From an uncultured Balneola sp. (GTDB lineage: Bacteria > Bacteroidota > Rhodothermia > Balneolales > Balneolaceae), in assembly GCA_913058495.1 (NCBI GenBank), contig CAJXQC010000008.1, positions 62,001 to 126,000 on the forward strand: 64,000 nucleotides of DNA. Direction: 5' to 3'. Shown here one piece after another: positions 1-64,000 of the stretch (position 1 is its first letter; the number at the start of each line of letters is the position of its first letter). The notes below the pieces were generated by a model that was given only the letters and a program-made list of their open reading frames with translations, was not told the DNA's origin and made no database searches. The position numbers and the translations under genes are program-made.

Positions 1-77
1 GCAAGGACTTTAGTATTTTAAGAACTAAATCGTTATAAACTTCAGAGCAAGGGGTGTAAAAATACCCATCTAGTTAA

Positions 78-266
78 TTAAGATAGCATATCGTATAACA
101 TAATCACTAGATTATAAAGTAAAAATCCAGCAATAAATCGAACAGGTAATAATCCCTTATCTTTTGGATCAACTTTAAACTTAGTTTTGTTGAAAACAAA
201 AGCAGGATTTAATACAAGCAAAATGAGAAGAATTGTTAATAAGAAAGAAAGTGTGTAAAAAAGCAT
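78..266 (-). CDS. Small two-helix membrane protein, unknown
   Basis: A 62-residue protein of unknown function. Two hydrophobic segments are visible, about residues 2-25 and 43-61, separated by a short lysine/aspartate-rich loop, so both probably span the inner membrane. It starts 6 bases after the stop of the creatininase-family gene on the same strand, which suggests co-transcription and is the main reason to believe it is real. No catalytic motif is recognisable. It could be a small accessory subunit or a spurious reading frame. Confidence 0.55.
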   Translation of the reverse strand: MLFYTLSFLLTILLILLVLNPAFVFNKTKFKVDPKDKGLLPVRFIAGFLLYNLVIMLYDMLS

Positions 267-272
267 GATAAC

Positions 273-1094
273 CTACTTATAAAGACCCGCTAAATCCCAT
301 TTCTCAATCACTTCTTTAATCAGATTAAAAACCCGGACATTTACTCTCTTGTAATATTCTTTGGCTTGGGCTTCATCAAAAGTTGGGTATCCCTGCCCTG
401 CTTCGTACAGTCCGATGGAAGAAGGAAACGGATAAGCGCTCCACGTAGAACCTGAAGGATACGGAGTCGTCATTTCTTCGCCGGTGTATCTGTCTTTGTG
501 AATATGCTCGGGAACAATAGCCTGAATATAAGCCGTTTCGTTATTGCCGCTATGACCTCCGTTCTCTCCAAACACGGCAAAGGTGTCTTCAGAAACCACG
601 CTCCACCAGTTTATGACCAGAATTCGTACTCTTAATTCAGGAGAAAGTTTTTCAGCCACGGATCTTAGAATAGCAGTTTGCGGACCACCGTGACCGTTTA
701 GAATGATAATATTTTTAAACTTATTGCCGGCCAATCCTTTAAGAATATCTGCTATAAATAAAGAATACGCTTTTTCTGAGATCGCAAACGCTCCCGGATA
801 AGCCTGCATAGAACCGGTAACTCCATAATTCAGGGTCGGAGCGATCATGGCATTTAATCCCTCAGCAAATTCCAGTGCCATTCGTTCAGGAGCCAGATTA
901 TCTGCCCCGTTTGGGATGACTCCATGAGGTTCTAACGTCCCCACCGGAAGTAAAACCATTTCTATCTTCTCAGGTACAAACTCCGCAAACTCCAACCAAT
1001 TGATGAGATTCATTTCCCGGGTGGTAGGTTTATCTTGTGCGATGAGTACAGAGGAAATTCCCAATAATAAGGTGGTAAATAATATCTTTTTCAT
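273..1094 (-). CDS. Secreted creatininase-family amidohydrolase
   Basis: Metal-dependent amidohydrolase of the creatininase family (creatininase, mycofactocin protein MftE, formamide hydrolases). The family motifs are intact: the LPVGTLEPHG block with E56, H58 and D65, the NGHGG block at 133-137, and GGHSGNNET with H181 and E186, which together supply the two-metal site. Unlike most family members it begins with a signal peptide (about residues 1-19, ending in LIAQ), so it should act in the periplasm. At 273 residues it has the usual length plus the signal. The substrate cannot be inferred. It is followed by the small membrane protein at 78-266. Confidence 0.85.
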   Translation of the reverse strand: MKKILFTTLLLGISSVLIAQDKPTTREMNLINWLEFAEFVPEKIEMVLLPVGTLEPHGVIPNGADNLAPERMALEFAEGLNAMIAPTLNYGVTGSMQAYPGAFAISEKAYSLFIADILKGLAGNKFKNIIILNGHGGPQTAILRSVAEKLSPELRVRILVINWWSVVSEDTFAVFGENGGHSGNNETAYIQAIVPEHIHKDRYTGEEMTTPYPSGSTWSAYPFPSSIGLYEAGQGYPTFDEAQAKEYYKRVNVRVFNLIKEVIEKWDLAGLYK

Positions 1095-1264
1095 GGCTGC
1101 TTAGTTTATGATTGCTTTCAATTTATCTCAATTTAATCTCTTTCCCAAGCTCTTGCTGTATCCATGAATAGTGATCTTTGTAGAAGAAGTTATCTATTAA
1201 ACCAAGACTAAAGTCCTTGGAAATCACATCGTAAAAGATATTTGGAGCAGGAGCTCCTCGATTT

Positions 1265-1288
1265 CATCCCAAGCAGGAGCTTGGGATG
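1265..1288. repeat. 9-bp perfect hairpin in intergenic repeat-like DNA
   Basis: CATCCCAAG and CTTGGGATG form a perfect 9-bp stem around a 6-base loop. A second small dyad (GGAGC/GCTCC) lies at 1244-1257. The hairpin has no T-run directly after it on either strand and sits between two minus-strand genes. It looks like a remnant of a palindromic intergenic repeat rather than a clean terminator. Confidence 0.5.
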
Positions 1289-1325
1289 GAGAAACAAGCA
1301 GAACGAGATTCTTTAAATTTAAAGT

Positions 1326-1790
1326 CTAGTTTGACGCTTTGTGATAGTAGACCAAATTGAGATAGTTTTTATTTATTAAATCACAAACTAAAACGGCGTT
1401 ATTACTTCCATTAACTACTACAAAACGTCCGGTATCTATATCTCCGGTAACAATATAAAGTTCGTTTGCAGCAAGAAAATCAGTTATTTCTTTTTGAGAA
1501 TTCAGACTTTTTAAAACTCTCCAGTATTGAAATCCAACACCATTTTCATCAGCACTGAATTCTTTTGTACTAAATTGGAATCCATAGAGAGTGTCTTCAA
1601 TTACTTTTTCATAAAGTAGAACATCTACTCCTTTTATATGTTTAAACCCATTTTTCATAAGTTGGTTGGTAGTAATATCTGAAGCTGAGTCTATCGGTAC
1701 TAGCCATTTTGATTCAATTGAATAATTATTACAAGACAATAAGAAAATAGTGTAAAAAACTAATAGTAAAGCTTTCATTTTAATTGTCAT
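1326..1790 (-). CDS. Hypothetical lipoprotein
   Basis: A 154-residue protein with a lipoprotein signal: hydrophobic residues 5-16 followed by the lipobox LLSC with Cys20, so it should be anchored in a membrane on the periplasmic side. The remainder has no recognised domain. An in-frame ATG at 1778 (residue 5) would also give a complete lipoprotein signal and may be the true start. It is unlinked in function to its neighbours as far as can be seen. Confidence 0.7.
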   Translation of the reverse strand: MTIKMKALLLVFYTIFLLSCNNYSIESKWLVPIDSASDITTNQLMKNGFKHIKGVDVLLYEKVIEDTLYGFQFSTKEFSADENGVGFQYWRVLKSLNSQKEITDFLAANELYIVTGDIDTGRFVVVNGSNNAVLVCDLINKNYLNLVYYHKASN

Positions 1791-1835
1791 TTAGATCTCA
1801 AAAATCTACAAGGGTTAATAGTAACCAAAGCGGAT

Positions 1836-1864
1836 CAGGATTCTTTATTTCGATAGAAATCCTG
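1836..1864 (-). other. Short hairpin downstream of the symporter gene
   Basis: CAGGATT and AATCCTG form a perfect 7-bp stem with a 15-base loop, 20 bases past the stop of the minus-strand symporter. There is no T-run after it, so it is at best a weak terminator or an mRNA 3'-end stabiliser. Confidence 0.3.
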
Positions 1865-1883
1865 TTAATCATGAAAATCATTT

Positions 1884-3380
1884 CTAATCCTGGTCAGCGC
1901 TTGAATTATTTCTGACCAATTTCTTATTAAAGAACTTCACCAGTCCAAAGGCAATTGCCCACTGAACAAGTACTGTAGCAACAGAAAATGCGCTTAGTGG
2001 ATTGTACCAGCTGTCCGGTGCGTACTCGGTTGCACTTAAGAACATCCACCATCCAAGCAGCGTGATAACCTCAACAGGAACGATGTACTTCAAAATGATC
2101 TCCCACCATCTTCCGAGTTGTACTCCTTCAGGATCAGTATTAACCAATTCGCTTCTGAATTTATGTACACCATATTTGATAACAGCATAACTAATAAAAG
2201 CACCGGAAACCATCAGTCCTACTCCCCATACAAAATCCTGATTGGCAAAGAAGCTCAGATTCATTGCGGAAGGTATACCAAATGCAAAACCTGCAACACA
2301 AATCACCATGGTAGCTTTCTTTCTTTTTATTCCTGTGTTCACAAATACTTTAGTTGCCAACTCGATCATAGATATCAAAGAACTGAATGCAGCGAATGTC
2401 AATCCTAAGAAAAACAGAATAGAGAAAATCCCTCCTCCACTCATGGTCGCAAACAATCTTGGCATCCAGATGAAAGTTAAACCGGTTGAAGCCGGTCCTG
2501 AAGTTTTCATTACATCAAGAATTTCTGCATTGGACATCGTTGCACCAAGCGTACCAAACACAGTAGAGAAAATGATTATCGCTGAAACAATAGAAACCAT
2601 ATTATTCCCGATCCCCGTCTGAAAAGCACTGACCGTTACATTATCCTGCTTTCTCATATAGGTAGCATATGTTAGTATCAGTCCCCAAGCTGCTCCTGTA
2701 TCCCAGGCATTTTGGGTTAAAGCTTCCAACCATAAATTAGGATTTTTCAAATCACTCCAATCCGGAGTAAATAGATATGAAATACCGGCTCCGCTTCCCT
2801 CAATGGTTAGGGCTTTTACTAAAGAGATCACCAATACAACCAATAGCGATGGAATCAGGAATTTATTGACCTTTTCTATAGATTTTATTCCTTTCAGAAC
2901 AATATAACCACCCAACAACATCACCGTTGCATGAGTCAGGATCGGCCAGTTAGAAGCCTGAAAGTTATTCCAGATTCCCAGTGCTTGGTCTGCAGTTTCA
3001 GGAAGAGGTGCGAACAAAGCTTGTGATAAATAATACAAACACCATCCTGCTACCACACTGTAATAGAACATAATGGCCGTGGCTACAAAACCAATAAAGC
3101 CACCCATCCATCCTTTTTTTTCACCGATCAGATCCGCAAAAGACTGAACCACACTTTTCCGACTGTGTCTACCGATTCCATATTCTGCTATAATTAAAGG
3201 AATGGACCACATAAATAAGAAAATAGCCCAGGCTATCAGGAAAGCTCCTGCACCATCTTCCCCTCCATTTTGTGCTGCTATTCTAGGGAATCTCCAGATA
3301 TTACCTGTACCAACGGCAATTCCAAGAACACTTAGAATCATGCCTAATTTGGAGGAAAAAACTTGTTTCGGTTCGCTCAT
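1884..3380 (-). CDS. Sodium-dependent transporter, NSS/SNF family
   Basis: A 498-residue polytopic membrane protein of the neurotransmitter:sodium symporter family (LeuT fold), with about 11-12 hydrophobic helices. The N-terminal signature with GTGNIWRFP at about residues 24-32, which lines the sodium and substrate sites, is intact, followed by the NGGEDGAGAF segment. Bacterial members import amino acids with sodium, which fits a marine organism; the substrate here is not predictable. The length is typical. No adjacent gene suggests a pathway. Confidence 0.92.
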   Translation of the reverse strand: MSEPKQVFSSKLGMILSVLGIAVGTGNIWRFPRIAAQNGGEDGAGAFLIAWAIFLFMWSIPLIIAEYGIGRHSRKSVVQSFADLIGEKKGWMGGFIGFVATAIMFYYSVVAGWCLYYLSQALFAPLPETADQALGIWNNFQASNWPILTHATVMLLGGYIVLKGIKSIEKVNKFLIPSLLVVLVISLVKALTIEGSGAGISYLFTPDWSDLKNPNLWLEALTQNAWDTGAAWGLILTYATYMRKQDNVTVSAFQTGIGNNMVSIVSAIIIFSTVFGTLGATMSNAEILDVMKTSGPASTGLTFIWMPRLFATMSGGGIFSILFFLGLTFAAFSSLISMIELATKVFVNTGIKRKKATMVICVAGFAFGIPSAMNLSFFANQDFVWGVGLMVSGAFISYAVIKYGVHKFRSELVNTDPEGVQLGRWWEIILKYIVPVEVITLLGWWMFLSATEYAPDSWYNPLSAFSVATVLVQWAIAFGLVKFFNKKLVRNNSSADQD

Positions 3381-3558
3381 TTTAAAAAATAATGTTAATT
3401 AAAAAAATACATGTTTAAAGTAGCCGTTTCTTCACCTGAAGATTATTATCTTGGTGGTTTCTATATTTTGAATAGAACATGGCTATGCCTATAATTGCAA
3501 GCCAAGCATAACGGTAATAAACGACTATCCAAAAAACAATTTCTTAAGAAAATTTTCG

Positions 3559-6549
3559 ATGTTTTCAGATCATAAAACAACCAATAAGTACCTCGCTTTA
3601 TTCACTTTCTTTACTTCGTTAATCATTTACTGCCTTACACTTGCACCCACTGCCAGTTTTTGGGATGCCGGCGAATTTATTGCTGTTGCGCACGGATTAC
3701 AAGTAAACCATCCTCCCGGAGCTCCTTTTTACTCTATTCTTGGTAGAATTTTCTCCATGTTTATGCCTACAGAATATGTTGCTGTGAGCATTAATTTCAT
3801 CAGTGCCCTAGCATCTGCACTAACTATCATGCTCTTATATCTGATCATTGTTCGTCTGATAAGAGAATGGAAAGGTGATGTTTCAGAATTCAGCCTGATG
3901 GACAAAATCGGAATGTACGGTGGAGCTTTAGTTGGTGCACTTACATTTGCAGTTTCAGATACATTCTGGTTTAACGCTGTAGAAGCTGAAGTTTATGCAC
4001 TGTCTATGTTCTTTACGGCAATTGTAGTCTGGCTTGCCCTAAAATGGTCGGAACGTCATGAGGACCCTTATAACGAAAAATGGCTGGTTTTGATCGCATA
4101 TATGTTTGGATTAGCCATCGGGGTTCACCTCTTGAATTTGTTAGCACTCTTTTTTGTAGCTCTCATTATTTATTTCAAGAAGAAAGATTTCACCTATATG
4201 TCGTTTGGCATAATGGGAATTCTGGCAGTCACCTCCTTTTTTGTGATTTATCCTGCTACTATAAAATGGATACCGGATTGGTCCTCCAAAGTCGGAGGTG
4301 CCACTTATGGCCTGATCAACCCTCTCGTATTCATCTTTTTAATAATGTTTGCGGTAGCCTGGGGTGTTTGGTATACCCATAAAAAGAAATATCGCCTCGC
4401 AAACATAGCGATCATCAGTTACGCTATGATTCTAATGGGTTTCTCTTCCTACTCAGTAATTATGATCCGATCTATTGCTGATCCTCCCATTGATGAGAAC
4501 GATCCTGAAACTGTAGAAGCTTTTGTAAAGTATCTGAACAGAGATCAATATGGTGATACTCCGATTCTGAAAGGAAATAATTATGATGACGCCACCGGAC
4601 AAGTAACCCGTGGCACTGAAAATGAAGAACTTTTTCCGCGTCGCCATTCTCTGGATCCGCGTCATATGGAATACTACAGCAGATATGATAGTGACTGGGA
4701 CTTCTTCTGGGATTATCAGGTCATCCACATGTATGTTAGATATTTTAACTGGAACTTTATAGGCAGAGCTTCAGATATACAGGATACCGGTTGGCAATCC
4801 GGTTTTTCAGCTCCGAAATATCCGAGTAATAAGGCAAGTAATTCCTATTTCTATATTCCTTTCCTGCTTGGACTTTTTGGTCTCATTTATCACTTTTCCA
4901 CGGATAAGAAACGGGCATTTGCCGTCCTTTCTCTATTTGCTGTAACTGGAATCGCTGTAATTTTCTATCTCAATCAACCACCCTATCAACCCAGGGAGAG
5001 AGATTATGCCTACGTCGGTTCCTTTTTTGCATTTTCAATCTGGATCGGAATTGGGGTAACCGGATTGGTTGACCTGATCAAATCCTACATCAAAGAGAAT
5101 TCTATGGCAGCTTATGCAATAATTGGGTTGTGTTTAGTTGCTTCACCTGTTTGGATGGGATATCAAAATTGGGATGATCATGACAGAAGTGATCGTTATA
5201 TAGCTCCTGATTATGCTAAGAATCTTTTGAATTCCTTAGCTCCAAACGCTTTAGTATTTACTAATGGTGATAACGATACCTTCCCTCTTTGGTATGCTCA
5301 AGAAGTGGAAGGCGTCAGAACAGACGTTCGTATTGTTTGCTTGAGTTTATTGAATACAGATTGGTACATCAAACAGCTACGTGATCAATGGTCGCATGAG
5401 TCTGCTCCGCTGCCCATCAATTTGACTGATAAGGAAGTTGAACAAATTACTTCCGGGATTTCACAATGGAGACCACAGAATATTACAATACCAGTGAATA
5501 AAGACATGCTGAGAAGAGCTTTTTCAGAAGACTCTCAGTATAAAGAAGCAATCGGAGTTTCCAGCAGTGAAATTCCTATTCTTCAAACAGGAACTGATTA
5601 CGAGATCCCTGTTGACTCGTTGGATGATGTAGTTAGCTGGAGACTTGCAGGAAGATATTACGGCAAAGATCAGGCAGGAAATGACATCAGATATCTTCAA
5701 ATTCAGGATAGATTAATTCTTGAAATACTTGAAAGCAATAACTGGTTACGACCTGTTTATTTTGCAAATACAGTATCCGGCCAGAGCCAACTTAATCTTC
5801 AGGATTATTTCCGCACAGAAGGTAAAGCATACCGTGTGATCCCTAAGAAAATGGAAGCACAGGTTGGAAATGCATATATAGATGCTGAAATTCATGCCAG
5901 AAGATTTCGTGATTTCAGTCACCGTGAATGGGGAAATCCTGATGTTTATTTTGATGAAAATATTCGTCGTATGATGGGTAATTATCGTTATAATTATCTG
6001 CAACTGGCAGAAAAATACATAATTCAGAATCAGCCGGATAGTGCTCTGTATTGGTTAAAACATGGTGAAGAAGTTATACCACTTCGCGAAGATGAAGAAG
6101 TAAGCACCATTTTAGCTCTTTATGCAAACAGATATGCTCAACTGGGGAATAATGACGATGCCTTACGCTTATTAAATTCTTCTCTGGATGGGTTTATTAA
6201 AAATCTTGATACTGAATTTGACAGATTTCAAAGTATTCAGAATAAACTTGCTGAAATATCTTCTCAATATGAGCAAGCAAGAAGAAATGCCGATATAAAA
6301 GCTCAACGATCACTCACTCAACGAAATAACTCGTTGGTTCAACAGGCGCAAAGTGTCTCTGAAAATATTATGAGGGAACGTCAGGCATTAATAATTGTAC
6401 AATTTGTTTATTTCAAAGCAGGTAACGACGAACAAGGCCTAAAGATAGCCGAAGAAACAAATGCCAAATTTGAGGGCACTCAAATACCTTTAATTCCAAA
6501 AAACCGGGAAGAAAGTATTCAAAGAGGAACTCAATTCGGTTTAAATTAA
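3559..6549 (+). CDS. DUF2723 membrane protein (TMEM260-like glycosyltransferase) with C-terminal TPR region
   Basis: A 996-residue protein. The N-terminal half has many membrane helices and the DUF2723 signature: WDAGEF at residues 36-40 (D37, E39) and NHPPGAP near 50-56. In GT-C glycosyltransferases an acidic residue in the first periplasmic loop is catalytic, and human TMEM260, an O-mannosyltransferase, belongs to this family. The soluble C-terminal part (about 770-996) is helical and TPR-like. The likely role is transfer of a sugar from a lipid carrier to exported proteins; this is inferred from the family. The gene is followed by a strong hairpin at 6564-6596. Confidence 0.85.
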   Translation: MFSDHKTTNKYLALFTFFTSLIIYCLTLAPTASFWDAGEFIAVAHGLQVNHPPGAPFYSILGRIFSMFMPTEYVAVSINFISALASALTIMLLYLIIVRLIREWKGDVSEFSLMDKIGMYGGALVGALTFAVSDTFWFNAVEAEVYALSMFFTAIVVWLALKWSERHEDPYNEKWLVLIAYMFGLAIGVHLLNLLALFFVALIIYFKKKDFTYMSFGIMGILAVTSFFVIYPATIKWIPDWSSKVGGATYGLINPLVFIFLIMFAVAWGVWYTHKKKYRLANIAIISYAMILMGFSSYSVIMIRSIADPPIDENDPETVEAFVKYLNRDQYGDTPILKGNNYDDATGQVTRGTENEELFPRRHSLDPRHMEYYSRYDSDWDFFWDYQVIHMYVRYFNWNFIGRASDIQDTGWQSGFSAPKYPSNKASNSYFYIPFLLGLFGLIYHFSTDKKRAFAVLSLFAVTGIAVIFYLNQPPYQPRERDYAYVGSFFAFSIWIGIGVTGLVDLIKSYIKENSMAAYAIIGLCLVASPVWMGYQNWDDHDRSDRYIAPDYAKNLLNSLAPNALVFTNGDNDTFPLWYAQEVEGVRTDVRIVCLSLLNTDWYIKQLRDQWSHESAPLPINLTDKEVEQITSGISQWRPQNITIPVNKDMLRRAFSEDSQYKEAIGVSSSEIPILQTGTDYEIPVDSLDDVVSWRLAGRYYGKDQAGNDIRYLQIQDRLILEILESNNWLRPVYFANTVSGQSQLNLQDYFRTEGKAYRVIPKKMEAQVGNAYIDAEIHARRFRDFSHREWGNPDVYFDENIRRMMGNYRYNYLQLAEKYIIQNQPDSALYWLKHGEEVIPLREDEEVSTILALYANRYAQLGNNDDALRLLNSSLDGFIKNLDTEFDRFQSIQNKLAEISSQYEQARRNADIKAQRSLTQRNNSLVQQAQSVSENIMRERQALIIVQFVYFKAGNDEQGLKIAEETNAKFEGTQIPLIPKNREESIQRGTQFGLN

Positions 6550-6563
6550 CCATCTATTTATAG

Positions 6564-6596
6564 TTAGCTCTCAGTATCGTATATTCTGAGAGCTAA
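6564..6596 (+). terminator. Hairpin terminator after the DUF2723 gene
   Basis: TTAGCTCTCAG and CTGAGAGCTAA form a perfect 11-bp stem with an 11-base loop, 14 bases past the stop codon. The following bases AATTTTAT give only a short T-run, so termination may be partial and the next gene at 6608 could receive read-through. Confidence 0.6.
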
Positions 6597-6607
6597 AATT
6601 TTATATC

Positions 6608-7054
6608 ATGATTCATCAATTTACAGCAGAAAACATTACAACCATTGGTAAAGTACTTGGTGCTACTCCAAAACCACTTGGTAAAGACGTATTCAGAATC
6701 GAAGTAAAGAACGAGGAAGAAAATCGAAAACTTGCTCTTGAAATTCACCTTGGATTGGATGTTAATGGTGAAGAAATGAATATGGTATCTGTTTATGCAT
6801 ACAATACTTTTCTTCAGTTACATAATTGTACTGCTTTTGTAGCAAGCGAAATACTTCAACAGGTTACTTTTTTCGGTAAATCAGGTGAAAAAACATCAGG
6901 TTTAATAGTAGAAAAAGCAGCCGGTTGTAGTCTCTATGCTAATGTTGATGAAAGTTTACTTACTGGAGACTTCACTCAACTCCCTGAAGATATGATGATG
7001 TGTGGTATAGCATTGTCGCTTACAGAGTCAATGGATGATGACTTCAGCTTTTAA
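6608..7054 (+). CDS. Conserved-looking hypothetical protein, acidic
   Basis: A 148-residue soluble protein without signal peptide or membrane helix. It is acidic, especially the C-terminus (MDDDFSF). I do not recognise the family. It lies 9 bases upstream of the ybeY start on the same strand and is probably co-transcribed with it, which hints at a housekeeping cytoplasmic role, but nothing in the sequence identifies one. Confidence 0.75.
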   Translation: MIHQFTAENITTIGKVLGATPKPLGKDVFRIEVKNEEENRKLALEIHLGLDVNGEEMNMVSVYAYNTFLQLHNCTAFVASEILQQVTFFGKSGEKTSGLIVEKAAGCSLYANVDESLLTGDFTQLPEDMMMCGIALSLTESMDDDFSF

Positions 7055-7063
7055 CTGCTGATT

Positions 7064-7504
7064 GTGGCTGAGACCTACCCTCTTCAAATATTCAACACCA
7101 CTGATATCGATTTGCCTTGCAAAGAGATCGATTGCAGAAAAGTTTTTGAATTTGTTGCTCAACATGAAAAAGTGATCTTTGAACTGGTTGAGCTTGCTTA
7201 TGTGGATGAGCAAGAAATCATAAGAATAAACAAGGAATTCCTGAAACGGGATTATATTACTGACATTATTTCATTCCGTTACGATGAGGATAATTCGAAT
7301 ACCAAGATCGAAGGCACGTTATATTGTTGCTTATCAAGGATAATAGATCAGGCTAAGGAGTTTAATCAAACTTCTGAAAAAGAGTGTCTCAGAATATTAA
7401 TTCATGGTTTACTTCATCTGATTGGATATGAAGATCAGTCTGAAGCAGAAAAAGAGGAAATGACGAATTTAGAAAACCTGTATTTATCTATGTTTTACGA
7501 GTAA
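7064..7504 (+). CDS. ybeY: Endoribonuclease YbeY, rRNA maturation factor
   Basis: YbeY is a single-strand endoribonuclease needed for 16S rRNA 3'-end maturation and ribosome quality control. The metal-binding signature is present as HGLLHLIGYED at 114-124: H114 and H118 are conserved, while the third ligand position, His in E. coli, is D124. The 146-residue length is normal. The start is GTG at 7064, giving a 9-base gap after the preceding gene; no good ATG exists near it. The DUF445 gene follows after 41 bases. Confidence 0.92.
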   Translation: MAETYPLQIFNTTDIDLPCKEIDCRKVFEFVAQHEKVIFELVELAYVDEQEIIRINKEFLKRDYITDIISFRYDEDNSNTKIEGTLYCCLSRIIDQAKEFNQTSEKECLRILIHGLLHLIGYEDQSEAEKEEMTNLENLYLSMFYE

Positions 7505-7545
7505 CCTATGCCTCTTTCACTCGTAGCAATGCCAAAACTAATAGT

Positions 7546-8694
7546 ATGGCTGAACACAAAGAAGAAAATATCATTACAGAACGAACTAAAGAATACGGAA
7601 AGCAATTCTGGGGTATTCTTCAGAAACAGATCGAAAAGCAAACTGATACTGAACAAAGTACAGTTGCCAGATTAAGTCCTCCTAAAAAGGAAGGAAAATA
7701 TAAGATCCTGCTAAAGCTTTTATTCCTGTTCCCCCTTCTACTGATCGGTACATTTGTAACTTCCTTTTATTGGGACTTTAACGGTGTTCAAACAACGGTA
7801 ATGGGTTTCAGTGTTGAGTTCGAAGGCTTGATGAGAATACTCTCTATAAGTGGGTTGATCGGTTTCCTTACCAACTGGCTTGCCATTACAATGCTTTTTC
7901 GTCCAGCTAAACGAAGACCCATATTCGGACAAGGATTAGTTCCTGCTCAAAAAGACAGGATTGCATTTCGTTTAGCAGCTGCTGTATCTGAAGACCTTAT
8001 TAATCCTGATATCATAAAACAAAAAATTCAGCAGTCAAATGCTATTTCTAAATACAGAGCACAGGCAACAGAATATATCAGGGAAGTAATTGACGATCCT
8101 GAATTCAGAACCGATCTGAAAGCTCTGGCAGTTAACTATGTAGATGAAATGGTAGCTCAACCCGAAGTAAGAGCCAATATTGCGGAATCGATTATTCATC
8201 AAATTGAGAATAATATAGAAGAGAATTCCTTCGAAAAAGTAGCGCTTAAGGCTTACAGTTTTATCAAAGGACAAGAAATGCAAGCTTTAGTAGAAGACGC
8301 TCTTACAAAGCTCCCGAGCGGTGTAGAAAAGGGTTTAGATAAATTAGACAGCTTTCTGGATACACTCCCTGATAAAATAGAAGCAAACAGCTCTACCATT
8401 GAAAACATTGTCACCTCTCTCCTATACAAACTTATCAATCAATTGGATGTGCACGCATTAGTTGAAGACAACCTCCGAGAATACGATGAACAACGATTGG
8501 AAAAATTGATTAAAAATGCCAGTAATGATCAGCTTCAGTATATACAGTATTTGGGTGCTGTACTTGGAACACTGGGAGGATTCATTATCTGGAAACCAAT
8601 TGGCAGTCTGGTCTTGTTGCTGCTTATAATTTCAATTACCTTAGGATTAGATATTTTACTCCATTGGCTTAAAAACAGAAAACCCAGTGGATAA
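7546..8694 (+). CDS. DUF445 family membrane protein
   Basis: A 382-residue DUF445 protein. A charged cytoplasmic N-terminus is followed by hydrophobic stretches at about 54-72 and 92-120, a long helical region (130-335), and a final membrane helix near 350-372 before a basic tail. The FLTNWLAITMLFRP segment at about 107-120 is typical of the family. The function of DUF445 proteins is not established. The gene lies 23 bases before the subtilase gene in the same direction. Confidence 0.85.
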   Translation: MAEHKEENIITERTKEYGKQFWGILQKQIEKQTDTEQSTVARLSPPKKEGKYKILLKLLFLFPLLLIGTFVTSFYWDFNGVQTTVMGFSVEFEGLMRILSISGLIGFLTNWLAITMLFRPAKRRPIFGQGLVPAQKDRIAFRLAAAVSEDLINPDIIKQKIQQSNAISKYRAQATEYIREVIDDPEFRTDLKALAVNYVDEMVAQPEVRANIAESIIHQIENNIEENSFEKVALKAYSFIKGQEMQALVEDALTKLPSGVEKGLDKLDSFLDTLPDKIEANSSTIENIVTSLLYKLINQLDVHALVEDNLREYDEQRLEKLIKNASNDQLQYIQYLGAVLGTLGGFIIWKPIGSLVLLLLIISITLGLDILLHWLKNRKPSG

Positions 8695-8717
8695 CTGACT
8701 AACAATCTTTAGGGAAT

Positions 8718-10364
8718 ATGAAAAAAGTTCATTTAGTGCTCTTTGCGGTATTTTTTTTGATTACTGCCTGCTCTTCAACAAGTAATACAATTGATAACTC
8801 GTCAACTGAAACTGAAGAAACAGCTTCAGAAGTAAATGAATCTCCTAAAACAGCCCCCACTGACTGGCATCATCTTTCTTCAGATTCAGAATTTATCGGA
8901 GCCGGAACTGAAAAAACTTACTCCGAGATCTTAAGCAATAGAACTCCTTCCAAAAAAGTCATTGTTGCCATCATTGATTCAGGAACAGATATTGAACACG
9001 AAGACCTGGCCGGTAATATCTGGGTAAATGAAGATGAAATTCCCGAAAATGGCATTGACGATGACAAAAATGGTTATATCGACGATGTTCACGGCTGGAA
9101 CTTTATAGGTGGTAAAGATGGAAGAAATGTAGACAAAGACACCTATGAGCTCACCAGAGTTTATTTAAAGTTGAGAGAAAAATTCATAGGAAAAACTCCT
9201 TCTGACCTTTCTGCACAGGAACAAAAAGACTATGACTATTATCAGACTATAAAAGCTGAATTTGAGAAAAAAAGAGCTGAAGCAAGAGCCAATTTCGAAA
9301 ACCTTCAAAATATAAAAGATGCGATAGAAGGTGCTAAAAATATTTTTAAGGTAAGTTCCATTGATTCTGTCTCCAATAAAGAACTCGAACCAAACTACAA
9401 TGATGGGCCTTATCGCAAACAGGCAAAACAGGTTATTAAATATTTTCGGGATCTGGATGTAAATGAAGAAGATATCAATGATGCCTACAAACAATTCGAT
9501 AAAATGTATAACTACGCATACAATCCTGAATTTAATCCCAGAGATATTGTAGGCGATGATTTTGAAGATCTGGAAAACAGATTCTACGGGAATAACGATG
9601 TGGAAGGCCCTCGAAGTGACCACGGTTCTCATGTAGCCGGTATTGTAGGCGCTATCCGAAATAATGACCTAGGAATGAATGGAATTGCAGACTATGTTTC
9701 ATTAATGATCGTCAGAACGGTTCCTGATGGAGATGAGCGTGATAAAGACGTTGCCAATGCTATTCGTTACGCCGTAGAAAACGGAGCGGATATTATTAAT
9801 ATGAGTTTCGGTAAAGCCTACTCCCCACGAAAGTTTTATGTGGATGAAGCTTTTAAATATGCAGATGAAAATGATGTGCTCTTAGTTACAGGAGCCGGAA
9901 ACTCAGCCGAAAATATTGACAGCACTTTCAGTTATCCCAACAAGTTTTATGAGGATGGTGGGATGATGCAAAATTTTCTTTCAGTAGGCGCTTCTTCCTG
10001 GATGGGAGATTCTCTGTTAGCTGCTGACTTCAGTAATTATGGTACCCGTGTAGACTTATTTGCTCACGGTGTAGATATTTATTCTTCAACTCCGGATGAT
10101 ACATACGAGTCATTTGACGGAACCAGTATGGCCAGTCCTGCAGTTGCCGGAGCAGCCGCCTTGCTAATGTCTTACTATCCGGATTTAACTGCTCAACAGA
10201 TCAAAACAATTTTACTAGAAACGGTTACTAAACCTTCAAATATAGTTTACAAACCCGGTTCTGATCAGGGAATCCCTTTTTCAAATCTTTCTTCTACTGG
10301 AGGAATATTAAATATATTTGAAGCATTTAAATTGGCAGAAACCAAATCAGAAGGTACAAGATAA
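8718..10364 (+). CDS. Subtilisin-like serine protease lipoprotein (S8 family)
   Basis: A 548-residue S8 peptidase anchored as a lipoprotein (lipobox ITAC, Cys18). The catalytic triad is complete: D87 in IIDSGTD, H302 in DHGSHVAG, S470 in GTSMASP, with oxyanion Asn395 in GAGNS. The Asp-to-His spacing is about 215 residues instead of the few dozen of subtilisin, because of a charged, mostly helical insert (about 140-295). It probably degrades or processes proteins on the outer envelope. Its stop codon directly abuts the TTG start of the next gene, so the two are co-translated. Confidence 0.92.
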   Translation: MKKVHLVLFAVFFLITACSSTSNTIDNSSTETEETASEVNESPKTAPTDWHHLSSDSEFIGAGTEKTYSEILSNRTPSKKVIVAIIDSGTDIEHEDLAGNIWVNEDEIPENGIDDDKNGYIDDVHGWNFIGGKDGRNVDKDTYELTRVYLKLREKFIGKTPSDLSAQEQKDYDYYQTIKAEFEKKRAEARANFENLQNIKDAIEGAKNIFKVSSIDSVSNKELEPNYNDGPYRKQAKQVIKYFRDLDVNEEDINDAYKQFDKMYNYAYNPEFNPRDIVGDDFEDLENRFYGNNDVEGPRSDHGSHVAGIVGAIRNNDLGMNGIADYVSLMIVRTVPDGDERDKDVANAIRYAVENGADIINMSFGKAYSPRKFYVDEAFKYADENDVLLVTGAGNSAENIDSTFSYPNKFYEDGGMMQNFLSVGASSWMGDSLLAADFSNYGTRVDLFAHGVDIYSSTPDDTYESFDGTSMASPAVAGAAALLMSYYPDLTAQQIKTILLETVTKPSNIVYKPGSDQGIPFSNLSSTGGILNIFEAFKLAETKSEGTR

Positions 10365-11813
10365 TTGAGCTCATCACTTTCAAATTATGATGCATTTGTA
10401 ATCGGTTCCGGTCCCAATGGATTAGCAGCTGCTATTGCATTGGCTCAACAAGGTTTGAAAGTCAAAATATTCGAGTCAAAAGATTCTGTAGGTGGTGGAA
10501 CCAGAACCCTTGAATTACGGGAGCCTGGTTTTAAACATGATATTTGCTCAGCAGTTCATCCTACAGCAGTTTCATCACCCTTTTTTAATACTTTACCATT
10601 ATCAGATTACGGACTTGAATGGATACACCCTGATTTTCCCGTAGCCCATCCTCTTGAAGATGGGGAAGCTGTTATTGCTGAAAAATCTTTCGAAAATACT
10701 TTAGAACGCTTAGGAGCTGATTCCAAAAACTACAGGAAGCTTTTCAAAGAATTTGTTGATTCGTGGCAATATCTTTCAAAGGATCTTTTTGGGACGCTCA
10801 GAATTCCTAATCATCCATTGGCAATGATGAGATTTGGATGGTATGGAATGTTTTCTTCAAATTTACTGTCCAGTAGCTTTTTTAAGTTAGACAGAACAAA
10901 AGCTTACTTCGCAGGCCTGGCAGCTCATAGTATTTTGCCATTAGAAAATGCATTTACCGCTTCATTTGGATTGGTTTTAGGAACCACTGTTCATTCTGTG
11001 GGATGGCCTATTGCTAAAAATGGTTCGCACTCCATTACGAAAGCACTTGCAGGCTTTTTCGAGTTCTTAGGGGGAGAAATCGAATTGAATACCCATATCG
11101 AATCTTTGGAGGAATTTCCTGCAAATAAACCCATTCTCTTTGACCTTACTCCTCAACAAATAACTACAATTGCAGATAGCAAGATCCCGGATTCTTTAAA
11201 AGAGAGACTGCTAAGATATAATTATGGGCCAGGAGCTTTTAAAGTTGATTTCGCCCTTTCAGAACCTGTTCCCTGGCTAAATGAGGAATGCAAAAAAGCT
11301 GGTACGCTCCATTTGGGAGGTTCAATGGAAGAACTCGCTTATTCTGAAAAAGATGTGTGGAAAGGGATCCATTCCGAAAAACCATATGTTCTTGTCTCTC
11401 AACCATCTGTATTTGATGAATCCAGAGCACCCAAAGGCAAACATGTGCTTTGGAGTTATTGTCATGTTCCAAATGGAAGCACTGAAGATATGGAAGAGCG
11501 GATTATCAATCAGATCGAAAGATATGCACCGGGTTTCAGAGATATAATCATTTCAACATCCACAATGACCGCCATGGATTTTGAAAAATATAACCCAAAC
11601 TACATAGGTGGAGATATCAATGGTGGAGCTCAAAATTTAAAACAATTATTTGGCCGACCTTTAATAAAATGGGATCCGTATAAACTTCCCGTTGATCATT
11701 TATATATCTGCTCTTCATCTACCCCTCCTGGTGGCGGAGTTCATGGGATGTCCGGTTTTAACGCCGCTAGATCTGTTCTTAAAAATGAATTTGGAATAAA
11801 ACTCACCTTGTAG
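10365..11813 (+). CDS. FAD-dependent oxidoreductase, phytoene desaturase (CrtI)-like
   Basis: A 482-residue flavoprotein of the CrtI/COG1233 group. The N-terminal Rossmann motif GSGPNGLAAA (about 14-23) and the following acidic strand end with GGGTRT bind FAD; the C-terminal PPGGGVHGMSGFNAA block closes the FAD site. The carotenoid-desaturase relatives act on isoprenoids, but no other carotenoid gene is nearby, so the substrate is unknown. The start is TTG at 10365, directly after the subtilase stop; the frame has no earlier option without overlapping. Confidence 0.85.
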   Translation: MSSSLSNYDAFVIGSGPNGLAAAIALAQQGLKVKIFESKDSVGGGTRTLELREPGFKHDICSAVHPTAVSSPFFNTLPLSDYGLEWIHPDFPVAHPLEDGEAVIAEKSFENTLERLGADSKNYRKLFKEFVDSWQYLSKDLFGTLRIPNHPLAMMRFGWYGMFSSNLLSSSFFKLDRTKAYFAGLAAHSILPLENAFTASFGLVLGTTVHSVGWPIAKNGSHSITKALAGFFEFLGGEIELNTHIESLEEFPANKPILFDLTPQQITTIADSKIPDSLKERLLRYNYGPGAFKVDFALSEPVPWLNEECKKAGTLHLGGSMEELAYSEKDVWKGIHSEKPYVLVSQPSVFDESRAPKGKHVLWSYCHVPNGSTEDMEERIINQIERYAPGFRDIIISTSTMTAMDFEKYNPNYIGGDINGGAQNLKQLFGRPLIKWDPYKLPVDHLYICSSSTPPGGGVHGMSGFNAARSVLKNEFGIKLTL

Positions 11814-11837
11814 CTTAACATTCCTTATTTTTGACCT

Positions 11838-13538
11838 ATGTTTAAAGCACTTCGGTTTTTGGCCGGTACATTTACATCCTCTGATTCTAATAAATATCCA
11901 GCTACGCTTTCAAAAAAATGGGCACTAGTTTCCGGGATAATTGCTGTTTTAGTATCTATTCCAATTCTTTCTGTCCTCTCATCGTTTTTTGTCTCTTCAG
12001 GTGAGATATGGAGTCACTTAGCTTCTACCGTTCTTGGAGACTACATATCCAATTCTCTGTTTTTAATTATAGGAGTTTCTACTGGTGTAGTTCTCCTTGG
12101 CGTGACTTTAGCTTGGGTCATCACCATGTGTAGTTTTCCAGGACAAAAGTACTTTGAATGGGCTGCTGTTCTTCCTTTTTCAATTCCGGCTTATTTGCTT
12201 GCCTATATTTATACAGATTTCTTCGGAATAACCGGGACCTTACAAACAGCTATTCGTTCAACATTTGATTTAGGCATTGCCGAGTTCGTTTTACCTGAAA
12301 TCCGGTCTTTATGGGGTGCAATTTTCATTATGATATTGGCATTCTACCCTTACGTTTATATGCTCGCCCGTTCTGCATTTCTGAATCAATCGATATCTCT
12401 TTTTGAGGCAAGCAGAATTATGGGCTACACCACCACTCAAAGCTTTTTCAAGATTGCATTACCTTTAGCCAGGCCTGGAATCGCAGCCGGATTGGCTTTA
12501 GCTTTAATGGAAACACTAAATGATTTTGGAACTGTACAATACTTTGGTGTGCAAACATTTACAACGGGCATATACAGAACATGGTTTGGTCTTGGTGAGC
12601 GCCCTGCAGCTGCTCAACTGGCAGGTTTCTTGTTACTTTTTATTGTAGTTCTGATTTTACTGGAACGTTGGTCAAGATCCAGAATTAAAGACCAGACCAC
12701 TGCTACCAATCGTTTTAAAAGAATTCAAAGATTTGATCTTACCGGGTTCAAAAAATGGGGAGCTTTTTCTGTGTGTGCAATCCCGGTGTTTTTAGGATTT
12801 ATACTCCCTGTTGTTCTTCTGTTGTCTATGTTCTTTAATAATATAGATTCAGTTAATACACGTTTTATATTATACTCTCTGAATACTCTCAGTGTAGCTG
12901 CTATTGCCGGACTTATCACTGTATCTGTTGCATTATTGATGGCATATTCATCGCGGCTTAATCCATCCAAATTGGTAAAAGGCCTAAATCAATTCGGTGC
13001 TTTGGGTTACGCTATTCCTGGATCAGTGATAGCAGTCGGGGTTCTTATCCCCTTTGGTTGGCTGGATAATACCATTGATTCATTTGCACGTTCTAACTTT
13101 CAGGTTTCAACCGGGTTGCTGTTGAGCGGAACCCTCTTTGCGATGATCTTTGCCTATGTTGTTCGATTTCTTTCTGTTTCTTACAATGGAATCAATTCAA
13201 GTTTGCAGAAAATTTCTCCAAGTGTTGATGAAGCTTCACGAGGAATGGGATATTCATTCTCACAGATCCTGAGGAAAATTCATATTCCTATGCTTTCAGG
13301 AGGATTATTGTCGGCTTTCCTGCTGGTTTTTGTAGATGTAATGAAGGAACTGCCTGCCACCATCATCATTCGTCCTTTCAACTTCGATACTCTCGCTGTA
13401 CAGGTCTATCGCCTTGCATCCGATGAAAGGCTCGGTGAATCAGCCGGGGCAGCTCTAGCAATCGTTTTAGTGGGTATTATTCCGGTGATACTTCTCAGTA
13501 AGACCATCACCCGTTCCCGAAAGACTGAAGAGCATTAA
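11838..13538 (+). CDS. Ferric-type ABC transporter permease, fused two-domain
   Basis: A 566-residue inner-membrane permease with two tandem six-helix halves, as in FbpB/SfuB-type iron(III) importers. Each half carries the EAA loop that contacts the ATPase: EASRIMGYTTTQSF at about 194-207, and DEASRGMGYSFSQI at about 465-478. The cognate binding lipoprotein is encoded convergently just downstream (13719-14735), which supports iron as the substrate. No ATPase gene is found in the window, so it must come from elsewhere. A shared bidirectional terminator separates the two genes. Confidence 0.9.
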   Translation: MFKALRFLAGTFTSSDSNKYPATLSKKWALVSGIIAVLVSIPILSVLSSFFVSSGEIWSHLASTVLGDYISNSLFLIIGVSTGVVLLGVTLAWVITMCSFPGQKYFEWAAVLPFSIPAYLLAYIYTDFFGITGTLQTAIRSTFDLGIAEFVLPEIRSLWGAIFIMILAFYPYVYMLARSAFLNQSISLFEASRIMGYTTTQSFFKIALPLARPGIAAGLALALMETLNDFGTVQYFGVQTFTTGIYRTWFGLGERPAAAQLAGFLLLFIVVLILLERWSRSRIKDQTTATNRFKRIQRFDLTGFKKWGAFSVCAIPVFLGFILPVVLLLSMFFNNIDSVNTRFILYSLNTLSVAAIAGLITVSVALLMAYSSRLNPSKLVKGLNQFGALGYAIPGSVIAVGVLIPFGWLDNTIDSFARSNFQVSTGLLLSGTLFAMIFAYVVRFLSVSYNGINSSLQKISPSVDEASRGMGYSFSQILRKIHIPMLSGGLLSAFLLVFVDVMKELPATIIIRPFNFDTLAVQVYRLASDERLGESAGAALAIVLVGIIPVILLSKTITRSRKTEEH

Positions 13539-13634
13539 TTTTCCTGATTCATATTAGACGGACGTAAACAAAACCTTACACAAGTAGAGCCTTTAGGCTC
13601 GGTAGATTAGATCCAAATTCTTTATTGTCCCCAA

Positions 13635-13667
13635 AAAAAGCACCCATACATAGTACAGGTGCTTTTT
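13635..13667. terminator. Bidirectional terminator between the convergent iron-transport genes
   Basis: AAAAAGCACC and GGTGCTTTTT form a perfect 10-bp stem with a 13-base loop. The A-run on one side and T-run on the other make it an intrinsic terminator in both directions, serving the permease (plus) and the binding protein (minus). Confidence 0.88.
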
Positions 13668-13718
13668 AATACAATATAAGCTTCAGCGAAAATCAGCCAA
13701 TCATAAAATCTGTGATCC

Positions 13719-14735
13719 TTACTTCCACCCTGCTCTGTCCATAATTCTGATCGCTTCCGGATTGTTTTTTCCAAGAGCTGAAACATTCATTTCATCCGCT
13801 TTAAACGATCCAAATCCTTGAAGAATCGGATTCCAACCAGCGTCATCATTCACAGGATATTCATTGTTATCAACCGTCAGATAGCTTTGAGAAGTCTCGT
13901 TAGTAAGATATTCCATGAACTTAATAGCATTTTCTCTGTTTGGAGCGTCTTTCAATACACCTGCAACACTTATATTCACATGAGCTCCACGACCAACTTC
14001 GCTCTGATTTGGAAATACAAGTTGTACACTTTTAGCTATTTCCTGATTCTCTTCATCACCGGTAAGCATCATAGCCAGGTAATAGTGATTTACAATTGCA
14101 GCATCACAAACTCCGGCTGCTACTGCACGAATTTGATCCCTGTCTCCACCTTGTGGTTCACGAGCCATATTATTCACAATACCGGTCGCCCACGCTTCTG
14201 CAGCTTCAACACCGTTTGACTCGATGATAGAAGCCATTAATGATTGATTGTAGATGTTATTTGAAGACCGAATACAAACTCTACCCATCCATTCCTCAGT
14301 AGCAAGATCTTCATATGTTAGAGATTCAGGATTAGCTACATTTGCAGGATTTACTACTATAGCTCTCACTCTTTTAGAAATTCCGTACCATAATCCATCG
14401 GGATGTCTTAATGAACTTGGAATTCTTTCGTTCAGGATATCAGAATCAATAGAGCCTAAAATCCCTGCTTCTTCTGCTCTCCAAATTCTTCCTGCATCAA
14501 CTGTTACGAGAATATCGGCGGGAGAATTAACGCCTTCACTTTTGATTCGTTCAATCAGTTCGTCTGAACCACCTTCAATCAGATTAACTTTAATTCCAGT
14601 CTCTTCAGTAAAATCGGAATACAATGCCTGATCGGTTTCATAATGACGTGCTGAATAAATGTTTACTTCCTTAGGTTGACTACAAGCTGATAGCACTAAA
14701 ACAACACCAGCAGCAATTAGCGATAAATATTTCAT
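13719..14735 (-). CDS. Iron(III) ABC transporter substrate-binding lipoprotein (FbpA-like)
   Basis: A 338-residue periplasmic binding protein with lipobox LSAC (Cys18). The start of the mature part, VNIYSARHYETD, and the adjacent tyrosines Y218-Y219 in NHYYLAMM are hallmarks of ferric-binding proteins (FbpA/FutA1), where paired tyrosines coordinate Fe(III). It would deliver iron to the permease at 11838-13538. Upstream there is a Bacteroidota-type promoter overlapped by a perfect palindrome (14782-14800), consistent with repression by an iron-sensing regulator. Confidence 0.92.
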   Translation of the reverse strand: MKYLSLIAAGVVLVLSACSQPKEVNIYSARHYETDQALYSDFTEETGIKVNLIEGGSDELIERIKSEGVNSPADILVTVDAGRIWRAEEAGILGSIDSDILNERIPSSLRHPDGLWYGISKRVRAIVVNPANVANPESLTYEDLATEEWMGRVCIRSSNNIYNQSLMASIIESNGVEAAEAWATGIVNNMAREPQGGDRDQIRAVAAGVCDAAIVNHYYLAMMLTGDEENQEIAKSVQLVFPNQSEVGRGAHVNISVAGVLKDAPNRENAIKFMEYLTNETSQSYLTVDNNEYPVNDDAGWNPILQGFGSFKADEMNVSALGKNNPEAIRIMDRAGWK

Positions 14736-14768
14736 TAGTTAGTTTTTGATTTAGCTTTTAAGTTCGGT

Positions 14769-14799
14769 CAAAAATAACATTATTTAGAGAGAATCTAAA
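14769..14799 (-). promoter_or_regulatory. Bacteroidota-type promoter of the iron-binding protein gene
   Basis: On the minus strand, TTTA (14799-14796), 19 bases, then TATTTTTG (14776-14769) matches the TTTG-N19-TAnnTTTG promoter known from Bacteroidota at all but one position. Transcription would begin roughly 25-30 bases ahead of the ATG at 14735. Confidence 0.6.
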
Positions 14800-14800
14800 T
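14782..14800. promoter_or_regulatory. 19-bp palindromic operator candidate over the -33 box
   Basis: ATTTAGA-GAGAA-TCTAAAT is a perfect 7-bp dyad with a 5-base spacer. It covers the -33 element of the binding-protein promoter, where a repressor such as a Fur-family protein could block transcription. Length (19 bp) and position fit a Fur-type box, but the sequence is not the E. coli consensus, so the regulator is inferred. Confidence 0.45.
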
Positions 14801-14962
14801 AGAGAATTGAGATTATGTGTTTTAAAATGTGAAAAGCTGTTACACAGGTGAATTTAAATAGGTCTGCTCGAGATCATTGAAGATTACCAATTGTTCTTTC
14901 AAGTAGACGGTATGTTATTAGCTAACTTTTTAATAATGTTAGTTCTAGAAAAATTCGCCCTT

Positions 14963-15110
14963 AGTATTTAAGACGGAGAAGAGAGCGTGATCCGTAAGCG
15001 TCTGCGAAGCAGGAATAATCCTTTCTGGTGAGAAATCTAGAACTGTATCTGATCGAACGAAGACCTTTAGGATTATTCAGCGCAGGATCAGTGAACCCGG
15101 CTTAAATACT
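14963..15110. repeat. Long imperfect palindrome (element A body)
   Basis: The ends AGTATTTAAG (14963-14972) and CTTAAATACT (15101-15110) are perfectly complementary. Inside, GAATAATCCT (15013-15022) pairs with AGGATTATTC (15069-15078), and the sequence between shows partial complementarity (for example GTGATCC against GGATCA). The whole 148 bp can fold into one long interrupted hairpin, as expected of a non-autonomous repeat element. Confidence 0.6.
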
Positions 15111-15126
15111 TCGGCTTGATCTTTTG

Positions 15127-15152
15127 CTACTTTTGTATCAAGACAAAAGTAG
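15127..15152. repeat. ACTTTTGT hairpin of element A with possible pseudoknot
   Basis: CTACTTTTGT and ACAAAAGTAG form a perfect 10-bp stem around the 6-base loop ATCAAG. That loop is exactly complementary to CTTGAT at 15115-15120, so the minus-strand transcript could fold as an H-type pseudoknot. The same hairpin core recurs at 15206-15229. Confidence 0.6.
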
Positions 15153-15205
15153 ATAGCCTTGAGCTAAGTTAATAATTTTTATAGGACTCCCTTCCTTTGC
15201 TATGT

Positions 15206-15229
15206 GTACTTTTGTGCCGACAAAAGTAC
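15206..15229. repeat. ACTTTTGT hairpin of element B
   Basis: GTACTTTTGT and ACAAAAGTAC form a perfect 10-bp stem with loop GCCG, followed by CAAAAG as in element A read on the opposite strand. It begins the second palindromic element, which therefore points in the opposite direction to the first. Confidence 0.6.
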
Positions 15230-15421
15230 CAAAAGCTCCCGACAAGAATTATTGGCGCGAACTCCATTACATCGACTAATCATTACAAAAGGTCATCGTT
15301 CGTATGATACATATTCACAAATCAGCCAGAGTGTAATGATTGCTCCTTCGGAGCCGTCGATTCCATTACGTTCTTTCCTCGCCAATAATTCTAAAGGTCG
15401 GTGTAGTTGGAGCCTTTTTCT
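15230..15421. repeat. Long imperfect palindrome (element B body)
   Basis: Nested complementary pairs are visible: GAATTATTGGCG (15246-15257) with CGCCAATAATTC (15380-15391), ATCGAC (15271-15276) with GTCGAT (15356-15361), and AATCATTACA (15278-15287) with TGTAATGATT (15332-15341). Outer pairs GCTCC/GGAGC extend it. This is a roughly 190-bp interrupted hairpin directly after the second ACTTTTGT hairpin. Confidence 0.6.
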
Positions 15422-15503
15422 GAAATATTCAAGACTATAAACAGGACAATTTTTGCAAGTGAATTATCTGATTTCTAGGAGGACGACCCAATCACAGAAA
15501 CCC

Positions 15504-16226
15504 CTACAAAACCTCAGAATTACTATTCAATACCTTCAGGGCTTCACGTTTGTATGTTCTGCCGATGGGGATCTGAATATCCGGAAGTTCGATCTCATTA
15601 TTAGACCAGCTTTCAATCATCTTAGTATTAATAATAAAAGATCGGTGTACTCTCAGAAAAGATGAATCGGGTAGTCGTTCTTCCATATAAATAAGAGTCT
15701 GATGCGTCACTACTTCTTTATTCAATGTTTTAATCAGTACATAATCCCTTTTGCTTTCAATATAAATGATCTCATTCAGGCAGATCTTTACATTTTTCTT
15801 ATCCACAGGAACAAAAACAAAGTGTTTGGAATTGTTTTCCTCAGCAATATTTGTTGATTGTTCTGCAGTTGAATGAAGTTCGAAGACTTTGTCTACAGCT
15901 TTTAAAAAGCGGTTAAATGAAATTGGTTTCAGTAAGTAATCAACTACATCCAGTTCAAATCCTTCTAAAGCATACTCACGATAAGCAGTAGTAAAGATCA
16001 CTTTCGGAGGATTCTTCATCATTCTCAAGAATTCAATGCCGGTAAGACGTGGCATTTGAATATCCAGAAAAAGAATATCTACTTTGGATTCCCGGAGAGC
16101 CTGAAATGCTTTCACTGCATTTTGGAAAGTAGCTTTCACTTCCAGCCCATCAATTTTAGATACATGAGATTCAATAACCTCAATGGCTAAGGGTTCATCA
16201 TCTATTATGAAGCAGGAAAGACTCAA
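15504..16226 (-). CDS. LytTR-family response regulator
   Basis: A 240-residue regulator: an N-terminal receiver domain with the acidic pair D9-D10, phosphoacceptor D55 (LFLDIQMP) and K100 (LLKP), then a LytTR DNA-binding domain from about 140 to 238. Such proteins bind direct repeats in promoters. The start is TTG and overlaps the stop of the kinase gene upstream (TTGA), so the pair is translationally coupled. Its targets are unknown; the adjacent DUF5916 operon is one possibility. Confidence 0.93.
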   Translation of the reverse strand: MSLSCFIIDDEPLAIEVIESHVSKIDGLEVKATFQNAVKAFQALRESKVDILFLDIQMPRLTGIEFLRMMKNPPKVIFTTAYREYALEGFELDVVDYLLKPISFNRFLKAVDKVFELHSTAEQSTNIAEENNSKHFVFVPVDKKNVKICLNEIIYIESKRDYVLIKTLNKEVVTHQTLIYMEERLPDSSFLRVHRSFIINTKMIESWSNNEIELPDIQIPIGRTYKREALKVLNSNSEVL

Positions 16227-17305
16227 ACGCTGTTGTGATCTAAAAGTTCATCAAGTTCAATGGTTAATGAAACGGAATACTGATCTTCGGTATCATTTGT
16301 TTCAAGGGTATAATGATCTTCATATAAAAGTTCTAAACGCCGGTGAACATTTTTAAGTCCGATGCCTTTCTGATATTCGAACTCATTCTTTTCAACCGTA
16401 TCGTAGCCATTGCTGTTTTTTACAGACAGACTTAAAGAACGGTCTTCTACTTTTATGTGGATATCAACCCATACTTCATCAATGGAATCACTGGTTCCGT
16501 GTTTGAAAGCATTTTCCACAAATGGAAGCAGCAGCATAGGTGGAATCTGGTTTTTGGAAACATCACCTTCCGTTTCATAGGTAATGGTGAGTCGGTCATC
16601 GTACCGTATTTTTTCTAAAGCGATGTAATTTTCTATCAGCTTTAGTTCTTTGCTTAAGGGAACTGTTCTGGAATTGCACTCATACAGCATAAAGCTGAGG
16701 AGTTCAGATAACTTCAGAACAACTTCAGGGGAGTTTTCAGATTTTTTCAGTGTAAGAGCATATAAGTTATTCAGCGTATTGAATAAAAAATGAGGGTGAA
16801 TTTGTCCTTTCAGAAAATTGAGTTCAGCTTGCAGTTTTTGTTGTCGAAGTTCCTGAGATTTATTCTCTTCATTATAAAAATGCTTGGTGATTTTGATGAA
16901 AGCACCAAGTGCTACTGCCGGATAAATACTGAGCACATTTTTGATACTCTTGGGAATATTGAAAGGGCTGCCCGCCATAAACTCATAAGCGTAGATCGGA
17001 TAAAACACATAGTAATCCAAAAAACGTTGAATAAAACCTGCAAGTAAAATTATAGTGATAGTTAAAAGTGTAGCAGCGATATATTTTTTCTTTAGAAAGT
17101 ACCGGGGGATTATGAAGTACATCGTAAAATAGGTCGCCGCGATCTTAATCGGCAGATAAGCCATCGCCCAGAAAAACTCAGCACCAAAGTTGTCTTCAAA
17201 ATATCCGTAAATGCCGGTATAGATAGCGATATAGCATGCCCAAAAAAGAATGTGCCAACCTATTCGGTTACCTGTAGACTGATATTTGTGAACTATATTT
17301 AACAT
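16223..17305 (-). CDS. Sensor histidine kinase, LytS/YehU type
   Basis: A 360-residue membrane kinase. Four hydrophobic helices occupy about residues 18-140, a short linker follows, and the His_kinase block with QIHPHFLFNTLNN at 168-180 carries the phosphorylated His170. The ATPase domain has LLLPFVENAFKHG and a GIGLKNV G-box, as is typical of this family. It presumably phosphorylates the LytTR regulator encoded immediately downstream, with which it overlaps by 4 bases. The membrane part has no extracellular sensor domain, so the signal is likely membrane-borne. Confidence 0.93.
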   Translation of the reverse strand: MLNIVHKYQSTGNRIGWHILFWACYIAIYTGIYGYFEDNFGAEFFWAMAYLPIKIAATYFTMYFIIPRYFLKKKYIAATLLTITIILLAGFIQRFLDYYVFYPIYAYEFMAGSPFNIPKSIKNVLSIYPAVALGAFIKITKHFYNEENKSQELRQQKLQAELNFLKGQIHPHFLFNTLNNLYALTLKKSENSPEVVLKLSELLSFMLYECNSRTVPLSKELKLIENYIALEKIRYDDRLTITYETEGDVSKNQIPPMLLLPFVENAFKHGTSDSIDEVWVDIHIKVEDRSLSLSVKNSNGYDTVEKNEFEYQKGIGLKNVHRRLELLYEDHYTLETNDTEDQYSVSLTIELDELLDHNSV

Positions 17306-17527
17306 AACGAAGCATGAATGTACGCATTGAATCTAAAGAAATTGTATAGGATTTTCTCATTTCTACAAACAGCATCTTTTTCGGGATAAACAACACTTAA
17401 GCTACGGCAGATGGTAAAAATCATCGAATAAAGGTCTTCCGGCTAGGATATCCCGTTACATATCTAAGCTATAAATAAGAGTATTTTTAATCCCGTATAT
17501 CTGTTCCAACAAAAATGGGACAGATCT

Positions 17528-19738
17528 ATGAAATACTTTTTATTACTTGTATCGGCAGTGCTATTTAATTCTAAACTTGTTGCGCAGGAGCAGTCTATAT
17601 ATGAGAACTTTTTACTCAGCGCCACAAAAATAAATACCAAAGTAATTATTGACGGTGAACTTGAAGAATCCGAATGGGGTAAAGCCTCCATCACTTCGGA
17701 CTTTTTAAACAAAGCTCCCAGAGATACAGGACTTGCGGTAAACCAAACCAAAGCCTGGATCATGTATGACGATGAATTTTTGTACATCGGCGCCATCAAT
17801 TATCAAAAAAAGGAAGATCTGGTCATCAAAACATTAAAGAGAGATAATTCATCGTATCACTGGGATAGCGATGGATTTAGTGTGGTGCTGGATCCGATGA
17901 ACAAGCAAACCAATGGCTTCTTATTCGGAGTGAACGCTGCCGGAGCCCGGGTAGATGGAATGGTGAGTATAGAAAATTCCAGAACCCGACCTGATGTTAA
18001 CTGGGATAATGTGTGGTACAGTTCTGTGAAAATTCACGACGATTATTGGGTTGCAGAATTTGCAATTCCATTCAAATCCATCAATTACGATACCAATGTG
18101 GAAGAGTGGGGAATCAATTTTGTTCGAAACGATATGAAGAGAAACGAATACTCAACATGGAGCCATGTTCCTTTAGGATTTCCGGGAATTGATATAGGGC
18201 ATTTGGGAACTATGGTGATCAAAGATATCCCGCCAAAAAGAAAGCAAGGAGCCATCATCCAGCCTTATGTATTAGGTTCATCAAACAAAAATTTTCTGGA
18301 AGCAAATAATGGACTGGAAAATGATATTGAAATAGGATTGGATGCTAAAATTCCTGTCGGCCAAAACCTGAAACTAGACCTGACTGTTAATCCGGATTTC
18401 TCAACGGTTGATGTAGATCAACAGGTAACCAACCTTTCAAGATTCAGCATTTTCTTTCTGGAAAAGCGAGCATTCTTTCTTGAAAACAGCGATCTGTTCG
18501 GGAGTTTTGGAACATGGGGATTGAAACCCTTTTTCTCGAGAAGAATTGGATTAAATAACGGAGAAATAGTACCAATTCTATTTGGCGCAAGGATTACCGG
18601 AAATCTAAGTGAAGATCTGAGAGTTGGTGTTTTGAATGCCCATACGAGATCGGTCAATGATCTTTCGGCAAATAACTATACTGTTGCATCGGTACAGCAA
18701 AATCTTGTAGGGCGTACTAATATTAAAGCTCTGTTCACAAACCGCTCTTCTTTTGACGGAGCCTCACCAACAGGAGAAGATTACAATCGAACCATTGGAG
18801 CAGAAATCAATTACACTTCTGAAAACGGTTATTGGAACGGAAATGTGAGATACCATTGGTCGCAAACTGAAGATAAATTCGAAGACGCTTATTTTGCAGG
18901 TGCAACCTTGATGTATGGTGATGGAGATAAATTTTTTGGAATCACCGCAGACAGAGTTGAGGACAATTATATAAATGAACTGGGATTCTCAGATCGACTT
19001 TTTCAATATGATGCCGAAGCCGAGGAATTGAAAAGAGTGGGTTATAATTTTATCAATTCCTGGGCAGGATTTACCATTCGTCCTGAAGCTGATTGGATAA
19101 ATAGTCAGACATTTTCCGGCTGGATGGTTGGGTCAACAACTACGGATGGGGACTTTATCGACAGAATACTTTCAATTAATTATGAGTTGAATACTAAAGA
19201 CTGGGGAGGGATCAACCTGAGTGCAAGGAATAGTAGAGTTGCTCTCCTGTTCCCCACAAATTTGATCAACGGAGATGAACTGCTTCCTGTTGATACCTAC
19301 ACATTCAACAGAATTGCATTCGATTATTATTCTGATACCAGAGGAATTATAAACGGAAGCCTGAATACTTCTTTCGGAGAATTCTATAACGGAAGCAGAA
19401 CTCAGTTCGGGGGTTCTCTGAACATGAGAGTTCAACCCTGGGGAAATTTTGGAGTTCGTTATGTAGGAAATAAAGTAAACCTACCTGATAATTACGGAGA
19501 AGCAACACTGCACCTTATCGGTCCGCAGGCAGAAGTAAGTTTTTCAAATAATCTTAGTTGGACCAGTTTCCTGCAATACAACACTCAGGCAGAGAATTTT
19601 AATCTGAACAGCAGATTGCAATGGAGATTTGCTTCTATGTCAGATCTGTTCATTGTTTATAACGACAATTATGCCACAGATAATTTTGCAGTAAAAAATC
19701 GCGGTGTGGTATTTAAAATGAACTATTGGTTTAATTAA
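17528..19738 (+). CDS. DUF5916 outer-membrane-type protein with CBM9-like N-terminus
   Basis: A 736-residue exported protein with a signal peptide (about 1-19, ending LVAQ). Residues about 30-225 resemble the carbohydrate-binding family 9 fold (IDGELEESEWGKAS start, DSDGFSVVLDP middle). The remainder is the DUF5916 region, rich in alternating hydrophobic strands and ending in aromatic residues (NYWFN), which suggests an outer-membrane beta barrel. The function of this common Bacteroidota family is not established. It may bind or sense an extracellular polymer. An intradiol-dioxygenase-like gene follows. Confidence 0.85.
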   Translation: MKYFLLLVSAVLFNSKLVAQEQSIYENFLLSATKINTKVIIDGELEESEWGKASITSDFLNKAPRDTGLAVNQTKAWIMYDDEFLYIGAINYQKKEDLVIKTLKRDNSSYHWDSDGFSVVLDPMNKQTNGFLFGVNAAGARVDGMVSIENSRTRPDVNWDNVWYSSVKIHDDYWVAEFAIPFKSINYDTNVEEWGINFVRNDMKRNEYSTWSHVPLGFPGIDIGHLGTMVIKDIPPKRKQGAIIQPYVLGSSNKNFLEANNGLENDIEIGLDAKIPVGQNLKLDLTVNPDFSTVDVDQQVTNLSRFSIFFLEKRAFFLENSDLFGSFGTWGLKPFFSRRIGLNNGEIVPILFGARITGNLSEDLRVGVLNAHTRSVNDLSANNYTVASVQQNLVGRTNIKALFTNRSSFDGASPTGEDYNRTIGAEINYTSENGYWNGNVRYHWSQTEDKFEDAYFAGATLMYGDGDKFFGITADRVEDNYINELGFSDRLFQYDAEAEELKRVGYNFINSWAGFTIRPEADWINSQTFSGWMVGSTTTDGDFIDRILSINYELNTKDWGGINLSARNSRVALLFPTNLINGDELLPVDTYTFNRIAFDYYSDTRGIINGSLNTSFGEFYNGSRTQFGGSLNMRVQPWGNFGVRYVGNKVNLPDNYGEATLHLIGPQAEVSFSNNLSWTSFLQYNTQAENFNLNSRLQWRFASMSDLFIVYNDNYATDNFAVKNRGVVFKMNYWFN

Positions 19739-19823
19739 TAATAAAGGATCAAAGATAAATGACCTTGGCTGTCATTTGCCATTCATCTTAATTTCTTAAA
19801 TAAGAGCTAAAACTTAATTACTT

Positions 19824-20435
19824 ATGAAAACACTACTACTTATATCATTCTTAGTTATCGCAGGATCAATAACCTCTCAAGCTCAGGGTAAACTTGTCGG
19901 TGGACCATGTGAAGGATGCGAAGCAGTTTTCGAATATGGAGACCAAAACCTCTCTTCAGTTGATACGCTCCCGGAATTTGGAAGTGAAGGAGTTGATATT
20001 AAAGTTACCGGAACAGTTTACAAGGAAGATGGGAAAACTCCGGCTGAAGGAGTGATCTTGTATGTATACCAAACAAATGAAGAAGGAGTTTATCCGACGA
20101 AAGGCGATGAAACCGGCTGGGGAAGAAGACACGGTTATATTCGTGGTTGGATAAAAACAGATAGCAAAGGGAAGTATACTTTTTACACGCAAAAGCCGAT
20201 GTTTTATGGAAATGAACCGGCACATATCCATTTAACTATTCTTGAACCAAACGGAAAGTATTATTGGCTGGGAAGTTACTTGTTTGAGGGAGATAAAAAT
20301 CTAACCTCAAGACAACTAAATAACCGCAATCCCAGAGGCGGCAATAACGGGATTATCAGCTACAAAGAGAAAGATGGTATTTTAATGGGAAATAGAGATA
20401 TCATTTTGGGCAAGAGTATTTCGGGATATAAATAA
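19824..20435 (+). CDS. Secreted intradiol ring-cleavage dioxygenase-like protein
   Basis: A 203-residue protein with a signal peptide (about 1-20). The core resembles intradiol dioxygenases, which open catechol-type rings with Fe(III): RGWIKTDSKGKYTF (107-120) and PAHIHL with H134 and H136. Tyrosines Y90 (GVYPT) and Y128 (MFYGN) are placed where the iron-binding tyrosines sit in the family, so the metal site may be complete. Cytosolic catechol dioxygenases are not exported; this form lies in the periplasm. A PCEGCE motif (28-33) may form a disulfide. Confidence 0.8.
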   Translation: MKTLLLISFLVIAGSITSQAQGKLVGGPCEGCEAVFEYGDQNLSSVDTLPEFGSEGVDIKVTGTVYKEDGKTPAEGVILYVYQTNEEGVYPTKGDETGWGRRHGYIRGWIKTDSKGKYTFYTQKPMFYGNEPAHIHLTILEPNGKYYWLGSYLFEGDKNLTSRQLNNRNPRGGNNGIISYKEKDGILMGNRDIILGKSISGYK

Positions 20436-20524
20436 GATCTTTATGACAAATCAATCTTATCTGTGAAAAAAAGGACGTTTGATTATATTGACTCGAATTT
20501 AAGATCAAACTCTACAATCATAAT

Positions 20525-20947
20525 ATGTCACTTAATCTCAATTTCGACTCACTTAAAAAATATAAAGATGAAGGCTTGCTGCTGCTCAGAGTAGGAGTGG
20601 GCTTGAATTATCTGTTTTTTCACGGATGGGGAAAACTTATGGGTGGTCACGAACGATGGATTTCACTCGGGCAGGTAATGCCTCATTTCGGAGTTGATGA
20701 AATTGCTATGGTTTGGGGCTTTTTGGGAGCGCTTATTGAAACACTTGGAGCTCTGCTATTTGCGGTAGGGTATAAATTCAGATTTGTTGCGATGCTTTTA
20801 GGATCAATGATGCTGGTTGCAGTTTATGCACACATAAGCGACGGAGACAGTTGGCGACAGGCTTCGCATGCATTTAAGATGATGTTCGTGTTTTTTGGAA
20901 TGATGTTGATTGGGTCTGGAAAATACGCATTCGAGAAATCCAGTTAA
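20525..20947 (+). CDS. DoxX family membrane protein
   Basis: A 140-residue protein with four predicted helices and the DoxX-type sequence LLLRVGVGLNYLFFHGWGKL at about 20-39. DoxX proteins are small membrane proteins, in some cases linked to quinone-dependent thiosulfate oxidation or to oxidative stress; the role of this one is unknown. It lies 89 bases after the dioxygenase-like gene on the same strand and could share its transcript. Confidence 0.85.
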   Translation: MSLNLNFDSLKKYKDEGLLLLRVGVGLNYLFFHGWGKLMGGHERWISLGQVMPHFGVDEIAMVWGFLGALIETLGALLFAVGYKFRFVAMLLGSMMLVAVYAHISDGDSWRQASHAFKMMFVFFGMMLIGSGKYAFEKSS

Positions 20948-21083
20948 CAGTAAGAAAAATAGAAGTTTTGTGCTGTGAGCAGAACTCGATTCTGAGTTGT
21001 TAAATGAGGTTTGAAGCCAAGTGAAGTTCTAAATAAACGGAATGTCTCCGTTGACGATAAGAAAAGTACTGTAGTCTTCTATT

Positions 21084-22130
21084 TTAATTATTCCTGATTA
21101 CTCTATTCTCTCCCTCTTTCATAAGAATAAAGTTCTCATCCCCAACTACAGCATTAAAATCATTGATGGGATCCATTTCGCCATCGTCAGCGAGGGGAAA
21201 GGTTCCATAGTGCATTCCAATGCTTAAAACAGATCCAAGATCTTTATGAATTTGTAGAGCTTGAGCGGGATCAACATGGACGGGCCCCATAAACCATCTG
21301 GGGATATAAGCTCCGATTGGGATCAAAGCAGTTTTTATTGGAGCATAATCTTTTCCGATCTTCTTAAAGAAATTGTTATAACCCGTATCGCCCGCGAAAT
21401 AAATGTTTCCGTTTGGAGATTCGATTACAAAACCGGCCCATAGAGTTTTATCTCTGTCAAACATTCCACGGCTGGAAAAATGCTGTGCTTCAACTGCTGA
21501 AATAGAAACAGTGCTGTCTGCCGGGTGTTCTTCCCACCAATCCAGATGTACAGTTTTTGAAATACCTTTTTTGTTCAGGTACAAATCCAAGCCAAGCGGA
21601 GTAATAAAAACGGGGTCATGAATTTCTTCGATTTGAAGAAGCGTGTTTATATCCAAATGATCGTAGTGATTATGACTGATCAGTACAAAGTCCAGATCCG
21701 GAAGATCTTCGAATTTAATTCCTGGAGGACGCATTCGTTTTGGTCCTGCAAAACTAAAAGGTGAAACCCGATCACTGTAAACCGGATCAGTAATAATATT
21801 TAACCCATCTGTTTGAATCAGAAAAGTAGAGTGATTTATATAGGTGATCACTTGAGATGAATTCGATATCAGTAGAGCGGGCTTTTCTCCAAAAGACACA
21901 TCAGCTGTTGTTTTCTCTGTCCATTTCCCGGGCTTTCTGGTGAACAGCCACTTCATGAGCTCTCCGGAGCTTTTTTCTACATAGCCTTCGCCATTGAAGA
22001 ATTTTGTTCCATCAAAATGTTTTGATGTTGCACCCGAATAACCCGGAGCAGATACTGCAAAACCAATTCCGGCTATGATTATGGCTACAGCTCCCAAAAC
22101 AATAAATAAAGCCATAATTATTTTTTTCAT
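21084..22130 (-). CDS. Metallo-beta-lactamase-fold hydrolase, NAPE-PLD-like
   Basis: A 348-residue protein with an N-terminal membrane anchor or uncleaved signal (about 3-25). The zinc site is complete: SHNHYDHLD supplies H153, H155, D157 and H158, followed by H217 (AQHFSSRG) and D248 (AGDTGY). The sequence pattern is that of the NAPE-PLD/RomA group, which hydrolyses N-acyl-phosphatidylethanolamine or related lipids. A periplasmic membrane-lipid hydrolase is therefore the likely role. I chose the ATG at 22130; a TTG two codons earlier is also in frame. Confidence 0.85.
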   Translation of the reverse strand: MKKIIMALFIVLGAVAIIIAGIGFAVSAPGYSGATSKHFDGTKFFNGEGYVEKSSGELMKWLFTRKPGKWTEKTTADVSFGEKPALLISNSSQVITYINHSTFLIQTDGLNIITDPVYSDRVSPFSFAGPKRMRPPGIKFEDLPDLDFVLISHNHYDHLDINTLLQIEEIHDPVFITPLGLDLYLNKKGISKTVHLDWWEEHPADSTVSISAVEAQHFSSRGMFDRDKTLWAGFVIESPNGNIYFAGDTGYNNFFKKIGKDYAPIKTALIPIGAYIPRWFMGPVHVDPAQALQIHKDLGSVLSIGMHYGTFPLADDGEMDPINDFNAVVGDENFILMKEGENRVIRNN

Positions 22131-22202
22131 GGACAACAGAGCTGAATATTAGATTATATTCTTAACCCTTAATTTTTTGTAGTTGATATAGTGGTGCTTT
22201 GA

Positions 22203-22235
22203 AAAAAGAGAGCATGTGACACACACTCTCTTTTT
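22203..22235 (-). terminator. Intrinsic terminator after the S9 peptidase gene
   Basis: AAAAAGAGAG and CTCTCTTTTT form a perfect 10-bp stem with a 13-base loop, 6 bases past the stop of the minus-strand S9 gene. The stem's own T-run (read on the minus strand) makes it a convincing terminator. Confidence 0.85.
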
Positions 22236-22240
22236 AGAAT

Positions 22241-24331
22241 CTATTTGTTATCAAGCTCTTCCTGAAAAAACTCAAATATCCTTCGGTATTCATCGAACCA
22301 GGAATCAGGATCACGAAAACTATGACGTTCACTTGGATACATCATCATATCAAAGTCTGTATTTCCGGTTTGTATGAGCTTTTCTATGTATTGAGCCGCG
22401 TCCTGAAATCCAACATTATTATCAATTAAACCATGCAATATAAGTACAGGTTTTGTCAGTGAATCAACATAGGTAATAGGAGAACTTCGGGCATAGTTAA
22501 CGGAATCAGCCTGAGGAGAGCCTAGTCTTGGATAAGTGTACCATGGATTTGTGTAATAGTAATTTTCCCAATTGGTAACAGACCTGAGAGCTGCGGCAGC
22601 ATCAAAATGTTCAGGTGAAACACTCACTGTGTATAACGCCATAAAACCTCCATAACTTCCTCCATACACGCCTACTCTTGATGTATCTGCACCAGAGTAG
22701 TTTTCAGCTAAATAAGCGAGTCCGTCTTCAATATCTTCAGTTTCATATTTTCCCATCCAATTAGTTACATCTTCACGGAATTTTCTGCCATATCCTGTGC
22801 TGTGTCGGTAATCGACTTCAATTACATAATATCCCTTTTTGGTTAAATATTGGTTAAACATATACTCTCTCCAATAACTAAAGCTGAAACCTTTAAAAAC
22901 ATTTTGAAGAGAACCCGCACCGTGAACAAAAACAACGACCGGGTTTCCATTTTCTTGATCAATTACATCGGGCTTAAGTATGGATGCTGACAACTTCGTT
23001 TTTCCATCCCGACCTGTAAATCTAATGTAATCTTCTTTTTGCCATCCGATTTCTGAAAAGTTTTCAGGAACAGTGTTGGTAAGCTGAACTTCTTTTCCGG
23101 GTTTCTTGATATCAACCAGATAAATTTCTGCCGGTTCATTAAAAAAGGTTTTGCTGTAGGCAACATAACGTTTGTCCGGGCTTAACCTGAAATCTCTTCG
23201 ATGGCCTTCTGCTTTTGTTAAGAGATCTTTTTTATTTGAAGAAAGACTTAGCTTATATAATTGAATATCACCGGGATCATTTTCACTGGTTGCAATCACC
23301 ATTGACTTTGAATTTAACCATTCAACAAAAGGAATATCATACTCTCCCTGAGTATGTTGCTTTAGTCCAGTTCCGTCGGGCTTTATGGTATAAATATGAT
23401 TCCATCCATCTTTTTCACTCTGAATCATCAATAGGTCATTTTCAGGAGCAAATTCCATATTGGTTCCATATAACCATCCTTTTGTGGAGTCTTCAAAAAC
23501 CACATAAGTAGTGTCGTTTTTGAAATCATGAATGCTTAAAGTACGATTCTTCATCGGGGCATCTATCAGATCAATAGCGGCATAGTTTCCGGAAGCGCTA
23601 ATATCAGTTCTAGGAAATCCTTTGCCATTTAATAGCTTAGATATTTTACCGGTTTCTATATCTATAACAGATAAAGTAAATGATCCTATTCCACGTCTCG
23701 TAGTTCCGGGTTTTACATAGGTTCCGATATATTCAGGAAAGTAGTATTCTTTGCTTTCAGAATTATCGTTTTGAACTACTAATAAGCTCCCATTACTAGA
23801 CCATTCAGCAATACGATATGAAGATTCGTCGTCTTTTTTATTTGTAACCTGCTTAATTCCGGGTTCTTTAACCCCTGCAATCCAAACATCTCCATCAGCT
23901 ATGAAAGCAACTTCTGAACCATCGCTATTCCATGTTGCATTATAATCAAAACCTTTAGAAGCAATTAAGATGCGTTCATTTTTAAAATCTGAATCAGCGA
24001 TTGCAATGTCACCACGTTTTTGATAGATCACCTTTTTTCCATCCGGTGATAATGTATATGATCGTATAAGATCATCTGGTGCTTTTTTTGTGTTTTTTCC
24101 CTTAAGGTCAGTCTGGTACAAAGCGGAGCTGGAATCATGATGTTCCTGCCAATTATAGTATACGAGATCGCTTTCCATTGAAAATGATACCGAAGATGGA
24201 CGGTTACCAGGAAGGTAAGGCTCGTGAAAGATAGACTTTAGACTAAGCGTGTCTAGAGGAGTTTGTGCTTGAATAGCACCTGTAAATAAAAAAAGAAATA
24301 AGAGAAGGTTTAGCGATAGTTTTTTCATCAT
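22241..24331 (-). CDS. S9 family prolyl oligopeptidase/DPP-like peptidase
   Basis: A 696-residue exported serine peptidase with a signal peptide (about 1-22). The N-terminal half (about 40-430) is a beta-propeller of WD40/TolB-like blades, and the C-terminal alpha/beta hydrolase domain has the triad S559 (YGGSYGG), D637 (LIDNNV) and H670 (SERHSF). It should cleave short peptides, often after proline, in the periplasm or at the surface. The length fits the acylaminoacyl-peptidase/DPP branch. Confidence 0.92.
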   Translation of the reverse strand: MMKKLSLNLLLFLFLFTGAIQAQTPLDTLSLKSIFHEPYLPGNRPSSVSFSMESDLVYYNWQEHHDSSSALYQTDLKGKNTKKAPDDLIRSYTLSPDGKKVIYQKRGDIAIADSDFKNERILIASKGFDYNATWNSDGSEVAFIADGDVWIAGVKEPGIKQVTNKKDDESSYRIAEWSSNGSLLVVQNDNSESKEYYFPEYIGTYVKPGTTRRGIGSFTLSVIDIETGKISKLLNGKGFPRTDISASGNYAAIDLIDAPMKNRTLSIHDFKNDTTYVVFEDSTKGWLYGTNMEFAPENDLLMIQSEKDGWNHIYTIKPDGTGLKQHTQGEYDIPFVEWLNSKSMVIATSENDPGDIQLYKLSLSSNKKDLLTKAEGHRRDFRLSPDKRYVAYSKTFFNEPAEIYLVDIKKPGKEVQLTNTVPENFSEIGWQKEDYIRFTGRDGKTKLSASILKPDVIDQENGNPVVVFVHGAGSLQNVFKGFSFSYWREYMFNQYLTKKGYYVIEVDYRHSTGYGRKFREDVTNWMGKYETEDIEDGLAYLAENYSGADTSRVGVYGGSYGGFMALYTVSVSPEHFDAAAALRSVTNWENYYYTNPWYTYPRLGSPQADSVNYARSSPITYVDSLTKPVLILHGLIDNNVGFQDAAQYIEKLIQTGNTDFDMMMYPSERHSFRDPDSWFDEYRRIFEFFQEELDNK

Positions 24332-24506
24332 GCTGTAAGTTGGTTTTTAAAAGAATAGGGAGTTTGATGGATAAAAGATTTAAAGAATTATAAAAAGAGT
24401 GAAGTTTTACTCATCGTGTTTTCACGCGAAAAAGTAACAACTTCGAGAGTCCGGAAAGAAAAAGGGAACTCAAATATTATTCAGTTAATCGTTTTATCTT
24501 CTTTTG

Positions 24507-25841
24507 TCAGCCTTTCATCAAAATTTCGACTTCCTCTGCTTTCTTAGGCACATTCGTCATATTCTCGATACCGTCGTCTGTTACGATGATATCATCTTCT
24601 ATACGAACCCCTCCAAAACCAAGCAAAGATTCTACTTTTTCAGTATTCAGAAATCGATTCTTTTCAGGATCAGCTATTGCAGGTTTCAGAACTGCAGGCA
24701 CAAAATAAATTCCCGGCTCAATAGTAACCACCATTCCTGGCAATAACTCTCGACGAGCTCTTAAAAATTTAATTCCCGGGCGTTCAATTCTGTCAACTCC
24801 TTTTGGATAGCCGCCTACATCATGAGTATCTAATCCTAGAAAGTGACCTAAACCGTGAGGGAAGAAAAGAGCAAAGATATTTTCCTCCATCATGTCATCA
24901 ACACTGCCTTTTACTATGCCCATATCTTTTAAGCCTTCCATCATAGTTCGGGCAGCAAGTAAATGGAGATCTTCCATTTTAACTCCCGGTTTGATGGTAT
25001 CAAGCACTTTATCCATCCCTGCTAAAACAGAATTGTAAATTCCCTTTTGAACGTCGGTATATTTACCATTTGCAGGGAAAGTTCTTGTGTAATCTGATGC
25101 ATAGCCGTTGCATTCAAAGCCGGAATCCATCAAAAACAGATCTCCGTCTTTAATCATGCTGTTATTTACTACATAATGGAGAATAGAGGCATTTACCCCG
25201 GAAGCAAAAATTCCGTTATAAGCATCCTGCATTAACCCGTTTTCAATCTGTACTTTGTTGAAGATAGCCTTCATTTCATATTCGTACATACCGGGCTTGA
25301 TTGATTTCATTACTTCTAGATAAGCCAGGTCATTTACCCTGCAAGCTTCACGCAATTGATCCAGTTCCCAATCGGTTTTCAAAACTCTGCAATAGGTGAG
25401 AGCATCAACCAATGCTTCTGTTTCTACATTGAAACCACGATTAAGATCTTCTACAAACTCTGCTTGTTCATCATCAATGCAGTATACAGTTTCAGGCTTA
25501 AGCTCATTCAGAACTTTAAGAATATCATTTCTGTAATGAAGGTGGTCAGGTTGGTATTCTTCCAAATATTGTTCCTTTGTTTTAACATACCCGTGCCACA
25601 CAGCATACTGAGCATCCCGTTCGGGTACAAAAAGATGATATTCTTCTTTTTTGAGATCTAATACGAGCGAACATTCAGCTTCATTTACTCCTGTTAAGTA
25701 CCAGAAATTTGATTCCTGACGAAACGGGAATTCGTAATCAGTATCATAGCGGTACATGGTTTCAGCACCTTGAATAAAAACAACTCCGTTCTGATTGTCG
25801 TCGAATAATGAAAAAAGCTTTTCTCTGTGTTGGTTGTGCAT
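24507..25841 (-). CDS. pepP: Xaa-Pro aminopeptidase (aminopeptidase P family)
   Basis: A 444-residue M24 metallopeptidase that removes an N-terminal residue next to proline. The N-terminal creatinase-like domain (about 5-150) is followed by the pita-bread catalytic domain with the five metal ligands D239, D250, H333, E375 and E415, all present. No signal peptide is visible, so it is cytoplasmic. It could work with the exported S9 peptidase encoded downstream on proline-containing peptides, which is an inference from position and chemistry. Confidence 0.93.
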   Translation of the reverse strand: MHNQHREKLFSLFDDNQNGVVFIQGAETMYRYDTDYEFPFRQESNFWYLTGVNEAECSLVLDLKKEEYHLFVPERDAQYAVWHGYVKTKEQYLEEYQPDHLHYRNDILKVLNELKPETVYCIDDEQAEFVEDLNRGFNVETEALVDALTYCRVLKTDWELDQLREACRVNDLAYLEVMKSIKPGMYEYEMKAIFNKVQIENGLMQDAYNGIFASGVNASILHYVVNNSMIKDGDLFLMDSGFECNGYASDYTRTFPANGKYTDVQKGIYNSVLAGMDKVLDTIKPGVKMEDLHLLAARTMMEGLKDMGIVKGSVDDMMEENIFALFFPHGLGHFLGLDTHDVGGYPKGVDRIERPGIKFLRARRELLPGMVVTIEPGIYFVPAVLKPAIADPEKNRFLNTEKVESLLGFGGVRIEDDIIVTDDGIENMTNVPKKAEEVEILMKG

Positions 25842-25881
25842 TTCTTACTCAATCTATAGTTAAAATTTGGGCATCTGTAAC

Positions 25882-25928
25882 ACCATAACACTTTAACACA
25901 TTTTCGAGTGGTGTTAAAGTGTTATGGT
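25882..25928. repeat. 18-bp perfect inverted repeat
   Basis: ACCATAACACTTTAACAC and its exact complement GTGTTAAAGTGTTATGGT surround an 11-base loop. It lies between the stop of the minus-strand SirB1-like gene's upstream neighbour and its start region, with no T-run on either strand, so it is not a standard terminator. It may be an attenuator, protein-binding site or palindromic repeat. Confidence 0.7.
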
Positions 25929-25951
25929 ACGAAAGATTTTGAACTTCAAAC

Positions 25952-26803
25952 TCATTCATACAACTCAACAGTGGACAAAAGTTTTTTAAGATCTTCTACC
26001 TTTTCAAGTTGTTCTTTGCGCTCATAACTCTGAATTAAATTTCGAATAGTCCTGATCAGAATATCCATATCAGAAGCCATTTGGAAATATTCAGGCTTAG
26101 GAGAAATGTTGTTCTTTTTCAGAAAAAAATAGCATTGATCGTAGCTAACTACTGCTCCGTCATCATATGGATCAACCAGAAACTCTTCTCTTTCTCCTAT
26201 ATAAGTAAGCATAAAATGAATGGGCATATTTACCCCAAAAACGGGCAGATCCAAACGCCGTGCTATGAACATTACTATCATGCTTAAAGTAATTGGCAAA
26301 CCTTTACGACGATCAATAACTGTATCAAGAAAACAATTGGCAGGATTGTGATAGTCTTTTTGATCTCCATTAAAATTCAGGTCTTCAAAAACAAACTTGA
26401 ATAAATGAGACGCTTTTTTTCGTTCATCCAGTTTATATCGAATACTTGGAGCAACCATTTCGGCGAAATGATCCAGTTTTTCTTTATAGTGTTTGGTATC
26501 AATAGTTGGATTCCCAAATCTGGAAAGCATGAAAATGATGGACTCCAGGTCTTTCCGGTTTTTTATACCGACCTCCAATGCATCCACAAAATCAGTTTGT
26601 AAACCCTCAAAAGTCAGAGAGTGTATAAGTTCGTTAACTCTGGTTTTTTCTTCTCCCTGCTTCAGGTCAACCTGATATTGATCAAGCATTGGAACTACAT
26701 TTTCACCAAGTTCCACAAATCGACGGTTCACAGACTCCTGAACAAACGGATCGGGATCATCCATAAGTGTGAGGAGTGATTGTATTTCAGATTTTGAGAT
26801 CAT
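25952..26803 (-). CDS. SirB1/transglutaminase-like family protein
   Basis: A 283-residue cytoplasmic protein. The middle (about 95-240) matches the SirB1 family: NPANCFLDTVIDRRKGLPIT followed by GVNMPIHFMLTY and a VDPYDDG segment, a transglutaminase-like fold. The N-terminal portion is helical, with the pattern of HEAT-like repeats. The function is unknown; related proteins are sometimes linked to protein or tRNA processing. I chose the ATG at 26803 rather than an upstream TTG because it starts exactly at the conserved region. Confidence 0.8.
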   Translation of the reverse strand: MISKSEIQSLLTLMDDPDPFVQESVNRRFVELGENVVPMLDQYQVDLKQGEEKTRVNELIHSLTFEGLQTDFVDALEVGIKNRKDLESIIFMLSRFGNPTIDTKHYKEKLDHFAEMVAPSIRYKLDERKKASHLFKFVFEDLNFNGDQKDYHNPANCFLDTVIDRRKGLPITLSMIVMFIARRLDLPVFGVNMPIHFMLTYIGEREEFLVDPYDDGAVVSYDQCYFFLKKNNISPKPEYFQMASDMDILIRTIRNLIQSYERKEQLEKVEDLKKLLSTVELYE

Positions 26804-26953
26804 AGAATGGAAGGTAAGGATTGAAAAATACAACAACCAAGAAAAGCTTCTAGGTATCTGATTGAACTTAAATACATAAATATTTGCTGTTTATTGAAAC
26901 TATTGATGTTTTACAGGCTACCAATAAAGTCACAAATACATTTATAAGGATAT

Positions 26954-28267
26954 ATGAAACACTGGATGAACATACTTTCAAAGTACTATCAGAGGATCGT
27001 AAACAGCATTGCGTTCTATCCTACGATCATAGCTTTGGCATTCATGGTTTTTTCTATTTTTGTGATGAGGATCGAGTTCAACGATCTGGTCATAGAACTT
27101 AAAAGTAATATAGAACGGGTTTTAGTTCATGATTCCAATAATGCACGATTGATCTTAGGAACCATTGTAGGAAGTCTTATTTCTTTAATGGTATTCAGTT
27201 TTTCGATGGTTATGATCGTGCTTAACAGAGCTACCTCTACTTTATCTCCAAGAGTTATTCCGGGATTGATCTCCGATAAATTTCACCAGATCGTACTTGG
27301 ATTCTATTTGGGAAGTATAATTTACAGCTTGATCCTGATCGTTAACATTGATGCTCCCGGCGTTGATTTTTCAGTGCCGTCACTGGGCATTTTTGTAAGT
27401 ATGATCTTAGCCATAGTTTGTATGGGTTTGTTCGTGTATTTCATCCATTCTATATCCCAAAAAATTCAGGTGGATTTTATTCTGAATGATATTTACAAGC
27501 TCACAAAAAAAGAATTAACAGATGTAGATCATGACAACGCCAAAATAGAATTGCCGGATACTTCTGACTGGATAACCTGCCTTGCAAAGGATTCGGGTTA
27601 TCTGAAGAAAATCGATGGGCCGGGATTAACGGAGTTTTGTAAAAAGCATGAATTCAGACTGAATGTGAAAGTTTCTATTGGGTCGTTTGTAGTAAAAGAA
27701 TATCCGTTTATTGAGATCAGCAAAGAATTGGATGAAGAAGTAATCGATCAGCTGAGTTCCTATTTTACACTTTATACAGAAGAGCGGGTTTCCGATCATT
27801 ATTTATTCGGTTTTAAACAGATCTCTGAAATTGCTGTAAAGGCACTAAGTCCGGGAATCAACGATCCGGGAACAGCCGTAAAAGCCATCGATCTGTTATC
27901 TGATCTGTTGACGAAACTGATGGAAGTAGATGAACAAAATTATATCCCGAATTCAGAAGACGAGCCGTTGGTGTTTGTTCGTCCGGTTCCCTTTAAGGAC
28001 GTGATGTTTCAGATCATTGTACCGATCAGAGAATATGGTAAAAAAGATGTTTCTGTATTAGTGCGATTGCTCGATTGCATCAAGCATATGATCTATTCTG
28101 ATATACATCGCAAAAGGTTTACTTCTTTATTGATATCATATGTAGACAACTTTCTAACTTGTTCAGAGGAATACATAGATAACAAATTGGACAAGGAAAG
28201 TATCAATGATCGACTGAGAGAAGTGAATGCCTGTTTGGATAAAGAAAAGCAGTTTCAATTGTTGTAG
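26954..28267 (+). CDS. DUF2254 membrane protein
   Basis: A 437-residue membrane protein of the DUF2254 family. Hydrophobic segments lie at about 17-37, 65-90, 110-132 and 144-165, followed by a soluble domain with the conserved segment KALSPGINDPGTAVKAID at about 296-313. The function of the family is unknown; the layout suggests a membrane-anchored cytoplasmic or periplasmic domain. It stands alone with 77 bases to the arginine deiminase gene. Confidence 0.85.
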   Translation: MKHWMNILSKYYQRIVNSIAFYPTIIALAFMVFSIFVMRIEFNDLVIELKSNIERVLVHDSNNARLILGTIVGSLISLMVFSFSMVMIVLNRATSTLSPRVIPGLISDKFHQIVLGFYLGSIIYSLILIVNIDAPGVDFSVPSLGIFVSMILAIVCMGLFVYFIHSISQKIQVDFILNDIYKLTKKELTDVDHDNAKIELPDTSDWITCLAKDSGYLKKIDGPGLTEFCKKHEFRLNVKVSIGSFVVKEYPFIEISKELDEEVIDQLSSYFTLYTEERVSDHYLFGFKQISEIAVKALSPGINDPGTAVKAIDLLSDLLTKLMEVDEQNYIPNSEDEPLVFVRPVPFKDVMFQIIVPIREYGKKDVSVLVRLLDCIKHMIYSDIHRKRFTSLLISYVDNFLTCSEEYIDNKLDKESINDRLREVNACLDKEKQFQLL

Positions 28268-28344
28268 ATACAAGAAAGAAAATGCTCTCCAATTTGATGA
28301 TTTTATCATTAGCTTTATCTGAATTATAAAACTCAGTACATAAA

Positions 28345-29574
28345 ATGAAAATCAACGTTTCTTCCGAAATCGGACATCTTAACGGAGTCATTGTCCACAC
28401 TCCCGGTCATGAAGTGTCATTGGTAAATCCCGAGCTTAAAGACGAACTTCTTTTTGATGATATTATCTTTGAAGAAGACGCCAGAGAAGAGCATCTGGAT
28501 ATGCTTGATCTTTTTAAAGCAGCTATGCCAAAAGATGGACAGGTTATAGAAATTGTTGACCTTTTCAAGGATTCCATCCAAAATGAAGAAGCCAGAGCAT
28601 TCTTTATCGAGCAACTGATCAGAGAATTTCCGGAAGAGAATTTATCAGTGATCGAAAAGCAACTACATAAGTTGGACGCTCAACAATTATTGGAATTCAG
28701 TACACAAGGTGTTTTGCCGGGAGGAAGTAAATTTTCACTCTTGCCTTCTCCGAATCTGTTATTTACCCGCGATCTTGCAGCAGTTGTGGATGACACCATT
28801 TTGATATCCAGAGCAGCAACCAAAACCCGTCTTCGGGAATCACTGATGATGGAGACGCTGGTAGAATTTAACCCACTTTTTGATTCTGTACGAGACAGCG
28901 CTATTCGCATTTCCGGTAATCAGTCTATCGAAGGTGGAGATGTTCTGGTGGAGTCTAAAGATCTTGTATTGATTGGGATGAGTGAGCGCACTTCATTCAC
29001 AGGCTTGATGAAGGCGGCAGATGGACTACTTAATCATGGAGTGAAAACGGTCTTGGCTGTTGATATTCCGAAACAACGTTCTTCCATGCATTTGGATACT
29101 ATTTTCACTTTTGCCAGCAATTCCGAATGTATAGCTTTTCCTCCGGCCATTATGGAACAACAGGATAATGTAGTAGCGTTACAGAAAGTAAATGGCGCTA
29201 TTCAGGCAGAATCCAGATCGTCATTACAATCTGCTTTGAACGAATTTTCATCAAATACCTACGATTTTATAAAGTGCGGTGGAGAAGACAGAACCAATCA
29301 ATTCCGCGAACAATGGACTGATGGAGCTAACGTTTTTGCACTGGCTCCTGGAGTTATTGTTGGATATGAGCGAAACACAAATACATTTAATACACTTGTA
29401 GATCACGGTTATTCATACATGAATCAATTTGAGTTTATAGAAGAGTTTGGAGAAAAAGGACTCAACCTGAATCAAGACAACAAAATTGCCGTAAGTTTTC
29501 AGGGACATGAATTATGTCGGGGTCGTGGTGGCGCCCGATGTATGACGATGCCTATTTCAAGAGAAGAAATTTAA
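28345..29574 (+). CDS. arcA: Arginine deiminase
   Basis: A 409-residue enzyme that hydrolyses arginine to citrulline and ammonia. The family landmarks are in order: GVIVHTPGHE near the start, SRAATKTR, GGDVLVES, the MHLDTIFTF motif with its catalytic His and Asp, and C399 in GGARCMTMP as the nucleophile. No ArcB or ArcC is nearby, so the classical ATP-yielding pathway is not encoded here; ammonia production or arginine use as nitrogen source is more likely. The downstream protease starts just after the stop. Confidence 0.93.
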   Translation: MKINVSSEIGHLNGVIVHTPGHEVSLVNPELKDELLFDDIIFEEDAREEHLDMLDLFKAAMPKDGQVIEIVDLFKDSIQNEEARAFFIEQLIREFPEENLSVIEKQLHKLDAQQLLEFSTQGVLPGGSKFSLLPSPNLLFTRDLAAVVDDTILISRAATKTRLRESLMMETLVEFNPLFDSVRDSAIRISGNQSIEGGDVLVESKDLVLIGMSERTSFTGLMKAADGLLNHGVKTVLAVDIPKQRSSMHLDTIFTFASNSECIAFPPAIMEQQDNVVALQKVNGAIQAESRSSLQSALNEFSSNTYDFIKCGGEDRTNQFREQWTDGANVFALAPGVIVGYERNTNTFNTLVDHGYSYMNQFEFIEEFGEKGLNLNQDNKIAVSFQGHELCRGRGGARCMTMPISREEI

Positions 29575-29585
29575 AGAGGAACTGC

Positions 29586-30812
29586 TTGAGTAACGACGAA
29601 CATCCATCATCCATAGAAACAGATTTCGAAATTCTGTCCCGAATCGAAGAACCGAAAAATAAGCCGGATACAAAAACGATCTTAAAACATTTGGCTTTGT
29701 TTGTGCTTACGTTTATTTCGGTTTCAGTTGTAAGCTCGATTTTTGTTGGACTGGGGAATGGAATTTCAACTATTGGTCCTTTGGTTTTACCGGGAACAGA
29801 AGACCTGTTGCGAGGAGTGCTGTTCGCGTCATTGCTTTTGAGTTTCCTTACTTTTCATGAGTTCGGACATTATTTTGCGGCTGTTTATCATAACATAAAA
29901 GTGAGCCTGCCTTACTACATCCCGCTTCCTGTTGGCATTGGAACACTTGGTGCTGTTATTCGGATCAAAGAAAAGATCCATCAAACCAAAAAGCTGTTTG
30001 ATGTGGGAGTAGCAGGACCAATCGCAGGATTTATTGTTTCTTTGATCGTATTGATCGTTGGTTTTGCCACGCTTCCTGAACCAAGCCATGTACAGAGTTT
30101 TGGTGGTCATGAAGAGTTGAAAGCCTACGTGGCTCAAACAGGAGAGTATCCAACTGAGATCTTATCAGAGGATGAAGGAACGGTGCTTATTTTCGGAAAT
30201 ACAATTCTCTATGGTTTTCTGGCCTCGTTGTTTGATAATGTTCCGCCACTTTGGGAAATGTATCATTATCCATGGTTGCTGGCAGGTTGGTTTGGATTGT
30301 TTTTTACGGCGCTGAATTTAATGCCGGTAGGTCAGCTGGATGGCGGGCACATTCTCTATTCACTGATCGGTTATAAAAACCACAAAAAAGCCGCACGAAT
30401 ATTCTATTCATTTATCACAATTTTAGCGGGAATTGAATTGGTTCCTTTTTTCCATGATTTACTTGGGAAATACGACACTTCATTCGGCGCACTTTCTTGG
30501 TTGATCTGGGGAATCATGTTGTTCTGTGTTATGCATATCGCTTTTCAAAAAGAATCGAAATGGGTAAGCACAATGTTTACCACTTCGCTCATTTGTTCGG
30601 CGCTTTATTTGTATGTGATCCAAGGCCCTCAGGAAGGTTCACCTACATTAATATGGGGTGTATGGACGCTATTCATCACTTTTGTAGTGAAAGTAGAGCA
30701 TCCGCCGGTTACATTTTACACACCACTTTCTAAAGGAAGAAAAGTGATAGGCTGGTTAAGTATGCTTATATTTATACTCTGTATTAGTTTGAATCCAATA
30801 TTTACACAATAG
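29586..30812 (+). CDS. Site-2-type intramembrane metalloprotease (M50)
   Basis: A 408-residue multi-helix zinc protease. HEFGH holds the two histidines and the glutamate, and NLMPVGQLDGGH the third (Asp) ligand, both inside membrane helices; there is no PDZ domain, unlike RseP. It should cut membrane-embedded substrates such as anti-sigma factors. The longest reading frame would overlap arcA by 61 bases. I chose TTG at 29586, which lies 5-6 bases after an AGAGGA ribosome site and avoids the overlap. Confidence 0.85.
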   Translation: MSNDEHPSSIETDFEILSRIEEPKNKPDTKTILKHLALFVLTFISVSVVSSIFVGLGNGISTIGPLVLPGTEDLLRGVLFASLLLSFLTFHEFGHYFAAVYHNIKVSLPYYIPLPVGIGTLGAVIRIKEKIHQTKKLFDVGVAGPIAGFIVSLIVLIVGFATLPEPSHVQSFGGHEELKAYVAQTGEYPTEILSEDEGTVLIFGNTILYGFLASLFDNVPPLWEMYHYPWLLAGWFGLFFTALNLMPVGQLDGGHILYSLIGYKNHKKAARIFYSFITILAGIELVPFFHDLLGKYDTSFGALSWLIWGIMLFCVMHIAFQKESKWVSTMFTTSLICSALYLYVIQGPQEGSPTLIWGVWTLFITFVVKVEHPPVTFYTPLSKGRKVIGWLSMLIFILCISLNPIFTQ

Positions 30813-30817
30813 AACCC

Positions 30818-31243
30818 ATGAAAAAATTATTCATCCTGTTTTTGATAGCCGGTTTTGCCGCATGTGCGGAAACCAAAAAAGAAGATATGTCAACCAAATC
30901 AATGGCTGAAAAAGTAGACTTCTTCTTAGAAAATGATCAGTACACTGATGCACTTACTTTACTTGAAGGTGAAGAAGAGACTGAAGAAGTAATGACATTG
31001 AGAGAAAAAACGCATCTGAACTACGGACTTTTTCTGGAATATCGCGATTCCAACGTAACCAATATGCGCGATAAAATGAATGGAGCTTTAGCTCAGTATG
31101 TTAAAGTACTGAAGATCAATCCGGATAACGAAAAAGCGATCAGTGAGATCGAGCAGATTCTGGGAATTTACGCCACTTTTGATAACCGGAAACCGGATGA
31201 AGAAGTAGCTGAAGATCTCCGCGAACTAGGATTTGAAGTTTAA
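30818..31243 (+). CDS. Hypothetical lipoprotein, TPR-like
   Basis: A 141-residue protein with lipobox FAAC (Cys16), hence membrane-anchored. The rest is helical and acidic, with a TPR-like pattern at about 88-125 (ALAQYVKVLKINPDNEKA). It probably mediates protein contacts on the periplasmic side. It follows the site-2 protease after 5 bases and is likely in the same operon. Confidence 0.75.
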   Translation: MKKLFILFLIAGFAACAETKKEDMSTKSMAEKVDFFLENDQYTDALTLLEGEEETEEVMTLREKTHLNYGLFLEYRDSNVTNMRDKMNGALAQYVKVLKINPDNEKAISEIEQILGIYATFDNRKPDEEVAEDLRELGFEV

Positions 31244-31252
31244 AGAAGAGAA

Positions 31253-31342
31253 GTCATCCTGAGGATACTTCCGAAGGATCTGCACAAAGTATTTTCAGCT
31301 GAAAAGAAGACGTGAAGATTCTTCGCTATCGCTCTGAATGAC
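31253..31342. repeat. Intergenic repeat element with GTCAT...ATGAC ends
   Basis: A roughly 90-bp stretch starting GTCATCCTGAGG and ending CTCTGAATGAC, so the ends are inverted. It contains the perfect 14-bp palindrome TTTTCAGCTGAAAA at 31292-31305. Related 28-base pieces occur at 31829 and 55720. This type of sequence is a common dispersed repeat in Bacteroidota-like genomes, as far as I recall. Confidence 0.55.
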
Positions 31343-31353
31343 AACAAAATAAA

Positions 31354-31824
31354 ATGAGCAACAACAACACCCCTACCATACAAAACCGAAAGGCAAGGCA
31401 CGATTATCAGGTTGAAGAAACCTTCGAGGCCGGCATCGTTCTGAAAGGAACAGAGGTGAAGTCTATTCGTCAGGGGAAAGCTTCGTTTACTGATTCCTTT
31501 GCTTATCTGAAAAACGGGGAAGTGTTTTTAAGAGAGTTGTATATCAAGCCCTATGAGCATGGTTCGTATTATAATCACGATCCGAGAAGAGAACGAAAGC
31601 TGTTGCTCAACAAAAAAGAAATTCGTCAACTAGATAAATTTGTACAGCAAAAAGGGTACACACTCGTTCCGTTAAAGATGTACTTCAAGAGAGGAAATGC
31701 CAAAATTTTGATCGGAGTAGCCAAAGGTAAAAAGAGCTTTGACAAAAGAGACAGCATCAAAGAAAAAGACCTGAAGCGACAACTAGACCGCAACGTGAAG
31801 GGAACGTACAAGGTTAATTTGTAG
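31354..31824 (+). CDS. smpB: SsrA-binding protein SmpB
   Basis: SmpB (156 residues) carries tmRNA to stalled ribosomes for trans-translation. The conserved core GTEVKSIRQGKASFTDSFA at about 33-51 forms part of the OB-fold, and the C-terminal basic tail (DRNVKGTYKVNL) is present. The gene is upstream of no tmRNA here; ssrA was searched for by eye in the neighbouring gaps and not seen. A repeat element sits before its start. Confidence 0.95.
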   Translation: MSNNNTPTIQNRKARHDYQVEETFEAGIVLKGTEVKSIRQGKASFTDSFAYLKNGEVFLRELYIKPYEHGSYYNHDPRRERKLLLNKKEIRQLDKFVQQKGYTLVPLKMYFKRGNAKILIGVAKGKKSFDKRDSIKEKDLKRQLDRNVKGTYKVNL

Positions 31825-31828
31825 CAAC

Positions 31829-31856
31829 GTCATTCTGAACTTGTTTTAGAATCTTA
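31829..31856. repeat. Dispersed repeat fragment (GTCATTCTGAA type)
   Basis: A 28-base sequence beginning GTCATTCTGAA and ending AATCTTA matches 24 of 28 bases of the stretch at 55720-55747 and resembles the left end of the element at 31253-31342. It is probably a truncated copy of the same family. Confidence 0.5.
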
Positions 31857-31895
31857 AGGAATGAGCACTACACTAATTTTAATATCTACTTTCTA

Positions 31896-32837
31896 TTACT
31901 TAATTAAAGTAAATTTCTTTGTAAGTACTCCATCTGCAGTTTTAAGTCTGTAAAAATAAGTTCCGCTTACTAAATTACTTGCATCAAAATTGATTGAATG
32001 GCTTCCTGCTGAAAGTCTATTGTTTTGCAAAACAGCAACTTCTTGACCAATCATATTGAATATGGAGAATTGTACTTGGTCAGGTTTAGATAATTCAAAT
32101 GTAAATGTAGTATTCGGATTAAAGGGATTCGGATAGTTTTGAAATAATTTGGTAGATAGAGGATGATCAGCAGTTTTTTCTTCATTTGAGGTAACTGTAA
32201 CCGAAGCGCTTTGGAAAAATCTATTGATTTCGACAAACCTGAATAAACCTGTGCTATCAAGTCTTTCTACAAGTTCGTCTATTTGAAAGTCATCTACATT
32301 CCAGGTAGCAGAAATAGAAATTAAAGAATCTTTTTCATTTCTATTTCTTATAAATCTCTCAGTTTCAATTGCTGATATACTATCCTTTACTTGTTGGATT
32401 GTGTCGCTTTTCAATGAGTCGTAAGCAACATAAAAACGTCCTGATCTGAACTGAGGAGCAGAAAACTGAACAGAATCTTTAAAACCAAGGTAGTCAAATT
32501 CAATATTTTGTATTCCACCCTTAACTGGGTAAAAAAATTCAGATGGATCAATTTCAATAGTGATGTTTACTTTTTGATGAGGGTAAATATCATAGTAATG
32601 ATAATCTGTTGTACACATATTGGGATGAGTTCCTATGTGTTGGAATTTTAAATAGATTTGGCAAGACGAGCTCCCTTCATAATATAGAGTAGAATCAGAA
32701 CCGTTGTACAGAGTAAAAGAGATATTTATCTGCTCTCCATACTCATAGGTTTCTTTATCTGTAGTAACCATAGTAGTAACCTGTCCATACAAGAGGGAGG
32801 GCGCTAAGGTAAACAATATTAATAGGCTGAATCGCAT
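31896..32837 (-). CDS. BsuPI-domain protein with type IX sorting domain
   Basis: A 313-residue exported protein: signal peptide to about residue 19, a BsuPI-like (intracellular proteinase inhibitor) beta-sandwich at about 20-115, and a C-terminal T9SS type A sorting domain at about 230-313 with NYPNPFNPNTTF and a final KKFTLIK. In T9SS bacteria such a domain directs secretion and surface attachment. The secreted product may inhibit proteases, which is inferred from the domain name only. It is consistent with the PorQ gene at 49084-50073. Confidence 0.87.
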   Translation of the reverse strand: MRFSLLILFTLAPSLLYGQVTTMVTTDKETYEYGEQINISFTLYNGSDSTLYYEGSSSCQIYLKFQHIGTHPNMCTTDYHYYDIYPHQKVNITIEIDPSEFFYPVKGGIQNIEFDYLGFKDSVQFSAPQFRSGRFYVAYDSLKSDTIQQVKDSISAIETERFIRNRNEKDSLISISATWNVDDFQIDELVERLDSTGLFRFVEINRFFQSASVTVTSNEEKTADHPLSTKLFQNYPNPFNPNTTFTFELSKPDQVQFSIFNMIGQEVAVLQNNRLSAGSHSINFDASNLVSGTYFYRLKTADGVLTKKFTLIK

Positions 32838-32870
32838 CAGTTAAGAGTACCGAAATAAGACAAGAAAAAC

Positions 32871-32899
32871 AAAACCCCGCCCTTTCGGACGAGGTTTTC
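32871..32899 (-). terminator. Intrinsic terminator of rnpB
   Basis: On the minus strand AAAACCTCG pairs with CGGGGTTTT (one G-U pair) over a 10-base loop, followed by TGTTTTTCTTG. It starts 7 bases beyond the 3' end of the RNase P RNA. Confidence 0.85.
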
Positions 32900-32905
32900 A
32901 TATTC

Positions 32906-33398
32906 AACAGGAAAGTCTGTAAGCCGGATTTTGTTCCTCCGCTAAAGCGGATTCGGTAATCATTTATCTGGTGCACTCCACCCGATGGCGTCACGACAAG
33001 TGGCGTATACCATCTTATATGAGCTTGCACCCCGCGAGGTTTACCTTGCCTCTTCGGTCACCCTCAGAGCGGTGAGCTCTTACCTCACCTTTTCACCATT
33101 ACCCCCAACGCGGAGCGTTGGAAATTCCAATGTTTAAAACCCAAATTTCAAATAAGCACCAATGTTTTAATATTTAAACATTGTGATTTGTTTGTGTTTT
33201 GAAGCTTGTTATTTGGAATTTCACCAGCGCTCCGCGCTGGTGGCTGTTTGTTTTCTGTTGCACTGTCTGTCTCAGTATCATTCCTGATAAAGAGCCTCTG
33301 CTACGCCCGAAGGATCGCAGAGCGCGGTACTTGTCGGTGTCCGGACTTTCCTCCCAACTATATTGCTATAACTGAGCGATTACCCGACTTTCCTGCTT
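32906..33398 (-). ncRNA. rnpB: RNase P RNA (rnpB), bacterial class A with expanded P12
   Basis: The catalytic RNA that trims the 5' leaders of tRNA precursors. On the minus strand the 5' region has the universal GAGGAAAGTCCGGAC, then CAGTGCAACAGAAAACAAAC, GGTAATGGTGAAA, GGTAAGAGCTCACC and the 3' ATCCGGCTTACAGAC. CAGGAAAGTC at the 5' end pairs with GACTTTCCTG at the 3' end as helix P1. At about 493 bases it is longer than typical bacterial P RNAs (350-400) because the P12 region carries a palindromic insert (33105-33242). Ends are estimated from P1. Confidence 0.93.
33105..33242 (-). repeat. REPIN-like insert within P12 of rnpB
   Basis: Two end hairpins point towards each other: CCAACGC/GCGTTGG (33105-33121) and CACCAGCGC/GCGCTGGTG (33222-33242), with the shared core CGCGGAGCG in inverted orientation. 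Just inside them GAAATTCCAA (33121-33130) pairs with TTGGAATTTC (33213-33222), and CAATGTTT (33160-33167) pairs with AAACATTG (33176-33183). The insert is A+T-rich and repeat-like, unlike the rest of the RNA. Confidence 0.7.
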
Positions 33399-33452
33399 AA
33401 AGGTAAGATTTTTTTAGATGAGCTGATATCTTAAATAGATTGGTAATTAAAT

Positions 33453-33498
33453 CTCCCTTTGAAGGGAGGTGAACATCCAAACGGTTCTTTGGATGTTC
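33453..33498. repeat. Two tandem hairpins upstream of rnpB
   Basis: CTCCCTT/AAGGGAG (33453-33468) and the perfect 11-bp GAACATCCAAA/TTTGGATGTTC (33471-33498) lie between the thiN stop and the 5' end of rnpB. Neither has a following T-run. They may be part of a dispersed repeat or a processing/terminator structure for the thiN transcript. Confidence 0.5.
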
Positions 33499-33530
33499 CG
33501 AGGGATGTCTGAATCTTTGCTAATATTTAA

Positions 33531-34160
33531 TCACTTTATTTTACTCCCACCCCCAATAAACACCGCTAATTTTCCGGAAGAAAACTCAAGTGTAACCGGA
33601 GAAGCAGTAACGGTATTAGAAGTAGCATCCTGAACGCCGGGTTCTAAACGTACATTATTCAGGGGATAAAGTACCCCGGAAGAGATGAAATTCTCTACAA
33701 AGCCTGATATAGGAAAAAAAGAAATGGGTGTATCTATCGGAATATCCCTTTCAAAAGGAGAATCAGCTAAAAAAGTTTTCCCGTAATCGTCTTCAAAAAC
33801 CAAAGATTCAAACCGATCATGAAATTCCACCAAGGAAGAAAGATTCTTTTGCTGATGATCGATGCGTTTTCCCAAAGCTCCCAGAACAGTACAGCTTGTC
33901 GCGCCTTTTTTAAGGGCATAATTCAATGCTTTATCCAGATCGGTGCTGTTTTGGTCGTCGAGTTTTAATACTTCAATATTTTCATGATTGGTGTATTTGA
34001 AACTATCCAGATCTCCGAGAACGATATCCGGAGTAAAACCATATCCGAGAAACACATGTCCGCCACTGTCTGCGCCAATTTGGAGATCGGCTTTTTCGAT
34101 GTGGTTTTCCAGTAAAGCTTTAGTTGGAGGTGTGCCTCCGCAAATAATAAGTGCGTGCAT
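33531..34160 (-). CDS. thiN: Thiamine diphosphokinase
   Basis: A 209-residue enzyme transferring pyrophosphate from ATP to thiamine. The start IICGGTPP, GADSGGHVF, GDLDSF and DQNSTDLDKAL blocks, which bind the nucleotide and magnesium, are all present, followed by the ALGKRIDHQ segment and the C-terminal thiamine-binding beta domain. I chose the ATG at 34160, which begins at the conserved core; a longer frame would add 27 unrelated residues and run close to the divergent nrnA start. It probably rescues thiamine to the active cofactor. Confidence 0.9.
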   Translation of the reverse strand: MHALIICGGTPPTKALLENHIEKADLQIGADSGGHVFLGYGFTPDIVLGDLDSFKYTNHENIEVLKLDDQNSTDLDKALNYALKKGATSCTVLGALGKRIDHQQKNLSSLVEFHDRFESLVFEDDYGKTFLADSPFERDIPIDTPISFFPISGFVENFISSGVLYPLNNVRLEPGVQDATSNTVTASPVTLEFSSGKLAVFIGGGSKIK

Positions 34161-34253
34161 ATATTTTTGATGTAAAACTCGAAAAAAATCACCCCAAAAA
34201 GAAATGGAATTCTGGCTATATACATCTATTTTGGCGTTCAAAAAGAAAATTAT

Positions 34254-35225
34254 ATGTTTGAAAAGCTAATTCCGGAATTGTTATCTCATAAAAAGATCGG
34301 AGTTTTTTCACATGTGCGTCCCGATGGAGATTGTTTGGGCTCACAAGTAGCACTTTGTCTGTGGTTGCAAAAAAATGGCGTTGATACATCTGCATTTAAT
34401 GAAGATGAAGTAAATAAAAATCTCGAATGGCTTACCGAATTTAAAAAGATCGAAAAACCCGATTTCTCTGGTCTGAAAGAATTTGATGCCTTTGTTTTTG
34501 TAGATGGGAATGCGCTACATCGTTTTGGAGATACTGCAGAAAAGATCACCGAACTAGGAAAGCCTCTCTATATGATCGACCATCATCCGCAACCGGATGA
34601 AGTTTTTAAAGAGTTTGTGTCAAAAACAGACGCTTCGTCTACCTGTGAATTGGTTTATAATTTGTTTGCAGAGCATGATATTGGACAAATTAATGAACAA
34701 TCAGCTAAAGCCATGTATGTTGGAATTGTAACTGATACGGGATCTTTTCAGTTTGACAGCGTGAAACCCGGCACTATGAAAGCGGCTGCCACTTTATTGG
34801 AATACGGAAATTTTACTCCTGATGAAGTTGTACAAAAAGTATATTCTTCAAAACCAATGAAGCAGATCAAGTTACTGGGTTTGGCGCTGGAGACCATTTC
34901 TTTGCATGAGAACCAACAAATTGCGACTATGTACGTTACAAAAGCGATGTTTCAGAAAACGGCTACTTCCAATGAAGACACGGAAGGATTTGTAGCTTAT
35001 CCGCTAAGTATAGAAGGAGTAAAAGCATGCATTTTCTTACGTGAAGACGAAGATAGAATTAAATTAAGTCTGCGTTCTCAAAGCGACATTGATGTGAATG
35101 AATGGGCAAGAGAACTCAATGGCGGAGGCCATAAAAAAGCAGCAGGAGCCTGGTATAAAGGCAATATGGAAGAAGCAATCGAAGACGTCATCAGTATTGG
35201 AAGAAAACAATGGATTAACGATTAG
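34254..35225 (+). CDS. nrnA: Oligoribonuclease/pAp phosphatase, DHH family (NrnA)
   Basis: A 323-residue DHH/DHHA1 phosphoesterase that degrades nano-RNAs and dephosphorylates 3'-phosphoadenosine 5'-phosphate. Motifs in order: HVRPDGDCLGS (about 20-30), VDGNALHRFGD, the DHH motif in IDHHPQP, GIVTDTGSF, and the C-terminal GGGHKKAAGAW of DHHA1. The length is normal. It is followed after 3 bases by the HtrA-like gene in the same direction. Confidence 0.93.
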   Translation: MFEKLIPELLSHKKIGVFSHVRPDGDCLGSQVALCLWLQKNGVDTSAFNEDEVNKNLEWLTEFKKIEKPDFSGLKEFDAFVFVDGNALHRFGDTAEKITELGKPLYMIDHHPQPDEVFKEFVSKTDASSTCELVYNLFAEHDIGQINEQSAKAMYVGIVTDTGSFQFDSVKPGTMKAAATLLEYGNFTPDEVVQKVYSSKPMKQIKLLGLALETISLHENQQIATMYVTKAMFQKTATSNEDTEGFVAYPLSIEGVKACIFLREDEDRIKLSLRSQSDIDVNEWARELNGGGHKKAAGAWYKGNMEEAIEDVISIGRKQWIND

Positions 35226-35228
35226 GGA

Positions 35229-36428
35229 ATGAAGAGAACAGTTACTACCGTAAGTTTACTGGTTTTAATTTTTTGGACAGCTTGTTTTAAAAAAGAAAAG
35301 CCGGAAGTTATACCGACTATTTCTCCTTTAGAATACGAGTCATCACCGGCAAGTTTTGAGCCGGAGGAAGAAAAGGAAGAAGTAAAGACAAAGCAGGTCT
35401 CTATTTCTGAGAGCAGAAGTAATGCTATTACCAAAGCAGTTGAAAAAGCCAGTCCTGCAATTGTGAGTATTACAGTAACAGAAGTTGAAAGAGGATATAA
35501 TCGTGTGATGGATCCATTTTTCTCCCGTTTTTTTCAAATGCCCTCAGAACGGGAAGTTAAAAGTATTGGCTCAGGATTTATTATCAGAGAAGACGGTTTG
35601 ATCGTTACCAATGAACATGTAGCAAGTAAAAGCGCCAAGAAGATCATGGTGGCACTATCAAGCGGAGATACTTATGAGGCTGAATTGCTTGGATCAGATG
35701 AATTAGCAGATCTGGCTTTATTGAAAATAAAAGAACCGAAAGGAAAAATGCCTTTTGTGAAATTCAGCAACTCCGAAACAGCGATGGTTGGAGAGTGGGC
35801 TATAGCGATGGGAAATCCATTTGGTTTATTTGATGATGGACAAGCTTCAGTAACGGTTGGAGTGATAAGTGCTACAAAAAGAGATTTTCGTCCCGATCCT
35901 AAAGACCCGCGTGTATATATTGATATGATCCAAACAGATGCGGCTATTAACAGAGGAAATTCAGGCGGACCGTTGGTAAATAGTGATGGAGAAGTAATTG
36001 GTGTGAATACTTTTATTTTCACAGGCGGAACCAGTAATGGATTTGTAGGGCTTGGGTTTGCGATTCCTGCGAACAGAGTAAAGAAGATCATCAAACAGCT
36101 GGAGGAATCAGGTGAAGTAGCTCTGGATTTTGATCCGGGGATGGAATTCACTAGAATGACAACTCAGATCGTTTATCAATATGGAGTTCCGTCTATTCAT
36201 GGACTTTTTGTAACCAGTGTAAACAAAAATGGTCCGGCTTATGAGTGTGGTATTATGCCCGGAGATATCATTACAAAAATCGGAGATGAAAGAGTGAGTA
36301 GTGAAATGCATGCCTGGGCTTTGATGCGGGAATTTGAAGAAGGTGAAAAAATGTCGATAACTTTAGCTAGAGGGCAGAATCAATATGAAGCGGTTATGAC
36401 ACTACGAAAAAGAGTGAAAGGGAAATGA
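35229..36428 (+). CDS. HtrA/DegP-like serine protease lipoprotein with one PDZ domain
   Basis: A 399-residue S1C protease. It has a lipobox-like WTAC (Cys19), suggesting an envelope anchor. The triad is H130 (TNEHVAS), D161 (LADLALL) and S245 (RGNSGGP), and a single PDZ domain occupies about 300-395 (GDIITKIGDERV). Such proteases remove misfolded envelope proteins under stress. The start codon follows the nrnA stop directly and the next gene overlaps by 4 bases, so all three are in one operon. Confidence 0.92.
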   Translation: MKRTVTTVSLLVLIFWTACFKKEKPEVIPTISPLEYESSPASFEPEEEKEEVKTKQVSISESRSNAITKAVEKASPAIVSITVTEVERGYNRVMDPFFSRFFQMPSEREVKSIGSGFIIREDGLIVTNEHVASKSAKKIMVALSSGDTYEAELLGSDELADLALLKIKEPKGKMPFVKFSNSETAMVGEWAIAMGNPFGLFDDGQASVTVGVISATKRDFRPDPKDPRVYIDMIQTDAAINRGNSGGPLVNSDGEVIGVNTFIFTGGTSNGFVGLGFAIPANRVKKIIKQLEESGEVALDFDPGMEFTRMTTQIVYQYGVPSIHGLFVTSVNKNGPAYECGIMPGDIITKIGDERVSSEMHAWALMREFEEGEKMSITLARGQNQYEAVMTLRKRVKGK

Positions 36429-37366
36429 GTGCGGAATCAGATTATACGATTCTGGTTGTTGATGATGACAGATCTTCACACATCATTGTTAAAAATCTGA
36501 TTGGAAAAAAGTACACACTTGTACATGCACAGGAGCCTCAACAAGCGATAAACATACTTTCTGAGAAGAAAATTGACTTAATACTCAGTGATATTCATAT
36601 GCCGGGAATGACAGGTCTGGAATTTCTGGAGGCTATTAAAAAAGATTCTGATAAAGTAAATATCCCGATTTTATTGATGACAAGTCTGCCAACTCTTGAG
36701 AAAGAACAGAAAGCGATGGATCTGGGAGCAAAAGATTTCATCCAAAAAAATCTGTTTCATGAAAAACCTCAAGAAGTAGCTGAGCGGATAGAAATGAAAC
36801 TGGTTTCTAATTTCGTAGTTCCGGATCTGTCAAAAAAGCTGGCGGCTAATAAAAAGACCTTAGTGGAAGACATGATGGTCAGGATGGAAACTATGGACTT
36901 CCTGAATGTGTCACAGGAATTTTGCAGACAGCTTGCAAAACTTTTTGAGCTGGAGCATTTATCGTTCTGGAAACTTTCGAAAGACAAGCCTCATTTACTT
37001 GTTACGGTTGGGTCTCAGGTTCCCGAAAACTACAACCCGGAAGACCTGTATACAGAATTGGTATTCAGAAGAATGATCAAGAACCGGAAACCCTACTTTA
37101 CCAATAATATTTATAACACCAAGCAAGGTGTATTTATAGAGGGCTCAAGAAAGGAAGGGTTACCGGCTGAGATCGGAGTTCCTATGTTCGCAATTACGGA
37201 ATCTGATCTGATAAATAACCACATGAAAATTCCGGAAAAAGCCTCTATCTTTGGATACATTTTGATGAAGCGCAGTAAAGTATTTTCTACAAAAGAATAT
37301 GCTGTACTGTCCAATTTGATTATCCGTTGCAGCACAATGATCTGGCGATTATATAAGCAGATGTAG
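36425..37366 (+). CDS. Response regulator with C-terminal GAF-like domain
   Basis: A 313-residue protein: receiver domain (about 1-125) with acidic residues D13-D15 and phosphoacceptor D56 (LSDIHMP), then a region of about 150-310 that looks like a GAF-type sensor fold and ends without any DNA-binding or enzymatic output domain. It may act by binding partners or small molecules. It overlaps the htrA-like gene by 4 bases (ATGA), a sign of coupled translation. No cognate kinase is adjacent. Confidence 0.85.
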   Translation: MSAESDYTILVVDDDRSSHIIVKNLIGKKYTLVHAQEPQQAINILSEKKIDLILSDIHMPGMTGLEFLEAIKKDSDKVNIPILLMTSLPTLEKEQKAMDLGAKDFIQKNLFHEKPQEVAERIEMKLVSNFVVPDLSKKLAANKKTLVEDMMVRMETMDFLNVSQEFCRQLAKLFELEHLSFWKLSKDKPHLLVTVGSQVPENYNPEDLYTELVFRRMIKNRKPYFTNNIYNTKQGVFIEGSRKEGLPAEIGVPMFAITESDLINNHMKIPEKASIFGYILMKRSKVFSTKEYAVLSNLIIRCSTMIWRLYKQM

Positions 37367-37374
37367 ATTTAAAT

Positions 37375-38034
37375 CTAATTCACCTTCGTAGCTATCGTAT
37401 CATTATGCCCCACCAGAAACTTTCGCAAGTATAATCCAATGGTGGAACGAGATTCAAAACCCGCTTTTAACGCAGCATCCTCAAACTCTTTATCCGTAAG
37501 ATCAGGATCGGTGGCAAAATCAAGCATGTCTTTATAAAAACCGAGGGTAAAATTATCTACATCGCTTCCGAATTTAGTTACGAAAATTACATTACCATCA
37601 CGATTAGTTTCGTTGTAGTAAATATTTTCCATTGCTCGTTGCTCAAGCAGTTCATCATGTAAACCGCGGGCAGCATTAAACATCTCGATATGATATAAAC
37701 CCGCTTCAGAATCCTTTTCTATCAACTCTTTCCAGCTAACATCTGATTCAGCTAAAAAGTCATGCTGAAAATCTACCCATTCACTGTAATCATGCATTTC
37801 AGGTTTCGAAAATGGAGTCATAAGCATCAGGTCCCAGTGATCGCCCTGGCTATGACGCATGATCATCATGTTACCATCAGAATCGGACTTCTGTTTTTTA
37901 ACATATTCTATGAGGTCGCCCAGTTCTCCCGGCGCTGCTCTCAGAAGGGTTACCTGATAATTATTTTGAGCAACTAACGGAGTGCTCAAAAGTAAAAATA
38001 TAACAGCGAACATAGCTTGACGGAATTTTATCAT
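37375..38034 (-). CDS. Hypothetical secreted protein
   Basis: A 219-residue protein with a signal peptide (about 1-22, ending LVAQ). Two similar blocks of alternating strands and helices (residues about 27-110 and 125-215) suggest a duplicated ferredoxin-like (dimeric alpha-beta barrel) fold, but I do not recognise the family. It runs opposite to the response regulator and is separated from the crotonase gene by 9 bases, so it may be the last gene of that operon. Confidence 0.75.
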   Translation of the reverse strand: MIKFRQAMFAVIFLLLSTPLVAQNNYQVTLLRAAPGELGDLIEYVKKQKSDSDGNMMIMRHSQGDHWDLMLMTPFSKPEMHDYSEWVDFQHDFLAESDVSWKELIEKDSEAGLYHIEMFNAARGLHDELLEQRAMENIYYNETNRDGNVIFVTKFGSDVDNFTLGFYKDMLDFATDPDLTDKEFEDAALKAGFESRSTIGLYLRKFLVGHNDTIATKVN

Positions 38035-38043
38035 AATGGGATC

Positions 38044-38796
38044 CTAGTTTTCTTTTTTATTCTTTTGGATAAATTTTTCAACTCTGGAAGTATGGTTTTC
38101 ATCCACCCAAAGATCTGCAAAGGGTTCGATCTCGGCTTTCATCTTCTTAAATCTTTCAGGTGATTTAATGCCACTATTATGTTTAAGCGTTTTAATGAAG
38201 TTTCTTCCGTTTTTTAAAAGTGGTTCAGCCCATTCCACAACAGCTTGCTCTTCAACAATGGCATTAAGAAAATTATGGTGTAGCAGTTGATGAGCAGTTT
38301 TTATTTCTGCTTTCCCCTGCCATTCCAATGCTTTAGACCGGCCAACTCTTTCGATTAGTCGGGTAAGACCGCCCCATCCGGGAGTTAAATAAAATCTACC
38401 TTGAGTAAAACCGAACTTGGAATGAGATGCCGAAAGAATAAAATCGAAAGCCATCATAAACTCAATGCCGCCACCGTATGCATCACCGTTTATAAAAGCG
38501 ATATTCCAGCAAGGCAATTCTTCAATTCTCTGAAATAGCTTTTGCATTCGCTCCGAGACACTTATGGCTTCACTTTTTTGAGTAATGGTATGAAACTCTT
38601 TTAAGTCGCCGCCGGCAATAAAGCTTTTGCTTCCTTCTCCGGAAAAAACGAAAATTTTTATAGAATCATCTGTTTCCAATTCAGAAACTAACTCTTCTAA
38701 CTGATCAATAGCCTTAAAATTAATTGCGTTTCGGGCTTCAGGACGATCAATTTTTGCCCATAAAATATGGTCTGATACTCTTTTTGATTGAATCAT
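38044..38796 (-). CDS. Enoyl-CoA hydratase/isomerase (crotonase) family protein
   Basis: A 250-residue crotonase-fold protein. The oxyanion-hole segments SFIAGGDLKEF (about 75-85) and AYGGGIEFMMAFD (about 107-119) are present. Aligning to rat crotonase, the first catalytic Glu (E144) is replaced by Gln in FTQGRF, while the second (E164) is kept in ALEWQG. It therefore may not be an ordinary hydratase; isomerase, thioesterase or decarboxylase activity is possible. Its ATG overlaps the end of the cutA gene by one base. Confidence 0.85.
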   Translation of the reverse strand: MIQSKRVSDHILWAKIDRPEARNAINFKAIDQLEELVSELETDDSIKIFVFSGEGSKSFIAGGDLKEFHTITQKSEAISVSERMQKLFQRIEELPCWNIAFINGDAYGGGIEFMMAFDFILSASHSKFGFTQGRFYLTPGWGGLTRLIERVGRSKALEWQGKAEIKTAHQLLHHNFLNAIVEEQAVVEWAEPLLKNGRNFIKTLKHNSGIKSPERFKKMKAEIEPFADLWVDENHTSRVEKFIQKNKKEN

Positions 38797-39128
38797 TATC
38801 TTTCTGCGGACTCCTCAAATAACCATTTCAAATACTCCGGATTACCTTCGTCCTCTGCAATGTTAAGGCTGATGATACAGGGGCAATCATAAGAATGATT
38901 TTCTAAAATAAATCGAGTTACCGGTTGTACTTTCGAAATGTGTGTTTTTACGAGCAGGATGGTTTCGGAGCCTTCCTCAATTGTATTATTCCATTTATAA
39001 ATAGATTCCATTCCCGGAATAATATTAACACAGGCTGCCAAATTCGCTTCAATGATCTTTCTTCCAAGATCAGACGCCTGTTCTTTAGTTTCGGTTGTAA
39101 CGTAGAGTAGTCGCAGGTTTTTATGCAT
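38796..39128 (-). CDS. cutA: Divalent-cation tolerance protein CutA
   Basis: A 110-residue CutA homologue, a small trimeric ferredoxin-like protein associated with copper tolerance and possibly protein stability. The conserved ACVNIIPGMESIYKWN block (about 32-47) and the C-terminal DEGNPEYLKWL are present. I chose the ATG at 39128, which begins directly before the first beta strand; the longer frame would add 10 non-homologous residues. Confidence 0.9.
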   Translation of the reverse strand: MHKNLRLLYVTTETKEQASDLGRKIIEANLAACVNIIPGMESIYKWNNTIEEGSETILLVKTHISKVQPVTRFILENHSYDCPCIISLNIAEDEGNPEYLKWLFEESAER

Positions 39129-39276
39129 GGTACCAGAATTTCCGCAAAGCAAAGCCAAAACCCAAATTTTTTACTTTTTATACATCTGATAGAGCATAAG
39201 TTTTAGTTTGAAATTTTCATTTTAGAAAGGTGGAATTTGTTTGTTTTTACCCCTATCTTTGTGAGCTCTAAACTAT

Positions 39277-39360
39277 GCGAAAGTGGTGGAATTGGTAGAC
39301 ACGCTAGATTTAGGATCTAGTGCCTTAACCGGCGTGGGGGTTCGAGTCCCCCCTTTCGTA
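39277..39360 (+). tRNA. tRNA-Leu (TAG anticodon)
   Basis: An 84-base cloverleaf with acceptor stem GCGAAAG/CTTTCGT (one G-U at the first pair), D-loop with GGTAGAC, anticodon loop TTTAGGA giving anticodon TAG, a long variable arm (TGCCTTAACCGGCG) as in class II tRNAs, and T-arm GGGGGTTCGAGTCCCCC. No CCA is encoded. A -7-like TATCTTTG lies at 39254-39261, 16 bases upstream, and may be its promoter. Confidence 0.96.
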
Positions 39361-39423
39361 CTTTCCTATCTAAATAATACCTGTTTATAACAGCTGAATT
39401 GCACATAACAAAGCGGAGAAAAA

Positions 39424-40713
39424 GTGAACATTTCTGTTAAAGAATTAACAAAAGTTGATAAAGAACTTACCCTGACAGCAAAACGAGAAGATCTTCAGGA
39501 AACATTCGACGAAGCATATAAAAAATATAAAGGTCAGATCGCACTTCCGGGATTCAGACCCGGAAAAGTTCCAATGGGAATGATCAAAAAGAGATTTGGT
39601 ACTGAGATCGAGTACGAAGAGATCAACAAGTATGTACAAAAAGTTTTCGAAAAGGATGTAGTGCCTGAGTACAATCCGGTTGGCGAGACTGAAATGGTTG
39701 ACATGACCTGGGAAAACGACGAGCTGGAAGTGATCTTTAAGATCGGAACCAAGCCTGAAGTAGAATTGAAAGATCTGAGTAAGATCAAAGTGAACAAAAT
39801 GGTTCATGACGTTACTGACGAAGAAGTAACTGAAGAAATTGAAAGAACTTTAGAGCGTGAAGGCAACTGGGAAGATGTTGACGGAAAAGCAACCAAAGAC
39901 TCCAAGCTTATCGTAGATGTAATTTCTCTGGATAAAGATGGAAATCCTGTTGATGGCGAACAAGATGTTGATCAGGTTATTGACCTGAGACAAGATGGAG
40001 CTAAAGATTTTCTGAAGTCGCTTAAAGGAAAGTCGGCCGGCGATGTTGTTGATATGGAGCTAGGTGAAGGGGACGAAAAAGATCGCTTCAGGGTAACCAT
40101 CAAAAAAGTGCAAAAGCTGAACAAAGCAGAGATGAATGAAGAATTCATTTCTAAAAACAGCAATGGCGAAGCAAAAACAGAAGATGAGTTTAAAAGCTAC
40201 ATCAAAAGCCAGATGCAGAAGTACTACGATCAAACTTCAGAAGATCTATTCAAAAATGAAGTTGTAGAAGCATTGGTTGACGCTCATAAAGTGGATGTTC
40301 CTGAAGTGTTTTTAGAGCAGGTACTGAATTCTTACGTTGAACAACAGAAGCAGCAACAAGGCGGTTCACTTCCGGAAAACTTTGATGAAGTTGTTTATAA
40401 AGAAGAAATGAGAGAGCGTGGACTGAGAGAAGGTCAGTGGTATTTCATTAGTCAAAAATTGCAAGAAACATTTGAAGATATCGAAATAAAACCCGAAGAT
40501 ATCGACGAGTTCATTTCTGTGGAAGCAGCCCGTTATGGCGCTTCACCGGACCAGCTTAAACAATACTATGCTCAAAACCCGAATTTACTGGAACAGTTGA
40601 GAAGCAGTATTCGTGAGAATAAAGTATTTGTTAAGCTTGAAGATGAGGTCAAAATCGCGGAACTTGACAAAGAAAAGTACCGTAAGTTTCAGGAGAAGAA
40701 ATCTAAAAAATAA
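39424..40713 (+). CDS. tig: Trigger factor
   Basis: A 429-residue ribosome-associated folding chaperone. The N-terminal ribosome-binding domain includes the FRPGKVPM signature (about 42-50), followed by an FKBP-like region and a long helical C-terminal domain. The start is GTG at 39424, preceded by an AAAGCGGAGAAAAA purine run. It is followed by clpP and clpX, the classical tig-clpP-clpX order, which couples folding of nascent chains with degradation. Confidence 0.95.
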   Translation: MNISVKELTKVDKELTLTAKREDLQETFDEAYKKYKGQIALPGFRPGKVPMGMIKKRFGTEIEYEEINKYVQKVFEKDVVPEYNPVGETEMVDMTWENDELEVIFKIGTKPEVELKDLSKIKVNKMVHDVTDEEVTEEIERTLEREGNWEDVDGKATKDSKLIVDVISLDKDGNPVDGEQDVDQVIDLRQDGAKDFLKSLKGKSAGDVVDMELGEGDEKDRFRVTIKKVQKLNKAEMNEEFISKNSNGEAKTEDEFKSYIKSQMQKYYDQTSEDLFKNEVVEALVDAHKVDVPEVFLEQVLNSYVEQQKQQQGGSLPENFDEVVYKEEMRERGLREGQWYFISQKLQETFEDIEIKPEDIDEFISVEAARYGASPDQLKQYYAQNPNLLEQLRSSIRENKVFVKLEDEVKIAELDKEKYRKFQEKKSKK

Positions 40714-40731
40714 AAAATTTACTTAACGGCT

Positions 40732-41382
40732 ATGTTTTATAACTCACTTTCATCACAACCTAAGAATAGTTCTATTGAACCTATAGAGAGCAACCTTGTA
40801 CCAATGGTTGTTGAAACAACAAGCCGTGGAGAACGTGCCTACGATATTTATTCTCGTCTTCTTAAAGACAGAATCATAATGCTGGGAAGCGGAGTAAATG
40901 ATGCGGTAGCTAGTTCTTTAGTTGCTCAAATGTTGTTTTTGGAGTCGGAAGATCCGGAAAAAGACATTAATTTTTATATTAATAGTCCGGGTGGCTCAGT
41001 TTCAGCAGGTTTAGCTATTTATGACACTATGCAACACATTAAATGTGATGTAGCAACAACTTGTATGGGAATGGCGGCAAGTATGGGCGCTGTTTTACTT
41101 ACTGCCGGCGCAGAAGGAAAAAGAAGTTGTCTTCCTCATGCCAGAGTGATGATCCACCAACCACTTGGCGGAGTTCAGGGACAAGCAAGTGATATTGAGA
41201 TCGAAGCCAGAGAGATTCTGAGAGTTAAAAAAGAACTAAGTCAGATTATTGCTGATCATAGTGGTAAATCGATAGAAGATATCATGAATGATTCTGACAG
41301 AAATAACTGGATGACTGCAGACGAAGCAAAAAAATATGGTTTGGTAGACAATGTTGTTTCAAGAGCTAAATCTGCTAAATAA
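40732..41382 (+). CDS. clpP: ATP-dependent Clp protease proteolytic subunit
   Basis: The barrel-shaped protease subunit that works with ClpX. The nucleophile S117 (MAASMGA) and H142 (MIHQPLGG) are present, but the triad Asp, which is D185 in the E. coli precursor (RDRF), aligns with N191 in DSDRNNWM, encoded AAT at 41302-41304. The alignment from HQPLGG to GLVD has no gaps. Asn at this place is known for Listeria ClpP1, where it lowers activity. The length of 216 is normal; clpX follows after 26 bases. Confidence 0.93.
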
Positions 41383-41408
41383 ATATTTTTTGATTAGATT
41401 TAGGTGCT

Positions 41409-42662
41409 ATGAGCGATAAAAAGGAAAACAACGATATTGTAAATTGTTCATTCTGTGGGCGTTCCAGCCTTGAAGTGAACAGTATGGTTGCAGGTCCAGG
41501 AGTTTATGTATGTGACCGTTGTGTTGAAGATGCATCAAGCATTATCAAAAGTGATTTGGCTTCTTTGGCTCGAAGAAGAGATAAGCCGGTAAAACCACTT
41601 CTGAAACCTGTTGAGGTAAAAACGAAGCTGGATGAATATGTGATCGGTCAGGAGCAAGCCAAGAAAACCCTTTCTGTTGCCGTTTATAATCACTACAAGC
41701 GTATCAATCACAATCACAGAGAAATTGATGACACGCAGATCGAGAAGAGTAATATTGTGCTTCTCGGACCTACCGGTAGTGGTAAAACATTACTCGCTCG
41801 TACGTTAGCTAAGATAATTGATGTGCCGTTCACAATTGCTGATGCTACAGTGCTTACTGAAGCCGGTTACGTTGGCGAAGATGTGGAAAGCATTCTAAGT
41901 AATTTATTACAAGCTGCTGATTATGATGTGGACCGTGCAAAACAAGGTATTGTCTACATTGATGAAGTGGATAAAGTAGCCCGTAAAAGTGATAATCCTT
42001 CCATTACCCGTGATGTAAGTGGAGAAGGTGTTCAGCAGGCGCTGCTAAAAATTCTGGAAGGAACGGTAGCAAATATTCCGCCAAAAGGTGGCCGAAAGCA
42101 CCCCGAGCAAAGCTTTATTCAATTAGATACTTCTGATATTCTTTTTATTTGTGGTGGAGCATTCGCAGGTTTAGAAGACATTATTTCAAGACGGATGTCT
42201 ACGGGATCGTTAGGCTTTCACAATGCAGACAGTGTTAGGTTTGATAAGAATCAGCCCGATATTTTTACGCATGTTGAGCCTGAAGATCTGCAAAGATTCG
42301 GATTGATCCCTGAATTGATCGGTCGTTTGCCAATGATCTGTGGCTTACATGAACTTTCTGATGAAGCGCTGCTTGATATCCTTCAAAACCCAAAAAATGC
42401 TCTTTGTAAACAGTATAAGAAACTGTTCAAAATGGAGGATGTGGAACTGGAATTTGAAGAGGAAGCATTGAAAGCAATTGTTGAACAAGCAAAAAAGCGA
42501 AAAACAGGAGCCAGAGGTTTGCGTTCAATTATGGAAGAGGCAATGATGGACATCATGTTTACATTACCATCAATGAAAGATATTTCAAGATGCGTGATAA
42601 CTGCCGAGACCATAACAAAAAATGCTCCTCCGGTTTACGAAAAGCAAAAAGCTTCTGCATAA
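41409..42662 (+). CDS. clpX: ATP-dependent Clp protease ATP-binding subunit ClpX
   Basis: A 417-residue AAA+ unfoldase. The N-terminal zinc-binding domain has C13, C16, C35 and C38; Walker A is GPTGSGKT, Walker B is IVYIDEVDK, the pore loop GYVGED, and a LGF sequence in the STGSLGF loop is where the ClpP-docking loop lies. It feeds unfolded proteins into ClpP encoded just before. A strong terminator follows, so the tig-clpP-clpX transcript ends here. Confidence 0.95.
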
Positions 42663-42669
42663 ACAGATT

Positions 42670-42704
42670 AAAAGCCCTTTACAGAAAAAATGTACAGGGC
42701 TTTT
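42670..42704 (+). terminator. Terminator after clpX
   Basis: AAAGCCCT pairs with AGGGCTTT and TACA with TGTA, with one mismatch between, over a 7-base A-rich loop, followed by TTTTTC. It begins 8 bases past the clpX stop. Confidence 0.85.
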
Positions 42705-42751
42705 TCATTTCATAAAGATTCATACATTCTATGAATAATTAGATTGTTGAT

Positions 42752-44092
42752 ATGAAACTATTTGTCCCTTCAAACAGGATCAAAATAATTCTGGTGTTAC
42801 TTCTGGTATTCTTAGGTGCCGGATCAGTGATATATAATCAATATCTAGTAAGTAAAATTCTGGAACAGGAGCGCTCAAGCGTGGAGCTGTGGGCTAAAGG
42901 GATTGAGTTTAACAGCTTGCCCGTTAATGAGCAGGCAAGCACCAAATTATTGAAAGTAGCACGATTACTTGAACAAAATCCCAGTGTTCCAGATAGTGTT
43001 ATTGATCTTATCTATGATGCTGAAAATGCAAAAAGTTCAATCGACTTTGTAACTGAAGAGATTATTCTGAGCCCGGAAAGGTTTAAAGTTCCAACAATAG
43101 TGGTCGGCGAAGGGAACTTTATCCCGGCTTCCAAAAATGTTGATTCTACAAGATTGTCTACTGAAAGAGAGAGAGAGCGATTGATTCGTGAATACAGAAG
43201 TTTAAATCCCCCGGTTCGGATTGTTTTCGGAGACGAAAAGAAACAGTTTGAGCAATTCGTTTATTACGGAGAAAGCCCGACTGTTCAAATGTTGAGGTAT
43301 TTTCCTTTTATTCAGATTCTGCTACTGGCGTTGCTTTTGGGAATAGGATATACCTCCTACAAAAGTATAACCAGATCTGAGCAATCAAATTTATGGGTTG
43401 GGATGGCAAAAGAAGCAGCACACCAATTAGGAACGCCGATCTCCAGTTTGTATGGCTGGCTTCAATTAATGAAGGACGAGTACAGGTACGACGAAACAGC
43501 TACTAATATCACTAATGAAATTGAAAAAGATGTTCAGAGGCTGGCAGGGGTTGCAGAACGATTTGGAAAAATTGGATCAGAGCCTGAATTAAAACTCATG
43601 GATATTGAACCAATTTTGGATCAGGTGGTGATTTATATGGAACGACGGTTGCCAAGATTAGGAAAGGCGGTTAAAGTACACCGTGATCTGAAAGCACGGG
43701 GCTTTGTGATGATAAACCCTGACCTGTTTCAGTGGGCAATAGAAAACCTGGTTAAAAATGCGATGGACTCCTTACCCTCGGCACAAAAAGATTCTTTTAT
43801 AAGAGTGTCATCATCAATTGAGGGAAATGAAATTTTAATTGATATTGAGGATTCCGGGTCGGGTATAGATATTAAACACGTTAGGAATGTTTTCCGACCC
43901 GGTTTTAGTACCAAAAAGCGGGGATGGGGATTGGGTTTAAGTCTTACAAAAAGAATTATAGAAGACTATCACAATGGATCTGTATATGTATTGCGATCTG
44001 AATTATCTGAAGGTACTACTATGCGCGTTACACTAAGCCTTCAGGAAAAGACAGAGAGTTTGAATCCGATCATTGATCAGTCCCCTCTATAG
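42752..44092 (+). CDS. Membrane sensor histidine kinase
   Basis: A 446-residue kinase. Two membrane helices lie at about 10-30 and 184-204, enclosing a periplasmic sensor of about 150 residues. The H-box AAHQLGTPISSL places the phosphorylated His at 224, N-box ENLVKNAMD and G-box SGSGI plus GLGLSL follow. The AHQLGTP variant of the H-box is frequent in this phylum, as far as I recall. The stop overlaps the ECF sigma stop by 16 bases on the opposite strand. The cognate regulator is not adjacent. Confidence 0.9.
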   Translation: MKLFVPSNRIKIILVLLLVFLGAGSVIYNQYLVSKILEQERSSVELWAKGIEFNSLPVNEQASTKLLKVARLLEQNPSVPDSVIDLIYDAENAKSSIDFVTEEIILSPERFKVPTIVVGEGNFIPASKNVDSTRLSTERERERLIREYRSLNPPVRIVFGDEKKQFEQFVYYGESPTVQMLRYFPFIQILLLALLLGIGYTSYKSITRSEQSNLWVGMAKEAAHQLGTPISSLYGWLQLMKDEYRYDETATNITNEIEKDVQRLAGVAERFGKIGSEPELKLMDIEPILDQVVIYMERRLPRLGKAVKVHRDLKARGFVMINPDLFQWAIENLVKNAMDSLPSAQKDSFIRVSSSIEGNEILIDIEDSGSGIDIKHVRNVFRPGFSTKKRGWGLGLSLTKRIIEDYHNGSVYVLRSELSEGTTMRVTLSLQEKTESLNPIIDQSPL

Positions 44093-44640
44093 CCTCTTTT
44101 CTTGGCATAATCTATTAGTTCAGTTTTAAGAAGATTTCGTCCCCTGTGTAATCTGGAACGAATAGTACCAATGGGAACGTCCAGCATATTGGCTATTTCT
44201 TCGTAAGTATAGCCCTCTACATCACAAAGCAAAACCACAGTTCTGAAATCTTCAGGAAGCTGTTTTAAAGCTATGGACATTTCATCATCCATCAATTCTC
44301 TGAACATAAGGCTTTCGAGATCGGACGTCTCGGTGCGCTCAGCTCTTACAGATTCGTAGTAAGAAGAAACTTCATCATAATCGACTTGCTGAGGTTTTTT
44401 CGAAGATTTACGGTAGTTATTTATGAAGGAATTTTTCAGAATTCTGAACAGCCATGCTTTAGCATTTGTACCATTTTCATAACTGCTGAAAAAACGATAG
44501 GCTTTTACAATTGTATCCTGAACCAGGTCTTCGGCATCTACAGGATCAGTAGTTAACCGCAGCGCAAAGTTATACATAACATCCAGATGGGGTATAATCT
44601 CTTTGTTAAATTCCTGCTGCTTTTTTCTGTTATCCCTCAT
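44077..44640 (-). CDS. ECF-type RNA polymerase sigma factor
   Basis: A 187-residue sigma-70 family factor with region 2 (about 20-90, including DLVQDTIVKAYR) and region 4 (about 120-185, with YEEIANMLDVPIGTIRSRLHRGR as helix-turn-helix). No anti-sigma factor or membrane sensor gene is visible beside it. The neighbouring kinase and site-2 protease (29.6 kb) are possible but unproven partners. Confidence 0.93.
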   Translation of the reverse strand: MRDNRKKQQEFNKEIIPHLDVMYNFALRLTTDPVDAEDLVQDTIVKAYRFFSSYENGTNAKAWLFRILKNSFINNYRKSSKKPQQVDYDEVSSYYESVRAERTETSDLESLMFRELMDDEMSIALKQLPEDFRTVVLLCDVEGYTYEEIANMLDVPIGTIRSRLHRGRNLLKTELIDYAKKRGYRGD

Positions 44641-44794
44641 TGATGTCCTGATTTTGTGTAACCAATGTAACCCTCTAAATACCGTAATACAAGAAACTTA
44701 CATTAGTTTTCTTTCATTTAACACTATAAAGAAAGTACCAAAACAGTCTCAAAGAGTTAAATAGATAAACACTATTGAGGAGTTAGTAAATACC

Positions 44795-45520
44795 TTATAT
44801 GATAAATAATACCATCAGGTCATAAAGAGCATGTGTCCATGCGGCAATCCCAAATCCCCGCCACACATAAATCCCGTTCAACATCAAACCAAAGAAAAAC
44901 CTGTATGTAAAAGAAGAGAGAGTAAACGGGTCTCCCATAGATCCTACATAATGAACCATGCTGAATAGAAAAGCAGATAAAATGACTGCAGCAGTAATCG
45001 CTGCCCAATTTTTATTATTAAATACTTTTTGAAATACCAGTATAAGTACAGAAACTAAGATCACTCTGAAGAAAAGCTCTTCATAAAGGCCCGCGCCAAG
45101 TGACAATGCGAATTTTTGTAAGCCTGTGAGAGAAGAAATTGGATCATTTGCTGAAAAAGCGAAAACCATGGATACAAAAAAAGTAGCAACCAGAGTAACC
45201 AAAATGGCATAAATAGTTGATTCTCCAATCATAATCGGGAAATACTTAAATCTTAGCTCACGAAGTTGCTCGCGTTCTTTGTAAAGGATAAACATCCCGA
45301 ATAAGGCTACAATTAAAAGAGTAATGGATACAGCATTAACTCCGAGTAAAGAAAAAACAGATTTAAACCATGAATCGACACTGATTCTTACAATCTGAGA
45401 AGCGTCCGGTTGCGAAATAAGTATCAGTAGTTCATAAGCCAGAAAAAGAGGAAGACTTATAAGAAAACTATAAAGTAGATTTTTTGTGTCTGAGAAATAT
45501 GTCTTTACAGCGTTTTCCAT
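44795..45520 (-). CDS. CPBP family intramembrane metalloprotease
   Basis: A 241-residue multi-helix protein of the CAAX/Rce1-like CPBP family. The catalytic EExxxR motif is visible as YEELFFRV and a second conserved histidine appears in FSMVHYVG, with a third region WTHALYDL. Bacterial members process or protect peptides at the membrane. It is the last gene of the overlapping six-gene run and overlaps the LysM gene by one base. Confidence 0.87.
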   Translation of the reverse strand: MENAVKTYFSDTKNLLYSFLISLPLFLAYELLILISQPDASQIVRISVDSWFKSVFSLLGVNAVSITLLIVALFGMFILYKEREQLRELRFKYFPIMIGESTIYAILVTLVATFFVSMVFAFSANDPISSLTGLQKFALSLGAGLYEELFFRVILVSVLILVFQKVFNNKNWAAITAAVILSAFLFSMVHYVGSMGDPFTLSSFTYRFFFGLMLNGIYVWRGFGIAAWTHALYDLMVLFII

Positions 45521-46506
45521 TAACTATCGGTATAAATAGAAACTGATTGAGGTTGATTTGGGATCAGGTCTAATATTCGGAAAGCGTCATGAGAAAGTTT
45601 CAATCCCGGATTAGTAATTCTATCATTAATGCGAACATAAATACCTTTACCATTGGAAGGGTTTTCAACAAAAATAACAGAGCCGATTGAAATATTTGAA
45701 TGTGCAGCTGTCAGGTTATCAGGGTTATATAGTTCACCATTAGTAGTTGTCTTTCCTTTGTAAGAGTCTGAGTAAATCATCACAGGAACCGATCCCAGAT
45801 CTTGCAAATCTGCTTTTTCCAGATAAGGATTCTCAAATGTTTTTGATGGAGGGAGAAGAACCGTGATATTTTTACTAAGCCGTAGATTATTAATATCAAT
45901 TTGAGGGTTTAAAGCCTGAAGCTCACTCTGAGACATTTCAAATTTATTCAAGATGGAATTAAGATTATCAGAACCGGAAAGTGTATAAAGAGCGAACTTT
46001 CCCTGCGGGGATGATTCATCTGAAAATTCAGAAACTACAGGAGCAACACTTACAGATTTAACTGCTAATCTCTGTCCTATTCTAAGGTCATTGCTGGTCA
46101 GGTTATTTAGGTCTTTCAATTCCTGAACACTCATATCATTTTCGCGGGCAATTTTATATAAACTATCGCCGCTTTTTACCAAGTAATAAGTATTAGGAGA
46201 AGTTGATGGAGAGGTAATTAATGAACTTGTGTCTTCCTGCTGAGATAAAGAATCAGGAATTTCGGGGAGTTCCGCTTGCACGAAATATACAAGCTCCTGA
46301 TCTATTTCCAGAGCATTGCTTGTAATGCTATTCCATTCTTTTAATTCTGCAACTGTAACATCCAATGCTTTTGATATACTATAAAATGTGTCGCCCTTTT
46401 TTACCTGATAGGTCCTCTTCTCCTGAGCACTGACTGCATTAGTAAAGCAAACTAAGAAGATGCCAAATACAATTCCTTTAATGATTTTATTTAAAATAGA
46501 TCTCAT
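45520..46506 (-). CDS. LysM-repeat protein with RlpA-like C-terminal domain
   Basis: A 328-residue exported protein (signal peptide to about 27). LysM domains lie at about 33-75 and 107-150 with a weaker third copy at 172-217, binding peptidoglycan. The C-terminus (about 240-325) is a double-psi beta barrel like RlpA: LTAAHSNISIGSVIFVEN and YVRINDR with the conserved D296. RlpA cleaves stem-peptide-free glycan at the septum. This protein may do so here. It overlaps both neighbours by 1 and 4 bases. Confidence 0.87.
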   Translation of the reverse strand: MRSILNKIIKGIVFGIFLVCFTNAVSAQEKRTYQVKKGDTFYSISKALDVTVAELKEWNSITSNALEIDQELVYFVQAELPEIPDSLSQQEDTSSLITSPSTSPNTYYLVKSGDSLYKIARENDMSVQELKDLNNLTSNDLRIGQRLAVKSVSVAPVVSEFSDESSPQGKFALYTLSGSDNLNSILNKFEMSQSELQALNPQIDINNLRLSKNITVLLPPSKTFENPYLEKADLQDLGSVPVMIYSDSYKGKTTTNGELYNPDNLTAAHSNISIGSVIFVENPSNGKGIYVRINDRITNPGLKLSHDAFRILDLIPNQPQSVSIYTDS

Positions 46507-46835
46507 AAACTTTCCTCAATTTCCATCTCTAAATTAATTAATGCTCCCTGCAATTCAGACTTTGAATGCTGGTCCTTTAGCCTAGTTGTAACGACGATAC
46601 CGTCTTTATAGCATTCCAAAGCCAAATTGTTCTCTCCTAGTTCTTCATACAATTTTCCCAGGTGATAATAAACTCCGCTGTAATCAGGGTCATTATTCCG
46701 GATATTTTTAAAAAGCGATAATGCTTTTTCTTGTTGATCAATTTTTAATAATTCCAAAGCCAATGCAAATTTTACAAAAGAATCTGTTGGGTTCTCTTTT
46801 AATCTGTTAGCAAGCTTAGAAATTTTTGATTCCAA
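46503..46835 (-). CDS. TPR-repeat protein
   Basis: A 110-residue helical protein with two to three TPR repeats (for example DYSGVYYHLGKLYEELGENN at about 50-69). It starts with TTG at 46835 and its stop overlaps the LysM gene start by 4 bases. No signal peptide is visible, so it is probably cytoplasmic. The partner is unknown, but the overlap implies fixed stoichiometry with the downstream gene. Confidence 0.8.
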   Translation of the reverse strand: MESKISKLANRLKENPTDSFVKFALALELLKIDQQEKALSLFKNIRNNDPDYSGVYYHLGKLYEELGENNLALECYKDGIVVTTRLKDQHSKSELQGALINLEMEIEESL

Positions 46836-46838
46836 AAT

Positions 46839-48017
46839 TTATACGGATTTAAATCTTTCTTCGATTTCAGCGATAGAATCACCACCAAACTTTTCAAGAA
46901 AAGCATTAGCAATAACCGGGGCAATAACACTTTCAGCTACTACTACTGCTCTTGGTAATGCACAAACATCAGATCGTTCATATCTGGTCTCAGTTTCCTC
47001 GAGCGTATGCATATCCACCGTTACCAAAGGATTTAACATGGTAGGGATAGGTTTCATTGCTCCGCGAATTATAATTGGCATACCATTGCTCATTCCTCCT
47101 TCAATTCCTCCGGAGTGATTGGTTTTGCGCTTAAAATTCGAACCATTATGAGTGATCTCATCATGAACATTTTGGCCATCTCTTTTAGCTGCTTCGAACC
47201 CAAGACCGATTTCAACACCTTTCATTGCTTGAGTGCCCATTATTGCCTGAGCAATTTTTCCATCCAGCTTTTGATCCCAATGTGTGAAGCTTCCCAGACC
47301 TACGGGCACTCCGGTAATTATGATCTCATAAATTCCACCAAGAGAGGAACCCGCTTTTCTCTGAATTTTGATTTCTTCCCGCATTTGTTCAGAAAGCTCT
47401 TTATCCAGGCAGCGGACATCTGATTCATCCGCAGTTTTATAAACGTTTTCGGCACCATTTTCATAGAGTGGGTCAACGGTTTTTCGGACAGAGTCCCAAT
47501 CTTTATAACCCACTTTTCCGATCTGTATAACATGTCCACCAATTTCAATTCCAAAGTGCTTCAAAAATTGTCTGGCAATTCCACAGCAGGCAACACGCAT
47601 TGCAGTTTCGCGAGCACTTGAACGCTCAATAACAGGGCGGATATCATCAAAACGGTATTTTTGAGCACCAACAAGATCAGCATGACCGGGACGAGGTAGT
47701 GTGATCTTTTCTATACCATCAGCTTCAGTTTCTTTATTCATAACTGTAGGCCAACCGGCTTTATCTTTTTGAAAAGCCCGATTTTCCATGATCATGGAAA
47801 CAGGACCACCCATTGTTCTTCCAAACCGAACACCGGAATTAAAAATAGCACGATCTTTCTCAAATGCCATTCTTCCTCCTCTTCCATAACCTTTTTGGCG
47901 ACGAGCTAAATGTTGTGCTAAATCGTCTTCTGTAAGAGGAAGACCGGCAGGAACTCCTTCAACAATTCCGGTTAGTGCCGGACCGTGAGATTCACCTGCT
48001 GTTAAATATCTGATCAT
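46839..48017 (-). CDS. aroC: Chorismate synthase
   Basis: A 392-residue FMN-dependent enzyme converting 5-enolpyruvylshikimate-3-phosphate to chorismate, the last step of the shikimate pathway. Signatures: GESHGPALTGIVEGVPAG, the KGYGRGGRM loop, ARETAMRVACCG, and GGIEGGMSNG near the C-terminus. It is placed among envelope genes rather than other aro genes, and overlaps the potassium channel gene by 4 bases. Confidence 0.95.
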   Translation of the reverse strand: MIRYLTAGESHGPALTGIVEGVPAGLPLTEDDLAQHLARRQKGYGRGGRMAFEKDRAIFNSGVRFGRTMGGPVSMIMENRAFQKDKAGWPTVMNKETEADGIEKITLPRPGHADLVGAQKYRFDDIRPVIERSSARETAMRVACCGIARQFLKHFGIEIGGHVIQIGKVGYKDWDSVRKTVDPLYENGAENVYKTADESDVRCLDKELSEQMREEIKIQRKAGSSLGGIYEIIITGVPVGLGSFTHWDQKLDGKIAQAIMGTQAMKGVEIGLGFEAAKRDGQNVHDEITHNGSNFKRKTNHSGGIEGGMSNGMPIIIRGAMKPIPTMLNPLVTVDMHTLEETETRYERSDVCALPRAVVVAESVIAPVIANAFLEKFGGDSIAEIEERFKSV

Positions 48018-49081
48018 AAAAGTAAAGTTTCGGAATTACGTGTTCGTTCAGCCAGAGGTCTGGAATCGTTACAAACTTCTCTTCTGAACTTGTCAATTTG
48101 TTCAAGGTCACCAATTAAAATTAAGGAATCTCCCTCATTAATTTCAGAGGAACTGTGAGGGTTGAACTGAATACTGCCACCTTTAGGAATGATGGCGATG
48201 ATGAGTACACCATACTGAGTTCTGAGATTTACCTCTGCCAATGATTTTCCGTCCAAAACAGAACCTTCTGCAATCAAAGCTTCATCAAAAGTATGATCTT
48301 GCATTGTGTACTTAGTAATTGAATCAACAAATTGATCCACATGTGGACGAAGAATTACATTTGCCATTCTGTCGGCGCCAATTTCATAGGGAGAAATTAC
48401 CTTATCTGCTCCGGCTCTTAACACTCTGTTTTTGTTTGTAGTTTCATTTGTTCGTACAAGTATAAACAATTTGGGATTCAGGTCTCTGGCAAGCAGCGTT
48501 GTAAATACATTATCCTGATCACTGGAAAGAGTACAGATCAGCGATTGAGCTTTATCAATTCCTGCTTCAAGTAAAGTATCCTCGTCTTCGGCATCACCTT
48601 CTACAAAAAGTATTTTGTCTTCCTTTAATTGTTCAATACCGGATTTTCTGTTTTCAACAACAACCAGAGGCAAGCCGGCATCTTTGAGAACAGCTGCAAT
48701 CCTGTGGCCAATTCTTCCATACCCGCAAATAATGTAATGGTTTTCCATTTTCTCAAGTCTTTTCTTCATAGCGCGTTTATAAAAAAGTTCACCCTCGAAC
48801 AGCAACTGTGTTGTCTGCGATGCGATATAGGATATAACACCAATACCTGTCACAAAGATCAACATCGTGAATATACGACCTTCGTTCGACAAGGTGTGAA
48901 GCTCAGTAAATCCGATAGTTGAAATAGTGATGAAGGTCATGTACAAACCTTCGAACCATGTCATGTTTTCAATAAGATGATACCCGGCAGATCCAATAGA
49001 AAAAATGATCACCATTATGAATGATGCAGTGATTATGTTTTTTAATCCGGGATTTTCAACAAGATTTCTATAAGCATTCAT
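48014..49081 (-). CDS. Potassium channel with RCK domain
   Basis: A 355-residue channel: two membrane helices with a pore loop between them, selectivity filter TIGFTE at 55-60 in place of the usual TVGYGD, then a long cytoplasmic RCK/TrkA-N domain beginning YIICGYGRIGHR (about 113-124) that binds a nucleotide, and a TrkA-C-like domain (about 260-345). It gates potassium flux. The filter variant is seen in related bacterial channels. It starts 3 bases after the porQ stop. Confidence 0.9.
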   Translation of the reverse strand: MNAYRNLVENPGLKNIITASFIMVIIFSIGSAGYHLIENMTWFEGLYMTFITISTIGFTELHTLSNEGRIFTMLIFVTGIGVISYIASQTTQLLFEGELFYKRAMKKRLEKMENHYIICGYGRIGHRIAAVLKDAGLPLVVVENRKSGIEQLKEDKILFVEGDAEDEDTLLEAGIDKAQSLICTLSSDQDNVFTTLLARDLNPKLFILVRTNETTNKNRVLRAGADKVISPYEIGADRMANVILRPHVDQFVDSITKYTMQDHTFDEALIAEGSVLDGKSLAEVNLRTQYGVLIIAIIPKGGSIQFNPHSSSEINEGDSLILIGDLEQIDKFRREVCNDSRPLAERTRNSETLLL

Positions 49082-49083
49082 TC

Positions 49084-50073
49084 CTATAATGTGGTTTTAA
49101 TACTTAATTGAACCACTCCTCCGGTTTCACTGTAAGAGTTTCTGCTTATATCAATGATCAGATCTTTGATATTAAAACCTACACCAAACCCGACACCTGC
49201 AAAATCAAAATTCTCTTTAGTTTTATTTAATTCATGTAAGTATCTGTTGTACCCCAGGCGAACATGAAAGTTTTCTCCGAAATTAAATTTCCCGCCAAAA
49301 ATCACATGTCTGAAAGCATTATCAAACAAGTCCGGTTTTTTGGTTTCACCAACAATTCGCATATCCCAGTCATTCAATCTTCGTAAAGTTAAGCTAAGTT
49401 CTGCAGGGAAATTTTCAGGCTTTTTGGATACACCTACAGAAAGATCCAAAGGTAAAGGCTCTCGAGAATTCACATATGTAGATAATTGTGTACCTAAGTT
49501 TCTTATTGCTGCGCCAAAACTAAAATGTTCTTCCTTATTTTTGTAATAAATACCCCCGGAAATGGCAATAGCACTTGATTTGTATTGTTCATAAGAAGAA
49601 TGAATCAGGTCAAGTGAAACTCCGCCGCTCCATTTTGGCGAAATCCTTGTAGCATAAGCTCCTGATACAGCCAGGTCAATGGCATTAAAGTCTCCAAGTT
49701 CGTTGCCGTCTTTATCAAGAGTTTTAAAGTCTCCGTACCCCAAAAACCGGATGCCTAATCCAATTTGATTATTTTCATTAACCTGAAAAGTGCCATTTGT
49801 AAAACCCATTTTGGAATCGGCAAGTAAATTTACAAATGTAGCAGAAACCTGTCCGTTTTCGGCGCCGAACAAGTAAGCAGGGTTTATATGAAAAGAAGAA
49901 TAATCTCCTTCGTACAAACCGGTATGGTTACCACCCAAAGCTGAAGCACTTGCATTCGGAGTAACATCTAAAAATCTGAATATGGAAGAGACGTCCGACT
50001 GAGCTGAAGCTGAGCTAGTCAAAAGACCAAACATGCTAATAAATAATAAAGATCTTAATTCTTTCAATTTCAA
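49084..50073 (-). CDS. porQ: Type IX secretion system outer-membrane protein PorQ
   Basis: A 329-residue beta-barrel protein with a signal peptide (about 1-25). The start of the mature part, IFRFLDVTPNASASALGGNH, is the PorQ/PorV family signature, and the remaining strands alternate hydrophobic residues ending in QLSIKTTL. PorQ belongs to the T9SS attachment machinery. The start is TTG at 50073. It opens the minus-strand run porQ, potassium channel, aroC, TPR, LysM/RlpA, CPBP. Confidence 0.87.
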   Translation of the reverse strand: MKLKELRSLLFISMFGLLTSSASAQSDVSSIFRFLDVTPNASASALGGNHTGLYEGDYSSFHINPAYLFGAENGQVSATFVNLLADSKMGFTNGTFQVNENNQIGLGIRFLGYGDFKTLDKDGNELGDFNAIDLAVSGAYATRISPKWSGGVSLDLIHSSYEQYKSSAIAISGGIYYKNKEEHFSFGAAIRNLGTQLSTYVNSREPLPLDLSVGVSKKPENFPAELSLTLRRLNDWDMRIVGETKKPDLFDNAFRHVIFGGKFNFGENFHVRLGYNRYLHELNKTKENFDFAGVGFGVGFNIKDLIIDISRNSYSETGGVVQLSIKTTL

Positions 50074-50166
50074 AATGACAATTAGGTAAAATGTTTTGTA
50101 ATATAATCAATTGAATAAGCAAAGCCCGAAAATGGTTATAACAAACATGAATTTTCTAGATATTGA

Positions 50167-50904
50167 ATGGAAGCATTAAGACAGCTGGGTCAATATACTT
50201 TACTACTTTATCAAGCTTTACGATCTGTAACGGAATTTAGTACATATAGAGAGAATCTATTCAATGAGTTTGTTAAAATCGGATATCAATCGATACCGAT
50301 AATAATGCTTGTTGGTGTTTTTACCGGAGCTGTATTAACCCTTCAAACTGCATATCAGTTAGATACGGATCTTTACCCTGCATATATAGTTGGTTCAATT
50401 GTGGCGCAATCCGTAATTATAGAACTTGCGGCAGTAATTAGTGGGTTGGTTTTAGCAGGAAAGGTAGGAGCCAGAATTTCTACAGAGTTGGGAACAATGC
50501 GTGTGAGTGAGCAAATTGATGCGTTGGAATCCATGGGGTTTAATTCAGTAGCATTTTTAGTGTTGCCGAGAATTTTTGCGGGGATATTGATGTTTCCTGT
50601 CTTGTATATAATCGCGTCAACTTTGGGAATTATCGGAGGAGTAATTGCGGGAGCAGTGGACGGTATTTTGCCGGCGGCGGAATTTATGAAAGGAGGCAGG
50701 TTATTCTTTTTCCCTGAAGATGTAGTATTTGGGATATTGAAATCATTCGTATTTGGTTTTGTGATAACCTCTATTTCCTGTTTTAAAGGATATTTTGCTT
50801 TTGGAGGAGCCGAAGGTGTTGGAAATGCAACTACCCAGGCAACAGTATTAAGTTGTATATATATACTTTTAGCTGACTTTGTTCTGGCGGCAATACTTTT
50901 ATAA
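50167..50904 (+). CDS. mlaE: MlaE-type permease of a lipid-transport ABC system
   Basis: A 245-residue permease with the MlaE signature: GVFTGAVLTLQ near 38-48, then GKVGARISTELGTMRVSEQIDALESMG (about 99-125) and the terminal helices. With the ATPase and MCE protein downstream it forms an importer moving phospholipids between outer and inner membrane. The gene starts with ATG after a short gap from the divergent porQ gene and is spaced 2 bases from the ATPase. Confidence 0.93.
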   Translation: MEALRQLGQYTLLLYQALRSVTEFSTYRENLFNEFVKIGYQSIPIIMLVGVFTGAVLTLQTAYQLDTDLYPAYIVGSIVAQSVIIELAAVISGLVLAGKVGARISTELGTMRVSEQIDALESMGFNSVAFLVLPRIFAGILMFPVLYIIASTLGIIGGVIAGAVDGILPAAEFMKGGRLFFFPEDVVFGILKSFVFGFVITSISCFKGYFAFGGAEGVGNATTQATVLSCIYILLADFVLAAILL

Positions 50905-50906
50905 TT

Positions 50907-51647
50907 ATGATAGAAATCAATAATCTTACTAAGAGTTTTGGTAAAAATCTGATCTGGAAAGACGTTTCTTTTCAAATTGAGGACGGGGAAACTCTAGCAG
51001 TGATCGGGAAGTCCGGTTGTGGGAAATCTGTACTTTTAAAACACCTGAATGCACTTTTGTATCCTGACTCAGGCGAAGTTGTGATTGACGGTCAGTGTGT
51101 TTTTGACTTGAATTATTCTGAATTACGCTTGATGAGACAGCGATTTGGAATTTTATTTCAGGGTGGAGCGTTATTCGATTCAATCAACACTTTTGAAAAC
51201 ATTGCTTTTCCGCTCAGATACTTTACCAATAAAACAGAAGGTGAGATCAAAAAGGATGTGGAAGAAGCCCTGGAAATGGTAAATCTGAAAGAAGCAGGAA
51301 AAAAAGCAACTTCAGAGTTATCAGGAGGAATGAGGAAAAGAGTAGGTTTAGCAAGAGCAATTATTCTGAAGCCGGATTATCTTTTATACGATGAACCAAC
51401 TTCAGGACTAGACCCTCAGACTTCCGAAGAAATTAATGAATTAATTGTAAATATGGCTGATAGCTTCGATCTTACGTCGATTGTGATTACGCATGACATG
51501 CATAGCGTGCTATCGATTGCTGAAAAAGTAGCTTTTTTGGACTCTCAAAAGTTAAGTTGGTTCGGTAGTATTGATGAAATGAAAAAGAGTGAACATCCAC
51601 CACTGGTAGAATTTACAACTGCCAGCGAATATAAAATTAAGGCTTGA
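50907..51647 (+). CDS. mlaF: MlaF-type ATPase of the lipid-transport system
   Basis: A 246-residue ABC ATPase. Walker A is GKSGCGKS (about 33-40), the signature LSGGMRKRV (about 139-147), and Walker B LLYDEPTSG. It energises the MlaE permease encoded upstream. The gene starts 2 bases after the permease stop, as expected of a tightly coupled operon. Confidence 0.93.
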   Translation: MIEINNLTKSFGKNLIWKDVSFQIEDGETLAVIGKSGCGKSVLLKHLNALLYPDSGEVVIDGQCVFDLNYSELRLMRQRFGILFQGGALFDSINTFENIAFPLRYFTNKTEGEIKKDVEEALEMVNLKEAGKKATSELSGGMRKRVGLARAIILKPDYLLYDEPTSGLDPQTSEEINELIVNMADSFDLTSIVITHDMHSVLSIAEKVAFLDSQKLSWFGSIDEMKKSEHPPLVEFTTASEYKIKA

Positions 51648-51650
51648 GCA

Positions 51651-52598
51651 TTGGAAACTTCAAAATTTAACCTAAGTAACGAGATGAAAATAGGTCTCGT
51701 GGTAATAGCAGCAATCATTGTTGCTTTTATCGGCTTCAGAATAATGAGAGATCAACCTTTGTTTCGGCAATCTAAATTTTTATACACTTCATTTGACCGT
51801 GTAGATGGTTTACTTCCGGGAAATACGGTTCAAATCAAGGGATATAAGATTGGGTCGGTTAAGGATATGAGTTTTTCACCAACGAATGATAGTACAAGAA
51901 TAACTCTGGGAATTACTGCTGATTTCATGATTCCGGAAGGTTCTAAGGCAGTATTGAAAAAGCCGGGACCGTTAGGGGCGGTGACGATCGAAATTGTAAA
52001 AACAAACAGTTCTGAAATGATACCATGGGGCTCTGACATTCATGGTGAAATTGATGGTGGAATTTTCGAAACCTTCTCAACGAAGGGGGAAGTGGTTGTG
52101 GATGAACTTACTGTTTCATTGACAAAGCTAAACGGATTGATGGGAAAGATAGACTCCTCATTATATTCTGATAACCGGGATCCGATCAAAAACACTCTCA
52201 GCAGTTTCGAAAAAACAGGAAAAGATGTTCAGGAATTAATATCAAAACGAAAAAGTGATATCGATTCTATGATCGTAAGTATGAGTAATGTAGCTCAAAA
52301 TTTCGATGAATTATCCGAAGGAAATAAAGCTGAAGTAGACTCTATGCTTACAAGTTTGAAGAATACCAGTTCAGAACTGGAAAAGCTGAGTAAGGGATTA
52401 AACAAAACAACTTTGTCTCTAAATGACATCCTCGAAAAGATAAATGGCGGGACAGGAACTTTTGGGAAGATGATTAACGATGAGTCTCTGTATACAAATC
52501 TGGACAGCCTTTCCTTCAATTTGAACGAATTAGTTAAGAATATTCAGAAGGATCCTAAGAAATATCTCAAACATATGCGATTAGTTGAAGTCTTTTAA
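51651..52598 (+). CDS. mlaD: MlaD/MCE-domain substrate-binding protein
   Basis: A 315-residue protein with one membrane anchor (about 13-32) and a single MCE domain (about 38-115: FDRVDGLLPGNTVQIKGYKIG). The C-terminal part is helical and coiled-coil-like. MCE proteins form hexameric rings that carry lipids across the periplasm. The start is TTG at 51651, three bases after the ATPase stop; no ATG lies nearby. Confidence 0.9.
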   Translation: METSKFNLSNEMKIGLVVIAAIIVAFIGFRIMRDQPLFRQSKFLYTSFDRVDGLLPGNTVQIKGYKIGSVKDMSFSPTNDSTRITLGITADFMIPEGSKAVLKKPGPLGAVTIEIVKTNSSEMIPWGSDIHGEIDGGIFETFSTKGEVVVDELTVSLTKLNGLMGKIDSSLYSDNRDPIKNTLSSFEKTGKDVQELISKRKSDIDSMIVSMSNVAQNFDELSEGNKAEVDSMLTSLKNTSSELEKLSKGLNKTTLSLNDILEKINGGTGTFGKMINDESLYTNLDSLSFNLNELVKNIQKDPKKYLKHMRLVEVF

Positions 52599-52619
52599 CG
52601 AACAAAGCTCTTCTTAGGC

Positions 52620-52650
52620 TTTCAATTTCCTGCTTATTCCGTTATATTTG
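52620..52650 (+). promoter_or_regulatory. Bacteroidota-type promoter of ppiD
   Basis: TTTC (52620-52623), 19 bases, then TATATTTG (52643-52650) differs at one position from the TTTG-N19-TAnnTTTG consensus. The ppiD start lies about 70 bases downstream, preceded by a GAGG ribosome site. Confidence 0.5.
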
Positions 52651-52720
52651 CAAGCTGTTTTTGATGTTTTACATCAAAAGAAATTCAAAATTTAAAGAAC
52701 TGTTTTAGAGGACACCTGCT

Positions 52721-54496
52721 ATGGGTTTAATGGAAACGTTGAGAAACGGTACCAAATACATTGTAATCATACTTATTATTTCATTTGGTTTGATTTGGGT
52801 ACTTGCTGATGTTGACTTTTTTGGAGCTATGCAAGCCGGACCAAACAACTTGGGTCAAGTAAACGGAGATGACATCTCTCTTCAGGAATACAATCAGAGA
52901 GTACAGTATTACAACAATTTATATGTACAACAAACCGGAAACAGTATGACTCCGGAAGTCACTGCTATTTATGAGCAACAAGTGTGGGATGAGTTGGTAA
53001 ATTCCAGATTGATCGAACAGAAAATGGACGAGTTGGGAATTACTGTAACTGACACAGAACTTTTAGATATGGTTTATGGAGATAATCCGGACCCTATCAT
53101 TGTTCAGAACTTTAGCCGTGAAGATGGCAGCATTGACAGAGCAACTATTGATCAGGTATTAACAAATCCTGATTTTTCTCAACAAGCAATTGCTCTGGAT
53201 CTTCAGTTACGTCAAAAAAGAAGACAGGAAAAGCTTACCAACTATATTGCTGCAGGTGTTCAGGTTACAAATGAGCAGGTTGAAGATGAGTTTATGAAGC
53301 AAAACTCTTTTGCAGATGTATCTTATGTCCGCTTTCCTTTTGCAGATATTACGGATGAAGAAATTTCAGTTACCGATTCTGATATCAGAGAATATTACAA
53401 TGCAAATAAAGAACAATATAAAAGAGAAGAAAGCTACAGAGCCAGTGTAGTTAAGTTCAGTTATTTGCCAACTGCAGATGACACAACAACAATTTTTCAG
53501 GAAGTGGAAGAGCTGAGAAGTGATTTTGCTAATGCTGAGAGTGATTCTCTGTTCTTGAACAGGCAGCAATCATCAACTCCGTATTCTGCTACTTTTATTG
53601 ATAAAGATGATGTGCGTGAAGAGTATCGTGCAGTGTTGGATATTGAGGAAGGCGAAGTTACAGAGCCGTTCTTAAATGCAGGACAGGTAAGCATCATTAA
53701 AAATGTTGAAGAAAATGGAAATGAGATCAAGTTTGTGGTTTTCTCGAGATTGATCGAAGCCCTTCAAGGAACAATAAGAGATGCTGATGAAGCAGCAAGA
53801 GATTTCCAGTTATTTGCTGATGAAGAAACAGATTTTGAGACGGAAGCAGAAAGAGCAGGCAAAGAGATCCAGTCTATTTTTGCAACCAAAGGAAGTTCGT
53901 TTATTTCAGGCCTAGGCAACAGCCAGCAGATTCTTACTTTTCTTGAAAGAGCCGATAAAGGAGAACTTTCAAGAGTAATTGAACTTGGAAGTGATTTTGT
54001 AGTTGTTCGGTTAGACGAGAAAACTGAAGAAGGATATCGACCACTTGAAGAAGTAAAAACTCAGGTTGAAACACTTGTAAAGTTGGAAAAGAAAAAAGCT
54101 CAGGCAGTTAGTAATGCTAAAGAAGCTTTGAGTTCAGCTCAGTCAGTTGAAGCTCTTGCCTCTGCAGCTGCTAAGGAAGTAAATACTGCTGAGGGTGTTT
54201 CAGCTAATTCGATGGTTCTTACAGGAGCTGGTCGTGAGCCTAAAGTAATTGGAGCTATTTTTGAATTGAACGAAGGACAAACTTCAGGAGTAATTGAAGG
54301 AAGCAGTGCTACTTATGTTGTTAATGTTACATCAAAGCAAGTTCCAAGTCTTGATAATTTGGATGAGGCAACAAGACAACAGATCAGAACCAGATTGGAA
54401 GGAGAAATTAACCAGAAATTTGGTGCTATTTGGCTGGAACAGCTTAAGCAGGAAGCAGAAATCGTTGATAACCGAAGCCGGTTGATCCAAAGTTAA
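52721..54496 (+). CDS. ppiD: Periplasmic folding chaperone PpiD
   Basis: A 591-residue membrane-anchored protein: one helix at about 14-32 and a long periplasmic part with SurA-N-like helices (about 45-165) and parvulin-like regions. PpiD assists proteins leaving the Sec channel. The central peptidyl-prolyl isomerase residues are poorly conserved, as in other PpiD proteins. The GAGG ribosome site 8 bases upstream supports the ATG at 52721. The next gene is separated by a perfect terminator. Confidence 0.88.
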   Translation: MGLMETLRNGTKYIVIILIISFGLIWVLADVDFFGAMQAGPNNLGQVNGDDISLQEYNQRVQYYNNLYVQQTGNSMTPEVTAIYEQQVWDELVNSRLIEQKMDELGITVTDTELLDMVYGDNPDPIIVQNFSREDGSIDRATIDQVLTNPDFSQQAIALDLQLRQKRRQEKLTNYIAAGVQVTNEQVEDEFMKQNSFADVSYVRFPFADITDEEISVTDSDIREYYNANKEQYKREESYRASVVKFSYLPTADDTTTIFQEVEELRSDFANAESDSLFLNRQQSSTPYSATFIDKDDVREEYRAVLDIEEGEVTEPFLNAGQVSIIKNVEENGNEIKFVVFSRLIEALQGTIRDADEAARDFQLFADEETDFETEAERAGKEIQSIFATKGSSFISGLGNSQQILTFLERADKGELSRVIELGSDFVVVRLDEKTEEGYRPLEEVKTQVETLVKLEKKKAQAVSNAKEALSSAQSVEALASAAAKEVNTAEGVSANSMVLTGAGREPKVIGAIFELNEGQTSGVIEGSSATYVVNVTSKQVPSLDNLDEATRQQIRTRLEGEINQKFGAIWLEQLKQEAEIVDNRSRLIQS

Positions 54497-54521
54497 AACA
54501 GTATTAGACTTAAGATTATTC

Positions 54522-54551
54522 AAAAGGCGGGAAGTTAACTTCCCGCCTTTT
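54522..54551. terminator. Perfect 30-bp palindromic terminator
   Basis: AAAAGGCGGGAAGTT followed by its exact complement, with TTAA at the centre and a T-run after it. It is an excellent intrinsic terminator for ppiD. Confidence 0.93.
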
Positions 54552-54590
54552 TTTGTTTTTGAAGCATTATTACACTCCGTACCTTTCAGC

Positions 54591-55715
54591 ATGCAAGATC
54601 AACAAACGAAACACAATCACTGGATGAAAGAAGCTTTGGAATTAGCTTCAAAAGGGAAGGGATATGTTTCGCCTAACCCAATGGTTGGCTGTGTTATTGT
54701 AGACGCTAAGGGTGATAAGATTGCTGAAGGATACCATAAGAAGTTTGGTGGACCACATGCAGAAGTTAATGCGATCAAATCATTAAAAAATAAAGATAAG
54801 CTTAAAGATGCTACTTTATATGTAACTCTGGAGCCTTGTTCACACACAGGAAAAACTCCACCTTGTGCTGATATGCTTGCTAAGCTGCCGATTAAAAAAG
54901 TGATTGTGGCGATGAAAGATCCAAATCCTAAAGTAAACGGGAATGGAATCCGAATTCTAAAGAACGCCGGTTTGGATGTTGAAGTTGGTGTGATGCAAAA
55001 AGAAGCCGAAAAATTGAATGAGTTTTTTATTCATCATCAGAACTTTGGAAGACCATTTATCACTTTGAAAATAGCACAGACTGCAGATGGATTTCTGGCT
55101 GCTGCTGATGGGGATTCCCAATGGATTTCGGGTAAGCTGGCCAGGAAAAGGGTTCATGAATGGAGAGCTGAGAACGACGCCGTAATGGTTGGCCGAACAA
55201 CTGCAATCTCTGATAACCCAAGTCTAACAGTTCGTCATGCATCGGGGAGGCAACCTCAGCGAATTGTAATTGACGGACCATTCGAATTGCCCAGAGAACT
55301 GAATTTATTTTCAGATAAATATGAAGAGAAAACAACCATTTTAACGTGGAACAAAGAACGGTCAAAAGAAGTGGCGGATCCAATGTTAAAAGTACTATCT
55401 CAGAATTATTTCAGAGGTGAGGTTATTCAGACATCAAAAAAAGATGGGCATGTCGATCTTAGAGAAGCTTTCAAACTTTTGAGCAAAAAAGGAATAGCCT
55501 CAATCCTTGTTGAAGGAGGCCAACAGCTTTCATCTGCTTTAATTGAGCAGGGATTGGTAGATAAGCTTTGTGTGTTTATAGCACCAAAGTTACTGGGAGC
55601 AGGAACCAGATCTGTATTGAATATTGGAGTCAATAAAATGAGTGAAATTGCAGAACTGAAAGAAGTAAGCTGGGAGAAAGTAGGTGATGATATGTTATTA
55701 ACCGGATATTTTTAA
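54591..55715 (+). CDS. ribD: Bifunctional riboflavin deaminase-reductase RibD
   Basis: A 374-residue enzyme catalysing two steps of riboflavin synthesis. The N-terminal deaminase has the zinc ligands H56 and E58 (HAEVNA), C83 and C92 (PCSHTGKTPPC); the C-terminal reductase (about 150-374) has the NADPH-binding pattern with VEGGQQL. It is followed by ribE after 62 bases and a repeat. No FMN riboswitch is visible in the 39 bases before it. Confidence 0.95.
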   Translation: MQDQQTKHNHWMKEALELASKGKGYVSPNPMVGCVIVDAKGDKIAEGYHKKFGGPHAEVNAIKSLKNKDKLKDATLYVTLEPCSHTGKTPPCADMLAKLPIKKVIVAMKDPNPKVNGNGIRILKNAGLDVEVGVMQKEAEKLNEFFIHHQNFGRPFITLKIAQTADGFLAAADGDSQWISGKLARKRVHEWRAENDAVMVGRTTAISDNPSLTVRHASGRQPQRIVIDGPFELPRELNLFSDKYEEKTTILTWNKERSKEVADPMLKVLSQNYFRGEVIQTSKKDGHVDLREAFKLLSKKGIASILVEGGQQLSSALIEQGLVDKLCVFIAPKLLGAGTRSVLNIGVNKMSEIAELKEVSWEKVGDDMLLTGYF

Positions 55716-55719
55716 ATAA

Positions 55720-55747
55720 GTCATTCTGAAGTAGTTTCAGGATCTTA
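55720..55747. repeat. Dispersed repeat fragment between ribD and ribE
   Basis: A 28-base copy, GTCATTCTGAAG start and GGATCTTA end, matching 24 of 28 bases of the copy at 31829-31856. It begins 5 bases past the ribD stop. Confidence 0.5.
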
Positions 55748-55777
55748 TGAAAAAGGGATCAATTAAACTTAAAGATC

Positions 55778-56383
55778 ATGTTTACAGGAATTATACAGGA
55801 AGTAGGAACCATAAGATTAGCAAAAAGCTTGAATGGCGGCGGAATGGAATTCACTATAGGATGTAGTTTTTCTGAAACTTGTCATGAGGACGAGAGCATT
55901 TCTATAAACGGGGCGTGTCATACCGTTACTGCATTTGATGAGAATACTTTTACGGTTCAAAGTGTTGAAGAAACATTGAGAAAAACTTCTATGGGAGATC
56001 TGAGCGAAGGATCATTAGTAAACCTGGAACGTTCACTAACTTTGCAGAAAGGAATAGAAGGACATTTGGTTCAAGGGCATGTGGACACGGTTGGAATTAT
56101 TAGAAACATTGAGAAAGAAGAAACAGGTTGGCTTATAACAGTAGAATATCCGGAAGAGAATCAGAATATGATCGTGGGACGAGGGAGTATTACAATGGAA
56201 GGAATAAGCTTAACCATTGCAAGAGAAAAAGAGAACCAATTTACCGTAGCCATTATTCCGTATACCTGGGAGCATACTAATCTTAAGAACAAGAAATCGG
56301 GCGACAAGCTAAATCTGGAATTCGATATTATTGGAAAGTATGTAGTGAAGTATTTAGCTTCGGTAGGAAGAGATTCAGTTTAG
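55778..56383 (+). CDS. ribE: Riboflavin synthase alpha subunit
   Basis: A 201-residue enzyme that joins two lumazine molecules into riboflavin. It has the family's N-terminal MFTGIIQEVG and two similar lumazine-binding halves (about 1-97 and 98-195), with the linking GHLVQGHVDTVG. It forms the riboflavin pair with ribD. Its stop lies 2 bases from the stop of the opposing lptD gene. Confidence 0.95.
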   Translation: MFTGIIQEVGTIRLAKSLNGGGMEFTIGCSFSETCHEDESISINGACHTVTAFDENTFTVQSVEETLRKTSMGDLSEGSLVNLERSLTLQKGIEGHLVQGHVDTVGIIRNIEKEETGWLITVEYPEENQNMIVGRGSITMEGISLTIAREKENQFTVAIIPYTWEHTNLKNKKSGDKLNLEFDIIGKYVVKYLASVGRDSV

Positions 56384-56385
56384 TT

Positions 56386-59067
56386 TTAAAACCTGTCATA
56401 ACCGCGACCGGTTTGGGTAGAACTTCTTTCAAGGTTCTTCAGGATTGGCAATTTCTGGAACAGGCTTTGTACTTGGGAGCTATTCAGGGTTAGCTTAAAA
56501 AAGTAGTACTGATTTTCTCCAAAAGGATTGACCTGAAATGTCAGGTCCCAGCATTCCAGATTTCTTGTTAAACTAAATTGAGATGGGGTGATCTCTTTTT
56601 GAATAAAGTCGTAACCCATTCGGGTGTTGAATCTCCATTTCGGAGTCAATCTGAACGAAATGTTATTCGCATTAATAGTTGCGGATCTTGTTGGTTTTTG
56701 ATTGAAACGAAACTGCCATCTGTAATCAAAATTTAAAGAAACACTCCACGGTGAATTCAGAGGGGATACCGGTTCCTCATTAAAGTGAGGATCGATAGGG
56801 GAAAATCGGGATTGATTAAAAGGATCGTAGCTTCTTCTATAAACAGGCGTATATACTTGAGGGCCACCTTTACCGCCTTTAAAAGAGGTAGTAGCGGATA
56901 TATTAAAACTTTGTAGTTGAGCTATTTTATTTCCGTCACTTAAAAAAAAGCGGTCAAATTCTCGGCCTGTACTATCAACTTGGTAAAGAGAGAAATTAGC
57001 TCCTGCAGAAATCCGTATCCCGGTCAGGGCATTCGAAGATAAAGAAGTTCTTATATCGCTGAAATGTAAACTATCAGCTGCAAAATTGTAAGATGTGCTT
57101 GCTGATAGATTGTCGACCAGCTTAAGTTTCTTTTCATTTACTTCTCCGGTGGTGTCTCGGGTAACAATTTTAGTTTCGAACACATTTCTGAGGGAAAATG
57201 TAAGAGACTGTTGCTCACCGGAACCCGGTCCTCCGAATATTTCATTTGAAAATATGGAATAACGTCGGGAATTTTCACCAGTGCTGTCTGTATTTACACT
57301 TCGGTAAAACCCCCAAATTTCATCACTAAAGTCAGGACGATAAGTATACGATATACTTGGTATGGCAGTGTGCCTGAACCCTTCCAGTTTTCCAATTTTT
57401 TTACTAGAAACACCATAAAATGTAGTAGAAAATGAAAGACCAAGATTAAAATCACGAGCACTAGCAAATCCCCGGACTTGTTCAGTTTTAATCGGGTTGG
57501 GATCTGATGTTGAGTCCGGACTAAAAGATTGTCGAGTTGTGGTAGGATACCAATACTCATTGTAATTTGCGCTTGCAGAAAGGTTCAAGAAGGGACTGGA
57601 TAGCAGTCTTCCTAAACTTATTCCTGCAGTTTGCTGAAAGCCATATCTAAAATGATCTTCATTGCCAGTGGCTTCCTGATATTTGTCAGGGTCAAACAAA
57701 GCGTCAATAAATGATATTTCAGCAGAATCGGCATCAATGGGCGCGTAATTAAATCTGGAGTTAAAACTATTATTATATCGTATAGATACACTTTCATACC
57801 ATTTAGGATCATTACTGACCTGAGATTTAAACGGAGTAAGTGTTTTTAAGCTAAATGTACTGTTTGGCCCGGTAAGCGAGGTAGTGTTATTATTAAAATT
57901 TTGGGTTAGCTGTGAGTTTATACTGAAATTAAAATCGTTATCAGGGTGGCTATAATTATATGCAATTTTAGAAGTAGAGTTGGTTGAGGCACGGTCGTCT
58001 ATGTCAAAAGAATTTCGTGTATAATAATCAGCGGTTCTTAAATTAATTCCGGCATTTATTCTTGAGTAAGGTGAAAATTCCTGATTATGATTAATGCTAA
58101 CAGACTTTTGAACACTTGTAGTAAATCCGGGATCTGTTTTTTCCAAACCCTGATCTCTTGAATATCCAAGGTTTATATTTCCACTAAAACTATTTCTCTT
58201 GCGGTACTGAAAATTAGTGCTGGTAAAGAAAGTGCCTGATGTATAAACATCACTGCTTATTTGACCGGTTAAGTAATCATTGAAGTATTGAAACCAACCC
58301 AGGTTTTGCAATCCAATACCTCGGGAAGATTGAGCTTCAAAAGCATAAGTAGGGGTAAGTAATCCCGAAGTTTTTTTCTCTAAAGAAGCTGGTACATAAC
58401 CAAATGGAAATATGATCGGATATGGAATGTCCAGAATATAAAGGCGAGCATTAGAAAAAAAGACTTCTTCCTGATCAACTACCTTCATTTTTTTTGCCTT
58501 TATATAATAATACAGATAGTCAGGTGGACAAGTAGAATATATACCATCTTCAATGAAGACTTCATCGGGATTAACATTTTTCACTTTTGAACCAATCAAA
58601 TAACCATCCGGCACCTTGATTTTTGCTTCTTCAAACTTTCCTTTTTGAGTTTTATAGTTAAATAAAATCCTGGTACTTCTTATCTCATCAGTTTCTCTTT
58701 TTAAAACCGGATAAGAAAGGGTGTCGGCGGCTGACTGAGCAGTTGCTTCAACCTGATTTTTTTTAATATCCATTTCTATTTCTCCTGCAGTTAGTTCTCC
58801 TGCAGTGTGAGATACTTTAGCTTGTCCGAATAGAAACGCTTTTCTTCCGTCCCTTAAATTAATTACTAATGAGTCATTAGACTGAAATTCGACGGCGTCT
58901 TTTATGTTACTTTTTTTGACGGCGGGGCTTTTTGGAGGGGAAGTTGAGTTTTCTTTGGCCGTTGAATCGGGAGGAGTTTGAGCATTAGAAGCGTCCGTAA
59001 TAAACAGAACCATTGTACAAGCAAAAAGCAGGCGGACAATCGCGTGTACGTGGTTCTTTAAAATCAT
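56386..59067 (-). CDS. lptD: LPS assembly outer-membrane protein LptD
   Basis: An 893-residue outer-membrane beta barrel that inserts lipopolysaccharide. A signal peptide (about 1-29) is followed by an OstA-like domain (about 75-200) with GRKAFLFGQAKVSH, and by a long barrel domain beginning PFGYVPASLEKKTSGLLTPT at about 216-235. It is convergent with ribE. The disulfide cysteines of E. coli LptD are not apparent, as is usual in this phylum, as far as I recall. Confidence 0.88.
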   Translation of the reverse strand: MILKNHVHAIVRLLFACTMVLFITDASNAQTPPDSTAKENSTSPPKSPAVKKSNIKDAVEFQSNDSLVINLRDGRKAFLFGQAKVSHTAGELTAGEIEMDIKKNQVEATAQSAADTLSYPVLKRETDEIRSTRILFNYKTQKGKFEEAKIKVPDGYLIGSKVKNVNPDEVFIEDGIYSTCPPDYLYYYIKAKKMKVVDQEEVFFSNARLYILDIPYPIIFPFGYVPASLEKKTSGLLTPTYAFEAQSSRGIGLQNLGWFQYFNDYLTGQISSDVYTSGTFFTSTNFQYRKRNSFSGNINLGYSRDQGLEKTDPGFTTSVQKSVSINHNQEFSPYSRINAGINLRTADYYTRNSFDIDDRASTNSTSKIAYNYSHPDNDFNFSINSQLTQNFNNNTTSLTGPNSTFSLKTLTPFKSQVSNDPKWYESVSIRYNNSFNSRFNYAPIDADSAEISFIDALFDPDKYQEATGNEDHFRYGFQQTAGISLGRLLSSPFLNLSASANYNEYWYPTTTRQSFSPDSTSDPNPIKTEQVRGFASARDFNLGLSFSTTFYGVSSKKIGKLEGFRHTAIPSISYTYRPDFSDEIWGFYRSVNTDSTGENSRRYSIFSNEIFGGPGSGEQQSLTFSLRNVFETKIVTRDTTGEVNEKKLKLVDNLSASTSYNFAADSLHFSDIRTSLSSNALTGIRISAGANFSLYQVDSTGREFDRFFLSDGNKIAQLQSFNISATTSFKGGKGGPQVYTPVYRRSYDPFNQSRFSPIDPHFNEEPVSPLNSPWSVSLNFDYRWQFRFNQKPTRSATINANNISFRLTPKWRFNTRMGYDFIQKEITPSQFSLTRNLECWDLTFQVNPFGENQYYFFKLTLNSSQVQSLFQKLPILKNLERSSTQTGRGYDRF

Positions 59068-59077
59068 CTAGCTTAAA

Positions 59078-60022
59078 TTATGCAAAAGAATCAAATGCCA
59101 GTCCGGCGGCCCCAAGTAAGGCACTGTCATTACCAAGATCTTCATAAACGAGTTCGAGGTCTTCCTGAAATGGTAACATCATGTGCTTTTTTATAATATC
59201 TCTTGCAGGTTCAAATAACCAGTTTCCAGCTCTTGAAACGCCCCCGCTAAGCACATATTTTCGAATGTCTAACATGTGGGTATAATTAATGATGGCATAT
59301 CCAAGACGCTCCCCACTTTTTCTCAGAATTTCAATAGCTAGTTCGTTGCCTTCGTCTGCTTCCATAGTAAGGTCAACGGGCTCAAGTTTATCAAAATCTC
59401 TATGAAATTTGCTATAAAGAGGATTACTGGTTTGTTGCATGATGAGATCCGTGGCAAAACGACTCAGGAATTTTTGACCAAGGTAAGCCTCTACGGTTCC
59501 TCTTGTGACACTATTTGAGAGCGGACCATGATAATCCAGAATCACATGCCCCAACTCACCTGCCATTCCATGTGTGCCTTTGTACAGCTTCTTGTTGATG
59601 ATGATACCGCCGCCAACACCGGTTCCTAAAGTAATTATTATAAAGTCATTATATCTTTGACCTACTCCGAAATGCAGAGATCCTAAAGCCGCAATGTTAG
59701 CGTCATTTTCAATTCTGCAATCAAGATTTGTGCGCCTGGATATTTCATCGGCTGCATGAACCTTTTCCCAACCGGGAAGATTTGGAGGGTTTCTTACTAT
59801 TGTTTGATCATGATTTACCATTCCGGGTAAACCCATCCCAACCCCAATTACATCATGATTTGAAGTTAATTCTTTTATAGTTTTACTGATTCTGTCAAGT
59901 AAATGATCTCGTCCTAATTCAGCATGTGTGGGATTAGAAGTTTGTTCAATTATGCCCTTTTCTTTATCAACAATAGCGGCCTTAATATTTGTACCGCCTA
60001 AATCTACAGCAACTGCTTTCAT
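59078..60022 (-). CDS. ROK family sugar kinase lacking the zinc cysteines
   Basis: A 314-residue ROK protein, probably a glucokinase or related sugar kinase. ATP and sugar sites are present: DLGGTNIKAA (7-16), GLPGMV, ENDANIA with catalytic D107, and GTGVGGGI. GELGHV (155-160) supplies the zinc-site histidine, but the CxCGxxGCxE motif expected at about 165-178 is replaced by YHGPLSNSVTRGTVEAY with no cysteine. A repressor domain is absent, so it is an enzyme rather than a regulator. Confidence 0.87.
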   Translation of the reverse strand: MKAVAVDLGGTNIKAAIVDKEKGIIEQTSNPTHAELGRDHLLDRISKTIKELTSNHDVIGVGMGLPGMVNHDQTIVRNPPNLPGWEKVHAADEISRRTNLDCRIENDANIAALGSLHFGVGQRYNDFIIITLGTGVGGGIIINKKLYKGTHGMAGELGHVILDYHGPLSNSVTRGTVEAYLGQKFLSRFATDLIMQQTSNPLYSKFHRDFDKLEPVDLTMEADEGNELAIEILRKSGERLGYAIINYTHMLDIRKYVLSGGVSRAGNWLFEPARDIIKKHMMLPFQEDLELVYEDLGNDSALLGAAGLAFDSFA

Positions 60023-60037
60023 TTAAAAATATCCTGA

Positions 60038-60343
60038 TTATTCTGATCGACGGACTTTGTATACAGTTTCGCCCGGTTTTCTCATTCCATATTCTTCCCG
60101 TGCAATTTTTTCAAGTAGCTGAGCGTCCTGATGCAAATGATCGATTTTTGTTTTTAAAACTTCGGTAGAGGTATTCAGCTCCTCGATCTTTTGTTTTAGG
60201 TCGTGTTTTTGATTATTCAACCCAATTCTGGTAAGCAAGCTATAGCTGTCTACAAAACCAAACCAAATCAGAACAAATGTAGAAAGTATTACTACCAGAA
60301 CAGATTTTTTCCAATGAATCGGATTTAAAAATTCGGTTTTCAT
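60038..60343 (-). CDS. FtsB/DivIC-like septum formation initiator
   Basis: A 101-residue single-pass membrane protein: a short cytoplasmic N-terminus, one helix at about 13-33 and a coiled-coil of about 40 residues, ending with the ARE.YGMRKPGE pattern typical of the septum formation initiator family. It would belong to the division complex with FtsL and FtsQ. It is 15 bases upstream of the ROK gene on the same strand. Confidence 0.85.
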   Translation of the reverse strand: MKTEFLNPIHWKKSVLVVILSTFVLIWFGFVDSYSLLTRIGLNNQKHDLKQKIEELNTSTEVLKTKIDHLHQDAQLLEKIAREEYGMRKPGETVYKVRRSE

Positions 60344-60423
60344 AAACGAAAATTTGAAGTTTTACAATGAGATTAACGAAAATACATTAATTTAGATATT
60401 AATGATAATGCTAAAAGTATTCT

Positions 60424-62355
60424 ATGAAAGTTAGGATCTTCTTGTTTACCATTTTGTTTTTATGGCTTTCGGCTTCATTAAGCGCTCAAAACGAGGAAGG
60501 CGCCGAATGGATAAAGGTATATTTCAATATGCCAAGCGATACTTCGGTTATGATGGATGGAAATAAAGTCAATGATTCCATCGATCTTATTTCAACACTT
60601 GAAAACCTTATCGATTCAGCAAAATTCAGTATAGACTTATCTATTTATGATATTGAAGACGAGAGAATAGCTCATGCATTGGTCAATGCAAAAAAAAGAG
60701 GCGTGCGGGTCCGTGTAGTAACTGATAATCATAACAGAACTGATGGAGGAATTCTGGACGAAAGGATCTGGGATATATTCAGACAAGGAGGTATTACTTC
60801 CATTGATGATGACGGAGATGTCTATTTGCCAAACGGAGAGATTTCAGACAATGACCTGATAAATGACGGTGCTGATATGCATAATAAATTTGCAGTTATC
60901 GATGCTATTTCTGAGGAGAAAAGTGATGATTATGTTTGGACGGGCTCTACAAACCTGACTTATACCGGAGCGTATAACACAAATAACACGATCGTTATTA
61001 AAGATCATGAAGTAGCGGCTGTGTATTTAGAGGAATTTGAACAAATGTGGGGTTCAGATAGTGACACACCTGATCCAAGGCGGGCAGTGTTTCATAAAGA
61101 TAAAAGAGATGTGTCTGAGCATATTTTTGATGTTGGCGGCACTAAGGTGGAGGTTTACTTCGCTCCTATTAACAGGGATGATACAAAACCCAGTGTAAGT
61201 GAAAGAATTGTAGAAGTGATAAATACTGAGACACAATCCGATATTCGGTTCCAGGCTTTTGCGATTACCCCAACTATTCCGATCAGCAAAGCAATTTGGA
61301 GCAAAAGTATTAATACTGACATTCAGTTAGAAGGAGTAATAGATCCCGGTTTTTTCAGTAGATACCGAAACACCGGAACGATCTGGGGCAGTCCTGAAGC
61401 TCAGTTAGGTAACAGAACTATACTCCCGGCTCGTGAAACAAGAAAGTTGCACAGTAAACTAATTATTATCGATGTAAATGAACCTTCGCCTGAGGATGAA
61501 GCAGTGGTTATTGCCGGTTCTTATAATTTCTCAAATAATGCAGAACTAAGTAACGATGAAAACACACTTATTATCTATTCCGATGAGATTGCAAACCAAT
61601 ATTATCAGAACTTTAAAGAAGTAATGAACAGGGCTCAGGGGAAAAGTTTTGGGCCTTCTCCAAAAACAGATCCTGAAAAGTGGTATGATGTGTATGCAAT
61701 ACGGGACGGAGCGGAGTTTGAGATCGAAATAGTACCGGGCTTTGGGTATCCGGTTCAACTTTTGGGAGTTGATGTTCCATCTATTTACGCTGGTGGAGAT
61801 TCTGCTGAATATTTTTCAGGAGCATCTGCCGGTTATTTGAAGAATTTGCTGGAAGGAAGAAAGGTGAGAATTTATGACTATGATGGGGGCGAAGCATATT
61901 CAGCTTATAACCGACTTTTCGCTTACGTAGTTGTTGATAAAGAAGGAGAGAAAAGTTCGTTAAATAGAGAGATACTTATAAATGGTTTCGGAACTTATTC
62001 TGAGAATTTCCGGCAGAATGAAGATTCAGTAGATGCTTTTAAAAAATATGAAGGGCTTGCCAAAGAAAATAACAGAGCAATTTGGAAAAATGAATCGAAG
62101 ATCGGCTCGAAAGTATTAAGAGCAAAAGAAATTGAAAAGGGATCGGCTATTGAGGTCGTATATCCAATCAATATAAATACGGCTGATCAGGCGACTTTAC
62201 AGTTACTTCCGGGAATCGGAAAAACCTATGCTTCCAGAATAATTGAATACAGATCAAGCAATAATGGCTTTTCGAGTATAGAAGAGTTACTGAAAATAAA
62301 AGGAATCGGTACAAAGAGATTGGCGAAAATCCGCCCATTGATTACTATTTATTAG
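60424..62355 (+). CDS. Secreted phospholipase D-like protein with SNase-like and helix-hairpin-helix domains
   Basis: A 643-residue exported protein (signal peptide about 1-21). Two HKD motifs make a PLD-fold active site: H153/K155/D160 (MHNKFAVID) and H343/K345/D350 (LHSKLIIID). Next comes a staphylococcal-nuclease-like domain (about 420-556) in which the catalytic Arg35 and Glu43 positions are Q445 and S453 while Arg87 is kept as R497, so it is probably non-catalytic. The C-terminus (about 582-643) has two helix-hairpin-helix motifs like ComEA, which bind DNA. A secreted nuclease is the simplest reading. Confidence 0.87.
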   Translation: MKVRIFLFTILFLWLSASLSAQNEEGAEWIKVYFNMPSDTSVMMDGNKVNDSIDLISTLENLIDSAKFSIDLSIYDIEDERIAHALVNAKKRGVRVRVVTDNHNRTDGGILDERIWDIFRQGGITSIDDDGDVYLPNGEISDNDLINDGADMHNKFAVIDAISEEKSDDYVWTGSTNLTYTGAYNTNNTIVIKDHEVAAVYLEEFEQMWGSDSDTPDPRRAVFHKDKRDVSEHIFDVGGTKVEVYFAPINRDDTKPSVSERIVEVINTETQSDIRFQAFAITPTIPISKAIWSKSINTDIQLEGVIDPGFFSRYRNTGTIWGSPEAQLGNRTILPARETRKLHSKLIIIDVNEPSPEDEAVVIAGSYNFSNNAELSNDENTLIIYSDEIANQYYQNFKEVMNRAQGKSFGPSPKTDPEKWYDVYAIRDGAEFEIEIVPGFGYPVQLLGVDVPSIYAGGDSAEYFSGASAGYLKNLLEGRKVRIYDYDGGEAYSAYNRLFAYVVVDKEGEKSSLNREILINGFGTYSENFRQNEDSVDAFKKYEGLAKENNRAIWKNESKIGSKVLRAKEIEKGSAIEVVYPININTADQATLQLLPGIGKTYASRIIEYRSSNNGFSSIEELLKIKGIGTKRLAKIRPLITIY

Positions 62356-63101
62356 ACAAGCACTAACTCTTTCAGGTCCGCTTTCAGTGTAAGTAACATT
62401 TTACCAATTATTTGTGAAATACGAGCTTCGCTCAGGCTTAATGATTCAGCTATTTCTTTTAATGTGCATTCTTCATAATAATACAATGCTAAAATAATCT
62501 GTTCTCTTTCTGATAAAGACTTAACAGCTTGCTTTAGCTGTTGAGAATCCTCTTCATTAATAATTGACTGGTCAGGTAAACCAAAGTTTACATCTTCAAT
62601 TCTACCTAAAAGAGAGTTTTCAGAATCTGAACTGTGGCATACATCAAGGGATAGGGCAACTCGCTGCTGAACTTTAGAAAGAAGTTTTTGATAATCATTC
62701 AGGCTAAGATCCATTTCTTTTGCAACTTCATGATCCAAAGGAGTTCGCCCCAGTTTTTGTTGTAGGTAACTAATGGTCTCTTGAGCAGAACCATAGCGAG
62801 CCCGGTTTGTTCTTGACAGTTCATCAATCGAACGAAGATAATCAATAATACTACCCCTGATTCTGTAATAAGCAAAGGTATTAAACTTCACGTCTTTATC
62901 AAGAGTGTAATTGTCCAAGGCTTGTAAGAGCCCGGTTGCTCCGATATTGATTAAGTCGTCTTTATCACATAAAGGAGAGTTAGGGCAACTCACTTTACCT
63001 ACAATACTTTTAATAAGAGGGATAGACTCTTTTACGATAAGATTTTTAAGGGAAGAAGTAGGGTTGGTCTTGTATTCTAAAACTAAACTCTGAAGATCCA
63101 T
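62352..63101 (-). CDS. fliA: RNA polymerase sigma factor, FliA/sigma-28 type
   Basis: A 249-residue sigma factor with regions 2 (about 28-95, DDLINIGATGLLQALDNY), 3 (about 108-160) and 4 (about 190-245, with TLKEIAESLSLSEARISQI as helix-turn-helix), the domain set of FliA/WhiG factors. FliA directs flagellar late genes in many bacteria. No flagellar gene is in the window, so its regulon is uncertain. A sigma-28-like promoter lies just outside its start, facing the other way. Its stop overlaps the stop of the PLD gene by 4 bases. Confidence 0.85.
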   Translation of the reverse strand: MDLQSLVLEYKTNPTSSLKNLIVKESIPLIKSIVGKVSCPNSPLCDKDDLINIGATGLLQALDNYTLDKDVKFNTFAYYRIRGSIIDYLRSIDELSRTNRARYGSAQETISYLQQKLGRTPLDHEVAKEMDLSLNDYQKLLSKVQQRVALSLDVCHSSDSENSLLGRIEDVNFGLPDQSIINEEDSQQLKQAVKSLSEREQIILALYYYEECTLKEIAESLSLSEARISQIIGKMLLTLKADLKELVLV

Positions 63102-63109
63102 AGTATTGT

Positions 63110-63240
63110 ACCACCGTTTATTAATTATTGTCTCCGCATATATAATATTAAGAATTTTTAATTATTAAAAAATTTTAATATTAATTTTATTTAATAATAA
63201 ATAATGCGTGTAGACACCGGAAAAGGCAGTATTTGTGATT
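63110..63240. other. A+T-rich divergent intergenic region
   Basis: This stretch is almost entirely A and T at 63130-63205, with several overlapping TAATATTAA and TTAATAATAA runs and no reading frame. It is where the fliA-type gene's own promoter should lie, but no clear box was identified. Confidence 0.5.
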
Positions 63241-63287
63241 TTCAGATGCTTGGAAATACGAGGAGAGAAATATTTTTTTTAAAAAAC

Positions 63288-63314
63288 TAATGATTTTCAG
63301 AGAGTAGCCGATAC
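63288..63314 (+). promoter_or_regulatory. Sigma-28 (FliA)-like promoter
   Basis: TAATGATT (63288-63295), exactly 11 bases, then GCCGATAC (63307-63314) matches the sigma-28 consensus TAAAGTTT-N11-GCCGATAA at 13 of 16 positions with the correct spacing. It points towards the two small genes and away from the fliA-type gene. A 6-bp dyad ATACTA/TAGTAT (63311-63326) overlaps its -10 end. Confidence 0.65.
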
Positions 63315-63345
63315 TATATGTAGTATGCTAAGTCCTGATTTCCAT

Positions 63346-63633
63346 ATGAGTAGTAGTAAGAGTCATTTTTTTAAAATGGTAATCGAACTATGTGAATTAG
63401 AAGATGAGACGTCTCTTCTGGAGCAAATCGAAAATGTAATTGAAGGGTTAGATTCTCGGTATGTTGCGTCAGCCAATTTTGCAGAGTTTTTAAACTACTG
63501 CCAGAACCTGGTTATGAATGGAGAGTATATAGAGTTAAAAAGGTTACTAACTGGGAAAGTGAATAAGAGTGCGCCTGAGTCGGTTAAAAGAGCAAATGTT
63601 CTCGGCTTACACTCATTTAAAAAAGCAATATAA
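63346..63633 (+). CDS. Hypothetical protein behind the sigma-28-like promoter
   Basis: A 95-residue soluble, largely helical protein that I do not recognise (SKSHFFKMVIELCELEDETS start, LHSFKKAI end). An upstream ATG at 63325 gives 102 residues, but it lies about 4 bases after the predicted transcription start, so I prefer the ATG at 63346. It could be a class-3 flagellar or motility gene, or an anti-sigma factor for the adjacent FliA-like protein; both are guesses from position. The next gene overlaps its stop by one base. Confidence 0.65.
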   Translation: MSSSKSHFFKMVIELCELEDETSLLEQIENVIEGLDSRYVASANFAEFLNYCQNLVMNGEYIELKRLLTGKVNKSAPESVKRANVLGLHSFKKAI

Positions 63634-63788
63634 TGACTAACAATGAAGAGCGGGTTTTAATTAAAGAGCTGCTGGAAGTAAATAAAGATGTAATGCTTAC
63701 CAATAAAAAGAAGGAATTCCTTCTGGAAGACGAAGGTGTAATGGAGGCTATCATTGCAGGCCTTATAAGAGACTTTAACTACCTGTAA
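63633..63788 (+). CDS. Small 51-residue hypothetical protein
   Basis: A 51-residue acidic protein whose ATG overlaps the stop of the preceding gene (TAATG), a strong sign of translational coupling. The composition is charged and helical, with the ending IAGLIRDFNYL. I do not recognise the family. With the upstream gene it forms a two-gene unit behind the sigma-28-like promoter. Confidence 0.6.
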   Translation: MTNNEERVLIKELLEVNKDVMLTNKKKEFLLEDEGVMEAIIAGLIRDFNYL

Positions 63789-63789
63789 C

Positions 63790-63821
63790 AAAAAACCCCT
63801 TCCGAGATCAATCGTAAGGGG
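63790..63821 (-). terminator. Terminator of tRNA-Lys
   Basis: On the minus strand CCCCTT pairs with AAGGGG, with an inner CGA/TCG pair, followed by TTTTT. It lies about 35 bases past the tRNA 3' end. Confidence 0.75.
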
Positions 63822-63855
63822 CTGGTCAAGAGAGATTCTTGTAATATAAAAACTG

Positions 63856-63928
63856 TGATCCGGGAGGGACTCGAACCCTCGACCCACGGCTTAAAAGGCA
63901 GTTGCTCTACCAACTGAGCTACCGGATC
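63856..63928 (-). tRNA. tRNA-Lys (TTT anticodon)
   Basis: A 73-base cloverleaf: acceptor GATCCGG/CCGGATC with discriminator A, D-arm GCTC/GAGC, anticodon loop CTTTTAA with anticodon TTT, T-arm GAGGG/CCCTC. The anticodon stem ACTGC/GCCGT has a mismatch at 29-41 (T against C), where GCAGT would pair fully. No CCA is encoded. Confidence 0.95.
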
Positions 63929-64000
63929 TTCCATCGCAAATGCGAAAGGCTCCAAAGATACGGGTTTATAAACTTTATGACAATCTTAAATCAAGTATTA

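Follow-up and report, generated by a model that had tools for sequence, protein, structure and literature searches.

In the rnpB gene (class A RNase P RNA) of a Balneola-like member of Balneolaceae, helix P12 was found to carry a palindromic insert at its tip. This insert is probably an element of the intervening-sequence (IVS) kind which has no ORF and ends in hairpins; it would either stay in the RNA as a helix extension or be cleaved by RNase III to give a two-piece RNA that functions. The position, architecture, recurrence and patchy distribution of the insert were established by comparison of sequences from the 64,000-nt stretch of DNA analysed here (the window), from relatives and from unrelated bacteria.

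Position and architecture of the rnpB insert

The rnpB gene was located at 32904-33395 on the minus strand of the window and matched Rfam family RF00010 end to end (model 1-367, 218.9 bits) with an intact ribozyme core (219 bits). It was the sole rnpB match returned by the Rfam search of this genome, which is 99% complete, so that the insert-bearing RNase P RNA most likely works. The RF00010 alignment showed an insertion of approximately 120 nt in the P12 loop, as the original prediction had placed it; the extent given there (33105-33242) was slightly small, and the Rfam alignment, folding and relatives put the whole insert together with the apical P12 pairs at about 33102-33243 on the minus strand.

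The palindromic insert of approximately 135 nt lay between the landmarks ACAGAAAACAAAC and GGTGAAAAGG and was made up of two GC hairpins, with one core in inverted orientation, around complementary AT-rich arms. On the RNA strand, the 5' end hairpin was CCAGCGC-GGA-GCGCTGG (33224-33240, minus strand) and the 3' end hairpin was CCAACGC-TCC-GCGTTGG (33105-33121, minus strand), both delimited by sequence, perfect local pairing and covariation. The plus-strand letters were CCAACGCGGAGCGTTGG at 33105-33121 and CCAGCGCTCCGCGCTGG at 33224-33240. CGCGGAGCG had exactly two occurrences in the window, inverted relative to each other, compared to an expected 0.05, which bore out the prediction of two hairpins sharing an inverted core. 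The interior arms (33122-33223, minus strand) were mutually complementary, had no ORF and carried 7-nt periodic words of the CAAATNN type, as determined by lag-7 self-identity and folds. No ORF of at least 80 aa was present inside the insert and no S23/IVP ORF was seen inside rnpB. In addition, the Rfam search of 31000-36000 produced no group I or group II intron match in the insert, RF00010 being the only match.

Directly upstream of rnpB, at 33452-33512, TCTCCCTTTGAAGGGAG was followed by a palindromic GGATGTTC stretch. This stretch resembled intergenic sequence at two other loci (L017 and L124) and looks like a dispersed repeat.

Folding and distribution of the insert in Balneolaceae

The P12 stretch folded into one long interrupted helix (z = -5.35) and none of the 200 shuffles was as stable; the predicted arms AAATTCCAA/TTGGAATTT were both present in the insert. 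Each end hairpin was locally perfect, the long-range pairing had one G.U pair, at one of its ends, and an internal C.A mismatch, and both kinds of pairing were possible for the insert ends. Across the 12 homologues the long helix had 37 consensus pairs with 94.7% of cells paired, and compensatory changes were observed in 10 of the 37 pairs compared to 3.4 in shuffles and 2-3 with slid partners. The local end hairpins covaried too (5 of 14 pairs). This covariation is support, rather than proof, that the structure is kept at the RNA level, since many of the double changes came from G017 alone. The lag-7 self-identity of the interior arms was 0.49 in the 12 Balneolaceae homologues compared to 0.33 in shuffles, and 0.55 compared to 0.37 for the elements found outside the family; the excess was above 9 shuffle standard deviations in both groups, whose homologous rows are non-independent.

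The long self-complementary ends of the insert would stack on P12 and continue its helix, and by this pairing P12 would tolerate the insert while the ribozyme folds normally. We infer that the helix, of roughly 25 bp, is either retained as an extension or processed by RNase III; a cut would leave the RNase P RNA nicked, in two pieces and still functional, as happens with 23S rRNA IVS.

An rnpB was detected in 88 family genomes, of which 12 carried the insert, always in P12 and in four genera (five of the eight genomes of the same genus, four in g4, one in g6 and two in g11). Presence was read from the sequence where this was fetched and from the span length otherwise. The other three congeners had a P12 of 10-14 bp. 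Short P12 helices were also found in the other family rnpBs, and several g19 genomes had a P12 of approximately 70 nt with unrelated sequence. The insert required six changes on a tree made from the rnpB core with P12 left out, at least five of them by well-supported branches, and the number of gain and loss events is approximate because the tree was built from approximately 340 columns of one RNA. A single clade of insert carriers was rejected on this tree (AU p = 1e-4, lnL difference of 134). Judging from these sequences, the insert was gained and/or lost repeatedly, and the tree does not separate gain from loss. An ordinary P12 variant shared by all relatives, which the original prediction had named as the alternative, does not agree with congeners that lack the insert and carriers that do not form one clade.

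The sister species G032 and G017 had cores 92% identical and inserts 61% identical with differing hairpins, so that the insert of one of them was probably replaced or newly inserted at the same place. Single-hairpin remnants were present in G010 (CCAGCGCTCCGCGTTGG) and G020 (CAGCGCTCCGCGTTGG); these fit a deletion between the two end hairpins, and an ancestral empty site is a possible alternative. Overall, the P12 stretch is regarded as an insertion because of what the relatives showed: the same place in all 12, a short P12 in congeners, rejection of one origin and the unlike inserts of G032 and G017.

Elements of the same architecture in other bacteria

When the genomes of 84,980 species were scanned for exact matches to GCNNAGCRYTRGAAATTCCAA, 22 stretches were obtained. 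The shared architecture consisted of a GC hairpin, GAAATTCCAA, arms with 7-nt periodicity and a mirrored hairpin; one hairpin and GAAATTCCAA were imposed by the search pattern, and the mirrored arm and hairpin were not part of the query. Eight of the 22 stretches were from Balneolaceae, seven in rnpB and one between protein genes. A related copy of the element lay between protein genes in G032, which indicates that the element is not confined to RNA genes. Of the 14 stretches outside Balneolaceae, five were inside 23S rRNA (L159, L161 and L167) or rnpB (L170 and L175), and all five carried the mirrored arm and hairpin. By informal judgement five of 14 is far from chance, since 23S rRNA and rnpB make up a very small fraction of a genome, while the other nine, outside the RNA genes identified, are probably chance matches.

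The element of L159 and L167 was in a 23S rRNA hairpin near the 3' end (Rfam model position ~2820), which we read as helix H98, and that of L161 (Wolfebacteria) was in 23S rRNA at model position ~687. The L161 stretch matched as 23S rRNA (1734-4112) had two tRNA genes predicted inside it, at 3193-3264 and 3375-3450. The L175 rnpB, which scored below the Rfam gathering score, had elements at two places, P9 and the P16/P17 region. A search of the five genomes with the end motif showed nine occurrences, all in 23S or rnpB, compared to none for the reversed-pattern control. The ninth site (L217) had no Rfam match and was assigned to rnpB by eye from landmarks and its similarity to L175. It had one element in P9 and two in other helices plus a further long insertion near P3, and the two in other helices, of 117 and 118 nt and at two sites of this one gene, were 90.7% identical. 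We assigned the helix names in L170, L175 and L217 ourselves, based on how Rfam aligned L170 and L175. In total, elements were present in P9/P17 of three non-Balneolaceae rnpB genes and in the 23S genes of three other genomes. The five host genomes outside Balneolaceae were 1.1-1.4 Mb, and the hosts other than Wolfebacteria are presumably CPR as well. Part of the cross-phylum resemblance could be convergence, since the arms are AT-rich. Among the nine probable chance matches, a Desulfobacteraceae contig (L166) showed part of a similar mirrored arm around 1014-1034, with no Rfam match.

That unrelated bacteria have the architecture in 23S rRNA and in further rnpB helices points to the IVS kind and, given that the insert has the same design as inserts in ribosomal and RNase P RNA genes elsewhere, an rRNA-type insertion seems to invade RNase P RNA. 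It is unlikely that P12 simply lengthened through local duplication and the growth of an inverted repeat, maintained by its structure and involving no mobile element. Such a lengthening would agree with the single copy per genome, the compensatory changes in 10 of the 37 helix pairs, the ~70-nt P12s of another sequence in g19 and the wide variation of P12 length in bacteria, but it is opposed by the recurrence of these end hairpins and arms in P9/P17 of unrelated rnpB as well as in 23S rRNA, by the two near-identical elements in the L217 gene and by the unlike inserts of sister species. Still less likely is an ancient domesticated extension with a function in protein binding, stability or regulation, passed down within Balneolaceae with many losses. 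In its favour, the inserts were in general more alike where the cores were (Spearman 0.67, calculated over 66 non-independent pairs) and the helix covaried, but roughly half the species placed in this region of the tree, including the three congeners, lacked the insert, and G017 and G032 disagreed with vertical descent.

Beyond the IVS-kind insert of P12, it is tentatively proposed that a family of hairpin-ended elements with 7-nt word arms and no ORF may spread across unrelated phyla as specialists for peripheral helices of structural RNA genes (23S rRNA and P9, P12 and P17 of RNase P RNA), leaving some RNase P RNAs multiply interrupted and possibly processed into pieces. If confirmed, IVS-type inserts would not be peculiar to rRNA and would have repeatedly invaded several helices of another essential ribozyme. 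The interrupted genes would then serve as natural experiments to learn which helices of RNase P RNA can be interrupted, and fragmented RNase P RNA could be tested directly in vivo. They would also give one reason for RNase P RNA being missed in some genomes, as with L175 (below the gathering score) and L217 (unmatched).

Genomic dispersal and comparison with known systems

The original prediction had described a mobile, REPIN-like palindromic repeat that entered an essential ribozyme gene. The insert does look mobile and tolerated as an extended helix, but its membership in REPINs was not sustained, as the core was confined to a single locus. A genome search found the hairpin core nowhere else in the same genome; no hairpin copies of the P12 element were present elsewhere in it and the weak matches were AT-rich word arrays. 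The hairpin with GAAATTC was found once per genome, in rnpB only, in 8 of the 59 genomes searched (this genome and seven insert-bearing relatives). The genome had seven Y1_Tnp matches, and at the four of these seven loci that were inspected the rnpB hairpin was absent, the flanks having other hairpins or none. A REPIN/RAYT-type origin, in which a Y1 tyrosine transposase of the genome would act in trans to move two inverted REP hairpins, is therefore very improbable despite the Y1_Tnp matches and a likeness to REPIN in the two locally perfect inverted hairpins, because the rnpB insert is not dispersed and no matching hairpin lies at the inspected transposase genes. Other CGCGGAGCG occurrences in the genome were unrelated.

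Arrays of the 7-nt words were dispersed in relatives, with 10 matches in the same genome compared to none for the reversed control and 124 compared to one in G034; in some other genomes the control matches were as many or more. The genome had 11 genes of PF05635, the 23S rRNA IVS protein family, all outside the rnpB insert. For flanks of PF05635 genes, the best lag was 7 in 15 of 24 loci compared to 4 of 24 farther out, with words that differed from those of the insert. Many PF05635 genes among L084-L113 were flanked on either side by 7-nt words that form imperfect inverted repeats, the words differing by locus. A link between the 7-nt arms of the insert and the PF05635 flanks is suggestive, not proven, and the common 7-nt period of the insert and the S23/IVP flanks hints at one mobile system behind IVS. 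Elsewhere in the window, an inverted repeat with CCCAAGCTCCTGCTTGGGA was present at 1124-1364, with similar stretches in L002 and L129, and a long imperfect inverted repeat whose 42-nt arms contain word-like AACACCATAACAC was present at 25858-25952.

No earlier description of IVS-like elements in rnpB was found in the literature covered, which was incomplete and included few subscription journals. The STRR of cyanobacteria are tandem heptanucleotide repeats in P12 of rnpB. The Balneola insert is like them a repeat sequence inside this helix with a 7-nt period, but it is a hairpin-ended inverted element whereas STRR are tandem. IVS, which RNase III removes with no ligation afterwards, are known in the 23S rRNA of bacteria such as Coxiella, Salmonella and Leptospira. 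Like these, the rnpB insert lies within an essential structural RNA, at the tip of a helix (P12 of the only rnpB), has terminal inverted repeats forming a long stem and is sporadically distributed, and the same kind of element was found in 23S rRNA (L159, L161 and L167). Within the genus, no 23S insert was found among the recovered full-length 23S genes (2878-2881 nt, that of the genome itself not among them). Unlike 23S rRNA IVS, the insert is hosted by RNase P RNA, lacks the S23/IVP four-helix-bundle protein that IVS optionally encode, and has arms of 7-nt words and end hairpins whose local pairing is perfect. The 23S rRNA IVS of Coxiella has terminal inverted repeats and is excised by RNase III (PMC4990558). 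For CPR, diverged RNase P RNAs have been reported whose helices are extended, and, in the passages considered, these extensions differ from the Balneola insert in not being described as inserted elements (PMC8172020). The rRNA genes of CPR are rich in inserts, of which more than half are group-I-intron-like and some encode 23S_rRNA_IVP, the encoded proteins being mostly homing endonucleases; like the Balneola insert, these inserts are placed at the tops of stems (PMC11270868).
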